Shown here piece after piece: positions 1-64,000 of a DNA stretch of 64,000 nt (its first letter is position 1; every line of letters starts with the position of its first letter). The position numbers and the translations under genes are program-made. The notes below the pieces were generated by a model. It had not been told where the DNA came from, did no database searches, and was given only the letters and a program-made list of their open reading frames with translations. The DNA comes from Mycoplasmatota bacterium. Its GTDB lineage: Bacteria; Bacillota_I; Bacilli_A; Acholeplasmatales; Acholeplasmataceae. The stretch covers positions 1-64,000 of the forward strand of contig JANKMU010000004.1 of NCBI GenBank assembly GCA_024650045.1. The letters are read 5' to 3'.

Positions 1-277
1 ATCCGTCGTGGGCGTTGGAGATTTGAAGGGAGCTGCCCCTAGTATGAGAAGACCGGGGTGGACATACCACTGGTGTACCAGTTGGCCTGCCAGGGCCACA
101 GCTGGGTAGCTATGTATGGAAGGGATAAACGCTGAAAGCATCTAAGCGTGAAGCCCACCTTAAGATGAGATCTCCCAATTTAGTAAGACCCCTTGAAGAC
201 TACGAGGTTGATAGGCTGGGTGTGGAAGTATGGTGACATATGAAGCTGACCAGTACTAATAGGTCGAGGACTTAACC
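1..277 (+). rRNA. 23S ribosomal RNA, 3' end (partial)
   Basis: The window opens inside 23S rRNA. The sarcin-ricin loop (AGTATGAGAAGACCGG-like, an AGTACGAGAGGACCGG variant) is at about 40-57. The conserved 3' terminal helix region ends at CTTAACC near 277. The 5S gene follows after about 50 nt, as in a standard rrn operon. The exact 3' end is estimated. Confidence 0.95.
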
Positions 278-327
278 TATATAATACAATTCATGATTTA
301 AACAGAATTTATCTAGTTTTGAGAGAT

Positions 328-438
328 GTCTGGTGACGATGGCGAAGTGGAAACACCTGTTCCCATCCCGAACACAGCAGTTAAGCACTTCAGCGCCGAA
401 GATAGTTCCAAGGAGCGAAAATAGGACGTTGCCAGGCA
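328..438 (+). rRNA. rrf: 5S ribosomal RNA
   Basis: The sequence begins GTCTGGTGACGATGGCGAAG and ends GTTGCCAGGC. It contains the conserved CCCATCCCGAACAC loop B/C region and complementary ends (GTCTGG with CCAGGC). It sits between 23S and the tRNA cluster. The ends are good to within a few bases. Confidence 0.95.
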
Positions 439-451
439 GTTCTCTAAGAAT

Positions 452-527
452 GGGAGATTAGCTCAGTTGGGAGAGCATCTGCCTTACAAGCAGAGGGTCA
501 GCGGTTCGAGCCCGTTATCTCCCACCA
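452..527 (+). tRNA. tRNA-Val (TAC)
   Basis: Full cloverleaf with a 7-bp acceptor stem (GGGAGAT/ATCTCCC), anticodon loop centred on TAC, T-loop GGTTCGAGCC and encoded CCA. First tRNA after the 5S gene. Confidence 0.97.
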
Positions 528-534
528 TTCTTAT

Positions 535-611
<77 letters not shown>

Positions 612-618
612 TTTTCAC

Positions 619-694
619 GACCCGTTAGCTCAGTCGGTAGAGCACTTGACTTTTAATCAAGGTGTCGAAAGTTCGATTCTTTCACGGGTCACCA
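619..694 (+). tRNA. tRNA-Lys (TTT)
   Basis: Acceptor GACCCGT/ACGGGTC. The TTGAC/ATCAA stem holds anticodon TTT. CCA is encoded. Confidence 0.97.
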
Positions 695-712
695 TTATTG
701 TATTTTATTACT

Positions 713-800
713 GCCTCGATGGTGAAATAGGTAGACACGTGGGACTTAAAATCCCATGGATGATGAATCCGTGCCGGTTCAAGTCCGGCTCGAGGTACCA
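713..800 (+). tRNA. tRNA-Leu (TAA)
   Basis: Class II tRNA of 88 nt with a long variable arm (TGGATGATGAATCCG). Acceptor GCCTCGA/TCGAGGT. The GGGAC/ATCCC stem holds anticodon TAA. CCA is encoded. Confidence 0.96.
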
Positions 801-806
801 GTATTA

Positions 807-882
807 GGGGCCTTAGCTCAGCTGGGAGAGCGCCTGCCTTGCACGCAGGAGGTCAGGGGTTCGAGCCCCCTAGGCTCCACCA
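807..882 (+). tRNA. tRNA-Ala (TGC)
   Basis: Acceptor GGGGCCT/AGGCTCC includes the G3-T70 wobble that identifies tRNA-Ala. Anticodon TGC lies in the CTGCC/GCAGG stem-loop. CCA is encoded. Confidence 0.97.
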
Positions 883-944
883 ATTTTTAAAAACATCTTG
901 TATTTGTTAGAATGGGTAGACCAAACATTTTAAGTGGTTATAAT

Positions 945-1021
945 GGCGGCGTAGCTCAGCTGGTTAGAGTGCACGGTTCATACCCGTGAGGTCGAGGGTT
1001 CGATTCCCCCCGCCGCTACCA
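945..1021 (+). tRNA. tRNA-Met (CAT), elongator
   Basis: Acceptor GGCGGCG/CGCCGCT. The CACGG/CCGTG stem holds anticodon CAT. It lacks the C1-A72 mismatch and the GGG/CCC anticodon stem of initiators. Its place after tRNA-Ala matches elongator Met in the Bacillus trnB order. Confidence 0.88.
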
Positions 1022-1025
1022 GTTT

Positions 1026-1102
1026 GGACCCGTAGCTCAGTTGGTTAGAGCTACCGGCTCATAACCGGTCGGCCGTAGGTTCGAGTCCTACCGGGTCCAC
1101 CA
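1026..1102 (+). tRNA. tRNA-Ile2 (CAT, lysidine type)
   Basis: A second CAT tRNA with paired acceptor ends (GGACCCG/CGGGTCC). It is not an initiator (no C1-A72 mismatch). It closely resembles Bacillus tRNA-Ile2 and has the same place, between Met and Ser. It would need TilS to convert C34 to lysidine and read AUA. The Ile assignment rests on synteny and resemblance. Confidence 0.85.
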
Positions 1103-1142
1103 AAACTATTTTATAGTTGTCTGGAAAGTATGTTATAATAAC

Positions 1143-1233
1143 GGAGGAATACCCAAGTCTGGCTGAAGGGATCGGTCTTGAAAACCGACAGGCTGTAAAA
1201 GGCGCGGGGGTTCGAATCCCTCTTCCTCCGCCA
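1143..1233 (+). tRNA. tRNA-Ser (TGA)
   Basis: Class II tRNA of about 91 nt with a long variable arm (AGGCTGTAAAAGGCGC). Acceptor GGAGGAA/TTCCTCC. The TCGGT/ACCGA stem holds anticodon TGA. CCA is encoded. Confidence 0.96.
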
Positions 1234-1260
1234 TCAGAAGTTTAATAATTTTTATAATAT

Positions 1261-1337
<77 letters not shown>

Positions 1338-1340
1338 ACT

Positions 1341-1416
1341 GGTCCGGTGGTGTAGGGGTTAACATGCCTGCCTGTCACGCAGGAGATCGCGGGTTCAAAT
1401 CCCGTCCGGACCGCCA
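1341..1416 (+). tRNA. tRNA-Asp (GTC)
   Basis: Acceptor GGTCCGG/CCGGACC with G73. Anticodon GTC lies within CTGCC/GCAGG. CCA is encoded. It starts 4 nt after the initiator tRNA. Confidence 0.97.
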
Positions 1417-1422
1417 TTATTA

Positions 1423-1498
1423 GGCTCTGTAGCTCAGTCGGTAGAGCAAAGGACTGAAAATCCTTGTGTCGGCAGTTCAATTCTGCCCGGAGCCACCA
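1423..1498 (+). tRNA. tRNA-Phe (GAA)
   Basis: Acceptor GGCTCTG/CGGAGCC. The AGGAC/ATCCT stem holds anticodon GAA. CCA is encoded. Last member of the cluster. Confidence 0.97.
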
Positions 1499-1510
1499 CT
1501 ATCACTTAAT

Positions 1511-1537
1511 AAAGCCAAGAAGTAGGGCTTTTTTTTA
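1511..1537 (+). terminator. terminator of the rRNA-tRNA operon
   Basis: A short hairpin AAAGCC...GGGCTTT is followed by a run of T, 13 nt after tRNA-Phe. Confidence 0.75.
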
Positions 1538-1621
1538 TTTTCTAGACCATGACCCACTAATTCGTTTAGTATATAAAGTAAAATTCTACCAATTTTTGTA
1601 CTATAGTGTGAGGTGATTAAT

Positions 1622-2299
1622 ATGAAGATAAAATCATTGTTTAGGTTTAAAGGAATCAAAGAATTTAATACTTTTTCAGATTATTTGGAACAAATTAACT
1701 GGAAGATAGATAAACAATTGTTAAAGAATAGAGTTGCTGAACATAAAAATAATCAATTTATTAATGAACTAAAACGAAAATTCATTGAGAAAAAGATATC
1801 TATTTGGCCACTAAAGGATGAAGAAACAATTACTTGGCTTGATACCCTCCTTTTAATGAGGAGGTTAATGATTGAATTATTTAAAAAAGGTATTAATACA
1901 GATCAAATAACAATTCTAATGGAATATCCCCTAGTTTATGGTAATTATATGAGAACTGACTATCTCCTTGTATACGAACGGCTGATTATTGTTCTTGAGT
2001 TTGGAATGTTCAATCAAGATGAAAGAAGAAGTGAAGAAAGATACACTAAAAAATTACAAGAGTCAATTAATCATCGTCAGATAATTGCAAATATGGTTTC
2101 AAAATGGATTGATGTTGTAAATTATGTGATGATTTACAAACCCGAACATGACTCAAATAATAATTTAATACTTACAGAGAATAATGATTACAATCAGGGA
2201 GAAATCCAAAATTTAATAGAATTTGTCATTAAAAATATCCGAATTCAAGATAACTTGACAGCTATAAAACAGCTCGAGTCAATTCAAGATTATAATTAA
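1622..2299 (+). CDS. unknown protein with nuclease-like motif
   Basis: Predicted 225 aa. I chose ATG 1622 because a GAGGTG ribosome-binding site lies 6 nt upstream; an in-frame GTG at 1613 falls inside that site. There is no signal peptide or membrane segment. The centre reads TDYLLVYERLIIVLEFGMF, an Asp followed about 12 residues later by hydrophobic-Glu-Phe-Gly. This resembles the beta-hairpin of PD-(D/E)XK nucleases, but Gly replaces the expected Lys. A helix rich in Arg/Glu/Lys follows, as is common in that fold. It is monocistronic after the tRNA terminator. The fold assignment is inference; I do not recognise the family. Confidence 0.75.
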   Translation: MKIKSLFRFKGIKEFNTFSDYLEQINWKIDKQLLKNRVAEHKNNQFINELKRKFIEKKISIWPLKDEETITWLDTLLLMRRLMIELFKKGINTDQITILMEYPLVYGNYMRTDYLLVYERLIIVLEFGMFNQDERRSEERYTKKLQESINHRQIIANMVSKWIDVVNYVMIYKPEHDSNNNLILTENNDYNQGEIQNLIEFVIKNIRIQDNLTAIKQLESIQDYN

Positions 2300-2312
2300 T
2301 CTATCTTTTCTG

Positions 2313-2340
2313 TTGACTTTAAATATAGATGTGATATCAT
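2313..2340 (+). promoter_or_regulatory. promoter for degV-fabT pair
   Basis: TTGACT (2313-2318), a 16-nt spacer and TATCAT (2335-2340), about 50 nt before the degV start. Confidence 0.6.
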
Positions 2341-2356
2341 ATAATTAACAATAATA

Positions 2357-2378
2357 TTTGAAGTTCAAAATATTTGAA
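2357..2378 (+). promoter_or_regulatory. FabT-like operator (overlapping palindromes)
   Basis: TTTGAAGTTCAAA (2357-2369) is a perfect palindrome that fits the TTTGA-N3-TCAAA pattern known for FabT boxes of streptococci. A second perfect palindrome, TTCAAA-ATA-TTTGAA (2364-2378), shares its right half and runs into the degV ribosome-binding site. Both lie downstream of the promoter. The gene pair behind it encodes a FabT-like repressor, so autoregulation is a reasonable inference. Confidence 0.6.
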
Positions 2379-2390
2379 GGAGAAAATAAA

Positions 2391-3242
2391 ATGAGTGAAA
2401 AAATTGGTCTAGTAGTATGTGGTAATTCAGGTGTTGATTATATGAAATTGGATTATCCAGTTAAATTAATCAGAGCAACATTGAATCTAGGTGGTAAAGA
2501 ATATGAAGATTACGTTGATATTCAAGCAAAAGAATTTTATGATGTTATAACAGCTAATCCTGATATTGACGTATCAACTTCGCAAACATCAACCGGAAAA
2601 ATAGCAAGTGTCTATGAAGAGTTGAAAGAAGAGGGATATACTGAAGTTATAGCTATTGTTATTTCTTCAAAATTAAGCGGAACATATCAAGGAGCAGTTT
2701 TAGCTAAAGATATGGTACCAGGTATTAACGTTTATGTTATTGACTCTAGAAGTGTTTCTTATGGAGAAGCATATTTAGTTTTAGAAGCTATAAAAATGAT
2801 TAAAAACGGTAGCAAAACTAGAGATATCATTGATAAATTAGAGAAAATAAGAGATAATATATATATCTATGTTCTCGTTGACACACTTAAGTATCTAGTT
2901 AAGAATGGTAGATTATCTGCTACGAGTGGATTTTTAGGTACATTATTAAAAATTAAACCTCTACTTCATGTACAAAGAGATGGCAGTTTGGTTCCTTTTG
3001 AAAAAATCAGAACCACTAGTAAAGCTCAAGCAAGACTGGTTGAAGTTATAAAACATGATATTGAAGGTAAAAATGTCGTAATGTTTATTGCTTACACAAA
3101 TAATGAAGAGAAAGCTAAAGAAATTAAGCAACAAATATTAGAAATTCGCCAAGATGTAACTGTAGAATTAGTCCCATTAACACCTGTAGTTGGTGCTCAT
3201 GCTGGTCCAGGTACACTAGGTGTAGGTTATATAGTATTATAA
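2391..3242 (+). CDS. DegV family fatty-acid-binding protein
   Basis: Predicted 283 aa from ATG 2391, which has AAGGAG 8 nt upstream; an in-frame start at 2358 would lie in the operator and lacks a site. DegV/FakB proteins bind a fatty acid and present it to the kinase FakA, which makes acyl phosphate for phospholipid synthesis. Visible motifs are TSQTSTG and SSKLSGTYQ (ligand-binding serines), DTLKYLVKNGRLS, and the C-terminal GAHAGPGTLG segment that closes the fatty-acid pocket. The first DSGxD motif is NSGVD here. The FabT-like regulator gene follows 16 nt downstream, suggesting a shared role in lipid homeostasis. No FakA is in the window. Confidence 0.9.
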   Translation: MSEKIGLVVCGNSGVDYMKLDYPVKLIRATLNLGGKEYEDYVDIQAKEFYDVITANPDIDVSTSQTSTGKIASVYEELKEEGYTEVIAIVISSKLSGTYQGAVLAKDMVPGINVYVIDSRSVSYGEAYLVLEAIKMIKNGSKTRDIIDKLEKIRDNIYIYVLVDTLKYLVKNGRLSATSGFLGTLLKIKPLLHVQRDGSLVPFEKIRTTSKAQARLVEVIKHDIEGKNVVMFIAYTNNEEKAKEIKQQILEIRQDVTVELVPLTPVVGAHAGPGTLGVGYIVL

Positions 3243-3258
3243 GAAGGCGGTAATTAAA

Positions 3259-3696
3259 GTGGTTTCTCCAAAAGAAGTAATAAATGAATTATTAGTAGAT
3301 GTTTTTAATCAAATTTTAAGCATTGAGGCGGATGTTTTAAAAAAACGTGGTGTAAAAATATCCATGACAGAAGTTCATGTTTTAGAAGCAATTAGAAACA
3401 CCGAAATACCTACGATGGGAAATGTTGCGCAAAAATTAAGAGTTACATTGGGGACACTTACCACATCAATTAATGTTTTGGTTAGAAAAAATTATGTGTT
3501 TAGATATCGTGATGAAACGGATCGTAGAAAAGTTTATTTAAAACTAAATGAATCTGCTATAGACGTACTAAAAGTTCACGATGAATTTCATAATGAAATG
3601 GTTACATCGTTATTCAAAGACTTAGATTTAGAAAAAGATGAGGTGTTGATGAAGTCACTAGAGAACATAAGTCAATACTTTAAGCAAAGATACTAA
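3259..3696 (+). CDS. fabT: MarR family regulator, FabT-like
   Basis: Predicted 145 aa from GTG 3259, preceded by AAGGCGG. It is a winged-helix dimer of the MarR family. The recognition-helix stretch MVTLGT-like (RVTLGTLTTSINVLVRK) and wing RDETDRRKVYL closely resemble FabT, the repressor of fatty-acid synthesis genes that is activated by acyl-ACP in streptococci. It lies downstream of a DegV gene and behind a TTTGA-N3-TCAAA palindrome, which supports a lipid role. The symbol is given on similarity seen by eye and has not been confirmed by a search. Confidence 0.8.
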   Translation: MVSPKEVINELLVDVFNQILSIEADVLKKRGVKISMTEVHVLEAIRNTEIPTMGNVAQKLRVTLGTLTTSINVLVRKNYVFRYRDETDRRKVYLKLNESAIDVLKVHDEFHNEMVTSLFKDLDLEKDEVLMKSLENISQYFKQRY

Positions 3697-3716
3697 ATGA
3701 TTAGATAAGTCTGAGC

Positions 3717-3742
3717 AAGCATCCATAGGATGCTTTTTTTTA
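3717..3742 (+). terminator. terminator after fabT-like gene
   Basis: Perfect stem AAGCATCC-ATA-GGATGCTT followed by T7. Confidence 0.9.
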
Positions 3743-3816
3743 TAAAAAAACCAAAATAGACTTTTATCTGATAAAAAAATATATTATAATAAGTTTACGT
3801 GTGTTTATTTATTCGT

Positions 3817-3885
3817 TCGATTTAAAAATCGATCATACAAATCTTGATTTATAAGTATATAAATATAACTAGTAAATTTTACTAG
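3817..3885 (+). promoter_or_regulatory. two palindromes in leader of Enzyme I-like gene
   Basis: TCGATTT-AA-AAATCGA (3817-3832) and CTAGTAAA-T-TTTACTAG (3869-3885) are perfect inverted repeats. They lie between a TATAAT (3785-3790) and the gene start at 3916. They could be operators or leader structures. No regulator is identified. Confidence 0.5.
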
Positions 3886-3915
3886 ATATAAATATAAAAA
3901 ATAAAGGAGAGCATC

Positions 3916-5649
3916 TTGTATACCATAGTTGATGATGTGAAATTACCTTGTAGAGTTACCCACAAGAAAGATTCGGTGGGTAAAGTTGTTTTGTTTGATG
4001 ATTTGTTAAATTCTGAGCATTACGCAGAAAAAGATCTCAAAATCATTTTTAAGGTCTTTTATCGAGAACAAGCAGATGAGTTTTTAAATGCCAGAATAAT
4101 TGAATTAGGTTGCAGTAATAACAAATCAAACCCATGTAGAGAATATTCTGAAGTTTTCGGATTTTTTGATTCTCAACAGCTTTCTGAAATTTTCAGAAGA
4201 AATGTTTTTGTAGATAGGATGAACTTTTTACAAGCTTTCAACAAGGCTCTAGATGAATTTTTACAAATAGCTAGACGTGATTCCTTTTATCCTTCTACAC
4301 GTGAAAAAATGGAGACACTAGAGTTTTTTAGAAAAAGATTATTGAGTCGTTTAGTAGGGATTATGTTTAGGCACAAAATTAATAGGATCAGTAATGATAT
4401 GATTGTAGTTGTAAATAGATTTCGTAAAGAATATTTTTTTAATCTCTCAAAATATGTTAAGGGTTTCATATGTAAAAAGTTTGAGGATTATGACTTGGCT
4501 AGACTTTATGCCAACGAGTATCGAATCTCTATTGCATTTCGTAACCATGAATTTATTGAAAATGAGACTGTTATCATAAATCAATCAAATAATGAAATCA
4601 TCCTTAAACCAAAAGCAGAGACGGTTTCTCTTTTTAAACAAAAAATGAGAGATAGTTTAGATTACCTTGCTCAGGGTCCGGGGAGAAGTTTGGGTTTAAT
4701 TAATCTTTTTACGAGTACCAATGATATTAGAGATATCAATGAAATTGTTAATTCTGATTGGTTTAGTGGAATAGTCACATTCAAAAGTGAGTTTTTATAT
4801 GCTGCTAAAGGAACAACGTCATCAATTGAAGAACTAACAAGTTTTTATGTGAAATTACTAGAAACTGTAGGGAGTAAAGAAATCTTTATAAATATACCAG
4901 ATTTTCGACCGGAAAATCCTGTTGATATTATTGAAGGTGAATATACGGATCTTGAAACGTATATGAAGTTTAATACTGTATTTAACGATAACATATCAGC
5001 AATCGCTCATGCAAGTTCTAATACAGGAAAAGTTGTTAATATTGTGGTACCGATGATTAGACTTAAAGATGAAATGAATAGTTGGAAAGATAATATCATA
5101 GATATATTCTCATATCTTGATTCACCAATACCTTTAATAGGAATGATGGTAGAAACAGAAACTACTTTTGAATATTTCGAAGATTTTAAATTACATGATT
5201 TTGCGATTATAGGAATGGATAACTTGATTGATGAATTAATGGATAATTATGATAGATATAGTGATATTGATTTCGAGGATTTTATGCTTGAATTAGGGAG
5301 TGATTTACGAGAATTACATCAACACTACAGAGCGCATTTAAGCAAAACGAGACATATTGTAAGCGGACATTGTTTAAAGAATCCCAAAATACTATTGAGA
5401 CTCATGAGATCGGGATTCAGAGAATTCTCAATTCCTGTTGATCATATGCCCGTTTCTGGAGAAGCGGTAAAATTTTATGCAGATACACGAGGTAATTATA
5501 TTGGGGTAGCTGCTGAAAGAAAAGGGAAAAGATTATTAAAAATGCAAATGGATGCGGAAAAAGAACAAAAAGAGAAAGAAGAAGAGGAAGAAAAACAAGA
5601 AGAACTTAGGAAGATTGAAGAACGCAAAAAAAAGTATAATATTAACTGA
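3916..5649 (+). CDS. degenerate PTS Enzyme I homologue (pseudoenzyme)
   Basis: Predicted 577 aa from TTG 3916, behind AAAGGAGA. The length matches Enzyme I, and the order of Enzyme I landmarks can be followed by hand: phosphohistidine domain about 157-235, then the PEP-binding barrel about 255-515. Barrel landmarks are SGIVTFKSEFLY (287-295), VPMIRLKDE, IGMMVETETT (408-416), FAIIGMDNL (429-437) and VSGHC (482-486). Catalytic residues of E. coli PtsI are mostly lost. The GGRTSH His189 region reads KFEDYDL, with no His between 154 and 211. Arg296 is Lys290, Arg332 is Asn326, Cys502 is Ser483 and Asn454-Asp455 is swapped to Asp-Asn. Glu413 and Arg447 are kept. A Lys/Glu-rich tail (548-574) follows. 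It probably cannot transfer phosphate; a regulatory or scaffold role is inference. Confidence 0.85.
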   Translation: MYTIVDDVKLPCRVTHKKDSVGKVVLFDDLLNSEHYAEKDLKIIFKVFYREQADEFLNARIIELGCSNNKSNPCREYSEVFGFFDSQQLSEIFRRNVFVDRMNFLQAFNKALDEFLQIARRDSFYPSTREKMETLEFFRKRLLSRLVGIMFRHKINRISNDMIVVVNRFRKEYFFNLSKYVKGFICKKFEDYDLARLYANEYRISIAFRNHEFIENETVIINQSNNEIILKPKAETVSLFKQKMRDSLDYLAQGPGRSLGLINLFTSTNDIRDINEIVNSDWFSGIVTFKSEFLYAAKGTTSSIEELTSFYVKLLETVGSKEIFINIPDFRPENPVDIIEGEYTDLETYMKFNTVFNDNISAIAHASSNTGKVVNIVVPMIRLKDEMNSWKDNIIDIFSYLDSPIPLIGMMVETETTFEYFEDFKLHDFAIIGMDNLIDELMDNYDRYSDIDFEDFMLELGSDLRELHQHYRAHLSKTRHIVSGHCLKNPKILLRLMRSGFREFSIPVDHMPVSGEAVKFYADTRGNYIGVAAERKGKRLLKMQMDAEKEQKEKEEEEEKQEELRKIEERKKKYNIN

Positions 5650-5710
5650 TTGGGATAATATTTATATATAAATCAAAATATTATAGTAATTAACTCAAAT
5701 AAATCAATAA

Positions 5711-5756
5711 AAGAGGGGAAAAGTAATAAAAGTGTTGCTTTTCATCTCTTTTTCTT
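5711..5756 (+). terminator. terminator before S10 operon
   Basis: A long imperfect stem pairs AAAGAG-GGGAAAAG with CTTTTC-ATCTCTTT around an AT-rich loop, ending in a T-rich run. It overlaps the next promoter. Confidence 0.7.
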
Positions 5757-5763
5757 ATATAAT
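5735..5763 (+). promoter_or_regulatory. promoter of the S10-spc-alpha superoperon
   Basis: TTGCTT (5735-5740), a 17-nt spacer and a perfect TATAAT (5758-5763). The -35 box lies inside the 3' half of the preceding terminator hairpin. Confidence 0.8.
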
Positions 5764-5769
5764 AGTTAC

Positions 5770-5895
5770 GCTCGTGTGTATACGAGAAGGCTGTGAAATG
5801 GAAGGTTGCTGACACACGGATAGCCGTTGTCTACGTGTTAGGTTTTTCTGTGGAGCAAGTCTATACAAGATTATAGGCGAAAGGAGCTATTAGAA
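5770..5895 (+). promoter_or_regulatory. structured 5' leader of rpsJ (S10 leader)
   Basis: An untranslated leader of about 125 nt with several complementary segments, for example CACACGGATAGCC...CTACGTGTTAGG. It is much more GC-rich than other spacers and recalls the structured leaders in front of rpsJ in Firmicutes, thought to serve autogenous ribosomal-protein control. The assignment to that class is by position and look only. Confidence 0.5.
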
Positions 5896-6204
5896 ATGGC
5901 AAAAGATGTAATTAAAATTCGTTTGAAGGCTTACGATCACAGATTGATTGATCAAGCTGCTAAAAAGATTGTAGAAAGTGCACTAAGAACTGGAGCAACA
6001 GTTCAAGGTCCAATTCCTCTTCCAACAGAAAAGGAAATATTTACGGTCTTACGTTCTCCTCACGTTAACAAAGATTCACGTGAACAATTCGAACGTAGAA
6101 CGCACAAAAGATTAATTCAAATTATAGATCCAAACCCAAAAACAATTAGTGCTTTGATGGATATTGATTTACCATCAGGTATCGACATTGTATTAAAAAA
6201 ATAA
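5896..6204 (+). CDS. rpsJ: 30S ribosomal protein S10
   Basis: 102 aa, the usual length. It begins [20 protein letters not shown] and has the S10 loop motif [14 protein letters not shown] near 52-65. Also known as NusE in transcription antitermination. First gene of the superoperon, behind AAAGGAG. Confidence 0.98.
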
Positions 6205-6229
6205 AGCAAATTAAGAAAGAGGTAAAATT

Positions 6230-6871
6230 ATGGCCAAAGGAATCTTAGGTAGAAAACTTGGAATGACACAAATTTTCGATGAAAATGGTGTTTTAGTTCC
6301 AGTTACCGTTATTGATGTGGCTGACAATGTGGTGTTACAACAAAAAACTGTTGAAACAGATGGTTATGTAGCAACTCAAGTTGGTTTCGAAACAAAACGG
6401 GACAAATTAAGTAACAAGCCTGAACAAGGGCACGTGAAAAAAGCTAATACAGCACCTAAGCGCTTCGTTAGAGAAATCCGCTTTAAAGAAGAGCTTAATA
6501 ATGAGTTAGTAAATATAACGGTCGGTGAACTTGTAAAGACGGATTTATTTAAAGTTGGTGAAGAGGTAGATGTAACGGGTACATCTAAAGGTAAAGGATT
6601 TGCCGGAAGTATTAAACGACATAACCAATCTCGTGGTCCAATGACACACGGTTCAAGATATCATCGTGGACCTGGCTCAATGGGAGCAGTAAAAGGCAAA
6701 TTAAAAGGTAAGAACCTACCAGGACATATGGGTAATGAACAAGTAACAATTCAAAACCTAACGGTCGCCGGTGTGGATATTGATAATCAATTGCTATTAA
6801 TTAGTGGAAGCGTTCCAGGACCAAATAAGGGACTAGTTATCGTTAAATCCGCTGTTAAGAGCGGTAAATAA
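6230..6871 (+). CDS. rplC: 50S ribosomal protein L3
   Basis: 213 aa. [20 protein letters not shown] is the typical start. The central extension carries [19 protein letters not shown] (about 136-154), which reaches toward the peptidyl transferase centre. Starts 25 nt after rpsJ. Confidence 0.98.
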
Positions 6872-6882
6872 GGAGGGTTAAT

Positions 6883-7512
6883 ATGCCAAAAGTAAACTTA
6901 TTAAATCAAACAGGTAAAAAAGTTGCTGACTTAACCTTATCCGATTATGTATTCGGTATTGAACCACATCAACAAGCATTATATGATGTAGTTAATGCTC
7001 AAAGAGCAGCAATGAGACATGGTACTCACGATGTTAAAAACCGTGGTGAAGTATCAGGTGGTGGTAGAAAGCCATGGCGTCAAAAAGGAACTGGTCGTGC
7101 TCGTCAAGGGTCAACTAGATCACCACAATGGCGTACTGGTGGAGTAGTCTTCGGACCAACTCCAAGAAGTTATGCAGTTAAGATGAATCAAAAAGTTCGT
7201 CAATTAGCTTTAAGATCTGCACTTTCATATCATGCAGCAAATAATCAACTAAAGGTAATTGAGTCATTAAATATTGATGCACCTAAAACAAAAAAATTCA
7301 AAGAATTATTAGCAGGTTTAGGTATTGAAGGAAAAGTTTTATTTGTATCAAATACTTTTACTGACAACGAAATGTTAGCAGCAAGAAATATTCCTACTGT
7401 TGCGTTCTCTCAAGTTAGTCATGTCAGCGTATATGACATTCTTAATTGTAAAAACTTGGTCTTAACAAAAGACGCAGTTGAAGCACTAGAGGAGGTATTG
7501 GGAAATGACTAA
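6883..7512 (+). CDS. rplD: 50S ribosomal protein L4
   Basis: 209 aa. The long loop with GGGRKPWRQKGTGRARQG (about 60-77) lines the exit tunnel. AAGGAGGG precedes ATG. The 3' end overlaps rplW by 8 nt, and the GAGGAGG serving rplW lies inside this gene. Confidence 0.98.
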   Translation: MPKVNLLNQTGKKVADLTLSDYVFGIEPHQQALYDVVNAQRAAMRHGTHDVKNRGEVSGGGRKPWRQKGTGRARQGSTRSPQWRTGGVVFGPTPRSYAVKMNQKVRQLALRSALSYHAANNQLKVIESLNIDAPKTKKFKELLAGLGIEGKVLFVSNTFTDNEMLAARNIPTVAFSQVSHVSVYDILNCKNLVLTKDAVEALEEVLGND

Positions 7513-7792
7513 ATATTACGATATAATCAAGGCTCCTATTATTACTGAAAGAACAACCCAACTTATCGAAAGTCACAACAAATACACTTTCAAAGTTGAT
7601 AGAAAAGCAAACAAAGTAGAAATAAAGAAAGCTATAGAAATAATATTTAATGTCAAGGTATTATCTGTTAATACTATTAATGTATTGCCTAAATTTAAAA
7701 GAATGGGTAAATACGAAGGTTATAAGAATGCTTATAAAAAAGCAGTTGTTAAATTAGCTGAAGGTCAAAAGATTGATGCCTTCACAGTTTAA
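7505..7792 (+). CDS. rplW: 50S ribosomal protein L23
   Basis: 95 aa. YDIIKAPIITERTTQLIE and the NKYTFKVDRKANKVEIKKAI core are typical. L23 sits at the tunnel exit and docks trigger factor and SRP. It overlaps rplD, suggesting translational coupling. Confidence 0.98.
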   Translation: MTKYYDIIKAPIITERTTQLIESHNKYTFKVDRKANKVEIKKAIEIIFNVKVLSVNTINVLPKFKRMGKYEGYKNAYKKAVVKLAEGQKIDAFTV

Positions 7793-7819
7793 GTGAAAAA
7801 TTAGAGGAGGTTTAACCAA

Positions 7820-8650
7820 ATGGCGGTTAAAAAATACAAACCGACAACCAATGGTCGTCGTAACATGAGTGTGTTAACATACGAAGAAATAACAACATCT
7901 ACTCCTGAAAAATCACTACTAGAGCCAATTTCTCGCACAGGTGGACGTAATAACCAAGGTAAAATTACCGTTCGTCACATCGGTGGCGGTGCAAAAAGAA
8001 AATATCGTGTAATTGATTTTAAGCGTAATAAATTTGATGTGATTGGTAAAGTGGCAACGATTGAATATGATCCAAACCGAAGTGCAAATATCGCATTAAT
8101 TCATTATCAAGATGGCGAGAAAAGATACATAATTGCACCTAAAGGATTAGAAGTTGGTAATGAAATAGTTTCAGGACAACAAGTAGACATCAAAACTGGT
8201 AATTCACTACCAATCATGAATATTCCTGTAGGAACTACAATTCATAATATTGAATTAAGCCCAGGAAAAGGTGGACAGATAGCAAGAAGTGCTGGTGCAT
8301 CTGCTCAGATTTTAGGACGTGAAGATAAATATGTATTAGTACGTTTACAGTCTGGTGAAGTTCGTAAGATTTTAGGTACATGTCGTGCAACCATTGGTGT
8401 TGTAGGAAATGAATCATGGGAACTTGTAAATATTGGTAAGGCAGGAAGAACACGTCACATGGGGACTCGTCCTACAGTACGTGGATCTGCTATGAATCCT
8501 AATGACCACCCACATGGTGGTGGTGAAGGTAGAACACCAATTGGTAGAAAATCACCAATGACCCCTTGGGGTAAGAAGGCTCGCGGTGTTATTACACGCG
8601 ACAATAAGAAAGCGTCAAACGACTTAATCGTTCGTCGTCGTACGAAGTAG
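7820..8650 (+). CDS. rplB: 50S ribosomal protein L2
   Basis: 276 aa. The C-terminal [17 protein letters not shown] motif contains the conserved His near the peptidyl transferase centre. Shine-Dalgarno GAGGAGG. Usual family length. Confidence 0.98.
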
Positions 8651-8660
8651 GAGGAAATTT

Positions 8661-8942
8661 ATGGGACGTTCATTAAAAAAAGGACCATTTTGTGACAATC
8701 ACTTATTAAATAAAGTAAAAAAACAAAATGAAGTAAATGAAAAGAAAGTAATTCAAACATGGTCACGTCGTTCAACAGTTTTCCCTGATTTTGTTGGACA
8801 CACGGTTGCCGTTTACAATGGTAAATCACACGTGCCTGTATATATTACAGAAGATATGGTTGGTCATAAATTTGGCGAATTTGCACCAACACGTACATAT
8901 CATGGACATGGTAAAGATGATAAGAAAGCTAAGAAGAAGTAA
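8661..8942 (+). CDS. rpsS: 30S ribosomal protein S19
   Basis: 93 aa. [16 protein letters not shown] and the C-terminal [18 protein letters not shown] are diagnostic. It starts 10 nt after rplB with AGGAGG. Confidence 0.98.
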
Positions 8943-8957
8943 TTGGAGGAGAATATG

Positions 8958-9293
8958 ATGGAAACTAAAGCTATTGCTAAAACCGTTCGCATTGCTCCAC
9001 GTAAGGTAAGATTAGTCGTTGATTTAATCCGCGGCAAAGACATTAAAGAAGCACAAGCAATTTTAATGTTTACACCTCGTGGTGCCTCACCAGTTATTTT
9101 GAAAGTGTTAAACAGCGCTGTCGCCAACGCTGAACACAATAACAATGCTAACGTTGAAAACCTATTTGTTAAAGAGGTTTATGTAAATGAAGGAGTTCGT
9201 CTTAAGAGACTTTTACCAAGAGCTAAAGGTCAAGGCGACATCATTCAAAAAAGAACAAGTCACATCACAGTAGTTGTGGCAGAAAAAGAGTAG
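8958..9293 (+). CDS. rplV: 50S ribosomal protein L22
   Basis: 111 aa from ATG 8958 ([20 protein letters not shown]), 7 nt after GGAGGA. ATG 8955 is also possible. An upstream in-frame TTG at 8943 overlaps the ribosome-binding site and is rejected. The tunnel hairpin with [19 protein letters not shown] lies near the C terminus. Confidence 0.95.
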
Positions 9294-9305
9294 AGGTGAA
9301 GAGAC

Positions 9306-10037
9306 ATGGGTCAAAAAGTTAATCCAATAGGTATGCGTCTTGGCATCATCCGTGGCTGGGATTCAAAATGGTATGCAGCAAAAACTGCAGTTCCAGGACT
9401 AGTCAAAGAAGATGCAGAAATTCGTAAATACTTAAATAATTTTTACAAAAAAGCCGCTGTTTCTCACGTTGAAATTGAACGCGTAAAAGGTAAGGGCGGA
9501 AAAGATCGTGTAAAAATTACTTTGCACACAGCTAAACCAGGTATTGTAATCGGTAGAGATGCTGAAACAAAGAAGAAAGCTGTAACTAAATTAGAAAAAC
9601 TTACCGAAAAAGAGATTGTATTTAATGTTGTTGAGGTTAAGCGTCCAGAACGCGTAGCTACACTTGTTGCACAAAGTATTGCAGAACAACTAGAAAACCG
9701 TGCTTCATTTAGACGTGTACAAAAAATAGCTATGCAACGCGCACTTAAAGCTGGAGCAAAAGGTGTTAAAACGCTTGTATCTGGTCGTTTAGGTGGTGCT
9801 GAAATGGCACGTAGTGAAGGATATTCAGAAGGTCAAGTACCTCTACATACTTTACGTGCAGATATTGACTATGCAACTGCAGAAGCAAATACAACTTATG
9901 GAATTCTTGGTGTAAAAGTTTGGATATATAATGGGGAAGTTCTTCCTGGTCAAACAAGAGAAGAAAACCTTAAAAAACAAGATGAGAGAGCACCACGTCA
10001 AGACCAAAGACGTAATCGCAGACAAGGGGGCAAATAA
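9306..10037 (+). CDS. rpsC: 30S ribosomal protein S3
   Basis: 243 aa. Starts [20 protein letters not shown]. The KH domain with [14 protein letters not shown] is at about 77-91. The C-terminal tail is basic and extends somewhat past the core. mRNA-entry helicase component of the 30S subunit. Confidence 0.98.
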
Positions 10038-10039
10038 TT

Positions 10040-10456
10040 ATGTTAATGCCTAAAAGAACAAAATTTCGTCGTCCACATCGTGTGAGCTATGAAGGCGCTG
10101 TTAAAGGAAGAAATGAAATTCTTAATGGTGACTTTGCATTAGTAGCACAAGAAGGCGCTTGGATTACAAATCGTCAAATCGAAGCAGCCAGAATTGCGAT
10201 GACAAGACATATGAAAAGATTAGGAAAAGTATGGATTAATATTTTTCCACACTTAGCAAAGACTAAGAAACCACTAGAAGTGCGTATGGGTTCCGGTAAA
10301 GGTGCTCCAGATCACTGGGTAGCGGTTGTCAAAGAAGGTAAAATAATGTTTGAAATTAATGGTGTTTCTGAAGAAATTGCAAGAGAAGCACTTAGATTAG
10401 CATCACACAAGTTACCTATTAAGACAAAAATTGTTAAAAGAGGTGAGCAAGCGTGA
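10040..10456 (+). CDS. rplP: 50S ribosomal protein L16
   Basis: 138 aa. [12 protein letters not shown], then [16 protein letters not shown] near 84-99. Starts 2 nt after rpsC and ends in a GTGA overlap with rpmC. Confidence 0.98.
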
Positions 10457-10641
10457 AAGCAGCTGAAATCAGAAAAATCAATACAAATGATTTGCAAAAA
10501 AGAATTGATGAGCTAAAAGCTGAATTATTTAATTTACGCTTTCAACTTGCAGTAGGACAACTTGAGAATACAGCTCGAATAAGTCAAGTTAAAAAAACGA
10601 TTGCACAAATGAAGACAATCATCAGTGAACGTGCTGAATAA
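10453..10641 (+). CDS. rpmC: 50S ribosomal protein L29
   Basis: 62 aa from GTG 10453, overlapping the rplP stop by 4 nt (GTGA). Helical hairpin with [20 protein letters not shown], the family signature. Confidence 0.97.
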
Positions 10642-10651
10642 GGAGGATACT

Positions 10652-10912
10652 ATGGAACGTAATCAAAGAAAAGTATATACGGGAAAAGTTGTATCTGACA
10701 AAATGGATAAAACGATTACCGTGGTTGTTGACACATACAAAAAATCTCCTTTATACAGAAAAAGTGTAAAGGTATCTAAAAAATTTCATGTGCATGATGA
10801 AGAAGGTTTAGCAGGTATTGGTGATACTGTTACCATTATGGAAACAAGACCATTATCAAAAACTAAGAGATTTCGTCTTTTAGAAGTTGTTGCTAAATCC
10901 GATTTAGTATAG
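10652..10912 (+). CDS. rpsQ: 30S ribosomal protein S17
   Basis: 86 aa from ATG 10652, which follows AGGAGG; an upstream in-frame ATG at 10625 lies in rpmC and is rejected. Contains [20 protein letters not shown] and the C-terminal [16 protein letters not shown]. Confidence 0.96.
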
Positions 10913-10926
10913 GGAGGATAAAAATC

Positions 10927-11295
10927 ATGATTCAACAAGAAAGCAGAATGGTTGTTGCTGATAACAGCGGAGCCAAAGAAGTACTTGTGATAAAGGTTTT
11001 AGGGGGAACCCGTCGTCGTTATGCTAATATCGGTGATGTCGTCGTTGTAACGGTTAAAAAAGCTGCACCAGCAGGAATGGTTAAAAAAGGTGAAGTTTTA
11101 AAAGCAGTTATTGTACGTACGGTTTCTGGCCTTCGTCGCGCTGACGGCTCATACATCAAATTTGATGAAAATGCAGCTGTAATTATTAAAGATGACATGA
11201 ACCCACGTGGAACTCGTATTTTCGGTCCAGTGGCAAGAGAGTTAAGAGATAAGAACTTTATGAAGATCGTATCCCTAGCTCCAGAAGTATTATAA
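10927..11295 (+). CDS. rplN: 50S ribosomal protein L14
   Basis: 122 aa. [19 protein letters not shown] start, and the C-terminal [20 protein letters not shown] is typical. GGGAGG ribosome-binding site. Confidence 0.98.
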
Positions 11296-11308
11296 GGAGG
11301 TTTCGTCT

Positions 11309-11650
11309 ATGTACATAAAAGCTGGAGACACAGTTGCAGTTATCGCTGGACGCGACCAATTTGTAACTGATAAAAAAGGAAATAAAACTCGCAAGACTGG
11401 TCGCGTCTTAAAAGTATATACAAAAACTGACCGTGTGTTAGTAGAAGGTGTTAATATTATTAAAAAACATCAACGTCCAACACAGGCAAATGATAAAGGC
11501 GGCATTATAGAAAAAGAAGCACCAATACATGTTTCTAACGTAGCGATTATCGATCCAAAAACTGGCAAACCAACTCGTGTTGGTTATCACGAAGTGGATG
11601 GTAAAAAAGTACGTTATGCGAAAAAATCAGGCGAAAGCCTTGATAAATAA
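11309..11650 (+). CDS. rplX: 50S ribosomal protein L24
   Basis: 113 aa. KOW motif [12 protein letters not shown] near the start and [12 protein letters not shown] in the middle. The assembly initiator protein. AAGGAGG upstream of ATG. Confidence 0.98.
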
Positions 11651-11662
11651 GGAGTTTGAACA

Positions 11663-12202
11663 ATGAGTTTAATTAAAGAAAAATACGAAAATGTTGTCAA
11701 ACCCGAACTAATTAAGGCATTCAACTATACATCTGTTATGCAAGTACCAAGAATTGAAAAAATTGTTGTTAACATGGGTGTCGGTGACGCAGTATTTAAT
11801 CCAAAAGTATTAGATGATGCTGTAGAAGAATTAAGAGCAATCACCGGTCAAAAACCAGTTGTAACAAAAGCTAAAAATTCAATTTCTAACTTTAAACTTA
11901 GAGAAGGAATGGCTATTGGTACTAAAGTAACACTACGTGGAGATAGAATGTACTATTTCCTAGATAAATTAATTTCAATTGCTTTACCACGTGTTCGTGA
12001 CTTTAGAGGTATCTCATCAAATTCATTTGATGGTCGCGGAAACTATACGGTAGGTATTAGAGAACAAATCATTTTCCCAGAAATTAGTTTAGATAAAGTA
12101 AAAAAAGTTCGTGGTATGGACATTGTAATTGTAACAACGGCTAAAACTGACCAAGAAGGACGCGCATTATTAAGTCAACTTGGCATGCCGTTTAAGAAGT
12201 AA
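11663..12202 (+). CDS. rplE: 50S ribosomal protein L5
   Basis: 179 aa. [17 protein letters not shown] and [20 protein letters not shown] motifs. It binds 5S rRNA. AAGGAG upstream. Confidence 0.98.
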
Positions 12203-12213
12203 GGAGGCGTATT

Positions 12214-12483
12214 ATGGCAAAAAAATCAAAAATCGTAAAAGATGCAAAACGTCGTGAAATTGTTGAACGCTATCGTGAAAAAAATGCAGAGTTAAAGGAA
12301 AAAGGTGACTATCAAGCACTTCAAAAACTTCCAAGAAATGCATCTGCAACACGATTAAGAAATCGCGATTCACTCGATGGTCGTCCACGCGGCTATATGC
12401 GCAAGTTTGGCTTGTCACGTCTAAAATTTCGTGAATTAGCACACAAGGGTGAACTCCCTGGTGTTAAAAAAGCAAGCTGGTAA
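12214..12483 (+). CDS. rpsN: 30S ribosomal protein S14, zinc-free type
   Basis: 89 aa, the long form, with no cysteine. The conserved end [19 protein letters not shown]...GVKKASW is clear. Bacilli normally encode the short 61-aa form with CxxC zinc pairs at this operon position and keep the cysteine-free form elsewhere under Zur. Here the cysteine-free form occupies the spc slot between rplE and rpsH. Confidence 0.97.
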
Positions 12484-12498
12484 TTAGGAGGAAGAAAC

Positions 12499-12897
12499 AT
12501 GGTTATGACTGATCCAATCGCGGATATGTTAACACGTATTCGTAACGCAAATAGAATGCGTCATGAGAAAGTAGAAATGCCTGCTTCCCGTTTAAAGTCT
12601 GATATTTTAACAGTACTTAAAAAGGAAGGATTCATCATTGATTACCTAGTGCTCAAAGATGGACCACAAGGCAAGATAGTAGTTACCTTAAAATACACTT
12701 CAACAAAAGAACGTGTTATTAAAGGTTTAAAGCGGATATCGAAACCAGGACTTCGTGTTTATGCTTCAGTAGATGATTTACCTAAAGTATTGAATGGATT
12801 AGGGGTTGCTCTAATTTCAACATCTAAAGGTATCATGACTGATCGTGAAGCGCGTTTAGCTCAAGTTGGCGGCGAAGTGCTCGCTTACGTATGGTAA
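12499..12897 (+). CDS. rpsH: 30S ribosomal protein S8
   Basis: 132 aa. [20 protein letters not shown] start. The C-terminal [20 protein letters not shown] is diagnostic. The ATG at 12499 is preceded by AGGAGG. Confidence 0.98.
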
Positions 12898-12910
12898 TAA
12901 GGAGGAAATT

Positions 12911-13450
12911 ATGTCACGTATAGGTAATAAGGTGATTCAAGTTCCTGCTGGTGTTACCGTCACGGTAAGCCCAGAAAACTACGCTGTAGTAAAGGGACCA
13001 AAAGGTCAACTTGAATTCCAATTCAATCAAAGTTTAGGTATTGAAATAAATGGAAGTGAGATACAAGTCACACGTCCAAATGAAGAAATGTTTACAAAGA
13101 AAATCCACGGTACAACACGTGCTTTATTAGCAAATATGGTAAATGGCGTATCAACTGGATTTAAAAAGCAATTAGAAATTCGCGGAGTTGGTTATAGAGC
13201 AAATCTCCAAGGCAACGTCGTGAATTTGAGTATGGGTTATTCACACCCAGTAGAATTAGAGATTCCAGCAGGAGTTACTGTCACTATTCCAAAAAACACT
13301 GATATCATCATTGAAGGAGCCGACAAACAAGTTGTTGGCGAATTTGCAGCCAAGATTAGAAGTGTTAGAAAACCTGAACCATATCTTGGTAAAGGTATTC
13401 GTTATGTTGATGAGTATGTTCCGCGTAAAGCTGGAAAGACTGCTAAGTAA
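12911..13450 (+). CDS. rplF: 50S ribosomal protein L6
   Basis: 179 aa from ATG 12911 ([15 protein letters not shown]), with AAGGAGG just upstream; an earlier in-frame start inside rpsH is rejected. Two L6 domains. The C-terminal [16 protein letters not shown] signature is at about 153-168. Confidence 0.97.
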
Positions 13451-13464
13451 GGGAGGACATCACG

Positions 13465-13818
13465 ATGATTAAGAAAATATCAAAGAATGTCAACAGACAA
13501 AAACGTCATATACGTATCAGAAAAATTGTTGAAGGAACTGCTGAACGTCCAAGATTGAATGTTTATCGTTCAAACACAGCAATTTACGTACAAATAATTG
13601 ATGATGTTAAACAAACAACACTTATCAGTGCTCGTAGTCAAGAAACAGGTCTTAAAGGTTCTAATGTTGAATCTGCTAAGGCAGTTGGTAAATTAATCGC
13701 CGAAAAGGCGCTTGCTAAAGGTGTTAAATCAGTTGTGTTTGATAGAAGTGGTTATTTATATCATGGACGTATCAAAGCATTAGCTGAAGCAGCACGTGAA
13801 GCAGGATTACAATTCTAA
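13465..13818 (+). CDS. rplR: 50S ribosomal protein L18
   Basis: 117 aa. [19 protein letters not shown] and [20 protein letters not shown] are typical. It binds 5S rRNA. Confidence 0.98.
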
Positions 13819-13831
13819 GGAGGAAACACAC

Positions 13832-14344
13832 ATGGCTAGAGATAGATACAATAAAGAAGATCAACAAGATAACCAATTCGAAGAACGTGTTGTTTCGATC
13901 AACCGCGTAACTAAAGTTGTTAAGGGTGGTCGTCGTTTCCGTTTTGCTGCCTTAGTTGTAATTGGTAACAAACAAGGTCAAGTTGGTTTTGGTACAGGTA
14001 AAGCATCAGAAGTACCAGATGCAATCAAAAAAGCTATTGAAGATGCAAAAACAAATTTAATTAATGTTCCTATCGTAGGAACTTCAATTCCACATCAAGT
14101 CACTGGAAATTTTGGAGCAGGAAAAGTATTTATGAAACCAGCTTCAGAAGGTACTGGTATCATCGCTGGGGGTGCGGTTCGTGCTGTATTTGAACTCGCT
14201 GGCGTAAATGATATCTTATCTAAATCTATTGGCACAAGTACACCAATTAATATGGTGCGTGCAACATTTGCTGGGCTTAAAGAATTAAGAACAGCTGAAA
14301 AAGTTGCTGCACTTCGTGGTGTAGACATATCGGAGTTATCATAA
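13832..14344 (+). CDS. rpsE: 30S ribosomal protein S5
   Basis: 170 aa from ATG 13832 ([18 protein letters not shown]), after AAGGAGG; the longer frame start at 13796 lies in rplR. The dsRNA-binding-like domain has [17 protein letters not shown], followed by the [11 protein letters not shown] loop. The stop overlaps the rpmD start. Confidence 0.97.
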
Positions 14345-14523
14345 TGAAATTACAAATTAAATTAAAGAAAAGTTTGATTGGCCGCAAGCCAAATCAAGTA
14401 AAAACAGCACATGCATTAGGATTAAAAAAGATGAATCAAATTGTTGTAATAGAGCCTAACGATGCCCTTATGGGTATGGTGAAAACTATTGGACATTTGA
14501 TTGAAGTTCAAGAAGTAGAGTAG
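14344..14523 (+). CDS. rpmD: 50S ribosomal protein L30
   Basis: 59 aa. ATG 14344 overlaps the last base of the rpsE stop. The sequence begins [20 protein letters not shown] and contains ALGLKKMNQIVVIEPND, the L30 signature. It fits between rpsE and rplO as in Bacillus. Confidence 0.96.
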   Translation: MKLQIKLKKSLIGRKPNQVKTAHALGLKKMNQIVVIEPNDALMGMVKTIGHLIEVQEVE

Positions 14524-14535
14524 GAGGAAATACCA

Positions 14536-14973
14536 ATGTTAAACGAATTAAGACCTGTAGAAGGTGCACGAAAAAAGCGTAAACGTTTAGGCAGAGGACC
14601 CGGTAGTGGTACTGGTATGACCTCTGGTAAAGGTGACAAAGGTCAACTCGCTCGCTCAGGTGGCGGTCCGCGTCCAGGGTTTGAAGGGGGACAACTTCCT
14701 TTCTTCCAAAGTATTCCTAAAAGAGGATTCAAGAACGTCAACCGTAAAGAATATGCTGTTGTTAATCTATCAGATTTAAATCTGTTTAATGACGGCGAAG
14801 TTGTTACACCAGAAGTATTAATTGCTAGAAATGTTTTGAAAAAACTTAAATCAGGCGTTAAAGTACTGGCAAATGGAACTCTCGAGAAAAAGTTGACTGT
14901 AAAAGCAAACGTATTCTCAAAAGCTGCTGAAGCAGCAATAACAAAAGCCGGTGGAACAGTAGAGGTGATTTAA
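14536..14973 (+). CDS. rplO: 50S ribosomal protein L15
   Basis: 145 aa. The Gly/Lys-rich N-terminal arm [20 protein letters not shown] and the [17 protein letters not shown] motif are diagnostic. AGGAGG upstream. Confidence 0.98.
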
Positions 14974-14974
14974 A

Positions 14975-16285
14975 GTGTGGATACGTATTAAACGAATTCT
15001 AAGTAATAAAACAGTTATGATGAGATTAGCATTTACTTTGCTTATCTTACTCGTTGTTAGACTTGCAAGTCATATTACGGTTCCACTCTTTGATACACGA
15101 GCTATCGTCCAATTCATGGAATCAAGCGGTAGTTTTGTCGCAATCTTAAATAACTTTAGTGGACAGGCACTTGAAAGATTTTCTATTATGTCACTAGGGA
15201 TTTCACCATACATTACTGCATCTATTGCTATTCAATTATTACAAATGGTTGTTCCTTCTTTCAAAGAAATGAGCGAACAAGGTGAATCAGGAAAAGCTAA
15301 ATTAAATCAAATCACACGTTATTTAGCAATTGTTTTAGCATTCATTCAAGGTTTAGCACTCATTATTGGTATCAGTATTAATGGTAGTGTATTAATTCCA
15401 AGTTTGGAAGCTGCAGATGTTGAAAGATATAGATATTTCTACTACATCTACATGGCAATCGTTATGATGGGTGGTACAGCATTAGCAATTTGGCTTGCTG
15501 ACCTTATAACAAAAAAAGGTGTTGGAAATGGTACGTCAATGTTAATTGTTGCCGGAATCGTAACCAGCTTACCAACGATGTGGACAACATTGTGGACAAA
15601 ATACATCTCACAAGGTACCGGAGGATGGGACATAGTAATCTTCGTATTTATTATGTTGTTATACTTTGGAATCCTACTTGGTGTAGTTTACATGCAAATA
15701 GCTACTCGTAAAATTCCTGTACAGTATGCAAACCGTCAAGGTAAATCAGATTCAAACATTCCGATGAAGATCAACAGTGCTGGTGTTATTCCAGTCATCT
15801 TTGCACAAACAATATTAAGTATTCCACTATCTATTGTTGGTTTCACATCATCATCAAGTACAGGTTTCTCTGGTTGGTTAAACACGATATTTAATTATCA
15901 ACAACCGATTGGATTTATCCTTTATGTATTATTGATTGTAGTATTCTCATTCTTCTATTCATTCTTAACTATCAACCCTGAGAAGATTTCGGATAACTTA
16001 TCTAAATCAAATGCATATATTCCAGGTGTACGTCCAGGACAAGAGACCCAAGATTTTGTTGCAAAACTATTATTCAAGATTACAGTCATTGGTACCGTAT
16101 ATCTTGTTGTATTAGCAGTTCTACCAGTATTGACATCCATTGTTTTTGGATTCCAAGGACAAGAAGCACAAGCAATCACTTTAGGTGGTACAAGCTTATT
16201 GATTATTGTTGGTGTAGCTATAGAAACAACACAACAAGTTGAAACAGACGCAAGTCAAGCAGAATATAGCGGAATATTTAAATAA
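14975..16285 (+). CDS. secY: protein translocase subunit SecY
   Basis: 436 aa from GTG 14975, one base after the rplO stop. Ten hydrophobic segments are visible, including the plug region (FSIMSLGISPYITASI) and the cytoplasmic loop IPVQYANRQ. It forms the membrane pore for Sec export and insertion. Its place between rplO and adk is the Firmicute order. Confidence 0.97.
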   Translation: MWIRIKRILSNKTVMMRLAFTLLILLVVRLASHITVPLFDTRAIVQFMESSGSFVAILNNFSGQALERFSIMSLGISPYITASIAIQLLQMVVPSFKEMSEQGESGKAKLNQITRYLAIVLAFIQGLALIIGISINGSVLIPSLEAADVERYRYFYYIYMAIVMMGGTALAIWLADLITKKGVGNGTSMLIVAGIVTSLPTMWTTLWTKYISQGTGGWDIVIFVFIMLLYFGILLGVVYMQIATRKIPVQYANRQGKSDSNIPMKINSAGVIPVIFAQTILSIPLSIVGFTSSSSTGFSGWLNTIFNYQQPIGFILYVLLIVVFSFFYSFLTINPEKISDNLSKSNAYIPGVRPGQETQDFVAKLLFKITVIGTVYLVVLAVLPVLTSIVFGFQGQEAQAITLGGTSLLIIVGVAIETTQQVETDASQAEYSGIFK

Positions 16286-16301
16286 GTGAAGGATGATGAC
16301 A

Positions 16302-16952
16302 ATGCGAATTATTTTAATGGGCCCTCCTGGAGTAGGTAAGGGAACAGAAGCACAGCTTCTATCTAAGCATTATCAAATTCCGCATATTTCAACCGGCAAT
16401 ATTTTTAGAGAACTGTATAAAGATAGAACTACAGTCGGTAAAATTGCAAAAGAGTATATTGATCGTGGCGAACTTGTTCCAGACGATATTACTAATGAAA
16501 TAGTTCGCCAAAGACTATCAAAATCAGATGCAGAAAAGGGATTCCTCTTTGATGGATACCCTAGAAACATTGAACAAGCAAAATCATTTGACCAGTATCT
16601 AGACCAAAAGGGATGGACAATGGATGCAGTTATTAATATTGCAATTGATGAAAATTTGCTTGTTGATAGAATTAGTGGACGCAGAGTTTGTGAAGTGTGT
16701 GGAGAAGTCTACCATGTCAAATACAAAAAACCTGAAAAACCAGGTATATGTGATAAAGATGGTGGCAGGCTAATTCAAAGAACAGATGACATGGAAGAAA
16801 CAGTTCAAAGACGATTACGTATATATAATGAACAAACAGCTCCAGTTATAGGTTATTATGAAAATTCCGGATTTTTATTCACAATCGATGGTTCAGGAAC
16901 GATTGAAGAAACAAATTCTCGAATTATGAAAGTTTTAGGTGAGGTAGATTGA
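16302..16952 (+). CDS. adk: adenylate kinase
   Basis: 216 aa from ATG 16302, 8 nt after AAGGA; ATG 16293 and 16296 are alternatives. Interconverts ATP+AMP and 2 ADP. P-loop GPPGVGKGTEAQ (8-19), DGYPRN, and a lid with zinc ligands CEVC...GICDKD (Cys-Cys-Cys-Asp), as in Bacillus Adk. It therefore keeps structural zinc, unlike S14 and L36 in the same operon. Ends in TTGA overlap with map. Confidence 0.97.
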   Translation: MRIILMGPPGVGKGTEAQLLSKHYQIPHISTGNIFRELYKDRTTVGKIAKEYIDRGELVPDDITNEIVRQRLSKSDAEKGFLFDGYPRNIEQAKSFDQYLDQKGWTMDAVINIAIDENLLVDRISGRRVCEVCGEVYHVKYKKPEKPGICDKDGGRLIQRTDDMEETVQRRLRIYNEQTAPVIGYYENSGFLFTIDGSGTIEETNSRIMKVLGEVD

Positions 16953-17707
16953 TACAAATCAAATCACAACGCGAAATTGAGTTGATGCGTGAAGCTGGTC
17001 GCATCTTAGATATGACAAGAAGTATGCTCAAAGAGCATATAAAACCAGGTATTAATACGCATCATCTCGACCAACTCGCCGAAAATTATATTACTCATCT
17101 TGGAGCCACACCATCATTTAAAGGTTATCATGGCTTTCCAGGATCCATCTGTACTTCAGTAAATGAAGTTGTTGTTCACGGTATTCCTTCAAAGAAAACA
17201 ATTCTTAAAGAAGGAGACATTATTACATTAGATTTTGGCGTCAATTATAAAGGGTATCATGCAGATTCTGCAACAACATATCCAGTTGGAACAATCAAAC
17301 CTGATATAGAAAAACTTCTTAAAATTACTGAAGAAGCGCTCTATGTAGGACTTGAACAAGCTAAACCAGGAAATAGAGTTTCAGATATATCACACGCTAT
17401 CGAAAGTTTTGTTAAACCTTATGGTTATGGTATTGTAGAAGAGTTTACCGGTCATGGAATCGGTAGAGAACTTCACGAAGAACCATATGTTCCTAATTTT
17501 GGGAAACCAAATGAAGGACCATTATTGAAACCAGGAATGACATTTTGTGTAGAACCTATGATTAATCTAGGTACAAAACGTGTTAAAGTGCTAACCGATA
17601 ATTGGACGACAGTCACAGTTGATAAGAAACCAAGTGCTCATTTTGAACACATGATTGTTATTACGGAGTCTGGGTATGACATTTTGACTAAATTAAAGAA
17701 GGAGTGA
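16949..17707 (+). CDS. map: methionine aminopeptidase, type I
   Basis: 252 aa from TTG 16949, which overlaps the adk stop (TTGA). Removes N-terminal Met. Metal ligands are visible: Asp in LDFGVN, Asp in YHADSA, His in [11 protein letters not shown], Glu in FCVEPM, and Glu in HFEHMIV. The substrate His is in VVVHGIP. Confidence 0.96.
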
Positions 17708-17711
17708 ATCT

Positions 17712-17933
17712 ATGGCAAGAGAAGATTTAATAGAAGTAGAAGCAAGAGTAATTGAAGTATTACCAAATACGAAGTTCAAAGTTGAACTTATACAAAACGG
17801 CCATATTGTATTGGCTCATGTTTCTGGTAAAATCCGCATGCACAACATACGCATTTTACCTGGTGATAAAGTAACAGTAGAATTGTCACCATATGATCTA
17901 TCACGCGGCCGAATCACGTATCGCCGCAAATAA
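17712..17933 (+). CDS. infA: translation initiation factor IF-1
   Basis: 73 aa OB-fold. The sequence is [20 protein letters not shown], then [20 protein letters not shown]. It starts 4 nt after map. Usual position before rpmJ. Confidence 0.98.
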
Positions 17934-17946
17934 GGAGGAACCGCAT

Positions 17947-18063
17947 ATGAAGGTTAGAGCATCAGTAAAAAAAAGAAGTGAAGACGACATCATTGTGAAA
18001 CGTAAAGGAAGAGTTTACGTAATTAATAAAAAAAATAAAAGACATAACCAAAGACAAGGTTAA
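17947..18063 (+). CDS. rpmJ: 50S ribosomal protein L36, zinc-free type
   Basis: 38 aa, [14 protein letters not shown]...NQRQG. The fold signature (MKVR start, KGRVYVI core, HNQRQG end) is intact, but the CxxC...C...H zinc ligands of the common form are replaced by RSEDD and NKKNK. AAGGAGG upstream. With S14 it makes a second zinc-free ribosomal protein in the primary operon. Confidence 0.96.
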
Positions 18064-18075
18064 TGAGGAGGAACT

Positions 18076-18441
18076 ATGGCAAGAATAGCAGGCGTTGACA
18101 TTCCACGCGACAAACGCGTCGTGGTCTCGTTGACTTATGTATATGGCATTGGATTATCTACTGCCAAACAAATTTTAAAAGATGCTGACGTAAGTGAAGA
18201 AACTCGCGTAAAAGCATTATCAGAAGACGAACTAAACCGTATTCGTACTGAAATCGGCAAATATATCACTGAAGGTGATTTACGCCGTGAAGTCACACTA
18301 AACATTAAACGCTTAATGGAAATCGGTTCATATCGTGGTATCCGTCATCGTAAAGGATTACCTGTACGTGGTCAAAACACAAGAAACAATGCCCGTACAA
18401 GAAAAGGTAAACCAAAGGCGATTGCCGGTAAGAAGAAGTAG
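18076..18441 (+). CDS. rpsM: 30S ribosomal protein S13
   Basis: 121 aa. [19 protein letters not shown] and the C-terminal [20 protein letters not shown] are typical. It is a head protein contacting the P-site tRNA. Confidence 0.98.
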
Positions 18442-18457
18442 GGAGGAATAATAAATC

Positions 18458-18844
18458 ATGGCACGTAAAAAAACAACGAAGCGTAAAGCTAGAAAAAATA
18501 TCCCTCTTGGTATTGCACACATTCACACAACTTTCAATAATACAATCGTAACAATTACCGATGTTGATGGAAACGCAATTGCTTGGAGCAGTGCGGGTGC
18601 ACTAGGTTACAAGGGAAGTAGAAAATCAACTCCGTTTGCTGCACAATTAACCGCAGAATCAGTTGCAAAAACTGCAATGGATAATGGAATGATTAAAGTT
18701 GAAGTTTCTGTAAAAGGACCTGGTCCAGGACGTGAAGCTGCAATTCGTTCACTTCAAGCAGCTGGTTTAGAAATCACTGCGATTAGAGACGTAACACCAG
18801 TACCACACAATGGATGTAGACCACCTAAACGTCCACGTGGATAA
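18458..18844 (+). CDS. rpsK: 30S ribosomal protein S11
   Basis: 128 aa. [20 protein letters not shown] and the C-terminal [18 protein letters not shown] signature. Confidence 0.98.
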
Positions 18845-18862
18845 TTCTAAGGAGGGTAACTT

Positions 18863-19852
18863 GTGAAAGATTTAAAATTTGAAAAACCAACTGCAGTTGA
18901 TGAAATATCGGTAGACGGTAATAAAGGTAGATTTATTATTAAGCCACTTGAACGCGGTTATGGAATTACCTTAGGTAATGCATTAAGAAGAGTTTTATTA
19001 TCATCTTTACCTGGAGCCGCAATCGTTAATATCAAAATTGACGGTGTTGAACATGAATTTTCAACGATGGAAGGTGTTTTTGAAGATGTGATGGGAATTG
19101 TATTAAACTTGAAGAAAGTTATTTTCTCGGTTGAATCACAAGAACCAGATTTCGAACAAAAACTTGAACTTTATGCTGTTGGATCAGGAAAAGTAACTGC
19201 TGCAGATTTTAATCATGTTGATGGTGTTGATATAATCAACCCAGATCAAGTGATTGCTAATTTATCCGATACCGGAAGACTTTCTATGGAAGTTACAATC
19301 CGTCGTGGCGTAGGTTATGTCAATGCAGAAAAAAATAAAGTATTTAGTAAAAATGAAAAAAGCGTTATTCCTATAGATTCTATCTATACACCAGTCTCAC
19401 GTGTATCTTATCATGTTGAAAAGACAAGAGGAGATGCTGATGAGTTGATGTTAGACATTGAAACAAACGGAGCAATCGCTGCAAAAGAAGCATTAGCATT
19501 AGCATCTAAGATGTTAATTGACTATCTTAGTGTTATTGTTGAGATTAGTGAGCAAGCAGCTTCAGCTGACTTCATTTTTGAACAAGAAGAAGAACCGGTA
19601 AATAAAAAACTTGAAATGAAGATTGAACAATTAGATTTATCAGTGCGCCTTTTCAATAGTTTGAAACGCTCAGGTATTTATACGGTTGCTCAAATCATTC
19701 GTTTAACCGAAGAAGACGTTATGAGATTTAGAAGTTTAGGTAGAAAATCATTTAAGGAATTAAAAGAAAAACTAGCTGAACATGGTCTTGAATTTGATAA
19801 CACTTCAACCAAAGAATCAAAATTTCATTTAGACGATGAAGAGAAGGAGTAA
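18863..19852 (+). CDS. rpoA: RNA polymerase alpha subunit
   Basis: 329 aa from GTG 18863, after AAGGAGGG. The N-terminal dimerisation domain has LERGYGITLGNALRRVLLSS. An acidic linker (about 235-245) leads to the C-terminal domain (about 250-310) with LDLSVRLFNSLKRSGIYTV and RSLGRKSFKELKEKL, which binds UP elements and activators. Confidence 0.98.
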   Translation: MKDLKFEKPTAVDEISVDGNKGRFIIKPLERGYGITLGNALRRVLLSSLPGAAIVNIKIDGVEHEFSTMEGVFEDVMGIVLNLKKVIFSVESQEPDFEQKLELYAVGSGKVTAADFNHVDGVDIINPDQVIANLSDTGRLSMEVTIRRGVGYVNAEKNKVFSKNEKSVIPIDSIYTPVSRVSYHVEKTRGDADELMLDIETNGAIAAKEALALASKMLIDYLSVIVEISEQAASADFIFEQEEEPVNKKLEMKIEQLDLSVRLFNSLKRSGIYTVAQIIRLTEEDVMRFRSLGRKSFKELKEKLAEHGLEFDNTSTKESKFHLDDEEKE

Positions 19853-19855
19853 ATC

Positions 19856-20212
19856 ATGGCTTATAGTAGACTAAGACGCAATAGCGATCAAAGAAAAGCT
19901 TTACTTCGTGATCTTGTAACTGATATCATAATTAATGAACGTATTGTTACAACAGAAGCAAAAGCAAAAGAATTAAAAAAATTAGCTGATAAGATGGTTA
20001 CTTTAGCAAAAGAAGGTTCTTTAAGCTCAAGAAGACAAGCTGCTGAAACAGTACGCTTTGAAGAAGTTAAAGAAGGACAAAATGCTCTTCAAAAACTTTT
20101 TTCTGAACTAGGACCTCGCTACCAAGATAGAAATGGTGGCTATACTAGAATCATTAAAACAGTTCCAAGACGTGGCGATGCTGCGCCAATGGCAATTATT
20201 GAATTTGTTTAA
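19856..20212 (+). CDS. rplQ: 50S ribosomal protein L17
   Basis: 118 aa. [19 protein letters not shown] and the C-terminal [20 protein letters not shown]. It is the last gene of the superoperon, followed by a strong terminator. In Bacillus the ecfA-ecfA-ecfT-truA block follows here; in this window that block is at 31822. Confidence 0.98.
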
Positions 20213-20230
20213 TTAGTATTTTTAAGAATA

Positions 20231-20260
20231 AACCCCATCCAATTATTGGAGGGGTTTTTT
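20231..20260 (+). terminator. terminator of the ribosomal superoperon
   Basis: AACCCC-TCCAA / TTGGA-GGGGTT hairpin with one bulged A, followed by TTTTTT. Confidence 0.92.
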
Positions 20261-20355
20261 ATATATCACAGTTAAACAAGTATATGTATGCATATCAAAA
20301 ATGAACGAATATATGCACTGAAGCCTAAATACCCGTATCCTTTAATAAATATCAC

Positions 20356-20384
20356 TTGTTATTTATAACAAAGCATATTACAAT
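20356..20384 (+). promoter_or_regulatory. promoter for endonuclease lipoprotein gene
   Basis: TTGTTA (20356-20361), a 17-nt spacer and TACAAT (20379-20384), 36 nt before the ATG. Confidence 0.65.
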
Positions 20385-20419
20385 AGATATGCACTCAATT
20401 ATATGAAAAGAGGAAGACA

Positions 20420-22174
20420 ATGAAAAAAGTACTTATTTTATTTGGAATAATCATTACATCATTTGCACTTTTTGCATGTGAGGAATATCAAACACATTCA
20501 ATTGATCAAGTGGTGAATTCGCTTGAAATTGAGTATTCAGATGGAGAGTCCATATCAAGTGTAGAATCGAATGTTATATTACCAACGAGTTCAGAATTAG
20601 TTAATATCGTCCAAATTGTTTGGGTAAGTTCAAACCCTGATATTATATCAAACCAAGGCATAGTGACACAACCTACTGATAGCGATACTACAGTTACTTT
20701 AACCCTGCATGTAAACATGGGTTCTGAGAGCAGAGTCAAAGATTTCGAACTTACAGTGTTAAGAACATATGTATATCATACGGTAACATTTGAGACCCAA
20801 GACCAAGAAGAATTACTTTCTATTGATGTTCTTGATGGTGAACAAGCTACAAGACCTGATGACCCCGTCAAAGAAGGTTTTGATTTTGTTGGATGGTTTT
20901 TACAAGAAGATTTAGAGAATCCATATTTGTTTATTACACCTATTACATCAAACATTACATTAATTGCTGTATTTGAAGAACAAGAAGTTATTGCCGAGTA
21001 TACTGTTAAGGTTTATTACCAAAATATAGAAGATGATTTATATGTATTAGGGGATACAGAGGTTTATCAAGATATCGTAGGTGAAACTGTTGCAGTTACA
21101 CCACAACTCGAAGGTTTTATTATAAATGATGAACTAAGCAATTTATCTGGTGTTGTAACTATAGATGATTTATTGTTGCTAGAAGTATATTTTGACCGAG
21201 AGATTTACACAGTTACATTCATTAGTGATGGCATTGAATTATATGAAGAGCAACTTAAATATGAATCTCCTATAACAAGTATCACCGACCCAGTAAAAGA
21301 AGGATATGATTTCATAGGTTGGACACTTATCAACAATGGAGTAACTCTGTTTGACTTTGGAACTCCAATTGCTGAAGATACAATATTATATGCAAAATGG
21401 CTAGCAAACGATGAATATACATACGAAGGTTATTATGAAGGCGCTGATGGGTTAACTGGATCAGAACTGACAACTTTTCTTCGTAATATAGTCACTTCCG
21501 GACTTATTGGTGTTGACTATGGTGAAGCGAGATATATTTTGGATGAAACAGATCAAGATCCAAATAATAGTAGCAGATTGATATTAGTATACTTAGGTAC
21601 ATCTGTATCAGGAACTTGGGATTTTGGTACAACATGGAATAGAGAACATGTGTGGCCTCAATCACTATTAGGATCAAGTGCTGATAATGCAACTGTAAAT
21701 CCTGCTTCTGACCTTCACAATTTGAAACCAGCAAATCCAAATGAGAACTCAAGTAGAAGTAATAAATATTTTGATAACGCTACAACAAGTTCATCTTATG
21801 AGCCTAGAGATGAGGTTAAAGGAGATATAGCACGTATACTATTTTTCATGGTAGTTAGATATGACTACTTGAATTTAGTTAATGGAGTTCCAGGCGTATA
21901 TCAAATGGGTAAACTTGATACACTGTTACAGTGGCATATAGAGGATCCTGTTGATGCATTCGAACAAAATAGGAACGATGTTATTTATAGTTATCAAAAC
22001 AATAGAAATCCTTTTATTGATCATCCTGAATTTGTAGAAAAAATATGGGGACCTATTACACTAAGTTCTGGCGAAACAATCACACTCGACTTTACACAAA
22101 TAGCGAGTGCTATTATAATAGATGTATATGTTGTTGAGTTATCAACAATCAAAAAAGAAAAATATATGATGTAA
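20420..22174 (+). CDS. secreted endonuclease I family lipoprotein
   Basis: Predicted 584 aa. A signal peptide ends in lipobox FALFAC (Cys20), so the protein should be anchored outside the membrane. Next come an Ig-like domain (about 28-112, WVSSNPDIISNQG) and two InlB-type repeats (about 115-190 and 270-335, with EGFDFVGW and EGYDFIGW). The C-terminal nuclease domain of the endonuclease I/YurI family (about 345-545) has TWNREHVWPQSLL near 403-415 and DLHNLKPANPNENSSRSN, the expected His and Asn catalytic region. It probably cuts extracellular nucleic acid. It is followed 14 nt downstream by the aldo/keto reductase gene. The last 35 residues match nothing I know. Confidence 0.9.
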   Translation: MKKVLILFGIIITSFALFACEEYQTHSIDQVVNSLEIEYSDGESISSVESNVILPTSSELVNIVQIVWVSSNPDIISNQGIVTQPTDSDTTVTLTLHVNMGSESRVKDFELTVLRTYVYHTVTFETQDQEELLSIDVLDGEQATRPDDPVKEGFDFVGWFLQEDLENPYLFITPITSNITLIAVFEEQEVIAEYTVKVYYQNIEDDLYVLGDTEVYQDIVGETVAVTPQLEGFIINDELSNLSGVVTIDDLLLLEVYFDREIYTVTFISDGIELYEEQLKYESPITSITDPVKEGYDFIGWTLINNGVTLFDFGTPIAEDTILYAKWLANDEYTYEGYYEGADGLTGSELTTFLRNIVTSGLIGVDYGEARYILDETDQDPNNSSRLILVYLGTSVSGTWDFGTTWNREHVWPQSLLGSSADNATVNPASDLHNLKPANPNENSSRSNKYFDNATTSSSYEPRDEVKGDIARILFFMVVRYDYLNLVNGVPGVYQMGKLDTLLQWHIEDPVDAFEQNRNDVIYSYQNNRNPFIDHPEFVEKIWGPITLSSGETITLDFTQIASAIIIDVYVVELSTIKKEKYMM

Positions 22175-22188
22175 AGGAGTGAATAAAA

Positions 22189-23172
22189 ATGAAGTACAGA
22201 ACTTTTGGAAAAACCGCAATAAAAGTTTCAGAAATTTCATTAGGAACATGGCAATTAGGTTCAAAATGGGGAGATCCAGTTGATCATGAGAAGGCACACT
22301 TAACATTAGAAACTGCCATACAAAACGGAATTAACTGTTTTGACACTGCTGACGTTTATCAAGGTGGATTAAGCGAAAAAATAATTGGTGAGCATATTAA
22401 GGATCTTGCAGTAAAGCCTTTCGTTATAACAAAAGTTGGTAGAAAGTTACCTAAACAGACAAAAGAGTTATATACAGAGGAAAGCATTAGGGGTTATATA
22501 AATGATAGTAGAAAAAATATGAACGTTGATTCATTAGATATGGTTTTACTACATTGCCCACCAACAGATGTATTTTACACTCCTGAGGTTTTCGAATTTA
22601 TGGATCAATTTAAAAAAGAAGGTTTAATCAAACATTATGGCGTTAGTGTAGAAAAAATAGAAGAAGGACTTAAAGCTTTAGATTATGATGGTGTAGATGC
22701 AATAGAAATCATTTTCAATATGTTTAGATTAAGACCAATAGAGACTTTTTTTGAAAAAGCAAAAGAAAAAAACGTCGGTGTCATTGTTAGAGTCCCACTA
22801 GCAAGTGGACTTTTAACAGGTAAATACCACGAACGTACAACATTTGGAGAACATGATCATCGAACATTTAATCGACATGGAGAAATGTTTGATAAAGGTG
22901 AAACCTTTTCAGGTGTTGACTATCATCTTGGGCTAAAAGCTGTAGAGAAGTTGAAAAAAGTTTTTAAAACAGAAAATCTAGTCCCATACGCACTCAGATG
23001 GATTTTAATGTTTGATGCAGTCAGTACTATTATTCCAGGAGCGAGTAGACCAGAACAAGTCACTGAGAATATCAAAGCTTCAGAGTTACCAATATTAACG
23101 GAAGAACAAATGAAATCAGTTCAAAAAATATATGACGAGTATATAAAAAAACCAGTACATTACTTATGGTGA
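22189..23172 (+). CDS. aldo/keto reductase
   Basis: Predicted 327 aa TIM-barrel NAD(P)H-dependent oxidoreductase. The catalytic tetrad is visible: Asp in NCFDTADVYQGG, Tyr in VYQGG, Lys in VITKVGRK and His in MVLLHCPP. The substrate is unknown. AAAGGAG precedes ATG. Probably read through from the endonuclease gene. Ends at a terminator shared with the converging ABC operon. Confidence 0.92.
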   Translation: MKYRTFGKTAIKVSEISLGTWQLGSKWGDPVDHEKAHLTLETAIQNGINCFDTADVYQGGLSEKIIGEHIKDLAVKPFVITKVGRKLPKQTKELYTEESIRGYINDSRKNMNVDSLDMVLLHCPPTDVFYTPEVFEFMDQFKKEGLIKHYGVSVEKIEEGLKALDYDGVDAIEIIFNMFRLRPIETFFEKAKEKNVGVIVRVPLASGLLTGKYHERTTFGEHDHRTFNRHGEMFDKGETFSGVDYHLGLKAVEKLKKVFKTENLVPYALRWILMFDAVSTIIPGASRPEQVTENIKASELPILTEEQMKSVQKIYDEYIKKPVHYLW

Positions 23173-23201
23173 TTAGAAATAACAAACTAAGTTATACAAG
23201 A

Positions 23202-23228
23202 AAAAGAGGGAAAATTTCCCTCTTTTTT
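23202..23228. terminator. bidirectional terminator
   Basis: Near-perfect stem AAAAGAGGGAAA / TTTCCCTCTTTT with A tract on one side and T tract on the other. It serves the convergent reductase (+) and ABC permease (-) genes and reaches the permease stop. Confidence 0.88.
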
Positions 23229-24832
23229 CATGCTTTCATTTTTGATAATAAATTTGATGAATTCTTTCGGATATAATAGATGAAAAATAATGATAAAAGA
23301 ATATTCAAGATAATCATAAATATAACAATAATGCTTAAATTAAACAAATCATTAAGCAAATAAAATAAAACACCATTCAAAATCATAGCAGTAAAACCAC
23401 CAAACACCCCCAGTAAAGCACCAGCACTTTGCTTAATAACTTCTACCTCATTTACAAAATCAAACTTTGGCACATGCAAATTAATGATTGCATCCATCGA
23501 TGAAATGGTTATTGTAAATATTGAGAATAGAACAATTAATAGCAGTTGATTAACAATTGATATGCCTAGAGTATAACCAAATATAATCATGCTAAAGATG
23601 GCTATTGGTAATGCTAACAATATATTAAACAAAATCTTTGATAAAACAATTGTCTCGGATTCAATAGGTAAACTTTTTACAATCCAAAAGTTTTTACCTT
23701 CAAGAGATAAACTTATTGCTGGTGTATATGTCATAGATATACTAAAACCAATTAATATCATAATCATAATCTCAATGTCTAGTCCAACACCAATAATCTC
23801 ACTCAAGGATGCTTCCAATTGAGTCTTATAAAAAAGACTAGCGATTGACAAGACAATCATAATGACGGGGCCAAGACCAGCATTCACCGCATAAAGTGTA
23901 ATACTGAAGAATTTTTTGAACTCTTTTTGAACTAATGCCATCAGCACAGACCGTTGTTGGTATTTAATAACACTTCCATTTTTTCTAGTGTTGGATCGGA
24001 TACCCTTTTGATTGGTTTGATGAACAATACCTTGTATAAAATACACAAATATTCCAAACAATAATGCATGTGAACAAACAAGGAGTATTAAATCGATAAC
24101 ATTGTGATCATGAATTGAGTTCATGAACCATTTAAAAGGAGGATATGCATTTGTAATACCAGCAAATAACTCTATTTGCCCAGTTAAAGGATTCACATCA
24201 ACATCATTGATTGAAAAAGTAAACATAAAAATACCTATGAATACAGCAAACATAATGATGATGTTTATAATCTTATTTTTTCTAAATCGAGATGTTATAA
24301 TCGCGATGAGAAGTGAAATTAATGTCATAACAATAAATGGTACAAGCGGAACAAAGATAAAAGCAATCAAATAATACAAAATACTCAATATTGAGAAACC
24401 AGTCCAATAAAAATAAGAAAAGGCAATTGGCAATGTAAAGATAAAACTAGAAACATATAACATGGTTAATAGAACTGTAATCTTAGCCATAAGGATGGTT
24501 CTTGGATGAATTGGTAAGGGGGATAAAATATCATAGTCCTTATAATAGAACAATGAGCCACTCGCTCTGAGTAATACAATAATGATTGCTAAACCTAAAG
24601 AATAAATCGTCAAAAAACTTAATAATATTTTAGGTTGACCCATATCACTCAATATTCTTCCTAAATCAAAAAACATATAACCAAACGCACCAACAAAAAC
24701 TGCAATTGCATATATAATAGCAAGTCCAATCAAAACTGCTTTAACTTTTGATTTTTTTGTATCAAACCCCATCAGTCGTTTGAGGGAAAAATTCTCTTTG
24801 AAAAATAGTTTTACAAGTGATTTATACATCAT
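23228..24832 (-). CDS. ABC-2 type transporter permease
   Basis: Predicted 534 aa with about a dozen hydrophobic segments and a long hydrophilic N-terminal stretch (MMYKSLVKLFFKENFSLKRL). Its start overlaps the stop of the ATPase gene (ATGA), so the two form an exporter. The substrate is unknown. The size fits the large permeases of Firmicute ABC-2 exporters. Confidence 0.85.
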   Translation of the reverse strand: MMYKSLVKLFFKENFSLKRLMGFDTKKSKVKAVLIGLAIIYAIAVFVGAFGYMFFDLGRILSDMGQPKILLSFLTIYSLGLAIIIVLLRASGSLFYYKDYDILSPLPIHPRTILMAKITVLLTMLYVSSFIFTLPIAFSYFYWTGFSILSILYYLIAFIFVPLVPFIVMTLISLLIAIITSRFRKNKIINIIIMFAVFIGIFMFTFSINDVDVNPLTGQIELFAGITNAYPPFKWFMNSIHDHNVIDLILLVCSHALLFGIFVYFIQGIVHQTNQKGIRSNTRKNGSVIKYQQRSVLMALVQKEFKKFFSITLYAVNAGLGPVIMIVLSIASLFYKTQLEASLSEIIGVGLDIEIMIMILIGFSISMTYTPAISLSLEGKNFWIVKSLPIESETIVLSKILFNILLALPIAIFSMIIFGYTLGISIVNQLLLIVLFSIFTITISSMDAIINLHVPKFDFVNEVEVIKQSAGALLGVFGGFTAMILNGVLFYLLNDLFNLSIIVIFMIILNILLSLFFIYYIRKNSSNLLSKMKA

Positions 24833-25542
24833 GATTCGTTAGCCAGCTCCATGAAAATATTTTCAAGCGACTGATTAGCTATAATATCTTGAGTATTCCC
24901 TTTAGCAACGATTTTTCCTTGCTTGATAATAGCAACTTTATTACATAATTTTTCAACAACTTCTAGTACATGGGTAGAGAAAAATATGGATACTCCCTGA
25001 CTACACATATCTGTAAAAATTTGTTTTAACTGATAACTTGCTTTTGGATCTAGACCGACGAACGGTTCGTCTAGCAAAAATAATTTCGGTTTATGAATGA
25101 GTGCACTAATAATTACTAGTTTTTGTTTCATACCATGCGAATATGATGAAATAGGATTGTTTAAAACATCGATAATTTCAAACAATGTTGCATATTTATC
25201 AATTTCACGTTTTCTTTGATCTAAATCAATTTTAAAAACATCGGAGATAAACTCTAAATACTGTATTCCAGTCAAAGATTCGTAAATGTCTGGATTGTCG
25301 GGAATGTATGAAATAATTTTCTTAACCTCAAGTGGTTCTGTTTTGATTGAGTGGCCGTCAACCAATATATCACCAGAATCAAAATCAATGATTCCTGCAA
25401 TAGATTTGAGTAGTGTTGTTTTTCCAGCTCCATTATGCCCCACAAACCCAAAAATATCGCCCTTTTCAATAGTCAAATCTATGGAATCACAAGCCTTTTT
25501 GACCCCATCATAACTCTTTGAAACATTTTTAATCAACAACAT
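24829..25542 (-). CDS. ABC transporter ATP-binding protein
   Basis: Predicted 237 aa from ATG 25542, 6 nt after GAGGTG; an in-frame GTG at 25551 is rejected. Walker A GHNGAGKTT, signature SYSHGMKQK (LSGGQ variant), Walker B LFLLDEP, H-loop FFSTHVL. Partner of the permease downstream with a 4-nt overlap. Confidence 0.93.
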   Translation of the reverse strand: MLLIKNVSKSYDGVKKACDSIDLTIEKGDIFGFVGHNGAGKTTLLKSIAGIIDFDSGDILVDGHSIKTEPLEVKKIISYIPDNPDIYESLTGIQYLEFISDVFKIDLDQRKREIDKYATLFEIIDVLNNPISSYSHGMKQKLVIISALIHKPKLFLLDEPFVGLDPKASYQLKQIFTDMCSQGVSIFFSTHVLEVVEKLCNKVAIIKQGKIVAKGNTQDIIANQSLENIFMELANES

Positions 25543-25568
25543 AATAAACACCTCACATTTCTTATATA

Positions 25569-27185
25569 TTATAAATCAATTGACTGATCAATTAAATCTT
25601 TCGGTAATTTTCGATGAGAAATAATAAAACAAGTTTTATTTGTTAAAGACTTAATTGATGCAAATATACTCTTTTCAGTTTCGGGATCTAGTGCAGAGGT
25701 TATTTCATCAAGCAATAGTATTGGTGAGTTATTGAGCAGCGCTCTTGCAATAGCTAGACGTTGTATTTGCCCTTCGGAAAGACCAAATCCCTTTTCTCCA
25801 AGCATTGTATCGAAACCATCAGGTAGTTCCTGAATCAAATCATATATACAAGCTATTTTGCAGGCTTGAATAAGATTTTCTTCAGTTGATTTTTGATATA
25901 GTTCTAGATTTTCTTTTATTGTTCCTGAAAGCATTAGATTACCCTGAGGAACATAACTAAACAGATGTCTAGTTGTTGCATCACAAAGATACTTATCTTT
26001 ACCTTTAGTAAAAAAAATAAATCCTTCTTGAGGTTGATATAAACCTAATAACAATTTGAATAATGTAGTTTTACCTTTTCCACTTTCCCCATGAACATGA
26101 ATAAAACTGCCTTTTTTAATTTGACATGTTAACTTTTCAATAATGTATTGATGCGCATATTTGAAACCTAAATCTTCAATAATTAAAGATTCAAACTCAG
26201 TGTGTTCATTGATTGTATGGAATTCTTCAGGTTCAAATTGATCAATCATCATCAGCCTTTCTGCAGAAGCAGTCATGGCATGATATTTTGGTACCAACTG
26301 AGACAATCCACTAAATGGTGATTGGATATGTTGAACAAGCTGAATCATCGCAGTTAGGGTACCAAACGTGATGATATTTTCTTGCAATCGAGTCGCACCA
26401 AAAATAATGGCGAAAGCATATCCAAATGCAAAGAAGATGTGCATATCACTCGATGCAAAAATATTGAAGACTTGTTTTTTTCGTAGTGCTTTAAAATGCA
26501 GTAATTGTAATTTAGAAAGCTTTTCAGTCATTAATTGCTCCGCTTCAAAAGATTTAATCACTGGAATATTTTCTAATGACTCTTGCATAAGGCTTCTCAA
26601 ATTAGCTTCAGCATTTTGAAGTGCATGATGTCTTTTTTTCATTTCGAAACTAATGACTCTGCTGAAAATAAAAAGGATTAAGCCAAAAGCTGCGAACATT
26701 AAGGCAAATAAGTGATCTAAAATATATAATAGAGCGAATGCACCAGCAAATCTAGCAATAAAAAATATCAGTTTAGGTATAACATCAATTATTCCCTCAC
26801 TTAGAGTTTCTACATCACTATTCAAATAGTTCATCATCACACCTGAGTGATGCTTAGTTGTATCTTTTAGTCGGGCTCCCAGTATTTTTGAAAACAATGA
26901 TTTTTTAATTTGAATGTTTGATTGGCCTAAATAGTAAGTTCTTAAGTATTGGTTGACTCCAGAAGTTACGATTTGCAACACAATAATTGATGAAATAATA
27001 ATTGCACTTGTTAAGAAAAGTGATTGTTGGCCATCAACAGCAGCATCAATTGTTTGTTTAGAAAAGAATGCAAAAAGGATTGCAGTCAAGCTTAAGATAA
27101 GACTTAAACATGACAACAAAATAATAGGAACCTTAAGACCTTTCATGTTTTTCGATATAAAAAGTTTTGTAGAACTCTTTCGCAT
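25569..27185 (-). CDS. ABC exporter, fused permease and ATPase
   Basis: Predicted 538 aa from ATG 27185 with GAGGAAA upstream. Six membrane segments (about 20-300) are followed by an ATPase domain: Walker A GESGKGKTT, signature GLSEGQIQR (a Glu in place of Gly), Walker B ILLLDEITSALD, H-loop IISHRK. Half-transporter of the type I exporter family, probably a homodimer since no partner gene is adjacent. The substrate cannot be told. Confidence 0.9.
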   Translation of the reverse strand: MRKSSTKLFISKNMKGLKVPIILLSCLSLILSLTAILFAFFSKQTIDAAVDGQQSLFLTSAIIISSIIVLQIVTSGVNQYLRTYYLGQSNIQIKKSLFSKILGARLKDTTKHHSGVMMNYLNSDVETLSEGIIDVIPKLIFFIARFAGAFALLYILDHLFALMFAAFGLILFIFSRVISFEMKKRHHALQNAEANLRSLMQESLENIPVIKSFEAEQLMTEKLSKLQLLHFKALRKKQVFNIFASSDMHIFFAFGYAFAIIFGATRLQENIITFGTLTAMIQLVQHIQSPFSGLSQLVPKYHAMTASAERLMMIDQFEPEEFHTINEHTEFESLIIEDLGFKYAHQYIIEKLTCQIKKGSFIHVHGESGKGKTTLFKLLLGLYQPQEGFIFFTKGKDKYLCDATTRHLFSYVPQGNLMLSGTIKENLELYQKSTEENLIQACKIACIYDLIQELPDGFDTMLGEKGFGLSEGQIQRLAIARALLNNSPILLLDEITSALDPETEKSIFASIKSLTNKTCFIISHRKLPKDLIDQSIDL

Positions 27186-27582
27186 ATGGTTTCCTCACAT
27201 GCTTATATTTTAACACGTTTTATATTTCAAATATTCAATGCATATTGAATTTTGTAGAAATTTGAAATGATATAGTATTTCACGCGTATAAAACAAATCG
27301 ATTTCACGAGAAAGTACATAATAAGTATCGAATAACATTATTGAAATCAAAAAATAGGTTAAAAATTATACTCAAAATAACTCACATAAAGTGATTATAC
27401 AGAAACTTTAGGTAAATGAAGGTTTCAGTTATCATCAAAGTAAATTTACAATAAATATTGATTATGTCCAAAATATGTTCGAAAATGAACCATAGTGAAT
27501 GACTCTCTTATTTTATCTATCTAGGTTGTGATTTGGCGTTAATCAGTGTATAATTAACACTAAAGAAGGAAGGTACAAATAC
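27186..27582. other. long non-coding spacer between divergent genes
   Basis: About 400 nt of AT-rich sequence without a credible gene. It holds an inverted repeat ATTCAAT-GCAT-ATTGAAT (27233-27250) about 50 nt upstream of the ABC exporter start and the pepF promoter at its right end. Nothing else was recognised. Confidence 0.7.
27526..27554 (+). promoter_or_regulatory. promoter of oligoendopeptidase gene
   Basis: TTGTGA (27526-27531), a 17-nt spacer and TATAAT (27549-27554). GTTAAT (27538-27543) and ATTAAC (27553-27558) form an inverted repeat across the -10 region that could be an operator. Confidence 0.8.
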
Positions 27583-29274
27583 ATGAAATTTAATGATTAT
27601 AAGTATGAAAGACCCAATCTTGAAGAAATCAAAAAAGAGATTGAAGAACAGTTAAATCTTATTGGCACAGATGAAGACTTACAAACAGAAGTTCAAGCTG
27701 TTCATAAAGTGTTTGCTATTAACGATAAATTAAATACTATGGGAACATTAGTATCTATTCGTAACAGTGTTGATACAACGGATGAGTTCTATGAACAAGA
27801 ACAAGAATTTTTTGATGAAAACACACCACATTTAAGACAATATGAACATCAATTTAACGAAAAAGTTCTTGCTTCTAAAAATAGAAAAGGTCTTGAAAAG
27901 GAGTTTGGCAAACTTATTTTCTTAAGAGGTGAACTTGCACAAAAAACTTTTAAACCAGAAATTATTCCTGAAATGCAAAAGGAAAACAAGTTAACAACAG
28001 AATACGGAAAACTCATCGCTTCAGCTAAAATTGAATTTCAAGGTGGGACCTATAACTTAAGTCAAATGGCGCCATTTATTCAAGATAAAAATAGAGAAAC
28101 ACGCCATCAAGCACAATTAGCTGTTTCCAAATTTTTCGCTGATAATGAAACTCAGTTTGATAGAATTTACGACGATATGGTTAAAGTTCGTCATGAAATG
28201 GCAAAAAAATTAGGTTACGAAAACTTTATTCAACTTGGTTATGATCGTTTTGGAAGAACTGATTATACTGCAGAGGATGTTAAAAATTATAGAGACCAAA
28301 TCTATTCAGATATTGTTCCACTAGTCACAGAGTTAACTGAAAGAAAAGCTAAACGATTAGGTATTGAAAATCCCAAGTCGTATGACTTAGCATTATCATT
28401 TTTATCGGGTAATCCGACACCTAAAGGAAATCGCGAATGGCAAGTAGCAATCGCAAAAAATATGTATGAAGAAATGTCTCCAGAGACATCTGAGTTTTTT
28501 AATTTTATGCTAGATCGTGAATTGTTAGACCTAGATAGCAAATCAGGAAAACAAGGTGGTGGCTATTGTACATATATTCCAGAGTATCGCTCACCATTTA
28601 TTTTTGCTAATTTTAATGGGACATCTCATGATGTTGATGTGTTGACTCACGAAGCAGGACATGCATTCCAAGTTTATCAAAGTAGAGATCAAATTCCTGA
28701 GTATCGTTGGCCAACTATGGAAGCTGCAGAAATCCATTCAATGAGTATGGAGTTCTTAGCATGGCCATGGATTGATCAGTTCTTTAAAGAAGATACTCAA
28801 AAATATAAGTTTAATCATTTAGCGGGTGCTGTGTCATTTTTACCATATGGTGTCTTGGTTGATGAGTTCCAACATCATATTTACGAAAAACCTGAACTTA
28901 CACCAGATGAAAGAAAAGCATTATGGAGAAAATTAGAGAAGAAATATATGCCATATAAAGATTATGGTGATGATAAGTTTATGGAAAAAGGAACTTTCTG
29001 GTTTAGACAAGGACATATTTTTCATGCACCATTCTATTATATCGATTATACATTAGCTCAAATATGTGCTTTCCAATATTGGATAAAACATCAAGAAAAT
29101 AGAGAAGAAGCACTAAAGAGTTATTTAGATTTATGTCGTCTTGGAGGGTCAAAAAGTTTCTTAGGACTTGTAGAAACTGCCAAGCTTAAAAATCCATTTA
29201 TTAGTGGAACCGTAAAGGAAATCGTCAAACCTATTCGAGGATATCTTGATAGTATAGATGATACAAAACTATAA
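27583..29274 (+). CDS. pepF: M3 family oligoendopeptidase (PepF-like)
   Basis: Predicted 563 aa cytoplasmic zinc metallopeptidase. The HExxH site is in VLTHEAGHAFQVYQ, and the third ligand Glu is likely in AAEIHSMSMEF shortly after. The length fits the shorter M3 oligoendopeptidases. Degrades imported or internal peptides. GAAGGAAGG precedes the ATG. Confidence 0.93.
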   Translation: MKFNDYKYERPNLEEIKKEIEEQLNLIGTDEDLQTEVQAVHKVFAINDKLNTMGTLVSIRNSVDTTDEFYEQEQEFFDENTPHLRQYEHQFNEKVLASKNRKGLEKEFGKLIFLRGELAQKTFKPEIIPEMQKENKLTTEYGKLIASAKIEFQGGTYNLSQMAPFIQDKNRETRHQAQLAVSKFFADNETQFDRIYDDMVKVRHEMAKKLGYENFIQLGYDRFGRTDYTAEDVKNYRDQIYSDIVPLVTELTERKAKRLGIENPKSYDLALSFLSGNPTPKGNREWQVAIAKNMYEEMSPETSEFFNFMLDRELLDLDSKSGKQGGGYCTYIPEYRSPFIFANFNGTSHDVDVLTHEAGHAFQVYQSRDQIPEYRWPTMEAAEIHSMSMEFLAWPWIDQFFKEDTQKYKFNHLAGAVSFLPYGVLVDEFQHHIYEKPELTPDERKALWRKLEKKYMPYKDYGDDKFMEKGTFWFRQGHIFHAPFYYIDYTLAQICAFQYWIKHQENREEALKSYLDLCRLGGSKSFLGLVETAKLKNPFISGTVKEIVKPIRGYLDSIDDTKL

Positions 29275-29275
29275 G

Positions 29276-29665
29276 ATGCGCATAAGATTTTTACAAATTG
29301 GCGTTCAATTAACGATTGTTGTTTTATATTTCTTTAACATTATGAACTATGAGGAACAAGGAGAAAAAATCCCAATCACGGGATTTAAAGCTTTAATTAC
29401 GAATGAATATTTTATTATTGGAAACATCTTTTTGGCAATCGTTCTGTTGGCATCAATTTATCACTTATTGACACAAATCATCGCTTTAATCAATGAAAAA
29501 TTCTATGATAAACTGGATCAGTCATTAACAATAGTTGTTAATATCCAATTATTTATTGGTTTATTTGTTGTTACTTTTATTGGTTTGAATTTAGAAATGT
29601 TAGGATTAGCTATGGTAGGTCTTGTAGTCTTTGGTGCATTTATGAAATATAAGTTCAAACTTTAA
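29276..29665 (+). CDS. small membrane protein, unknown
   Basis: Predicted 129 aa with about four hydrophobic segments (e.g. LTIVVLYFFNIM, IFLAIVLLASIYHLL). ATG 29276 begins one base after the pepF stop, suggesting coupled translation; an in-frame ATG at 29258 inside pepF is an alternative. There is no clear ribosome-binding site for either. I recognise no family. Confidence 0.7.
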   Translation: MRIRFLQIGVQLTIVVLYFFNIMNYEEQGEKIPITGFKALITNEYFIIGNIFLAIVLLASIYHLLTQIIALINEKFYDKLDQSLTIVVNIQLFIGLFVVTFIGLNLEMLGLAMVGLVVFGAFMKYKFKL

Positions 29666-29674
29666 GGAGAACTG

Positions 29675-30394
29675 ATGGATAAAAGAATTATTTTAACAAT
29701 ATTAACAATCTTATTATTCTTAGGTTTAGCAATTACACTCGTTATGCTAAGGAGATTTGTTCCTTATCAAGAAGAATCAATTCTCTATGAGTTTGATGCA
29801 CTTGAAATAAACGAAAATCTATCCATTCAAGATCTAAGAAATCAAGAAGTTAAAGTTCTAATTGAATTCTCGAATGATATTGATAATGAGCATTTTTATT
29901 CAGTTTATTTTTATGATTATGATGTTATCATGGAGTTATTTGAAGATTTACTGGAGATTAAATCAATTCTAAATCTTATAAATTATGGAAGAGTTATTGG
30001 TTTGTTAGTTACCGAAAATGATGATGATTTAACACTTACATTTAATGCTTTACCAAATGGAAAAAGCATCTATAAGGAATACATTGTTAATGTCAGTAAA
30101 AATTTCTTGTACATCATTCCTTATACAGGTGGTATGATTTTACAACTTGATTTTTCAATTCAAATATTTAGTATGCTAGGAACATTTGGAGTTCTAAATG
30201 AATCAATAGATTATTATTCAGAACCAGTTTCACTGAAAATGTATACTTCTGGGAATGAAGAAACTTCAAGAATATTCTTAACAGTACTTGGGAATGATTA
30301 TTATACAAGGTCATCATTTTGTGAGTTTTGTAACAATGAATCTATATACAATGGAGTAGAAGTATCTGATTCAAAAGTGTATATAATTAAATAA
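29675..30394 (+). CDS. membrane-anchored protein, unknown
   Basis: Predicted 239 aa. One N-terminal membrane segment (ILTILTILLFLGLAITLVML, about 5-24) is followed by a hydrophilic domain of about 210 residues, likely outside the cell. It has a late cysteine pair, SFCEFCNN. AAGGAG precedes ATG. It is 9 nt after the previous gene, so probably the end of the pepF operon. No family recognised. Confidence 0.75.
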   Translation: MDKRIILTILTILLFLGLAITLVMLRRFVPYQEESILYEFDALEINENLSIQDLRNQEVKVLIEFSNDIDNEHFYSVYFYDYDVIMELFEDLLEIKSILNLINYGRVIGLLVTENDDDLTLTFNALPNGKSIYKEYIVNVSKNFLYIIPYTGGMILQLDFSIQIFSMLGTFGVLNESIDYYSEPVSLKMYTSGNEETSRIFLTVLGNDYYTRSSFCEFCNNESIYNGVEVSDSKVYIIK

Positions 30395-30396
30395 AT

Positions 30397-30430
30397 AAAA
30401 AGGCTTGGTTATCGCATAACCAAGCCTTTT
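30397..30430. terminator. bidirectional terminator
   Basis: Perfect 15-bp stem, AAAGGCTTGGTTAT region with its complement around CGC, between convergent genes. It has A and T tracts on the two sides. Confidence 0.93.
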
Positions 30431-30431
30431 A

Positions 30432-31286
30432 TCACTTCTTATTTATGTGGTTATAAATGGAGTCAGCAACAAGCATTCCATCATATACTGCTTTCGCAAT
30501 TTGGAGTTTTCCTCCTATGATATCACCAGCTGCAAATAAACCATCTATATTTGTTTGGTAGTTTTCATCAACTACCAAATTATTTTTTTCAACGATAACA
30601 CCAAGTTGACTAGCGAACTCAACTGAACTTGGAATACCAAGTGCTATGAAGACACCATCAACCTCATATTGATTGTTTTTTGTTTCAATGAATTGAATCT
30701 TATTATTCCCGACAAATTTAATAATTTTATCATGTACAACAGGATAATCTAATGTTTCTTCCAATGAGTTTCCATTTGTAAAAATTGTAATATCATCTGC
30801 AATTTTTCTTAAGTAGTCAAGTTCATGTAGCATATAGGGTCCACAACCTACGATAGCTAATTTTTTCTTTCGATAGAAATAACCATCACATATTGCACAC
30901 ATGCTTATACCTTTACCTCGATACTTTACAAATCCAGGTATATTCAATGTTTGTCTTGTTTTTCCAGTGGCAAGAAGTACTGATTTTGTTTGGTATTTAT
31001 TATTCGTAGTCAATACAACAAAATGGTCATCTTCTTGTTTTAAGTTAATGACAGACTCAGATATTATTTCAATGCCTAACCCTTGTGCTTGATGAATCCC
31101 ATTCTCTATTAACTCTTTACCTGAAATCGGCTTTCCTGTACCATAGAAATTCTCGATTAAATCGCTATATCCTTCAAGAGCGCCTAAGTCTTTACCGATG
31201 ACCAAAGGGTTGATGCCAACTCTTTTTAAATATATGGCAGCAGAAATACCTGCGGGACCATAACCAATTATAATTATTTCTTTCAT
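30432..31286 (-). CDS. trxB: thioredoxin reductase-like flavoprotein
   Basis: Predicted 284 aa. FAD-binding IIGYGPAGISAAIYLK (6-21), redox pair CAICDG (Cys130, Cys133), and the second FAD motif GLFAAGDIIGG near the C terminus. The start overlaps trxA by 4 nt (ATGA), so it probably reduces that thioredoxin. The second dinucleotide site reads VGCGPYMLHE instead of the usual GGGxSAxEE. The HRRxxxR motif that grips NADPH is absent (FTNG). The electron donor may therefore not be NADPH. Confidence 0.85.
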   Translation of the reverse strand: MKEIIIIGYGPAGISAAIYLKRVGINPLVIGKDLGALEGYSDLIENFYGTGKPISGKELIENGIHQAQGLGIEIISESVINLKQEDDHFVVLTTNNKYQTKSVLLATGKTRQTLNIPGFVKYRGKGISMCAICDGYFYRKKKLAIVGCGPYMLHELDYLRKIADDITIFTNGNSLEETLDYPVVHDKIIKFVGNNKIQFIETKNNQYEVDGVFIALGIPSSVEFASQLGVIVEKNNLVVDENYQTNIDGLFAAGDIIGGKLQIAKAVYDGMLVADSIYNHINKK

Positions 31287-31594
31287 AAGTCCAACATATT
31301 CTTAAGTGTTTCTTTGGATTGGACACCTATCATTGATTTGTATACTTTGCCTTCTTTAAAAACAACAAGTGTAGGAATACTCATAATATCCAAATCATCA
31401 GCGATTTCAGATTCACTATCGACATTTAATTTCCCAACAACTGCTAAACCTTTTACATCTTTGCTAAGATCTTCTAAGATTGGAGCAACCTTTTGACAAG
31501 GCCCACACCAAGATGCCCAAAACTCAACAAGTACGGGTAATTCACTTTTTAATACATCGTTTTCAAAATTTTTAGTTGTAAAATCTTTTACCAT
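31283..31594 (-). CDS. trxA: thioredoxin
   Basis: 103 aa. Active site WCGPC within EFWASWCGPCQK, and cis-Pro in MSIPTLVVFKEG. Start ATG 31594 follows GAGGTGA. First gene of a trxA-trxB pair. Confidence 0.96.
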   Translation of the reverse strand: MVKDFTTKNFENDVLKSELPVLVEFWASWCGPCQKVAPILEDLSKDVKGLAVVGKLNVDSESEIADDLDIMSIPTLVVFKEGKVYKSMIGVQSKETLKNMLDL

Positions 31595-31764
31595 TATATA
31601 GTCACCTCAAATTGTTATCATATCTATTATAAAGAAAATGTTTAAAAAACACCATCTATTTACATAAAGATTCAAAAAAAACTTATATAAGCGAACTAAT
31701 GATACTTTTTCAATAACGCAGAAACTCTGATATGACTAATCATTACAAAATCTATTCTCATATC

Positions 31765-31793
31765 TTTATAATTTATATCATACATGATATAAT
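31765..31793 (+). promoter_or_regulatory. promoter of the ecf-truA-tmk region
   Basis: TTTATA (31765-31770), a 17-nt spacer and TATAAT (31788-31793), 28 nt before ecfA1. Confidence 0.6.
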
Positions 31794-31821
31794 GTTTAAG
31801 TACGAAATGTAGGTGAAATCG

Positions 31822-32625
31822 ATGATAAAAGTAAGCGATTTAAGCTTTTCATATAATGCTAATGATGAAGCATTGCGAAATGTAAGTCTAGAGATACCCA
31901 AGGGATCATGGGTATCTATTTTAGGTCATAACGGTTCTGGAAAATCCACACTATCTAAATTGATGGTGGGTTTATTATCACCATCTAGTGGTCAGATCTA
32001 TATTGACGATATGTTACTTAACGATGAGAATCTTTCAAAAATTCGAAAAATGATTGGTATTGTTTTTCAAAATCCGGATAACCAATTTGTTGGTGTGACG
32101 GTTAGACATGATATCGCATTTGGTTTAGAAAATCAAAACATACCTCACGACAAGATGGTTGAAAAGATAAATCATTATGCAACATTAGTGGGCATGGAAG
32201 ATTACTTGAGTAAAGAACCACATCATCTTTCAGGTGGACAAAAACAACGTGTTGCCATCGCTGGCGCATTAGCAATGGAACAAGACATCTTGATTCTTGA
32301 TGAAGCTACATCAATGCTTGATCCAGAAGGTACTAGAGATATCGTTTCCTTAATCAAACGTTTAAATAAAGAATTAAAGAAAACAATTATTACCATCACA
32401 CATGATTTATCTTTTGCTGCTCAAAGTGATCACTTAATTGTACTTAAAGATGGTGAACTTATATTAGAAGGAACACCAAAAGAAGTGTTTACACAAGAAG
32501 AACTTTTAAAATCATCTCATCTTGAATTACCATTTGAGTTGAGTCTTTATAATGAAGCTTTAAAAGACGAAAAGATGAATAAAAAAGTATTGGAGGCATT
32601 ATGGGCATTCAATTCAAAGATGTAA
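31822..32625 (+). CDS. ecfA1: ECF transporter ATPase EcfA1
   Basis: Predicted 267 aa from ATG 31822, 6 nt after AGGTGA; an in-frame GTG at 31813 overlaps that site. Walker A GHNGSGKST, Q-loop FQNPDNQF (the EcfA hallmark), signature LSGGQKQR, Walker B ILILDEATSMLD. Half of the ATPase pair that drives vitamin and metal uptake with varying S components. Overlaps ecfA2 by 25 nt. Confidence 0.95.
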   Translation: MIKVSDLSFSYNANDEALRNVSLEIPKGSWVSILGHNGSGKSTLSKLMVGLLSPSSGQIYIDDMLLNDENLSKIRKMIGIVFQNPDNQFVGVTVRHDIAFGLENQNIPHDKMVEKINHYATLVGMEDYLSKEPHHLSGGQKQRVAIAGALAMEQDILILDEATSMLDPEGTRDIVSLIKRLNKELKKTIITITHDLSFAAQSDHLIVLKDGELILEGTPKEVFTQEELLKSSHLELPFELSLYNEALKDEKMNKKVLEALWAFNSKM

Positions 32626-33449
32626 GTTACGCATACAAAGGCCTACGTGTTGACTATGATGCTATCGGACATATCAATTTAAATATTGAAGCACAAGGTG
32701 AATTTATCGCTGTTGTAGGACAAACCGGTTCTGGAAAATCCACATTGGTACAACATATGAATGCACTTTTACTACCTTCTTCAGGGAATGTAGTTGTTTT
32801 TGGTCAAAATTTACCACCTAAGAAAAAAGAAAAAATTAATTTTTTACGTCAAAAGGTTGGTCTTGTTTTTCAGTTTCCTGAATATCAACTGTTTGAAGAG
32901 ACTATTTTAAAAGACATTATGTTTGGACCCAAGAATTTCAAAAGTACTGAAGCAGAAGCAACAGATAAGGCGAAACGCGCTGCATTAAAAGTTGGAATCA
33001 GTGAATCATTGTTCGAGCAATCACCATTTAGAATTAGTGGTGGACAAATGAGAAGAGTTGCCATAGCTGGAATTTTAGCTATGGAACCAGAGATTCTTGT
33101 GCTTGATGAACCAACTAGAGGACTAGATCCTAAAGGAAGAACTGACCTGATGGAAATTTTTAATTCCATCCATAAAAATGAAGGAAAAACAATTATCCTT
33201 ATTACACATGATATGGATCTTGTTTCACAATATGCAAAACGTGTTATTGTACTCAAAGAAGGAGAAATCGTGTTTGATGGGAAAAAAGAGGATTTATTTG
33301 AACACCCTAACTTCTCATCTTTCCATTTAGACTTACCTACACCACTAAAAATCTTAAGACATCTCGAACAAGAAGTAGGCACACCATACAAACCTCAATA
33401 TGATTTTCAAAGTCTTCTTCAATATTTGAAGGAGGTATCATATGAATAA
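32601..33449 (+). CDS. ecfA2: ECF transporter ATPase EcfA2
   Basis: Predicted 282 aa. Walker A GQTGSGKST, Q-loop FQFPEYQLFE typical of EcfA2, variant signature ISGGQMRR, Walker B ILVLDEPTRGLD. It starts within ecfA1 behind GGAGG and overlaps ecfT by 8 nt. Confidence 0.95.
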   Translation: MGIQFKDVSYAYKGLRVDYDAIGHINLNIEAQGEFIAVVGQTGSGKSTLVQHMNALLLPSSGNVVVFGQNLPPKKKEKINFLRQKVGLVFQFPEYQLFEETILKDIMFGPKNFKSTEAEATDKAKRAALKVGISESLFEQSPFRISGGQMRRVAIAGILAMEPEILVLDEPTRGLDPKGRTDLMEIFNSIHKNEGKTIILITHDMDLVSQYAKRVIVLKEGEIVFDGKKEDLFEHPNFSSFHLDLPTPLKILRHLEQEVGTPYKPQYDFQSLLQYLKEVSYE

Positions 33450-34422
33450 TATAACGATAGGACAATATATTCCTGGAGATTCTTGGTTACACAAACTTGA
33501 TCCTAGATTTAAATTACTTAGTTTAGTCTTTTTACTTGTTGGAACATTCATTATTCCAATTTCAGCTGAAATGATTCCAGTTATTTCGATGAGTTTGATT
33601 TTTGTAGGCATCATTTTGCTAACGTTATCTGCTAAAGTACCAATGAGAAAAGTTATTAATGGGCTTCGTCCAATCGTCTTTTTATTAACATTTACTTTTT
33701 TCATTCAACTCTTTTATGTTAAATCAGGAACATTGTTAGCAAGTTATGAAATGTTTATATCAGTTACAAGCATATTGGCCATCATACTATTTATAGTATT
33801 TTATAATTTCACAAAAAAATATATAAAAACAAGAATTTTATACTTCTTTTTTGCAGCATTTATGGTTTTCTTTATTCAAGCATCATTACCATATATTTCT
33901 ATTACAAGTTATACTCTTGATGTATATGACGAAGGATTAATTCGCGCAGGATTTATCTTTATTAGAATTGCCAATGTTATCATCATGACATCGCTACTAA
34001 CTTTCACTACAATGACAACAGACTTAAATTATGGTATTGAATCTTTATTAAAACCATTAAAAATTATAAAAGTGCCAGTTGATGTGATTGCAATGATGCT
34101 TTCATTAACACTTAGATATATTCCAACTTTATTAGGTGAAACCGAAAAAATTATGAAAGCACAAGCATCAAGAGGTGTTGATTTTAAAGAATCTAAATTT
34201 AAAGATAAAGTCATTCAGATAATTTCTTTGTTAATTCCAGTTTTTGTTATCTCATTTAAACGTGCAGAAGATTTAGGTAATGCAATGGAAGTTAGAGGTT
34301 ATGTAATTGGTGCACCACGAACTAGAATTGATGAGTATAAAATAGGATTTTCTGACGTTGCTACTCTCATCTTAGCTATGGGATTTTTAGCGCTAATAAT
34401 TTATACAAGGGTGATTGCATGA
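33442..34422 (+). CDS. ecfT: ECF transporter transmembrane subunit EcfT
   Basis: Predicted 326 aa, longer than the about 265 aa of Bacillus EcfT. The extra part is a hydrophobic region around residues 110-165. Coupling motifs are AQASRGVDF (Ala-x-Arg-Gly type) and AMEVRGY. YIPGDSWLHKLDPRFKL at the N terminus is typical. No S-component gene is adjacent. Confidence 0.93.
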   Translation: MNNITIGQYIPGDSWLHKLDPRFKLLSLVFLLVGTFIIPISAEMIPVISMSLIFVGIILLTLSAKVPMRKVINGLRPIVFLLTFTFFIQLFYVKSGTLLASYEMFISVTSILAIILFIVFYNFTKKYIKTRILYFFFAAFMVFFIQASLPYISITSYTLDVYDEGLIRAGFIFIRIANVIIMTSLLTFTTMTTDLNYGIESLLKPLKIIKVPVDVIAMMLSLTLRYIPTLLGETEKIMKAQASRGVDFKESKFKDKVIQIISLLIPVFVISFKRAEDLGNAMEVRGYVIGAPRTRIDEYKIGFSDVATLILAMGFLALIIYTRVIA

Positions 34423-35141
34423 GATATATGGCAATCGTTAGCTATGATGGAACAAATTATCATGGTTTTCAAAGTCAAATAAATGCAACCGGTATACAGC
34501 AAGTCATTGAAAAAGCATTTCGTTTAATGACTCAAACTGAAATTAAAATTCACAGTGCTGGTAGAACCGATAAAGGTGTTCATGCTTTAGGGCAAGTATT
34601 TCATTTTGACAGTAAATTAAATATTGAACCCGAAACATGGGTAAGAGCACTCAATCAAAGACTCCCTCTAGATATAAGAATCAAAAAAATTAAACCTGTA
34701 GAATCAGATTTTCATGCTAGACACTCAGCAAAATCAAAAACATATAAATACGTCTTAGCAAAAAACCCAAGTACTGCATTTTCTAAAAATTATGAAGTAT
34801 ATATACCCAATTTGGATATAGAATTAATGAAAGAAGCATTACCTGATTTGGTCGGCACACATGATTTTAAAGGGTTTTGTCAATACGTTAAAGGCAAGCC
34901 GACAATCAAAACTATTTATAAAACAAGTTTTAAAGAAACAAAAAAGCATTATGTATTTACATTCCATGGGAATAGTTTTCTTAAATATATGGTTCGTTCA
35001 GTTATGGGTACTTTAATTCAAATTGGATTAGGTAGACTAGAAACAAAAATCATTAAAGAGATATTGGAAACACAAAATAGATCTTTAGCTGGGAAAACAG
35101 CTGAAGCAAGGGGCTTATTTTTAGTAAAAATCTACTATTAA
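34419..35141 (+). CDS. truA: tRNA pseudouridine(38-40) synthase
   Basis: 240 aa. Catalytic Asp in SAGRTDKGVHALGQ (about 46-59), and ARHSAKSKTYKY in the C-terminal half. ATG overlaps the ecfT stop (ATGA). It modifies the anticodon arm of tRNAs. Confidence 0.96.
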   Translation: MRYMAIVSYDGTNYHGFQSQINATGIQQVIEKAFRLMTQTEIKIHSAGRTDKGVHALGQVFHFDSKLNIEPETWVRALNQRLPLDIRIKKIKPVESDFHARHSAKSKTYKYVLAKNPSTAFSKNYEVYIPNLDIELMKEALPDLVGTHDFKGFCQYVKGKPTIKTIYKTSFKETKKHYVFTFHGNSFLKYMVRSVMGTLIQIGLGRLETKIIKEILETQNRSLAGKTAEARGLFLVKIYY

Positions 35142-35143
35142 CA

Positions 35144-35154
35144 TGCTATAATAA
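35144..35154 (+). promoter_or_regulatory. extended -10 promoter before tmk
   Basis: TGCTATAAT (TGn extended -10) just after the truA stop, 21 nt before the tmk ATG. No good -35 is seen. The same nonamer recurs near 55176 and 60351. Confidence 0.5.
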
Positions 35155-35173
35155 ATGCAAGAGGAGGGGTCTC

Positions 35174-35776
35174 ATGTTTATCACATTCGAAGGTGGAGAA
35201 GGAACAGGCAAAACAACTTTAATCAAAGATATAGCGATTATCCTAGGCGAACAACACGAAGTTATTACAACAAGAGAACCAGGTGGCAGCATGATTGCTG
35301 AAGCTATTCGAGATATCATATTAAATCCAAAGTATAAAGGTGTTACACCTTATACCGAGGCACTTCTTTTAGCTGCGTCAAGAGCACAACACTTAGATGA
35401 GATTATTCTTCCGGCATTAAAACAAAATAAAATTGTATTATGCGATCGCTATCTAGACAGTTCATTAGCTTATCAAGCTTATGCGAGAGATTTAGGTATT
35501 GATTTTGTATTAAGCATAAACAAATATGCGACACAAAATATGCCCAACTTAACATTTTACATCGACTTAGATCCTAAAGTAGGTATTTCAAGAATTTCAA
35601 ACCGAGAAAAATATGATCGCCTTGATCAAGAGACTTTTTCATTCCATGAAAAGGTCAGACAAGGGTATTTAAAAATAGCAAAAATGTATCCAGACCGTAT
35701 GGTAACAATCAATGGTGACCAACCCATAGAGGTTATCACAAACCAAATCATTCAAAAAATTAAGGAAACATTATGA
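35174..35776 (+). CDS. tmk: thymidylate kinase
   Basis: 200 aa. P-loop FEGGEGTGKTT, then TREPGGSMIAEAIR and the CDRYLDSSLAYQ motif (DRx). Converts dTMP to dTDP. Its stop overlaps holB (ATGA). The tmk-holB-ricT order is as in Bacillus, but yaaQ and yaaR between tmk and holB are missing. Confidence 0.96.
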   Translation: MFITFEGGEGTGKTTLIKDIAIILGEQHEVITTREPGGSMIAEAIRDIILNPKYKGVTPYTEALLLAASRAQHLDEIILPALKQNKIVLCDRYLDSSLAYQAYARDLGIDFVLSINKYATQNMPNLTFYIDLDPKVGISRISNREKYDRLDQETFSFHEKVRQGYLKIAKMYPDRMVTINGDQPIEVITNQIIQKIKETL

Positions 35777-36717
35777 AACGCGCATACTATTTTTTTAAAC
35801 AAACCATTTTAAAAAATAGATTGGCTCACTTATACTTAATCAGTGGACCAAAAGGCAGTGGAAAATCTCAATTAGTAGAAGAGGTTTCTTATTTAATTCT
35901 AAATCAGAATAAACCAGAGAACCCACATCTTAAGCAGTTGATTTCACAAGATAAAGTTTCAAATATGATGGTCATTGAACCTGATGGATTAACAATTAAA
36001 AAAGAGCAAATATTATTGTTACAAGCCGAGTTTTCAAAAACCGCTTTAGTAAGTGGACCAAGAATATACGTTATCAAGAATATTGAACGTATTGGGACAG
36101 GTGCAGCAAACTCATTGCTTAAGTTCATGGAAGAACCATCTAATCACAATGTTTACGGATTTCTACTTACAGAAAGTATTGAAGATGTAATTCGTACAAT
36201 TATTTCTAGAAGTCAAGTCATACATTTAAAGTCAATCGATGAAAAAGACTTAGAAAAAGAATTGATTGAAGCTGGAATTGATGATAAACTTGCAGTTCTA
36301 GCACCATATTTAACTAAAAATATTGATGAAGCAGTCGCTTTATCCGAAAATCCGAACTTCATTGAAATGGTCACATTCATTGAAGATATTGTAAATCTAT
36401 GGCCAAACAAAGATACATCATTTCCAATTTATTTCTCTAATAAAGCTGGATTTTTAACACAAGATAGAGATTTTTTCAAAAGCTTTTTGGAACTTCTCTT
36501 GTTATATTTTTTAGATTTGGTGCACTACAAAGCACATCAAGAAATAACATATCAATTTTTAAGAGATCAAATTCAAGTTCAAAGTAATTCCATGCAGGTT
36601 AATGAAATCAATGAAGTTATTGAGGAAATTCAATCAATTATGGAAAAACAAACTTATTACATTAACCTAGAACTTGCTTTAGATCAGTTATCAACCATAT
36701 TAGAAAAGAAGAGGTGA
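35773..36717 (+). CDS. holB: DNA polymerase III delta' subunit
   Basis: Predicted 314 aa clamp-loader subunit. It has GPKGSGKSQLVEE, IEPDG and the NSLLKFMEEPSN motif (NALLK-EEP in the family). The four-cysteine zinc module normally found after the P-loop is gone; the protein has no cysteine at all. Between P-loop and IEPDG there is only NQNKPENPHLKQLISQDKV. Position between tmk and ricT supports the call. Confidence 0.92.
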   Translation: MKRAYYFFKQTILKNRLAHLYLISGPKGSGKSQLVEEVSYLILNQNKPENPHLKQLISQDKVSNMMVIEPDGLTIKKEQILLLQAEFSKTALVSGPRIYVIKNIERIGTGAANSLLKFMEEPSNHNVYGFLLTESIEDVIRTIISRSQVIHLKSIDEKDLEKELIEAGIDDKLAVLAPYLTKNIDEAVALSENPNFIEMVTFIEDIVNLWPNKDTSFPIYFSNKAGFLTQDRDFFKSFLELLLLYFLDLVHYKAHQEITYQFLRDQIQVQSNSMQVNEINEVIEEIQSIMEKQTYYINLELALDQLSTILEKKR

Positions 36718-36721
36718 GTTT

Positions 36722-37516
36722 ATGAAGGTTGCTTTAGTACAGTTTAAAGAAGCGGGTAAAAAGTATTATTTCTCCTACGGAGAATTGACCATAGAGGAAC
36801 AAGACCAAGTAGTTGTCGAAACAACACGTGGCATCGAAATCGGAAGTGTATACTCATTTAAAGAGATAGATGAGGCAGACTTAGCAAGTGAATTAAAACC
36901 AATTATAAGACGCGCTACAGATGAAGATATCAAAGAAGATGAATATAATCAGACATTAGAACCTGGAGTCGTTGAAAAGTCAAAACAACTTGCGGTACAA
37001 AACGAATTGGAAATTAAAGTCTTAGGTGCAGAATATACGCTTGATCGCAAAAGACTTTTAATCTATTTTGAATCCGAAAACAGAGTTGATTTTAGAAATT
37101 TGGTTAGAGATTTATCAGAAGTTTATCATACTAGAATTGAATTAAGACAAATCGGACCGAGAGATGCAGCCAAAATGATTGGCGGTATTGGACCATGTGG
37201 ATTAATTCTTTGCTGTACAACATTTATAGGTGAGTTTGACCCAGTATCTATAAAAATGGCAAAAAACCAAAATATTGCATTAAACCCACAAAAAATATCC
37301 GGGGTTTGCGGCAAACTATTATGCTGCATTAAATATGAAGATGATGTATATACTGAATTAAAAGAAATCATGCCAGACATCAATGAAAAGATTCAAACTG
37401 AAAAAGGATTTGGAAATGTCATTGATTTAAATATAATCGCCCAAAAACTTAAAGTAAGATATGCTGAAGATGGTCTTACTGAGTGGGTAAAATTACAGGA
37501 TATTATTAAAGAATAA
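36722..37516 (+). CDS. ricT: RicT (YaaT) PSP1 domain protein
   Basis: Predicted 264 aa. PSP1 domain with the cysteine series GGIGPCGLILCC, SGVCGKLLCCIKYE (about 154-205), which in Bacillus RicT helps bind Fe-S clusters in the RicAFT complex that guides RNase Y maturation of mRNAs. GAGGTG before ATG. It is 5 nt after holB. RicA and RicF are not in the window. Confidence 0.93.
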   Translation: MKVALVQFKEAGKKYYFSYGELTIEEQDQVVVETTRGIEIGSVYSFKEIDEADLASELKPIIRRATDEDIKEDEYNQTLEPGVVEKSKQLAVQNELEIKVLGAEYTLDRKRLLIYFESENRVDFRNLVRDLSEVYHTRIELRQIGPRDAAKMIGGIGPCGLILCCTTFIGEFDPVSIKMAKNQNIALNPQKISGVCGKLLCCIKYEDDVYTELKEIMPDINEKIQTEKGFGNVIDLNIIAQKLKVRYAEDGLTEWVKLQDIIKE

Positions 37517-37518
37517 TT

Positions 37519-38220
37519 ATGTTAAGAACATTACTTGGAACAGATTTGTGGATTGATCAAAAATCTAGTCAAGCTTTTAACTTGGATACTGTTTTACTTG
37601 CGGATTTTATTAAAGTTCCTGCAAAATCAAAAACTGTATTGGATTTAGGAACCGGAGCTGGAGCATTAATGCTTTATTTATCGACTAAAACAAATGCGAA
37701 GATAATCGGCATAGAAGTTCAAGAAGATCGATATACTCAAGCATTAAAAAACATTGAATTAAATCATTTACAAAACCAACTATCTTGCTTAAACCAAAAT
37801 ATTAAAACATTGAAAATGAAAAATGTTGATTGCATTGTTAGCAACCCTCCATTTTTCAAAGTCACTAAAACGTCTAATATCAATGATAATGATGATGAAA
37901 CAATCGCAAGACACGAGGTATTAATCAATCTTGAAGAACTTATCTCTACAGTTTCTAAAAATTTAAAATTTGCAGGACATTTTTTCATGATTCATCGACC
38001 TAATAGATTTTCTGAGATTGTTTCTATAATGAGTAAATATCAACTTGAAATAAAGAGAGTTCGATTTGTTCATCCATATATTGATCATAAAGCAAATCAT
38101 GTCTTAATTCACGCAATTAAAAATGGACAACCAGATACTGTATTGGAACCACCCCTTATTTTATACAAAGAAAAACATATATTCACCGATGAAATGATTA
38201 AAATCAACGGAGGTAGATAA
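37519..38220 (+). CDS. TrmN6-like tRNA methyltransferase (YabB)
   Basis: Predicted 233 aa SAM-dependent methyltransferase. Motif I VLDLGTGAGALMLYL, and the N6-adenine catalytic motif SNPPFFK. The Escherichia homologue methylates A37 of tRNA-Val. It starts 2 nt after ricT. In Bacillus the replication regulator gene yabA sits between these two; it is absent here. Confidence 0.9.
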   Translation: MLRTLLGTDLWIDQKSSQAFNLDTVLLADFIKVPAKSKTVLDLGTGAGALMLYLSTKTNAKIIGIEVQEDRYTQALKNIELNHLQNQLSCLNQNIKTLKMKNVDCIVSNPPFFKVTKTSNINDNDDETIARHEVLINLEELISTVSKNLKFAGHFFMIHRPNRFSEIVSIMSKYQLEIKRVRFVHPYIDHKANHVLIHAIKNGQPDTVLEPPLILYKEKHIFTDEMIKINGGR

Positions 38221-38221
38221 C

Positions 38222-38632
38222 ATGTTGCTTAGTCAACTGAATAGAAAAGAAAAACTAAAGTTTCTTGATTTAGCTATGCATATGGTTTCTGTAGATGGTG
38301 AACCTACAGCTTTAGAAAAAAGATTACTCAATATGATGCTTGCTGAAGTAGGAGAAGGTATTGTTGAAGAATATCACTTTGCGCTCAGTAAAGATTTAGA
38401 AGAAACTATAAATTATTTTGGAAAAGAAAATAAGACGGTAAGAAACATTGTTTATCTTAACTTATTAAAAGTAGGTATGTCAGATGATTTCTACAACACA
38501 CTCGAACATCATTTCTTAGAAAATATCAGAAAAAGATTTGAGATTGATGACTTAAAGAAAAAACAATTAATGCGTCTTGTCTATAATGAAAGAGACCTAA
38601 GAGAACGCGCGAAAAGGATAGTAACCCACTAA
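38222..38632 (+). CDS. small helical protein, TerB-like
   Basis: Predicted 136 aa, all helical and charged. LDLAMHMVSVDGEPTALEKRL near the N terminus resembles the TerB/DjlA-type helical domain (xxxDGxxxxxE). The slot between yabB and rsmI holds yazA (GIY-YIG) in Bacillus, so this is a non-homologous neighbour. Function unknown; the TerB resemblance is tentative. Confidence 0.7.
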   Translation: MLLSQLNRKEKLKFLDLAMHMVSVDGEPTALEKRLLNMMLAEVGEGIVEEYHFALSKDLEETINYFGKENKTVRNIVYLNLLKVGMSDDFYNTLEHHFLENIRKRFEIDDLKKKQLMRLVYNERDLRERAKRIVTH

Positions 38633-39471
38633 TGCAAAAAAGCTTTAAAGAAAATAAACCAACTTTATATGTCATTTCAACACCAATCGGAAACCTAAGC
38701 GATATTACCTTTCGTGCGATTGAAATTCTAAATGAAGTTGATATTATACTTGCAGAAGATACGAGAACATCAGGTGTTTTACTCAATCATTTTCAAATAA
38801 AAAAACCAATGATGAGTTATCATGAATTCAACAAAGAAGCACAAGAAAACAAAATCATTGAGATGATGAATGAAGGAAAAAATCTTGCTTTAATTAGTGA
38901 TGCAGGAACGCCAGGCATCAGTGACCCCGGTTATGAAATCATCAAATCAGTTATCGATTCCGGATTTCATGTAATCTCCATACCTGGACCAAGCGCAATT
39001 CTTGCAGCACTTGTTGTATCGGGTTTAATTATTCAACCATTTACATTCATTGGATTCCTTCCACGGAAACAATCCGATATGAAAAAAATGATTGAGACCT
39101 ATCAAGATAGAAAAGAAACCCTAATTATTTATGAGTCTCCTATGCGTATTCAAAAGACGCTCAATACCATTTATAGCATTTTGGGAAACAGAAATATAAG
39201 TCTTTCTAGAGAACTAACAAAGACGTTTGAAACCATTATCAGGACAACGCTTGATAAAGCCGTTTCAATGGAACACAATCCTAAAGGTGAGTATGTCATA
39301 ATCATCGAAGGAAATCACAATATTCAAACCCATTTTGATTTATCAATTGAAGAACATGTACAAAGATATGTAAAACAAGGTCATTCCGAAAAAGAGGCAA
39401 TGAAACTTGTAGCAGAAGAACGTAATATCAAAAAAAGTGAAGTATATAAAGTAATTAAAATTGATTCATAA
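38632..39471 (+). CDS. rsmI: 16S rRNA 2'-O-methyltransferase RsmI
   Basis: 279 aa. LYVISTPIGNLSDITFRAIE and ILAEDTRTSGVLLNHF, then SDAGTPGISDPGYE, all diagnostic of RsmI (YabC), which methylates C1402. Its ATG overlaps the previous stop (TAATG). Confidence 0.96.
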   Translation: MQKSFKENKPTLYVISTPIGNLSDITFRAIEILNEVDIILAEDTRTSGVLLNHFQIKKPMMSYHEFNKEAQENKIIEMMNEGKNLALISDAGTPGISDPGYEIIKSVIDSGFHVISIPGPSAILAALVVSGLIIQPFTFIGFLPRKQSDMKKMIETYQDRKETLIIYESPMRIQKTLNTIYSILGNRNISLSRELTKTFETIIRTTLDKAVSMEHNPKGEYVIIIEGNHNIQTHFDLSIEEHVQRYVKQGHSEKEAMKLVAEERNIKKSEVYKVIKIDS

Positions 39472-39476
39472 AGTTC

Positions 39477-39504
39477 TTGATTTTTTGTTGAATTATAATA
39501 TAAT
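39477..39504 (+). promoter_or_regulatory. promoter of metG T-box transcript
   Basis: TTGATT (39477-39482), a 16-nt spacer and TATAAT (39499-39504). Confidence 0.75.
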
Positions 39505-39514
39505 AAGATTATCA

Positions 39515-39722
39515 TAGGCAATGAGAAAAAGAGTAACCCTATTGAAGTGAGCAAAAGAGAGTTCATGGTTGGTGTAAATGAACCCTTCATATGGTGAACA
39601 TGATTTTCGAGCCTTTTGGCTGATATGTAGGCTAAAACGTATTCCGCGTTAAGGAGTAGAGTGCTAGCAATGCTAGAACTAAGGTGGTACCGCGATTATG
39701 TCGTCCTTAGAGTTTTTTAAGG
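39515..39722 (+). promoter_or_regulatory. T-box riboswitch, methionine type
   Basis: A leader of about 200 nt ending in the T-box AAGGTGGTACCGCG (39681-39694), whose TGG pairs with uncharged tRNA CCA. The following CGTCCTTAG can pair with CTAAGG to make the terminator before TTTTTT. The specifier is probably ATG at 39600-39602 in GAACATGA, fitting the downstream methionyl-tRNA synthetase. Uncharged tRNA-Met would allow read-through. Confidence 0.93.
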
Positions 39723-39755
39723 GTGATTTTTATTTTTAATAAGGAGTGATTCACT

Positions 39756-41321
39756 ATGGAAAAGAAGTATTATTTAACAACTGCAATTGCATATGCATCT
39801 GCTATTCCTCATATCGGGAATGTATATGAGGCTATTTTGGCTGACGCCATTGTTAGGTTTAAAAGACTAGAAGGATATGATGTCTTCTTTCAAACTGGAA
39901 CTGATGAACATGGACAAAAAATTGAGAGTAGAGCAAAAGATAATGAGCTATCTCCAAAATCTTACGTTGATCATATTGCATCTGAGATTAAACGTATCTA
40001 TGACAAAGTTGATATCAGCTATGATCAATTTGTTAGAACAACAGATGAACGACATGTGCAAGCTGTTCAGGCAATCTTTAAAAAACTATATGATCAAGGC
40101 GATATTTATTTAGGGGAATATGAAGGTTGGTATTCTGTTTCTGAAGAATCTTTTATTTTAGAAAAAGATATTATTGATGGAAAAACTGCAAATGGTGATA
40201 CCCCCGTATGGACTAAAGAAGCTGCATATTTCTTAAAACTATCTAAATACCAAGATCGTTTAGTCAAACATATTCAAGATAACCCTCAATTTATTGAGCC
40301 TGAATCAAGAAGAAATGAAATGATCCAAAATTTCTTAAAAGAACCTCTACCAGATCTATCGGTATCTAGAACATCTTTCAATTGGGGAATCCCTGTTGAA
40401 TTTGATGAAGGACATATTGTTTATGTTTGGATTGATGCATTAAGTAATTATATTACAGGTCTTAATTATCATCCAGATCAAGCACCATCATCAGAATTTA
40501 AAAAATATTGGCCTGCTGATGTCCACTTGATTGGTAAAGATATTTTAAGATTCCACACTATCTATTGGCCAATTATCTTAATGGCTTTAGGTTTAGAACT
40601 ACCAAAACAAGTTTTTGGTCATCCATGGATTTTAGTGAATAAAGGAAAGATGAGTAAATCGATTGGTAACGTTATGTATACTGATGATCTGATCAGATAT
40701 TTTGGTGTAGATACAGTACGTTATTATGTGCTACATGAAATTCCTTTTGCACAAGATGGTAACATTACTTATGAACTACTTATTGAAAGAAATAATAGTG
40801 ATCTTGCAAATACAATCGGAAATCTAGTGAATCGCACGATAGGTATGGCACACAAGTATCGGCAAGGTGTGGTAAAAAAAGTTATGTTAAATGAACCTTT
40901 TGAACTTAGTTTAAAAGAGAAAGCTCTCGAGGTGTTACCACAAATGAGAAACTTTATGGACGAACTTAAAGTCAGTGATGCACTAGAAGAAATCGTTAAA
41001 CTAGCACGAAGTGCCAATAAATATATTGATGTATCTGAACCGTGGGTTTTATTTAAGACAGAAGATAAACAGGAAATATTAGACCACGTCTTATATCAAT
41101 TATTAGAAACCATTAGATTTGTTGCTATATTATTACAACCTTTCATTCCAAATACATCAAACCGCATAGCTAAACAAATTGGTATGACTGATTTAAGTTT
41201 CGAATCATTAGAAACTTTTGGGAATTATGAAGCACAAACTTTAGGTAAGCCAGAAGTGTTATTTGAAAGATACGATGCTTTGAAAAAAATAGAAGAAATT
41301 CTAAAAGATCAAGATGAATAA
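39756..41321 (+). CDS. metG: methionyl-tRNA synthetase
   Basis: Predicted 521 aa. Class I HIGH motif variant AIPHIGN and KMSKS in GKMSKSIGN. The zinc-knuckle region after EGWY reads SVSEESFILEK and has no cysteine. The C-terminal tRNA-binding domain of the about 660-aa Bacillus enzyme is absent, as in small mollicute enzymes. Controlled by the T-box upstream. Confidence 0.96.
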   Translation: MEKKYYLTTAIAYASAIPHIGNVYEAILADAIVRFKRLEGYDVFFQTGTDEHGQKIESRAKDNELSPKSYVDHIASEIKRIYDKVDISYDQFVRTTDERHVQAVQAIFKKLYDQGDIYLGEYEGWYSVSEESFILEKDIIDGKTANGDTPVWTKEAAYFLKLSKYQDRLVKHIQDNPQFIEPESRRNEMIQNFLKEPLPDLSVSRTSFNWGIPVEFDEGHIVYVWIDALSNYITGLNYHPDQAPSSEFKKYWPADVHLIGKDILRFHTIYWPIILMALGLELPKQVFGHPWILVNKGKMSKSIGNVMYTDDLIRYFGVDTVRYYVLHEIPFAQDGNITYELLIERNNSDLANTIGNLVNRTIGMAHKYRQGVVKKVMLNEPFELSLKEKALEVLPQMRNFMDELKVSDALEEIVKLARSANKYIDVSEPWVLFKTEDKQEILDHVLYQLLETIRFVAILLQPFIPNTSNRIAKQIGMTDLSFESLETFGNYEAQTLGKPEVLFERYDALKKIEEILKDQDE

Positions 41322-41330
41322 TAAAAGAAT

Positions 41331-41360
41331 CAAAAAATGATCCTAATCGATCATTTTTTG
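41331..41360 (+). terminator. terminator after metG
   Basis: Perfect 12-bp stem CAAAAAATGATC / GATCATTTTTTG around CTAATC. Confidence 0.88.
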
Positions 41361-41431
41361 TTAATTGGTTTATATATATCCTAATAAATGATATCCTAAA
41401 GGTAGAAAAAAAATCAAAAAGAGGTATTCTC

Positions 41432-42352
41432 ATGATTTATACATGTACATTGAATCCTGCAATAGATTATCATATTGAAATTGACAAAATAAGTATTGGT
41501 AAACTCAATCGAACAGATTATACTCAATTTTTAATCGGAGGGAAAGGTATTAATGTATCTTTAGTCCTCAAGCATTTAGGAGTTGAAAGTACCCCTATTG
41601 GATTTATAGGTGGATTCACAGGAGATTTTATAAAAAGACAATTGCGTGAAATTGATATTAATCAATATCGTTTTGTTGAAATCAATGGAGAAACCAGAAT
41701 TAATGTGAAAATCAAAGATAGTTCGAGTGAGACAGAACTAAACTCAATTGGACCAGATATTTCGGACATCGAATGGAAAGCATTTACTAATATTGTTAAG
41801 CAACTAACCTCCAAAGATATTCTTATTTGTAGTGGTAGTCTACCTAAAGGTATACCGGATGCATATCAAGAAATAGCAGAGATATGCCAAAAAAATAATG
41901 TTTTATTGATTATGGATACCCCAGGTATTTATTACAACCAATTTTTACCATATCAACCACTGCTTGTTAAACCCAATTTAGATGAGTTAAGCACATATTT
42001 CAATACTCAAATAAAGACAATAGATCAAATCATTTATTATGGCAAAGAGCTTATTAAAAAAGGAGCTCATAAAGTTCTAATATCATTAAGCGCGGAAGGA
42101 TCGTTATTGATTACTAAAAACAATATCCTAAAAGCAAATCCAATCAAAGGAATCCCAATAAGTAGTGTTGGATCAGGTGATTCAATGGTTGCAGGTTTTA
42201 TATATCAATTTCAACAAACTAAAGATGACCATCAATCATATCGATATGCAGTCGCAGCAGCAACCGCTACTACATTTAAAAAAGGACTTGCAAAAAAAGA
42301 AGATATAGAAAAATATCTTCAATTAATTGACATAAAGGAGCTGAACATATGA
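41432..42352 (+). CDS. fruK: 1-phosphofructokinase
   Basis: Predicted 306 aa PfkB-family kinase. MIYTCTLNPAIDYHI and GGKGINVSLVLKHLG are typical of FruK. The catalytic region has SSVGSGDSMVAGF near 250. Phosphorylates fructose 1-phosphate made by the fructose PTS. Directly upstream of PTS EIIA, with a 4-nt overlap. Confidence 0.92.
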   Translation: MIYTCTLNPAIDYHIEIDKISIGKLNRTDYTQFLIGGKGINVSLVLKHLGVESTPIGFIGGFTGDFIKRQLREIDINQYRFVEINGETRINVKIKDSSSETELNSIGPDISDIEWKAFTNIVKQLTSKDILICSGSLPKGIPDAYQEIAEICQKNNVLLIMDTPGIYYNQFLPYQPLLVKPNLDELSTYFNTQIKTIDQIIYYGKELIKKGAHKVLISLSAEGSLLITKNNILKANPIKGIPISSVGSGDSMVAGFIYQFQQTKDDHQSYRYAVAAATATTFKKGLAKKEDIEKYLQLIDIKELNI

Positions 42353-42807
42353 AAGTCAAAGAATTAATCAATAAGAATTTAATCTGTCTAGATTTAGATG
42401 CACAAGATAAAGTATCAGTCATAAAAGAACTTATCGACATTTTAGATCAAGAAAATCGTTTATCTAATATAAACGGTTTTATAGAAGATGTAATGACTAG
42501 AGAAAATGAAATTACCACAGGTATTGGCTATGGTATAGCAATTCCTCATGCTAAATCGAAACATGTTAAACAACCATCGTTAGTATTCGGGAAAAGTCAA
42601 AGCGGAATTGATTTCGAAAGTTTAGATCAAAGAAAAGCACAAATATTTTTCTTGATTGCGATACCAGAAAATGGAGCTGATCTTCATTTGAAAATACTAG
42701 CAAAACTCTCGAAAAAATTGATGGATGAGCATTTTAGATATGCATTAACTATTTCTAGTAGTGAAGATCAAATTATGAGCATATTAAATACAATAGATGA
42801 GGATTAA
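42349..42807 (+). CDS. PTS fructose-type EIIA protein
   Basis: Predicted 152 aa. The phosphorylated His is in TTGIGYGIAIPHAKS. It is a stand-alone EIIA of the fructose/mannitol family, receiving phosphate from HPr. It overlaps fruK by 4 nt and is followed 2 nt later by EIIB. Confidence 0.93.
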   Translation: MKVKELINKNLICLDLDAQDKVSVIKELIDILDQENRLSNINGFIEDVMTRENEITTGIGYGIAIPHAKSKHVKQPSLVFGKSQSGIDFESLDQRKAQIFFLIAIPENGADLHLKILAKLSKKLMDEHFRYALTISSSEDQIMSILNTIDED

Positions 42808-42809
42808 AC

Positions 42810-43109
42810 ATGAAAAAGATTGTTGCTGTCACAGCATGTCCCACTGGAATTGCACATACATATATGGCAGCCGAAGCATTGCTTATAGCTGCTAAAGCAC
42901 TAGGTGTTGAAATTAAAGTAGAAACTAATGGAGCTATAGGTGTTGAAAACGAATTAACAGACAAAGATATAGAATCGAGTATCGGCGTTATCATTGCCTC
43001 TGACATTCATCTATCTAAAGAAAGATTTAAAAATAAAGTAATCATTGAAATAGATACAAGACATGCGATTTTTGATTCAAAAAAATATATCAATCAATTA
43101 TTAAAATAA
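42810..43109 (+). CDS. PTS fructose-type EIIB protein
   Basis: 99 aa. The phosphorylated Cys is in VTACPTGIAHTYMAAE. It is a stand-alone domain that in most bacteria is fused to EIIC as part of FruA. The matching EIIC is 6 kb away at 49340. Confidence 0.94.
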   Translation: MKKIVAVTACPTGIAHTYMAAEALLIAAKALGVEIKVETNGAIGVENELTDKDIESSIGVIIASDIHLSKERFKNKVIIEIDTRHAIFDSKKYINQLLK

Positions 43110-43138
43110 AAACCTTCTTGCGAAGGTTTATTTTTTTT
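43110..43138. terminator. terminator between EIIB and the antiporter operon
   Basis: AAACCTTC-TTGC-GAAGGTTT then T8, between convergent genes. Confidence 0.9.
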
Positions 43139-43147
43139 GATACTTTG

Positions 43148-45289
43148 CTAGATTGAATTAAATATCATCATAAAAATAAATATTGTTGTAATAAAACTCG
43201 TATATATAAAAGCATCACTTTTAATAATACTTGTTTCATATCGTCTATTAAAAACATTAGTCATTGTTACAAATCTTTCCAAGAACCCGACACTTTCGTT
43301 ATTCTTTAGTGCCAAAGGAGATAAAGGTCCTTGATCGATTGGACACTGGTCTCCATACATTAACTTACATGCTCTTCTCATCATAAAATTAGCTGGATAG
43401 AAGAAGATATATTCTATTCTCAACCAATTTGGAAATTTCAGATGGAACCAATGGAATTTAGTTCCAAATATAAAAATCAAGAATCCTAAACCTACAACAA
43501 TCAATGTCATCAAAAACTCAGATCCAGTAAAGAATTTCAAACCTACGATATAAGAATTAATGAAATAAGGATCAAATGTTGCTTGATTCAATTGTGGCAT
43601 AATCCATTGATTCAATATATAGCTAGGATTTAATCCAATTAATATAATTAAAAATGCAATTGCTACCATTGATGTATCTAAGCAATTATATTCTGGTTTA
43701 ATACTTTTATATTGTTCTGGCATTTTACCAAAGAATACATAATAGTTCATCTTAATAAATGAACATACAGTTCCTGCACTAACAACAATAAAAATTAATT
43801 CAGCATAGAAAAACGATGAATGACCGTATTTATATGCTTCAACAATCCCATGGTGTAAAATCGATTTAGAAACAAATCCATTAAACAAAGGAATGCCACT
43901 GATACCTAAACTCGCAATTAAACAAACGGTAGCCGTCAAAGGCAGTTTTCTCCATAAGCCACCAAGCTTATACATATCTTGTTCTTTTGTATGATAGTAA
44001 ACAACACCAGCAACCATAAACAATAAAGACTTAAATAAAGCGTGATTAATAATATGATATAAAGCACCTGAGTATCCCATTGCTCCGCGATATCCTAAAT
44101 AAAGAGCAACACCAATACCAACCACGATATAACCCATCTGACTAATTGAATGATAGGCTAACATTTTCTTAATGTTAGACTGTTGTAAGGCTAGAAAAAC
44201 ACCAATCGCCATCGTGATGATGCCCATCCAAATGATTGCAGATCCAATATTTTGTGTAGTCAACCAAATAGGATCTTCATAACTTGTAACACTACCTTTA
44301 GCTGGAAAAAAATAACTTACTGCAACTCGTAAAACTCCAAAAGCTCCAACTTTAATCATAATACCAGAAAGCAAAGCGCTAGCTGGCGTTGGTGCTACTG
44401 GATGAGCCCTTGGTAACCAAACATGAACTGGTGCCATTCCGGCTTTAATTCCGAACCCTAAAACTAACAATCCCATAATCCAATACTTAACAGAACCTAA
44501 TTGATTAAGTTCAACGATTGCTGTCTTAAAACTTAAATCACCAACATTAAAATACATTAGCAATAAAGCAACTAATATCGAAAACCCACCGATTAAACCC
44601 ATGAAAATATAATTATAACCAGCGGCATATGATTCTTCACGCTGTGTGTGAGTTACCAATACATAAGAAGTAATTGTCATTATTTCAAAGAATAAAAACA
44701 TCGTCAATAAATCGCCAGCCATAATTGTTCCCAAAACAGAACTATAGGTTAAAGCCATAAAGAAGAAGAACCGATTATTGTGAATTTCCTTTTTCATATA
44801 TTCATGAGCATAAACCATAACGATAAACCAAATGATGGTTGTAATCATTAACATCGTGAAGCCCAACATATCAACATCAAAACTTATACCTAATCCCATA
44901 AAATATGGAATGTCTAAAACAATACCACCTTCTAAAGCTACTGGATACATCATCATGGTTAACGGTATTGTTAAAAAAGTCATAAAGATAACAACCCAGT
45001 CACGTTTATGGCCAGCACTCTTTCGATAAGCTAATTGAATAAATCCACCAATGAGTGGAATAGAGATCATAACTAATGGAAAGATAGACAAGTGTGTAAA
45101 AGAAGTGATGAAAGTATTGAATTTTTCAAAACTCATAATCCAATCATAAACCCCAAACCAGTTTTTTGTTACTCCAATAAAGGAAATCAACAAAACTAGC
45201 ATAAGTAAAACTAAACCAGAGGATTTCCATGTGAAATGATCTAAAAATTTTCTTTTGTTTTGATTTTCCTGATGATTACTTGTTGTCAT
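43148..45289 (-). CDS. Mrp antiporter-like subunit (MrpA-N/NuoL type)
   Basis: Predicted 713 aa with many membrane segments. Family landmarks are a Glu in LFFEIMTITSYV and Lys in GIKAGMAPVHVWLPRAHPVA, the proton-path residues of MrpA/MrpD/NuoL proteins. It carries a long C-terminal extension (about 590-713). The MrpA C-terminal parts (DUF4040 and MbhE-like) are separate genes upstream, so this is the second antiporter module. Last gene of the operon, 12 nt after mrpD. Confidence 0.88.
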   Translation of the reverse strand: MTTSNHQENQNKRKFLDHFTWKSSGLVLLMLVLLISFIGVTKNWFGVYDWIMSFEKFNTFITSFTHLSIFPLVMISIPLIGGFIQLAYRKSAGHKRDWVVIFMTFLTIPLTMMMYPVALEGGIVLDIPYFMGLGISFDVDMLGFTMLMITTIIWFIVMVYAHEYMKKEIHNNRFFFFMALTYSSVLGTIMAGDLLTMFLFFEIMTITSYVLVTHTQREESYAAGYNYIFMGLIGGFSILVALLLMYFNVGDLSFKTAIVELNQLGSVKYWIMGLLVLGFGIKAGMAPVHVWLPRAHPVAPTPASALLSGIMIKVGAFGVLRVAVSYFFPAKGSVTSYEDPIWLTTQNIGSAIIWMGIITMAIGVFLALQQSNIKKMLAYHSISQMGYIVVGIGVALYLGYRGAMGYSGALYHIINHALFKSLLFMVAGVVYYHTKEQDMYKLGGLWRKLPLTATVCLIASLGISGIPLFNGFVSKSILHHGIVEAYKYGHSSFFYAELIFIVVSAGTVCSFIKMNYYVFFGKMPEQYKSIKPEYNCLDTSMVAIAFLIILIGLNPSYILNQWIMPQLNQATFDPYFINSYIVGLKFFTGSEFLMTLIVVGLGFLIFIFGTKFHWFHLKFPNWLRIEYIFFYPANFMMRRACKLMYGDQCPIDQGPLSPLALKNNESVGFLERFVTMTNVFNRRYETSIIKSDAFIYTSFITTIFIFMMIFNSI

Positions 45290-45301
45290 TTGAATCCTCC
45301 T

Positions 45302-46780
45302 TTACATCAATGTGTTCGCTGCAGCTTCTAATAAGCTAGAAATGATATTTGGATAAATACCTAAAAATAGAATTAAAGCGCCAAGGATAAGAATGGGTAC
45401 TAACATCGTTTTAGGAATCTTTTCGATACCTGTAGACTCCTCATTTTTTTTACCTTTAAGAAATGCAGAAATCATAATAGGTAAATAATACATTGCATTT
45501 AATAAACCACTTATAACAATAATAACGATAAAAACAATTTGTCCTGAAGCTAGAGCGGCAACCCCTAAGTTAAGCTTTGATATAAAACCACTTGTTAAAG
45601 GGATGCCAATCATACCTAAAGCTGCAATACTGAAAACGACTAGAGTCAACGGCATTTTATAACCTATGCCGTCAAATTGATTAACATTTCTGATTTTTTT
45701 ATAATAAATGATTGCCCCCACACATAAGAATAATGCGGCTTTCATTAATCCATGAGAAATAATATGGAAAAATGCAGCTGTCAATCCAATATATGTCATC
45801 AAACCAATGCCTAATACAATATAACCAATTTGAGCAACTGAAGAATATCCTAGCATCCGTTTAACATCTTTTTGGGCAAGAGCAAAGAATGATCCCATAA
45901 TCATTCCAAATCCAGCGATAATCATAATAATCATTGGTAAATTAAATGCTTGTAATATATCGATACCAAAAACTCTAAACAAGACTTTTATCATAATTAA
46001 CAAATAAACTTTCACAACGATTGCAGATAAAATTGCACTGGATGAACTTGGCGCATGTGAATGTGCATCAGGCAACCAAATATGGAATGGAAATATTGCC
46101 GCTTTGATACCAATACCTACAACCATAAAACCGATTGCGATAATGATATTAGATGGATAGATATGCCAAATATCTTGCAGAGTCGTAAATACAAGTTCTA
46201 TATTTGTATATCCAGTAATCATATAGAGTAAAGCAACACCAAATAAATATGATAATGATCCTATCTCATTAAGCATCACATAACGGAAGGATGCTGTATA
46301 GTTTTCCTTTTTTCTTTTAATCGAAATAATACTACAAGTCGTAATCGCAAGAATCTCCATAAAAACATAAGTATTAAATAAATCATTAGTATAAATGATA
46401 CCAAACATTGAAAATAAAAGAATAAAGAGTAAGATATAATATCTTCCATATTCTTTTTCATGAATACCATCAGTGGCATCACCACATGAGTAAATATAGA
46501 TCAACATTGTTAGAAACAAAATAAATGTTGTAAAGAATACAGAAAAAGAATCAATTAACAGTTCTATTCCTATAAAGCCAGTATAATTACCAAATCGATA
46601 ATAGAAGGCTCCATTTGAATTTACATGAATCAGTAAAACAACGGATGAAGCAAATACTAAAAGTAATACAATGAAACCTAACACAAGTGTTAAAGTAAAT
46701 GCGCGTTTTTTAAATAATGGAATGACTAGAGCAGCACTTAATAGTAAGAGCAAATTAATAATAGGTAGTTGTTCAATCAT
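45302..46780 (-). CDS. mrpD: Mrp antiporter subunit MrpD
   Basis: Predicted 492 aa from ATG 46780, 7 nt after GAGGAG; a longer in-frame ATG at 46795 lies upstream of that site. Glu in YVFMEILAITTC and Lys in GIKAAIFPFHIWLPDAHSHAPSSS-type motif (quoted in part) match MrpD. Together with the 713-aa subunit it should form the ion-translocating part of a Na+/H+ antiporter. Confidence 0.9.
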   Translation of the reverse strand: MIEQLPIINLLLLLSAALVIPLFKKRAFTLTLVLGFIVLLLVFASSVVLLIHVNSNGAFYYRFGNYTGFIGIELLIDSFSVFFTTFILFLTMLIYIYSCGDATDGIHEKEYGRYYILLFILLFSMFGIIYTNDLFNTYVFMEILAITTCSIISIKRKKENYTASFRYVMLNEIGSLSYLFGVALLYMITGYTNIELVFTTLQDIWHIYPSNIIIAIGFMVVGIGIKAAIFPFHIWLPDAHSHAPSSSSAILSAIVVKVYLLIMIKVLFRVFGIDILQAFNLPMIIMIIAGFGMIMGSFFALAQKDVKRMLGYSSVAQIGYIVLGIGLMTYIGLTAAFFHIISHGLMKAALFLCVGAIIYYKKIRNVNQFDGIGYKMPLTLVVFSIAALGMIGIPLTSGFISKLNLGVAALASGQIVFIVIIVISGLLNAMYYLPIMISAFLKGKKNEESTGIEKIPKTMLVPILILGALILFLGIYPNIISSLLEAAANTLM

Positions 46781-47156
46781 AAGTATTCTCCTCATTTTGG
46801 ATACGCACTATCTCTTCTTGATCAATAGTTCCATAGGTTTGATATATTCTAATAATTAATGATAAAGAATACACAGTCATTGAAACAACGACCACAATTC
46901 CAGTTAGTATTAATACTGATGGTAATGGGTTAATATAGATAATATTTTCTCCAGCTTCGATAACAATTGGAGGTTGTCCCAAAGCAACATTACCGATTGC
47001 AATAAAAAACAAGAAAACGCTAGTGCCCATAATGTTAACACCAAGAATTCGTTTAATTAAATTTCTATGTGTAACAACCGTATGGAGTCCAATAATAAAT
47101 AATGCAACTGCACCTATATAATTAATGTGGTCTAATAATAAATTTAATATATTCAT
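46773..47156 (-). CDS. mrpC: Mrp antiporter subunit MrpC (NuoK-like)
   Basis: Predicted 127 aa with three membrane segments. LFIIGLHTVVTHRNLIKRILG and GQPPIVIEAGE are typical of MrpC/MnhC. It overlaps mrpB by 4 nt (ATGA) and mrpD by 8 nt. Confidence 0.92.
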   Translation of the reverse strand: MNILNLLLDHINYIGAVALFIIGLHTVVTHRNLIKRILGVNIMGTSVFLFFIAIGNVALGQPPIVIEAGENIIYINPLPSVLILTGIVVVVSMTVYSLSLIIRIYQTYGTIDQEEIVRIQNEENTYD

Positions 47157-47581
47157 AAGGTATCTTCCTCTATAAGAATATGAAATAAAGTAATGATAGT
47201 TGAAGCAACCTTAATCCCAATACCAATCATTAATAAAGGAATCATACCAGCTGATAAGAGTTGACCAGGCTCACCAATTGGAAAACCAGCTTCGATATTT
47301 GTTAAAAAAGAACCCGCTAGAAAAATACCAATGATACCAATCATCATATAAATGAAGATACCACCACTCTCAGCAAATTCTGATGCGCGATGTGAAAATT
47401 TTTTCTTTCCTCTATCTAATCCAAAAACTAATGTATATAATATTAAACTTGAACCAACCAATGCACCACCAGAAAAACCTCCACCTGGAGATACATGACC
47501 ATGTAAGATAATGAATATCCCATAGATCTGAGCAAAAGGAACAATGATTCTAGTTATAGACTTAACAATAATATCATTCAT
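47153..47581 (-). CDS. mrpB: Mrp antiporter subunit MrpB
   Basis: Predicted 142 aa. YGIFIILHGHVSPGGGFSGG is the MrpB signature. Four membrane segments. It starts within the end of the MbhE-like gene, behind AAGGAGG. Confidence 0.93.
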   Translation of the reverse strand: MNDIIVKSITRIIVPFAQIYGIFIILHGHVSPGGGFSGGALVGSSLILYTLVFGLDRGKKKFSHRASEFAESGGIFIYMMIGIIGIFLAGSFLTNIEAGFPIGEPGQLLSAGMIPLLMIGIGIKVASTIITLFHILIEEDTL

Positions 47582-47879
47582 TGTCTTCCTCCTTGATCAT
47601 ATCATCTGCTTTTGCAGGCTTTAAAATTGACGCTACAGCGACAATAGAAGTAAAGAGAACGATGGTTTCACCTAAAGTATCAAATGCTCTGTAATCAGCC
47701 AAAATAGCAGCTACAATGTTGGTTGCACCTGTCTCGTTAACAGATTCATTTAAGTAATGGTGAACAGTATCATTATATGAAGGAGCATCAACACCACGAT
47801 CACCAGGCATCATTAATATATTGATGACTAAAATTAAGAATAAGAGGGTAAACATTGTATAAGTCAATATCTTTTTCAT
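47574..47879 (-). CDS. MrpA C-terminal (MbhE-like) subunit
   Basis: Predicted 101 aa, two membrane segments flanking a soluble loop. NIVAAILADYRAFDTLGETI is the conserved segment found at the C terminus of MrpA and in stand-alone MbhE. It overlaps the DUF4040 gene by 4 nt (ATGA). Confidence 0.88.
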   Translation of the reverse strand: MKKILTYTMFTLLFLILVINILMMPGDRGVDAPSYNDTVHHYLNESVNETGATNIVAAILADYRAFDTLGETIVLFTSIVAVASILKPAKADDMIKEEDNE

Positions 47880-48115
47880 TTTTCATACCTCTCAGTCTTA
47901 CTAATAACTGCAATAAATAATAATGAAGTAACACCTGCACCAATTACTGCTTCAGTTAAAGCAACATCAGGTGTTTTTAAAATCAACCATAAAACAGACA
48001 TCATTAAGGAATATGCTGAAAAAATAATGACTGCACTCAGTAAATCTTTTGTACGTTCAACAGAGATCGCACATACAATTAAAAAGATAATGATAATCAC
48101 ATTAAGTAGTTGCAT
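47876..48115 (-). CDS. MrpA DUF4040-type (MbhD-like) subunit
   Basis: 79 aa, three membrane segments. LKTPDVALTEAVIGAG is the conserved DUF4040 motif, part of MrpA in Bacillus but separate here as MbhD is in archaeal complexes. AGGAGG precedes ATG. Confidence 0.9.
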   Translation of the reverse strand: MQLLNVIIIIFLIVCAISVERTKDLLSAVIIFSAYSLMMSVLWLILKTPDVALTEAVIGAGVTSLLFIAVISKTERYEK

Positions 48116-48126
48116 ATATAGACCTC

Positions 48127-48438
48127 CTATTTATTTTCATCAACGGTCAAATGACGGTTGATGTATTCGCATTTAGCTATATAATGTGCTGCAGTAGGAT
48201 TGGTTAACCATATAAAAACGATAATGATTAAAATGTTTAAGGAAACAAATGTCGCTCCTTGCCATATCATCATACCGATAAACATTAACCCTGCCCCCAT
48301 GGTGTCACATTTTGTAGTTGCATGCATTCTACAAAATACATCAGGCATTCTAATCAATCCAACAACACCTACGAAATAAAAGAACAAACCACCTAAAAGA
48401 AAGATTGCGACAAAAACATCACGAATGATTTCTAACAT
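48127..48438 (-). CDS. mrpG: Mrp antiporter subunit MrpG
   Basis: 103 aa. GLIRMPDVFCRMHATTKCDTMG is the MrpG signature in part. Three membrane segments. It starts 1 nt after mrpF. Confidence 0.93.
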   Translation of the reverse strand: MLEIIRDVFVAIFLLGGLFFYFVGVVGLIRMPDVFCRMHATTKCDTMGAGLMFIGMMIWQGATFVSLNILIIIVFIWLTNPTAAHYIAKCEYINRHLTVDENK

Positions 48439-48439
48439 A

Positions 48440-48706
48440 TCAATCCAACCTTCCTTTCAGTAGATATTTAGCAACACCAATTGTTGCTAAAAAGCCAATC
48501 ATTGCATAGATTAATGCAACATTGACATATGAACTTTGTTTAGTAACTAAAGCGATTAAAACAATGATTGTTGTTACTTTAGTTGCTATAATATTGATTG
48601 CAACTATGCGGTCAGCAGCTGTTGGTCCTTTAAAAGCTCTATATAGTGCAACAAATGACATTAAAACTAAAACTACAGCACAGGAGATAACAAGTATTTC
48701 AATCAT
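48440..48706 (-). CDS. mrpF: Mrp antiporter subunit MrpF
   Basis: 88 aa from ATG 48706, preceded by GAGGAGGG; a longer frame start at 48748 lies in mrpE. FKGPTAADRIVAINIIATK is the MrpF signature. Three membrane segments. Confidence 0.93.
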   Translation of the reverse strand: MIEILVISCAVVLVLMSFVALYRAFKGPTAADRIVAINIIATKVTTIIVLIALVTKQSSYVNVALIYAMIGFLATIGVAKYLLKGRLD

Positions 48707-49202
48707 GATTTCCCTCCTCGAGACGAATAAATGCTTTTTGCAAAGCACTACCCTCTAAATCTTCTATATGTCCCATTTCTAAACCATGAACAATAATTTC
48801 TTGATCATTCATATCAACGGTTAATGTACCAGGAGTTAAAGTTATTGCATTTCCAAATAAGGCGCGATTAAAATCTTTTTTCAACGGTTGTCTTATTTTT
48901 TTAAATCCAGGCTCAATCTTCATTTTAGGACTCAATACTATTTTCGCAACATGAAAATTTGCGATTACAATTTCTTTTAAAAGTATAACAATCAAAATAA
49001 AAAAAGCCCCAACAGATTTTGGTCGTAAAGGTGTAGCCTCATCTTTTTGAAAAATCAAGTCAAAATTATAAAAAACAATCATTAATGAAGCGAGTAAACC
49101 CGTAATAACCTCAATTAAATCAAAATCAGAGGCAATAATCATCCAGAATGAAAACAATAAGATAAATAATAGTAATGCACCATTCCTTTTTTTATTTTGC
49201 AT
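48699..49202 (-). CDS. mrpE: Mrp antiporter subunit MrpE
   Basis: Predicted 167 aa. Two or three N-terminal membrane segments. The C-terminal part has NAITLTPGTLTVDM and HGLEMGHIEDLEG, typical of MrpE. First gene of the nine-gene operon. Confidence 0.93.
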   Translation of the reverse strand: MQNKKRNGALLLFILLFSFWMIIASDFDLIEVITGLLASLMIVFYNFDLIFQKDEATPLRPKSVGAFFILIVILLKEIVIANFHVAKIVLSPKMKIEPGFKKIRQPLKKDFNRALFGNAITLTPGTLTVDMNDQEIIVHGLEMGHIEDLEGSALQKAFIRLEEGNHD

Positions 49203-49235
49203 ATTTTGTCTCCTAACAATGTTTTATCCATATAT

Positions 49236-49264
49236 ATGATACAACTTTTAAAGGGATAAAACAA
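49236..49264 (-). promoter_or_regulatory. promoter of the mrp operon
   Basis: On the minus strand TTGTTT, a 17-nt spacer and TATCAT, about 34 nt before mrpE. Confidence 0.7.
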
Positions 49265-49339
49265 TTTTATTTTCTGTTTTTATTCATAAAAACTGAATTG
49301 ATGCTGTGGTAAAATAAAAGAAGATATTAAAGAATAGAG

Positions 49340-50371
49340 ATGATGAATGTGAATCAAAAAATGCATAAACACATGATGAGTGGGATTTCTCCGATTATAC
49401 CTTTATTGGTTGTTGCGAGTATTTTCATGTTTTTGTTTATGAAATTGGACAATTTAAATATTCAAAGCAGTTTTTTAAATGAAATGATTAATGTCTTAAA
49501 TCAAGCAACTCAATGGATGTATATTTTAGTATTACCTGTATTTGCAGGATTTATTGCATATTCGATTGCAAATAAACCGGGAATTGTTCCTGGTTTAGTC
49601 GGTGGAGGTTTAGCTGTCTATGCAACTGGAATGATTGGTGCTTTAGTTGCTGGTTTCATTGCTGGATACTTGACTAAATATATACTTGTTTTGTTTAAAA
49701 ATATACCAAATACGCTAAAGGGATTATCAACAATGGTTGTTATTCCTGTTGTATCAGCTTTATTAGTTATGTTCTTTATGTTTTTATTTAACACAGGATT
49801 TTCTCAAATATTTAAAGATTTAGAACAAATATTAATTCAACTTGATTTAATATATGCGATATTGTTTGGATTGATATTTGGGATGATGATGGCAATAGAT
49901 ATGGGTGGACCTATTAATAAAATTGCATTTTTTATTGGAATTGTCTCAATATCACAGGGGAGATCAACAATGATTATGGCTTCTATTATGGCAAGTGGTA
50001 TGGTCCCACCTTTAAGTATTGCACTATTAACATTGATCAATAAAAGAAAATTCAATTACGAACAAATTCGTTTAGCTAAGAAAAACTGGGTAATGGGATT
50101 ATCTTTTATGACAGAAGGGGCAATACCGTTTGCAGCTGCAAATCCTAAAAAAGTAATGCCAGCAATTATTATTGGTAGTGCATTAGCTGGAGCACTTATT
50201 CCTTTATTTGGAACAACACTATCTGCACCTCATGGTGGTATACTTGTTTTATTTTTAATGACTAATTGGTGGGGGTTCCTGATTTCATTAGCGGCAGGTA
50301 CAATTATTGCCGCATTGCTGTTACTCATTTTACTTCCAACAGCACATGAAGAAGTGGCTATAAATAAATAA
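49340..50371 (+). CDS. PTS fructose-type EIIC permease
   Basis: Predicted 343 aa membrane protein. HMMSGISPIIPLLVVASI at the N terminus and MAIDMGGPINKIAFF (about 183-197) are hallmarks of fructose EIIC, as is MTEGAIPFAAANP. It is separate from EIIA and EIIB (42349-43109), with the whole mrp operon between them. ATG 49340 and 49343 and GTG 49349 are all possible starts; only a weak GAGATG-like site is seen. Confidence 0.92.
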   Translation: MMNVNQKMHKHMMSGISPIIPLLVVASIFMFLFMKLDNLNIQSSFLNEMINVLNQATQWMYILVLPVFAGFIAYSIANKPGIVPGLVGGGLAVYATGMIGALVAGFIAGYLTKYILVLFKNIPNTLKGLSTMVVIPVVSALLVMFFMFLFNTGFSQIFKDLEQILIQLDLIYAILFGLIFGMMMAIDMGGPINKIAFFIGIVSISQGRSTMIMASIMASGMVPPLSIALLTLINKRKFNYEQIRLAKKNWVMGLSFMTEGAIPFAAANPKKVMPAIIIGSALAGALIPLFGTTLSAPHGGILVLFLMTNWWGFLISLAAGTIIAALLLLILLPTAHEEVAINK

Positions 50372-50394
50372 TAAAGATGACAAAATGTCTAATT

Positions 50395-50424
50395 AAAGCG
50401 AATTATTATTTTTCGCTTTTTTTT
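50395..50424 (+). terminator. terminator after EIIC
   Basis: AAAGCGAA-TTATTATTT-TTCGCTTT stem followed by TTTTT. Confidence 0.88.
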
Positions 50425-50437
50425 ATTCAAAAAGTTC

Positions 50438-50467
50438 TTTACATTCATCCTTTTATTTTGTTATAAT
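50438..50467 (+). promoter_or_regulatory. promoter of purine permease transcript
   Basis: TTTACA (50438-50443), an 18-nt spacer and TATAAT (50462-50467), shortly before the riboswitch. Confidence 0.75.
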
Positions 50468-50483
50468 GATGGAGTATTCAATG

Positions 50484-50552
50484 TATCGTATAATCGACCT
50501 GATGTGGAGGTCAAGTTTCTACCGTGAGCCCGTAAAATTCACGACTACGATA
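50484..50552 (+). promoter_or_regulatory. guanine-type purine riboswitch aptamer
   Basis: P1 TATCGTA/TACGATA. P2 GACCT/AGGTC with loop GATGTGG. Conserved J2/3 AGTTTCTACC. P3 CGTGA/TCACG with loop GCCCGTAAAAT. The specificity base in GACTACG is C (position 74), predicting guanine or hypoxanthine rather than adenine. A purine permease follows. Confidence 0.95.
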
Positions 50553-50620
50553 TGAAAACAGCTTTTTTTAATAATGTTTTCATATGTAGAAACCACAACT
50601 ATTTAGCGTGGTTTTTTTAT
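50551..50620 (+). terminator. riboswitch expression platform with terminator
   Basis: AACCAC (50591-50596) and GTGGTT (50608-50613) followed by T make an intrinsic terminator. GTAGAAAC (50586-50593) is complementary to GTTTCTAC in the aptamer (50515-50522), giving an antiterminator that excludes both aptamer and terminator. A further hairpin, ATATGAAAAC/GTTTTCATAT (50551-50583), shares bases with P1. Confidence 0.75.
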
Positions 50621-50667
50621 TTTTTAAAAAATACATGTGAATACAAAACAAAAAAAGGAGAAATAAG

Positions 50668-51999
50668 ATGATCGAAAAGATTAACAAGTTCTTCAAAATC
50701 GAAGAACGCAAGAGCTCAATCAAAATTGAGTTATTAGGTGGTTTAACAACATTCTTAACCATGGCATACATTTTGTTTGCCAACCCAGCAATTATGAGTG
50801 CATATGGTGATATCCCAATTGATACAGGTTCAATATTCTTAGCAACTGCATTAGCTGCTGGTATTGGAACAATCGCTATGGGATTGTTTGCTAAATTACC
50901 AATAGCATTAGCACCTGGTATGGGATTAAATGCATTCTTCGCATTTACAATCGTACTTGGTATGGGTTATTCTTGGGAACAAGCACTTGGTGCTGTATTA
51001 GTTTCAGGGATCTTATACCTAATCATCAGCGTTACTGGTTTAAGAGCTAAAGTTGTTGCAGCTATTCCTCAATCGCTTAAATATGCGATTGGTGCCGGTA
51101 TTGGTTTCTTTATTGCTTATATTGGTTTAGTTAATGTTGGCATTATTGAACAAGGTGTTGGTACTCCAACGACGTTAGGTGATTTAAGTGAACCAGTTGC
51201 ATTATTAGCATTATTGGGTATCGTACTTACAATTATATTATTAGCTTTTAAAGTAAGAGCTGCAGTTTTCTTTGGTTTAGTTGCAACTGCTGTAATTGGA
51301 TTAATCTTTGGTTTACTTGGGGTAGCAGGAATGCCTGTACTTCCAACATTTACTGATGGTTTTCCATCGCTAGCTCCAACGCTTGGTAAAGCTTTTGGTG
51401 GCGCACTTGACATCATCGTAACACCAGCTGGCTGGTTTGCAATCTTTGCTTTCTTGTTTGTTGACTTTTTTGATACTTCAGGTACTTTAATGGCTGTTAC
51501 TGGTCAAATGGAAAATGTTACTGAAGAAGATATTCAAAGAGCTAACGTTGTTGACTCATCAGCAACAGTAGTTGGATCAATACTTGGAACATCAACTACA
51601 ACATCTTATATTGAATCATTAGCAGGTGTTGGTGCGGGTGCAAGAACTGGTTTAGCATCAGTATTTACGGGATTCTTATTTATCTTATGTATCTTCTTAG
51701 CACCACTATTAAGTTTAGTTACTGCTGGTGTAACTGCAGCAGCTATGGTTATTGTTGGTACAATGATGGCTTCATCAATTGGTAAAATTGAATGGGATAA
51801 ATGGCCAATCGCAATCGCAAGTTTTGTCACGATTTTAGTTATGATTTTAACTTATTCAATTTCTGACGGTATTGGTTTTGGATTCTTAACTTATATTCTT
51901 GTTATGTTTGCTAGCAAACGCGGCAAGGAAGTTAGCCCATTACTTTATGGAGCAGGTGCATTATTTGTTCTTTACTTAGTATTGATGACAGTTATGTAA
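50668..51999 (+). CDS. pbuG: guanine/hypoxanthine permease (AzgA/PbuG type)
   Basis: Predicted 443 aa NCS2 family transporter with about 12-14 membrane segments. Signature pieces are TFLTMAYILFANPAIMS, PIALAPGMGLNAFFAF, FVDFFDTSGTL and GTSTTTSYIESLAGVGAGA. The guanine riboswitch upstream supports the substrate. AAGGAG precedes ATG. Confidence 0.94.
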   Translation: MIEKINKFFKIEERKSSIKIELLGGLTTFLTMAYILFANPAIMSAYGDIPIDTGSIFLATALAAGIGTIAMGLFAKLPIALAPGMGLNAFFAFTIVLGMGYSWEQALGAVLVSGILYLIISVTGLRAKVVAAIPQSLKYAIGAGIGFFIAYIGLVNVGIIEQGVGTPTTLGDLSEPVALLALLGIVLTIILLAFKVRAAVFFGLVATAVIGLIFGLLGVAGMPVLPTFTDGFPSLAPTLGKAFGGALDIIVTPAGWFAIFAFLFVDFFDTSGTLMAVTGQMENVTEEDIQRANVVDSSATVVGSILGTSTTTSYIESLAGVGAGARTGLASVFTGFLFILCIFLAPLLSLVTAGVTAAAMVIVGTMMASSIGKIEWDKWPIAIASFVTILVMILTYSISDGIGFGFLTYILVMFASKRGKEVSPLLYGAGALFVLYLVLMTVM

Positions 52000-52020
52000 A
52001 TTGATTTAACAACATAATAA

Positions 52021-52057
52021 AAACTCTAGAGTCAAAAAATGACTTTAGAGTTTTTTT
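52021..52057. terminator. bidirectional terminator
   Basis: Stem AAACTCTAGAGTCA / TGACTTTAGAGTTT around AAAAA, with A and T tracts, between convergent permease genes. Confidence 0.9.
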
Positions 52058-52082
52058 GTTGTCTTTAATTTTGGAGTATTTA

Positions 52083-53387
52083 TTACGGTGTGATTTTTAA
52101 TACACGTTCCATCAAATTGATAAATTGATTTAAGATAATACCGACCACTGCTGCAAATGCCATACCACTTAGTGAAACAGCAGGGTTTATAATAATTTCT
52201 GCTTGACCTAATCCAAAGACCATCATAGTTGCTATGATAATAAGATTACGCATTTTTGATACATCGACTTTATGTTTCACAAGTACACGTAAACCATTAA
52301 CTGCGATTAATCCAAACAATACCATACTAATACCACCCATAACCGGTGCAGGTATGCTTGCGATAAACTCATTAATTGGTGAGATGAATCCTAAGATGAT
52401 TGCGAATACAGCAGCTAAACCAGTTACATAAACTGAACCAACTTTTGTCATTGCTACAACACCTGTGTTTTCACCATATGTTGTATTTGCTGGACCACCG
52501 ATCATTGCAGATAAAGCAGTTGCAATACCATCGCCCATTAATGTCTTGTCTAATCCTGGATCTTTTAAGAAATCTTTATCACATATTTCGCCAAGAACCG
52601 TATGGTCACCAATATGTTCTGCAATCGTTACAAAGGCGATTGGCGCGAACATTAATAATGCTGTGAAATTAGGAGCATAGGTCCAAATGAAGTTAAATGC
52701 TGGAACTGATACTGCGCTACCACTGAACACTGTTGTAATATCAACAACACCTAAAATCATTGATAATACATATCCAGAAACTATACCGATGATGAAGGGA
52801 ATAATTTTCAAAAATCCTTTAAAGAATAAGTTAACAATAATCGTTACTAAGAAGGTGAAGATTGCAATGAGAGGATTTCTCCAATCGGTTGCTAAGAATG
52901 CAAAGAAACCATCTGCACTGTTTGGTGATAAGCCTGCTTGACCGATTGCTACAGGCGCTAAGCCTAACCCAATAATCATGATCATTGGACCAATAACAAC
53001 TGGAGGTAATAAGATATCCAACCAGTTTTTCCCAACAAAGTGGATAATAATTGCAACAACCGCATAGATAAGTCCTACAAGAACTAATCCCCAATAAGCC
53101 GCACCGACACCTGACTGTGTACTGGCTAAACTGATTGCCATAATATACGCAAACGAACTTCCTAAGTAAACTGGGACCTTAGCTTTTGTGACTGTAATAT
53201 AAGTCAACGTACCAATCCCTGATGCGACCAATGCAACTGATATTGGTAATCCTGTTAAAATCGGAACCAAAACTGTTGCCCCAAACATTGCAAACACATG
53301 TTGTAAACTTAATACTATCCATTTGCCAATGCTTTTAGGTCTTTCATTAATACCAACAACTAAACCATTTTCATTCACTTGATTCAT
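52083..53387 (-). CDS. pyrP: uracil permease (NCS2 family)
   Basis: Predicted 434 aa from ATG 53387, just after AAGGAG; a longer frame start at 53405 is rejected. About 14 membrane segments. LSLQHVFAMFGATVLVP and the late IGGPANTTYGENTGVVA motif are typical of UraA/PyrP. A PyrR attenuator in its leader and the divergent pyrR gene support uracil as substrate. Confidence 0.93.
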   Translation of the reverse strand: MNQVNENGLVVGINERPKSIGKWIVLSLQHVFAMFGATVLVPILTGLPISVALVASGIGTLTYITVTKAKVPVYLGSSFAYIMAISLASTQSGVGAAYWGLVLVGLIYAVVAIIIHFVGKNWLDILLPPVVIGPMIMIIGLGLAPVAIGQAGLSPNSADGFFAFLATDWRNPLIAIFTFLVTIIVNLFFKGFLKIIPFIIGIVSGYVLSMILGVVDITTVFSGSAVSVPAFNFIWTYAPNFTALLMFAPIAFVTIAEHIGDHTVLGEICDKDFLKDPGLDKTLMGDGIATALSAMIGGPANTTYGENTGVVAMTKVGSVYVTGLAAVFAIILGFISPINEFIASIPAPVMGGISMVLFGLIAVNGLRVLVKHKVDVSKMRNLIIIATMMVFGLGQAEIIINPAVSLSGMAFAAVVGIILNQFINLMERVLKITP

Positions 53388-53425
53388 TTTGTTTCTCCTT
53401 ATCAATTTTTTGTAAGGCCTTTAAC

Positions 53426-53510
53426 AAAAAAGACACCAGTGGCGTCCTTTAAATGTCAGGTATAATGAAATTCGATACCTTATTATGCTCACGGGCATAA
53501 CTTAAAGGAC
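53426..53510 (-). promoter_or_regulatory. PyrR-responsive attenuator of pyrP
   Basis: Read on the minus strand, three mutually exclusive structures can be drawn. Binding hairpin (53478-53508): CCTT...TTATGC-CCGTGA-GCATAA...AAGG, whose loop fits the CNGNGA core of PyrR sites. Antiterminator: GTCCTTTAA (53502-53510) with TTAAAGGAC (53444-53452). Terminator: GGACGCC-ACT-GGTGTC then T6 (53426-53450). PyrR with UMP would stabilise the first and so favour termination. Confidence 0.9.
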
Positions 53511-53522
53511 CATACTGTATAA

Positions 53523-53550
53523 AGTATATCATGCTTTTAAAAAAAATCAA
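53523..53550 (-). promoter_or_regulatory. promoter of pyrP
   Basis: On the minus strand TTGATT, a 16-nt spacer and TATACT, upstream of the attenuator. Confidence 0.7.
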
Positions 53551-53570
53551 CTGTTAAAGTTAAAAAAAAT

Positions 53571-53579
53571 TGTTATAAT
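53571..53579 (+). promoter_or_regulatory. extended -10 promoter of pyrR
   Basis: TGTTATAAT (TGn plus TATAAT) 16 nt before the pyrR ATG. The -35 region (CTGTTA) is poor. The leader is too short for an attenuator. Confidence 0.6.
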
Positions 53580-53594
53580 GGAAATGGTGATAAT

Positions 53595-54098
53595 ATGAAA
53601 GAAATAATGAATAGCGAACAACTATCAAGAACACTTAAAAGAATGACACATGAAATTATTGAAAGAAATCATGATCTTAACGATATCGTGTTAGTAGGCA
53701 TTATGAAAAAGGGATTTCCTATTGCCCAAATATTAAAAGAAAATCTAAAAAGATTTGCTGATGTTGAGATTAAAACATATCCTATTGACATTCAAGCATA
53801 TCGCGATGATATCAAATCAAGTGCTAAACCTGAAGACCAGCAAATAGTGGTTCAAGATAAGAATGTGATATTAGTTGATGATGTCTTGTTTACAGGAAGA
53901 AGTGTTAGAGCTGCTATGGATGCAATCAATGACCATGGAAGACCTAAACAAATTCAACTTGCAATCGTTATCGATAGAGGCCATCGTGAACTCCCAATTA
54001 GAGCAGATTATATTGGGAAAAACATTCCAACAAGTAAAAATGAGCGTGTTATTATTGATATGCAAAGCCAAACTGTCTATATCGATGAAGTCAAATAA
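53595..54098 (+). CDS. pyrR: PyrR bifunctional regulator/uracil phosphoribosyltransferase
   Basis: 167 aa. PRPP-binding motif VILVDDVLFTGRSVRAAMDA (about 94-113) and the DRGHRELPIRADYIGKNIPT segment are diagnostic of PyrR. It binds attenuators such as that ahead of pyrP when UMP is plentiful. Divergent from pyrP with about 200 nt between them. Confidence 0.95.
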   Translation: MKEIMNSEQLSRTLKRMTHEIIERNHDLNDIVLVGIMKKGFPIAQILKENLKRFADVEIKTYPIDIQAYRDDIKSSAKPEDQQIVVQDKNVILVDDVLFTGRSVRAAMDAINDHGRPKQIQLAIVIDRGHRELPIRADYIGKNIPTSKNERVIIDMQSQTVYIDEVK

Positions 54099-54102
54099 TT
54101 AG

Positions 54103-54127
54103 AACTAACTTCGGTTAGTTTTTTTAA
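54103..54127 (+). terminator. terminator after pyrR
   Basis: AACTAAC-TTCG-GTTAGTT with a UUCG tetraloop, then T5. Confidence 0.9.
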
Positions 54128-54206
54128 ACAGAAATGAAAAAATAACAAGTCATTATTACACGAAAAATTTATGGACAAGCATAATGTTAAATCATACACG
54201 AAACTG

Positions 54207-54235
54207 TTGACAATTGCATTCTAATATAGTAATAT
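54207..54235 (+). promoter_or_regulatory. promoter of rplM-rpsI
   Basis: Consensus TTGACA (54207-54212), a 17-nt spacer and TAATAT (54230-54235). The leader of about 60 nt includes CTTATTT...AATAAG, which might be a small L13-type regulatory hairpin; that part is speculative. Confidence 0.8.
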
Positions 54236-54305
54236 TACATAGGTACAGTATTTTTATCCACTTTAAAGCCCTTATTTCAAAAATAAGAATATAAGGAGAA
54301 TCACA

Positions 54306-54734
54306 ATGAAAACATTTATGGCAAACGCACAAACTGTTGAAAGAAAATGGTTTGTAGTCGATGCAGAAAACAAGACTTTAGGACGCTTAGCAACCGAAGT
54401 CGCATCCGTGTTAAAAGGTAAACATAAACCAACCTACACTCCTCATGTAGATAACGGTGATTATGTAATCGTAATTAACGCAGAAAAAATTTATTTGACT
54501 GGAAAAAAATGGGACAAGAAAATGTATTATAGCCATTCAGGTTATAGTGGAGGTCTCAAAAGTACAGCAGCTAAAGATGTTATGACGAAATTTCCAACTC
54601 GTATGGTTGAAAAAGCAATCGTTGGTATGTTACCACATACAAAGTTAGGAAGCCAAATGGCAAAGAAACTCTTTGTTTATGCAGGTCCTGAACACAAACA
54701 CGCTGCACAACAACCAGAGAAATTGGAGGTATAA
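54306..54734 (+). CDS. rplM: 50S ribosomal protein L13
   Basis: 142 aa. [37 protein letters not shown] and [16 protein letters not shown] are diagnostic. AAGGAG upstream. Own promoter; separate from truA, its neighbour in Bacillus. Confidence 0.98.
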
Positions 54735-54737
54735 GAC

Positions 54738-55136
54738 ATGGCAAAAGAAAAAGTACAATATTTTGGTACAGGTCGTCGTAAGAGCTCTGTTGCTAGAGTC
54801 ATTTTAACAAGTGGTAAAGGACTATTTTTAATTAATGGCCGTCCATTTGATGAATATATTCCTTCAGCAGCAACTAGATTAGACGTAACTCAACCATTAG
54901 TATTAACTGAAAGCGAAGACAAATATGATATTACCGTTAATGTTAACGGTGGTGGATTAACAGGACAAGCTGGAGCAATCCGCTTAGGCATCACACGTGC
55001 TTTAATGGAAATCAATCCAGAATTACGTGCAATTTTAAAACCAGCAGGACTCGTAACAAGAGATCCACGTTCTAAAGAACGTAAAAAACCAGGTTTGAAA
55101 AAAGCAAGAAAAGCATCACAATTCTCAAAACGTTAA
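54738..55136 (+). CDS. rpsI: 30S ribosomal protein S9
   Basis: 132 aa. [17 protein letters not shown] and the C-terminal [18 protein letters not shown] tail that reaches the P site. Starts 3 nt after rplM. Confidence 0.98.
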
Positions 55137-55142
55137 TTCGGT

Positions 55143-55172
55143 GGGACCTATATGGTCCCTTTCTTTTTTTTA
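55143..55172 (+). terminator. terminator after rpsI
   Basis: GGGACC-TATAT-GGTCCC stem, then TTTCTTTTTTTT. The T tract abuts the next promoter. Confidence 0.9.
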
Positions 55173-55175
55173 TCG

Positions 55176-55184
55176 TGCTATAAT
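55176..55184 (+). promoter_or_regulatory. extended -10 promoter of MFS gene
   Basis: TGCTATAAT placed 4 nt after the terminator T tract, 28 nt before ATG. Confidence 0.6.
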
Positions 55185-55212
55185 AGAAATAGACTATTAT
55201 AGAGGGTAACAT

Positions 55213-56817
55213 ATGAAATTAAACTATCGCAATACGTTTTATGTTGGTTTAATCTTTTTCATCATTGCATTGTTTTGGCAAACTTATGATATGTTAATTG
55301 CTAGAACACTCATTGACAAGTATGGACTGAATCAAACATGGTCTGGAATCGTCATGGCAGCAGACAATATTATGGCGGTTATTTTATTGCCTCTTTTTGG
55401 TGCGTTATCAGATAAAAGTAATTCCAAATTAGGAAAAAGAACACCTTATATCATCGTTGGTACAGTTTTATCAGCATTTGCATTTATGGCTTTAGCATAT
55501 ACTGATTACATGCAAACATTAAAAATACAGTCTACCGATATTATTGAAGAACATTACGACATCGCATTTGGTGATATTGATGACGTGAGTGAAACAAATC
55601 ATTGGTATATTGTTGTTGATAATATGGAAGCTGAAAGAGAGCAGAGTTACCAAGATGGATTCATAAGCGGAACTAAGCTTAATCAATGGGAAGAACAAAT
55701 CAAGAATCCAATGATTGATATGTTAGATGAAAGTCCAGAGCACCTATCAACAAGAAACTTATCTATGATTAAAGATTTGTATTATCGATATTTAAGTGAA
55801 CGAGCTTGGGAAGTCACTGCAAAAGAACCGACGAATCTAATTATTTTTTCTTCAATTCTTTTTATTGCTTTAATATCAATGTCGATATTCAGATCACCTG
55901 CGGTAGCCCTTATGCCTGATGTCACAATAAAACCTTTACGTAGTAAAGCAAATGCGGTCATCACTTTAATGGGGGCATTTGGTGGGATATTAGCCATATA
56001 TATATTAATGTTAAGTGGATTAAATAAACACACATATGATCATCATTCTATTGTATATATTATTGTTGGAGTTATTATGCTAGTGACTTTGGGAATTTTC
56101 TTATGGAAAGTCAAAGAACCAAAACTCGTGGAAAAGAAAATGACACTTGATGAAGAATTCAATTTAAATACAGATAATGGAAAGAGAAAAAATAAAAAAG
56201 TATTAGCTGAGTTAACTTTAAAGAAAAGAATTTCATTATATTTTCTACTGGCATCTATATTTTTCCTATTTACAGGTTATAATGCTGTTATGTCTAAACT
56301 CGCAGATTACTTACCAAAAGTACTTAATCTAAATTATTACGACCCCCCATTTGTTATCGCCCAAATATTTGTTGTATTAATGATTGTTCCTATTGGTTTA
56401 CTTTCTATGAAATTAGGTAGAAAGAAAACAATCATTATTGGGCTTATCTTACTTATATTTTCATTAGGTAGTGTAGTATTCTTAAGAGAAAATCAACTGG
56501 CACAAACTGCCATTATTATTTCAATATCAGGTATTGGATGGGCAATGATAAGTATTAATGCTTATGTTATGGTCGTTGAAATGAGTAAAGGATCAGATAT
56601 AGGTCGATATACCGGATTTTATTATGCGGCATCTATGAGTGCTCAAATATTTACACCAATTTTTTCAGGTATATTAATGGATAGATATGGTAGAATTATT
56701 CTCTTCCCATATGCAGCATTTTTCACAGCATTATCACTTATTTTAATTTTATTTGTTAAACATGGTGAAGCTAAAAAAATTAATAAAAATCTAATTGAAA
56801 GTTTTGAAATGGAGTAA
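55213..56817 (+). CDS. MFS transporter with large hydrophilic insert
   Basis: Predicted 534 aa, about 12 membrane segments. The motif GALSDKSNSKLGKRTPYI after TM2 is typical of GPH/SLC45-like sugar transporters. A charged insert of about 100 residues (about 97-200) follows the third membrane segment, where relatives have a short loop. The substrate is unknown, with a sugar or glycoside as best guess. Operon with the next gene (6-nt gap). Confidence 0.85.
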   Translation: MKLNYRNTFYVGLIFFIIALFWQTYDMLIARTLIDKYGLNQTWSGIVMAADNIMAVILLPLFGALSDKSNSKLGKRTPYIIVGTVLSAFAFMALAYTDYMQTLKIQSTDIIEEHYDIAFGDIDDVSETNHWYIVVDNMEAEREQSYQDGFISGTKLNQWEEQIKNPMIDMLDESPEHLSTRNLSMIKDLYYRYLSERAWEVTAKEPTNLIIFSSILFIALISMSIFRSPAVALMPDVTIKPLRSKANAVITLMGAFGGILAIYILMLSGLNKHTYDHHSIVYIIVGVIMLVTLGIFLWKVKEPKLVEKKMTLDEEFNLNTDNGKRKNKKVLAELTLKKRISLYFLLASIFFLFTGYNAVMSKLADYLPKVLNLNYYDPPFVIAQIFVVLMIVPIGLLSMKLGRKKTIIIGLILLIFSLGSVVFLRENQLAQTAIIISISGIGWAMISINAYVMVVEMSKGSDIGRYTGFYYAASMSAQIFTPIFSGILMDRYGRIILFPYAAFFTALSLILILFVKHGEAKKINKNLIESFEME

Positions 56818-56823
56818 GCAATT

Positions 56824-57351
56824 ATGAAGATATTAGTCGTAGGATATTCAAGTTCAGGTAAATCAACATTTGCAAAAAGATTAAGTACGGTATATCAACT
56901 ACCAGTACTCCATATTGATACAATTTCTTTTGGACCCAATTGGGTCGAAAAAGAGTCAGATGTTGTTGAAAAAGAAATCAGAGATTTTATGGAAAAAGAC
57001 GAATGGATTATCGATGGTCAATATCGAAATTTAGCTACCGAACGATTTGACATAGCTGATCAAATATTTATATTCGATTTTAATCGTTTTAAATGCCTCT
57101 ATGGAGCAATCGTTCGTAGAATTAAATATCATAAGCAAAGTCGTGATTCTATCGCAGATGGATGTACTGAAAGATTGAATTTTAGTTTTATTATGTGGAT
57201 TCTATTTTCAGGTCGTCGAAAAGACTCTAAAAATTTGATAAAGAGTTATAAAAAGGATTATAAAGATAAAGTTATTGTTTTCAAAAATAGAAAACAAACT
57301 AAGAAGTATTTGAGATCAATTGGTTATACCGGTTCTTTTAAATATGAATAA
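56824..57351 (+). CDS. P-loop kinase-like protein (topology modulation/FlaR family)
   Basis: Predicted 175 aa. P-loop GYSSSGKSTFAKRL (7-20), HIDTISFGPNW and DEWIIDGQYR. These are hallmarks of the adenylate-kinase-like family annotated as DNA topology modulation protein FlaR. The substrate is not established for the family. Confidence 0.85.
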   Translation: MKILVVGYSSSGKSTFAKRLSTVYQLPVLHIDTISFGPNWVEKESDVVEKEIRDFMEKDEWIIDGQYRNLATERFDIADQIFIFDFNRFKCLYGAIVRRIKYHKQSRDSIADGCTERLNFSFIMWILFSGRRKDSKNLIKSYKKDYKDKVIVFKNRKQTKKYLRSIGYTGSFKYE

Positions 57352-57364
57352 ATTCATATAGGCA

Positions 57365-57393
57365 TTGTGAATTTACTTAATATATCGTATAAT
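57365..57393 (+). promoter_or_regulatory. promoter of gltX
   Basis: TTGTGA (57365-57370), a 17-nt spacer and TATAAT (57388-57393), 27 nt before the ATG. Confidence 0.85.
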
Positions 57394-57420
57394 ATTAGTT
57401 GCATGTAAGGATGGGATAAA

Positions 57421-58764
57421 ATGAACAAAGTTAGAGTAAGATATGCACCAAGTCCAACAGGATTATTACATATAGGAAATGCACGAAGTGCATTATTCAA
57501 TTATTTATATGCCCGTCACTTCGGTGGCGATTTTATTGTACGCATTGAAGACACGGATGTTTCTAGAAATGTTTCGGGAGGAGAAGATTCTCAACTTAAC
57601 TATTTGAGATGGTTAGGTCTCGAGTGGGATGAATCACCTGAAACTGGTGGTGACTATGGACCATATAGACAATTGGAGAGATTAGATTTATATCGAAAAT
57701 ATGCAGAACTATTATTAGATAAAGGTTTAGCATACAAAGACTTTAGAGAAGATAGTAAAGATTATGCAATTCGTTTTAAAGTTCCACAAGATGTAGAATA
57801 CGTGTTTAATGACATCGTTCGTGGAGAATTAAGATTTCAAAGTAAAGATGTAGAAGACTGGATTATTATGAAAGATAATGGTATTCCAACATATAACTTT
57901 GCTGTCGTAATTGATGATCATTTAATGGAAATATCTCATGTTCTTCGAGGTGAAGAACATATAACGAATACCCCGAAGCAATTAATGATTTATCAAGCAT
58001 TCGGATGGGAATCACCTATATTCGGACATATGACAATTATTGTCAATGAAGAAAAGAAAAAATTAAGTAAACGTGATCAAAACGTTATTCAATTTATATC
58101 TGAATATGAACAAATTGGATATCTTCCTGAGGCAATGTTTAACTTTATTACATTATTAGGCTGGTCCCCAAAAGGAAACCAAGAAATATTAAGTAAAGAA
58201 GAAATTATCGAACAATTTGATCCAAGTCGTTTATCAAAAGCACCTGCAATGTTTGATAAAGAGAAGCTCGCTTATGTAAATAGTAAATATATAAAAAAAC
58301 TAACTGTTGAAGAACTGGCACAAAAAAGTAGACTATTCTTAGAAATAGCAGGTATAGAAATACAAAGTCAATCATGGTTGGAGTTATTAGTGGGTATTTT
58401 ACAAGATCGAATGACTCATATTGGGGAAATCGTTGGATTATATCAATCATTTTTCCACCACGACTTCAATTTATCAGAAGAAGGATTTCAATTTCTAGTT
58501 GAAAATCAAAGTTTAAGTTTACTTAAATCATTTCATAAGCATTTAGCAAATAGCGATTTTAGTTCCGAAACGATTGAAGGATTAATAAAACAAACGGGTC
58601 TAGATACAAACACTAAAGGTAAACCTTTATTTATGGGTTTAAGAATAGCAACAACAGGTGATATGCACGGACCAAGTCTTCCTATATCACTCGCATTATT
58701 GGGAAGAGATATTGTGTTAAACAGATTAGAAAAGACAATGACAAAATTAAGAGGTGAATCATGA
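57421..58764 (+). CDS. gltX: glutamyl-tRNA synthetase
   Basis: Predicted 447 aa. Class I motifs YAPSPTGLLHIGNARSALF and KKLSKRDQN. Slightly shorter than the about 483 aa of Bacillus, with no zinc cysteines. If GatCAB is present elsewhere it would also charge tRNA-Gln. The stop overlaps the next gene by 4 nt (ATGA). Confidence 0.96.
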   Translation: MNKVRVRYAPSPTGLLHIGNARSALFNYLYARHFGGDFIVRIEDTDVSRNVSGGEDSQLNYLRWLGLEWDESPETGGDYGPYRQLERLDLYRKYAELLLDKGLAYKDFREDSKDYAIRFKVPQDVEYVFNDIVRGELRFQSKDVEDWIIMKDNGIPTYNFAVVIDDHLMEISHVLRGEEHITNTPKQLMIYQAFGWESPIFGHMTIIVNEEKKKLSKRDQNVIQFISEYEQIGYLPEAMFNFITLLGWSPKGNQEILSKEEIIEQFDPSRLSKAPAMFDKEKLAYVNSKYIKKLTVEELAQKSRLFLEIAGIEIQSQSWLELLVGILQDRMTHIGEIVGLYQSFFHHDFNLSEEGFQFLVENQSLSLLKSFHKHLANSDFSSETIEGLIKQTGLDTNTKGKPLFMGLRIATTGDMHGPSLPISLALLGRDIVLNRLEKTMTKLRGES

Positions 58765-60302
58765 AAAAAATTATTGGCATCATCTTTACCATATTATTAA
58801 CGATTGTACTCGTTAGTTGCGGTGAACAAGAAACTAATGTAACAGCAACGTTTAGCGAAGTAGAAATAATGCAAAACTCTATATCATTTGATTTAGATAT
58901 CCAAGATCCAGATCAAGAAATCACCGGAGAAGTTTATATTTCATTAATTAAATCAAGTGGAGAAGTTGTTCAGACACTTGATATTGATTTAGAAATGGAC
59001 TTAACTGGGGTTCCTTTCAATAATTTGGTTAATACGGAATCTTATACCATTAAAGTATATGCAACAGTGGGTAGAAATGTACACGTTATTGGTGAGTATG
59101 CATTTCAACCAGTTTCAGCTGAAACTGTTCATATCACTACACCAGAAGAATTTTTGTCGATGAATTCAAATCGTTCGGGTAATTATGTACTAGATAATGA
59201 CATTGATTTTACTGGAGTTGAATTTGCATCACCATTTACATCAGCATTCTCTGGAACATTTGATGGGCAAGGATTTTCAATCAAAAATGTAACATTTACT
59301 AAACTAGCAACATATACAGGTATATTTGGTTATGTCTCATCTGCTAAAATTGAAAATCTAGTTATTGAAAATGTAACGATTGGTTCAGAATCTATACCAT
59401 TAGTGATGACAACATCTACGAGAACTGGAATATTAGCAGGCTATGTATCAACATCGACTGCAGTTATTGAAAACATTACGATTAAAAACAGTTCAATTAA
59501 CTATTCAACATCAAGTACAGTACAAGCATATGTTGGTGGAGCAGTTGGTGAATTAAGAGCAAAAATGACAGGTGTTGAACTTGAAAATGTTTCTGTTCAT
59601 TTAAAATCGACATCATATGGAAGAATTAGACTTGGTGGTGTTGTTGGATTATTAACAGAAGAAGCAACATTAAAAGAAGTGAAGAGTAACTCAAATGTTA
59701 GTTTTGAACTTTTAGGTAATAACCTTAAAGATCGTGATATTAGAGTAAACGTTGGTGGTGTTATTGGATATCATAATGCTAGAAATATTAATCGTTCAGT
59801 TGAAAACATTTATAATACTGGAAATGTATCGGTCGATTTAGATTTCGGCACAGCATCTAGCACGACACAAGCAAACTACTCAGTTTATGTTGGCGGACTA
59901 GCTGGTATCGCTTATAGTAACATTCATCATGCGTTTTATGCAGGATCAATTGAACTTAATCATGAGAAAAACGCGTATGAAAGTCAAGTTGCTAAATCAT
60001 TCCATGTTGGTGGATTAATGGGTTTCTATGGATCCAATAAAACAAGCAATGAATTGGTTCGCCTAGGAGATAGTCAAACCATAACAATAGAGGTATCAGA
60101 TGATGTATTTTTAAGAGCTTCACAAACACTTGGACATAACATCTCTACTTCAGTTCAAAATATAGGTATATTTGGACAAACTCATTTACTCATCAATCAG
60201 GTATCAGATGTTGATAATGACACATCTACTGTTTATGATGATTTAAATGATTATTTCACATCTGATTGGATTCAAGATGCATATGATGCGTTAACAACTT
60301 AA
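58761..60302 (+). CDS. lipoprotein with GLUG-type repeats
   Basis: Predicted 513 aa. Signal peptide with lipobox IVLVSC (Cys20). An N-terminal beta-sandwich-like part (about 25-120) is followed by repeating IENxxIxNxxI and GGxxG units (about 125-420; e.g. GYVSSAKIENLVIENVTI, YVGGLAG), as in GLUG-motif/beta-helix adhesin-like proteins. Surface exposed by inference. It starts inside the gltX stop, behind GAGGTG, so it is translationally coupled to a tRNA synthetase gene. Confidence 0.88.
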   Translation: MKKIIGIIFTILLTIVLVSCGEQETNVTATFSEVEIMQNSISFDLDIQDPDQEITGEVYISLIKSSGEVVQTLDIDLEMDLTGVPFNNLVNTESYTIKVYATVGRNVHVIGEYAFQPVSAETVHITTPEEFLSMNSNRSGNYVLDNDIDFTGVEFASPFTSAFSGTFDGQGFSIKNVTFTKLATYTGIFGYVSSAKIENLVIENVTIGSESIPLVMTTSTRTGILAGYVSTSTAVIENITIKNSSINYSTSSTVQAYVGGAVGELRAKMTGVELENVSVHLKSTSYGRIRLGGVVGLLTEEATLKEVKSNSNVSFELLGNNLKDRDIRVNVGGVIGYHNARNINRSVENIYNTGNVSVDLDFGTASSTTQANYSVYVGGLAGIAYSNIHHAFYAGSIELNHEKNAYESQVAKSFHVGGLMGFYGSNKTSNELVRLGDSQTITIEVSDDVFLRASQTLGHNISTSVQNIGIFGQTHLLINQVSDVDNDTSTVYDDLNDYFTSDWIQDAYDALTT

Positions 60303-60311
60303 ATATCTAAG

Positions 60312-60340
60312 AAACGATATCAACCGATATCGTTTTTCTT
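60312..60340 (+). terminator. terminator after GLUG lipoprotein
   Basis: Perfect AAACGATATC-AACC-GATATCGTTT stem followed by TTC-TTT. Confidence 0.9.
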
Positions 60341-60350
60341 TATTTAAACA

Positions 60351-60359
60351 TGCTATAAT
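60351..60359 (+). promoter_or_regulatory. extended -10 promoter of DUF2779 gene
   Basis: TGCTATAAT, 17 nt before the ATG and shortly after a terminator. No clear -35. Confidence 0.6.
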
Positions 60360-60376
60360 ATATACAGGTGATATTC

Positions 60377-62203
60377 ATGAGAATTTCAAAAACAAGATTT
60401 ATAAATTATATTAGATGCAATCGTCATCCTGCGCTAGATGAAATATATCGAGATAGAGACAAAGCCATTGTTTCTTTTACTGATGATCCTGAATTGGAGG
60501 ATTTAATTGGTGAAGAAAATAAGCAGAAAATAAGTGTTTTATTAGATGATATGATTGATGAAGAAGGTGAAGACCTTCTCATCAAACAAGATACACAAAT
60601 GGAAACCATGATGCCTTATTATAGTCAAATAGAGGTTATCAGTGGGAAAGCAATTCAAAATCGTTTTAAAGGTGATGTAACATATAGTTTAAATACGTTT
60701 GAACAAAAAAGATTTGAACATGAATACCAAGGTTTTCGTTTCTACTGTTTCCTTGATGGTTATCAAGAAGATAAAGATACTATTCGAATCTTTGAAGTTA
60801 AAGCAACAACAAGCAAAAAATTTATTGATTTAGAATATAAAAATAACAATAATGAAAAAACACCTCTTTTTGATTATTCTCCAGAAGGTATTTTAATGCT
60901 GCAAGAAGATTTACATGGAGATATCAATGACCATTATATTGAAAAAGTTTCGAAACTAAAAAACAGACTGGGTAAAGAAGGTCGTTATGTCTATGATATT
61001 TCCTATCAACGCTATGTATTAGAAAAAGCAATTCAATCAAAGAAAAAAGTTAAATATTATCTTGTTGTCTTAAACAGTGAGTATATCCATGAAGGGTTAG
61101 TCAACGAAAAGAATGAACCCATTTATACTGATGATATCATTACGATTATCGACGTTACATCATTAACTGAATCTATGATACCAATCATTGAGAACGATGT
61201 TCAAACGGTTATTCGAAGATTAGATGTCATGAATGCCAATCCTGTGGATTTAGGTCCACATTGTCAAAGGAAAGATTCAAGAGAATGTAAATTCTACCCG
61301 ATTTGTTATGGACATATTCCTGAAAAGAACAGTATCTTTTCATATATAGGCAGTCATCATGGATTTAAAGATTCTGCTAATCATAAACATGAACGATTTG
61401 ATTTAATTAATGAAGGATATGTGAAAGCTACAGATATACCTTATGAGTGGCTTAATCGTAAAAATAACATTATACAACGTGATGTCATTGAATCTGATAA
61501 ACCTTATGTTCATCCTCAAAAAATAAGAGCAGGTATTGAACTTTTAAGGTATCCTATTTACCATTTGGATTTTGAAACATTTCCTTGCCCATTGCCCAGG
61601 TTTAAAGGAGAAAAACCATATAGTCAATCTTTATTCCAATATTCTATACATATTGAACATGAACCAGGAGTATGTGATAAAGATCATGATAACTACAGTT
61701 ATGTTGCTACTGAGCATATTGATTTAAGAAAAGACTTAGTGGAAAACATGCTCAAAGTTATCAAGCAAGATGGTGGATCAATCATGGTCTATAACAAATC
61801 TTTCGAACAAACTAGATTGAAAGAAATGGCTGAAATATATCCAGAATATAAATCTAGACTTTTTGATATGATTGATAGGTTGTTTGATTTGATGCATCTA
61901 CTAAAAGGAAATAAAAAAGTATATAGCTCATTAGGGTTTGAAGGCGAAGACCTTGAAACCGTTAACTACTACCATAAAGATTTAAATGGTTCATACTCAA
62001 TCAAAAAAGTCCTACCAGTTTTTAGTGACTTAACATATCAAGGTATGGGAATCGCTAATGGAACTGACGCACTTGTAACATATGCAAGATTTCCAGTAAT
62101 GGATAAGAAAACCTTTGAAGTGTCATATCGAGATCTATTAGAATATTGTAAACAAGACACTTGGGCGATGGTAAAAATACTTGATGAACTGAGAAATTTT
62201 TAA
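60377..62203 (+). CDS. DUF2779 protein: Cas4-like nuclease fused to DEDD exonuclease
   Basis: Predicted 608 aa from ATG 60377, 7 nt after AGGTG; an in-frame GTG at 60368 is rejected. The N-terminal half looks like a PD-(D/E)XK nuclease: FLDGYQED with Asp127, then IFEVKA with Glu140 and Lys142. Cysteines at 14, 296, 304 and 310 (CxxxxxxxCxxxxxC) are arranged as in the Fe-S cluster of Cas4/AddB nucleases. The C-terminal half is DUF2779, a DnaQ-like fold with YHLDFETFPCP (Asp398, Glu400), MVYNKSFEQTRLKE and YCKQDTWAMVKIL as the later DEDD motifs. Function not established; DNA processing or repair is inferred. Confidence 0.85.
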   Translation: MRISKTRFINYIRCNRHPALDEIYRDRDKAIVSFTDDPELEDLIGEENKQKISVLLDDMIDEEGEDLLIKQDTQMETMMPYYSQIEVISGKAIQNRFKGDVTYSLNTFEQKRFEHEYQGFRFYCFLDGYQEDKDTIRIFEVKATTSKKFIDLEYKNNNNEKTPLFDYSPEGILMLQEDLHGDINDHYIEKVSKLKNRLGKEGRYVYDISYQRYVLEKAIQSKKKVKYYLVVLNSEYIHEGLVNEKNEPIYTDDIITIIDVTSLTESMIPIIENDVQTVIRRLDVMNANPVDLGPHCQRKDSRECKFYPICYGHIPEKNSIFSYIGSHHGFKDSANHKHERFDLINEGYVKATDIPYEWLNRKNNIIQRDVIESDKPYVHPQKIRAGIELLRYPIYHLDFETFPCPLPRFKGEKPYSQSLFQYSIHIEHEPGVCDKDHDNYSYVATEHIDLRKDLVENMLKVIKQDGGSIMVYNKSFEQTRLKEMAEIYPEYKSRLFDMIDRLFDLMHLLKGNKKVYSSLGFEGEDLETVNYYHKDLNGSYSIKKVLPVFSDLTYQGMGIANGTDALVTYARFPVMDKKTFEVSYRDLLEYCKQDTWAMVKILDELRNF

Positions 62204-62284
62204 TAAAAATAACTTGAAACAAAGACTGGGTTATTCTTTCATAAGGCCAATTTCTTAAAATGGGGTCAAATCATAGTTGATTTC

Positions 62285-62313
62285 TTGTTATTTTCTTTGT
62301 TTTCTAATATAAT
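62285..62313 (+). promoter_or_regulatory. promoter of cysS
   Basis: TTGTTA (62285-62290), a 17-nt spacer and TATAAT (62308-62313), 22 nt before the ATG. The 80 nt between the DUF2779 stop and this site hold nothing I recognise. Confidence 0.8.
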
Positions 62314-62335
62314 AAAACAAAGAGGAGGCATAACA

Positions 62336-63649
62336 ATGTTGAAGCTTTATAATACACTTACACAAAACATAGAACCATTTGAATCAATTCAACCAAACAA
62401 GGTTTCAATGTACGTATGCGGACCGACTGTTTATGGTGATATACATATAGGTAATGCTAGACCAGTTATCTTTTTTGATGTTGTAAAAAGATACTTTAAA
62501 TACATAGGTTACGAAGTCAATTATGTTTCAAATATAACTGATGTTGATGATAAAATTATTGAAAAAGCTAAAGAGCTTAAAATAAAAGAAGACAAATTAA
62601 CGGATAAATATACCAAAGAATTTCTTAATATGAGTTTAGCTTTAGGTAGTGTTTTACCAGATCAAATGCCTAAAGCAACCGAATTTATTCCTCATATGAT
62701 AGAGTACATCCAGGATTTAATCGATCACAATCATGCGTATGCAAAACCTAGTGGGGTTTATTTTAGAGTTAAACAAGTTGAAGACTATGGTATCTTGAGC
62801 AAACAAAACATAGATGAGTTAAATCAAGGCGTTCGGGTTTCTCTAGATGAAGACAAAGAAGATCCAAGAGATTTTAGTATTTGGAAAGTCACAGATGATG
62901 GTCTAGCTTTTGAGAGTCCATGGGGAAAAGGAAGACCTGGTTGGCACACGGAATGTGCTGTGATGAACCACGAAATTTTCGGTCATGAAATTGATATTCA
63001 TGGAGGCGGAACTGACCTTAAGTTCCCACACCATGAAAATGAAATGGCACAAACTGTTGTCCATAACCATCATCATCTAGCACGTGTTTGGATGCATGTT
63101 GGACGATTAGATGTTAATGATGTTAAAATGAGCAAATCATTGGGGAATATTACACTTGTCAAAGATTTAATACAAGACTATGATCCGTTTGCATTTAGAC
63201 TATTAACAATTAATCATCATTACCGTCAACCCATTCATTATAGCGATGACTTAATGGTACAATTTGCAAAAGAATATGATAGAATAAAACGTAACCTTAA
63301 AAAAGCATTTTTAACGGTTACATTAGCGAAAGCTCATACAACAGATGTTGATACAGAACAAATCAATCTTTTTAAATCACTTATGGATGATGACTTCAAT
63401 ATTCCTAATGTCATTACCCAAGTTTATGATTTACTTAAACGAATGAATAAAGAAAAAGATCCTAAATATTTAGCTGTTCTACATCAAACAACAAAAACCA
63501 TTTTAGATGTATTAGGCATAATGCCTCAATATGAGTTAACCGATGAAACATTAATTATGTATCGCGAATGGGAACAAGCTAGAATGGATAAAGATTTTGT
63601 AAGAGCAGATTGTTTGAGAGAACAACTCTCAGAACAAGGGTGGATGTAA
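62336..63649 (+). CDS. cysS: cysteinyl-tRNA synthetase
   Basis: Predicted 437 aa from ATG 62336, after GAGGAGG; a longer frame start at 62285 overlaps the promoter. HIGH motif in CGPTVYGDIHIGNARP, KMSKS in DVKMSKSLGN. Zinc ligands are kept (CGPTVY, WHTECAVM, HHENEMAQ), as required to recognise cysteine. Followed 3 nt later by mrnC. Confidence 0.97.
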   Translation: MLKLYNTLTQNIEPFESIQPNKVSMYVCGPTVYGDIHIGNARPVIFFDVVKRYFKYIGYEVNYVSNITDVDDKIIEKAKELKIKEDKLTDKYTKEFLNMSLALGSVLPDQMPKATEFIPHMIEYIQDLIDHNHAYAKPSGVYFRVKQVEDYGILSKQNIDELNQGVRVSLDEDKEDPRDFSIWKVTDDGLAFESPWGKGRPGWHTECAVMNHEIFGHEIDIHGGGTDLKFPHHENEMAQTVVHNHHHLARVWMHVGRLDVNDVKMSKSLGNITLVKDLIQDYDPFAFRLLTINHHYRQPIHYSDDLMVQFAKEYDRIKRNLKKAFLTVTLAKAHTTDVDTEQINLFKSLMDDDFNIPNVITQVYDLLKRMNKEKDPKYLAVLHQTTKTILDVLGIMPQYELTDETLIMYREWEQARMDKDFVRADCLREQLSEQGWM

Positions 63650-63652
63650 ATT

Positions 63653-64000
63653 TTGAATGGATTAACTTTAGCTTACATTGGTGATGCGTATTATGAACTA
63701 TCAATACGCACGTATTTAATTAATCAAAAACTGACGAATGTCAATGATCTGCATAAAAAAGCAATTCGCTTTACCTCGGGCAAAGCACAATCCGTCATTA
63801 TGAATTATTTAATCAATGAAAAAATTGTTTCTGAGCAAGAAATAGATTTATTTAAAAGAGGAAGAAACAGCAGTGGACCCGGAAGAAAAAATATTGATGC
63901 CCAAACGTATCATTATGCAACCGGATTTGAAGCACTCATTGGATCACTTTATTTAGATAATAAAACAAGAGCAGATGAACTTATAAAAATCAGTATAGAA
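63653..64000 (+). CDS. mrnC: Mini-ribonuclease 3 (partial, runs off window)
   Basis: At least 116 aa from probable TTG 63653. LNGLTLAYIGDAYYELSIR-type N terminus with catalytic Asp, then GRNSSGPGRKNIDAQTYHYA and GFEALIGSLYLD, diagnostic of MrnC, which matures 23S rRNA. No strong ribosome-binding site, so the start could be ATT 63650 or coupled to cysS. The cysS-mrnC order matches Bacillus. The C terminus is outside the window. Confidence 0.92.
   Translation, partial: MNGLTLAYIGDAYYELSIRTYLINQKLTNVNDLHKKAIRFTSGKAQSVIMNYLINEKIVSEQEIDLFKRGRNSSGPGRKNIDAQTYHYATGFEALIGSLYLDNKTRADELIKISIE

Follow-up and report, generated by a model that had tools for sequence, protein, structure and literature searches.

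The gene at positions 3916–5649 of the window, as we call the whole 64,000-nucleotide stretch of DNA analysed here, encodes a protein of 577 amino acids which is almost certainly derived from Enzyme I (EI) of the phosphotransferase system (PTS) and is devoid of the active site of EI. We favour the reading, to which we give a probability of about 60%, that the protein is an EI-descended pseudoenzyme which acts non-catalytically outside the PTS, as a scaffold or a ligand-responsive module. The scaffold or regulator role as such is put forward more tentatively.

The gene, the predicted fold and the active-site positions

The gene was assigned from its open reading frame and from Pfam, TIGR01417, AlphaFold and Foldseek results. 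The frame is intact, and the coordinates given for it in the original prediction are correct, as is the TTG start. Both the start codon and the ribosome-binding site are common to the window gene and its nearest relative, the two being 58% identical. Upstream lie the genes for a DegV-family protein (2358–3242) and a MarR-family regulator (3259–3696), which belong to a conserved neighbourhood and are, like the pseudoenzyme gene and the hairpin, promoter element, RNA leader and codons described below, on the forward strand. A 228-amino acid open reading frame beside the DegV gene (1613–2299) has no Pfam match and is found with 53–79% identity in many relatives. A terminator-like hairpin 3' of the MarR gene (3717–3735) makes a separate transcript of the pseudoenzyme gene likely. 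A probable promoter element and the palindromic leader that had been claimed could both be located. The sequence TATAAT at 3785–3790, found by eye, is probably the -10 box of a promoter that belongs to the gene itself, and it recurs upstream of the orthologue in the nearest relative (L005), and the imperfect palindrome CTAGTAAATTTTACTAG is present in the leader at 3869–3885; on comparison with L005, its CTAG arms are conserved and its middle is not. Downstream of the gene, an S10 ribosomal protein leader (5785–5880; Rfam RF03136, 39.9 bits against a gathering score of 35.1) is followed by rpsJ at 5896–6204.

Homology to EI over the full length of the protein, as originally predicted, was confirmed by searches with both sequence and structure. 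In a Pfam scan, PF02896, the domain with which PEP-utilising enzymes bind PEP, scored over its cut-off (E = 4e-8), and TIGR01417 matched residues 94–439 with 57.5 bits (E = 9e-16), a score that misses the equivalog cut-off of 341.7 bits by far. The best PDB chains by sequence match were EI structures. An AlphaFold model computed from 55 homologues had a mean pLDDT of 91.6 and a pTM of 0.87, and its best structural matches were complete EIs, including 2hwg, the structure with which a comparison had been suggested; Foldseek aligned it to full-length EI (2kx9, 2l5h and 2hwg) over about 576 columns at E of about 1e-20. Overall TM-scores against full-length EI were moderate (0.40–0.56), probably because the domains of EI shift relative to one another, and the single-domain EI barrel entries 6v9k and 2xz9 gave a target-normalised TM of 0.69. 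In the model, the three-part fold of EI is complete, with helical domain, phosphohistidine domain and PEP barrel. The charged C-terminal tail noted in the original prediction is present, and AlphaFold predicts it as a single long helix (residues 531–574); the motif TRGNYIGV and this charged helix make up a family-specific C-terminus, encoded at 5485–5646.

We scored residue changes on an alignment that included intermediate sequences and comprised 37 family members, 20 short EIs (described below) and 16 canonical EIs. The absence of a histidine from the phosphorylation site stood up to this analysis. Leu194 (codon at 4495–4497, placed by alignment with EI and short EI) takes the place of His189, the residue that is phosphorylated in EI, and histidine is kept there in 0/37 family members, as opposed to 19/20 short and 16/16 canonical EIs. 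The counts for Cys502, where the window protein has Ser483 (5362–5364), were identical: 0/37, 19/20 and 16/16. The alignment also upheld the proposed replacement of Arg296 by Lys290 (4783–4785) and of Arg332 by Asn326 (4891–4893), along with the reversed order of the Asn454-Asp455 pair, which is Asp435-Asn436 (5218–5223) in the window protein. Further changes are K340 to N334 and R358 to T344.

Conservation across the family varied from column to column. Glu413 (5152–5154), the equivalent of Glu431, was conserved, with E in 26 and D in 7 of the 37 members. Lys290 was conserved only in part (13 K and 9 R in the Arg296 column), the Arg332 column has R in 14/37, and the Asn454 column has D in 24/37. 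Arg447 had been taken as the equivalent of Arg465, an assignment that we abandon: D446 aligns at this position, R447 is one residue off, and the Arg465 column has R in just two of the 37. The Gly503 column is retained in all 37.

Compared with PtsI (TIGR01417; 2hwg, 2hro, 2wqd), the family thus keeps the whole fold and the Glu431 and Gly503 positions, but it is without the phospho-histidine and Cys502, does not conserve the PEP arginines, scores far too low against TIGR01417, and has an added C-terminal motif and charged helix. Judged by the TIGR01417 cut-off, His189 and the residues of the PEP site, the window protein would not be a functional PTS Enzyme I, and catalysis of the EI reaction by this protein is very unlikely, since it has neither the residue that is phosphorylated nor the catalytic cysteine.

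The S10 locus and the short Enzyme I

The family is widespread in Acholeplasmataceae, just upstream of the S10 operon. In the examined Acholeplasmataceae loci that extend far enough, the gene sits between the MarR gene and the S10 ribosomal operon, with the DegV gene further upstream. The MarR neighbour is 94% identical to that of Peloplasma aerotolerans (L063), and the window is close to that species, within Acholeplasmataceae. While neighbouring genes are mostly 80–99% identical to those of the window within the genus and its nearest relatives, the pseudoenzyme itself is only about 20–35% identical among relatives, 58% being reached in the nearest species. A first scan of genome contigs with the window protein itself gave no match, because the sequence diverges too fast; the named loci were recovered by searching with the conserved MarR neighbour. 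A single-sequence search found a homologue in 98 of the 160 genomes of the order, a set that includes some canonical and short EIs. When the whole class was searched with the profile of the family, the matches listed outside the order were frames of about 500–600 amino acids, which is ordinary EI length. The open reading frame at the locus in Acholeplasma laidlawii (L060) was recognised by neither Pfam nor NCBIfam, and profile comparison tied the Acholeplasma laidlawii group to the family (E = 3e-30). Among the loci collected, L079 (JAFGUR010000187.1) is a contig labelled Fusobacteriaceae that has the locus of Acholeplasmataceae and was probably assigned to the wrong bin, and L061 (contig C1 of G037) is a second S10-locus contig in G037 with a different gene copy, which suggests a mixed assembly.

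Most relatives have a ROK-family glucokinase-like gene between the MarR gene and the pseudoenzyme gene, and this gene is absent from the locus of the window, as it is from that of Acholeplasma laidlawii and several more. A search for a typical ROK glucokinase across the window genome (G000, 1.89 Mb) gave just two weak ROK matches. Glucokinase has been reported absent from Peloplasma aerotolerans, although the species grows on glucose (PMC11122141).

The same position is held by a short EI of about 500 amino acids in a sister family, with Paracholeplasma vituli (L099, identical in sequence to L038) among its members. A short EI is also present at the locus in genome G142 (L205), which belongs to a second family; wherever the surroundings were read in further genomes of that family, the short EI is located elsewhere. 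At the locus, the glucokinase gene ends where the short EI gene starts, with or without an overlap. H189, R296, R332, E431, N454-D455, R465 and C502 are retained in 19 or 20 of 20 short EIs, which are probably active to judge from these residues, and the Arg358 position has Arg in 4/20 only. The short EI model also matches complete EI structures. In many of the genomes with a short EI, no EI above the TIGR01417 cut-off was found, so the short form is probably the sole EI there; HPr is present in nearly all of those sampled. Short EIs (L038, L036, L205 and others) are mostly without the NPFLGxR motif that contains Arg358 and without EI's C-terminal end, and they may in turn represent a variant of EI not yet described.

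In the phylogenetic tree, the family came out as a single clade (100/100), separate from that of canonical EI, and the short EIs were placed between the two; when the tree was rooted on EI, the family and the short EI were in the same clade. The best profile match of the family was the short EI (E = 4e-51). These relationships, and the shared locus in Paracholeplasma and G142, indicate that the family shares common descent with the short EI of the sister families. The two differ in that the short EI has intact active-site residues and no charged tail, and the window protein is the reverse. That the gene arose by recent duplication of the host ptsI was ruled out, since canonical EIs are a separate clade. 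The short EI of genome G147, from a sister family, has lost the same active-site residues. A test of independent loss in G147 gave an AU p of 0.116; it is taxonomy and locus that make two separate active-site losses, one in the family and one in G147, likely.

The PTS, the barrel pocket and selection

A canonical ptsI, which the original prediction had proposed to look for, is present in the window genome: a ptsI-ptsH pair lies on another contig, the ptsI frame being interrupted solely by a 10-N assembly gap. The window protein is therefore an additional EI homologue, and the idea that it could be the only EI of the cell was ruled out. The genome also encodes pyruvate phosphate dikinase. Most Acholeplasmataceae genomes likewise carry a canonical ptsI.

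An EI homologue of this kind could regulate the PTS, by binding HPr or forming mixed dimers with canonical EI and thereby modulating phosphate flow non-catalytically. Such a function would be in keeping with the modelled retention of the whole EI fold, including the HPr-binding helical domain and the dimerising barrel, and with the occurrence, in the window genome and most relatives, of two or three HPr proteins alongside canonical EI. We nevertheless consider it unlikely. The helical domain of EI binds HPr, yet just 0–7% of the core family keep the columns of this domain that do not vary in EI and short EI. Moreover, degenerate copies exist where neither HPr nor canonical EI was detected, one at the locus in G147 and another as a 364-amino acid gene remnant beside S10 in G016, this evidence coming from a sister-family copy and a shortened copy and from no full-length family members. 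The loss of the helical-domain columns and the degenerate copies in these two genomes make a PTS context unlikely, and they argue against the sensing of HPr that had been proposed; the alternative proposal, sensing of PEP, finds no support, given the lack of conservation of the PEP-phosphate arginines in the family.

Some other features of the window genome were noted. On contig C39, an HPr-like gene (L144, 1498–1743) is flanked by a pgk-XRE regulator pair and by tpiA, and its site reads LHAALAA as against LHARPA, the histidine being kept and the following Arg-Pro lost. The window itself encodes a PTS EIIC family protein at 49340–50371 (59.6 bits), and a purine riboswitch follows this gene at 50466–50567. 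A T-box leader is found at 39512–39711, upstream of a 521-amino acid open reading frame (39756–41321).

The protein may instead have acquired a new catalytic activity, for example a metal-dependent lyase or hydrolase reaction taking place at the barrel mouth, with the metal coordinated by Glu413 and Asp435. An E or a D occupies the Glu413 position in 33/37 members, the acidic pair Glu413 and Asp435/436 is retained in 28/37, there is almost no variation at Pro379 and Gly484, which lie where barrel strands end, and other PEP/pyruvate barrel enzymes are among the Foldseek matches. However, Gly484 is the sole strictly invariant pocket residue, the others varying widely between close relatives, and most pocket residues are gone from the Acholeplasma group in the alignment, so we regard this possibility too as improbable. 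Since the acidic pair is kept in those 28 members, some ligand binding or chemistry may remain.

That the gene is functionless and decaying towards loss is very improbable, for although it diverges fast, survives as short remnants in L133, L054 and L226, and is gone from the locus in Acholeplasma equifetale (L090), most family members have long open frames, the nearest relative shares the start codon, ribosome-binding site and -10 box, new conserved residues are found in the family, and dN/dS is low. The closest pair (L014/L020, 92% identical) gave a dN/dS of 0.07 at a dS of 0.54, and more distant pairs gave 0.12–0.18, with dS near saturation. The original prediction that this is not a decaying copy agrees with these values and with a loss that is common to the orthologues, and purifying selection maintains the pseudoenzyme. 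Conserved residues that set the family apart from the enzymes are F169, E172, G299, P328, F330, W390, H468, L487, F501, G526 and G530. The tail opens with a TRGKYxGV-like motif, in which 29 of the 37 members have RG or KG, and then continues for a few to about 90 residues, varying by member. A sequencing or frameshift artefact was ruled out by the long open frames in many species and the low dN/dS. Selection has preserved the protein across the whole family of these wall-less bacteria, and it therefore probably has some other job.

A proposed role outside the PTS

Our preferred reading, a non-catalytic pseudoenzyme outside the PTS, can be laid out as a series of steps. The ancestor of the order would have encoded a short, probably active EI between the glucokinase gene and the S10 operon, and this copy would have been inherited vertically into Acholeplasmataceae. 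There it would have lost the phospho-histidine and the catalytic cysteine, and the PEP-phosphate arginines would no longer have been conserved, while the whole three-part EI fold was retained and family-specific conserved residues and the charged tail were gained. The barrel would now serve as a scaffold or as a module that responds to a ligand. Its Glu413/Asp435 site may still hold a metal or a carboxylate, although no more than 28 of the 37 members keep the acidic pair, and a partner would be bound by the TRGKYxGV motif together with the charged helix. That an EI pseudoenzyme was recruited outside the PTS across the whole family, whether as a metabolite-responsive scaffold or as a new enzyme, and that the loss was repeated in G147, has in our estimate slightly less than an even chance of being correct.

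An additional EI paralogue with a regulatory rather than a transport role is known in EI-Ntr (PtsP), which forms a phosphorylation chain together with NPr and EIIA-Ntr and whose N-terminal domain is a GAF domain (PMC2405797). The window protein resembles EI-Ntr in being an extra EI paralogue besides canonical EI; unlike EI-Ntr, it has no GAF domain detectable in the Pfam scan and has lost the catalytic residues. A literature search for an EI pseudoenzyme, or for the gene in Acholeplasma, returned nothing relevant in the papers searched, and we found none among them that describes a full-length PTS Enzyme I without its active site.

Members of the family could be labelled as PTS Enzyme I in annotations although they are without its defining residues. 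Intact and dead forms occupy the same locus in sister families, and the steps from enzyme to pseudoenzyme can therefore be traced and tested. Since the cultivable Acholeplasma laidlawii carries an orthologue, the function of the protein is also open to experiment.
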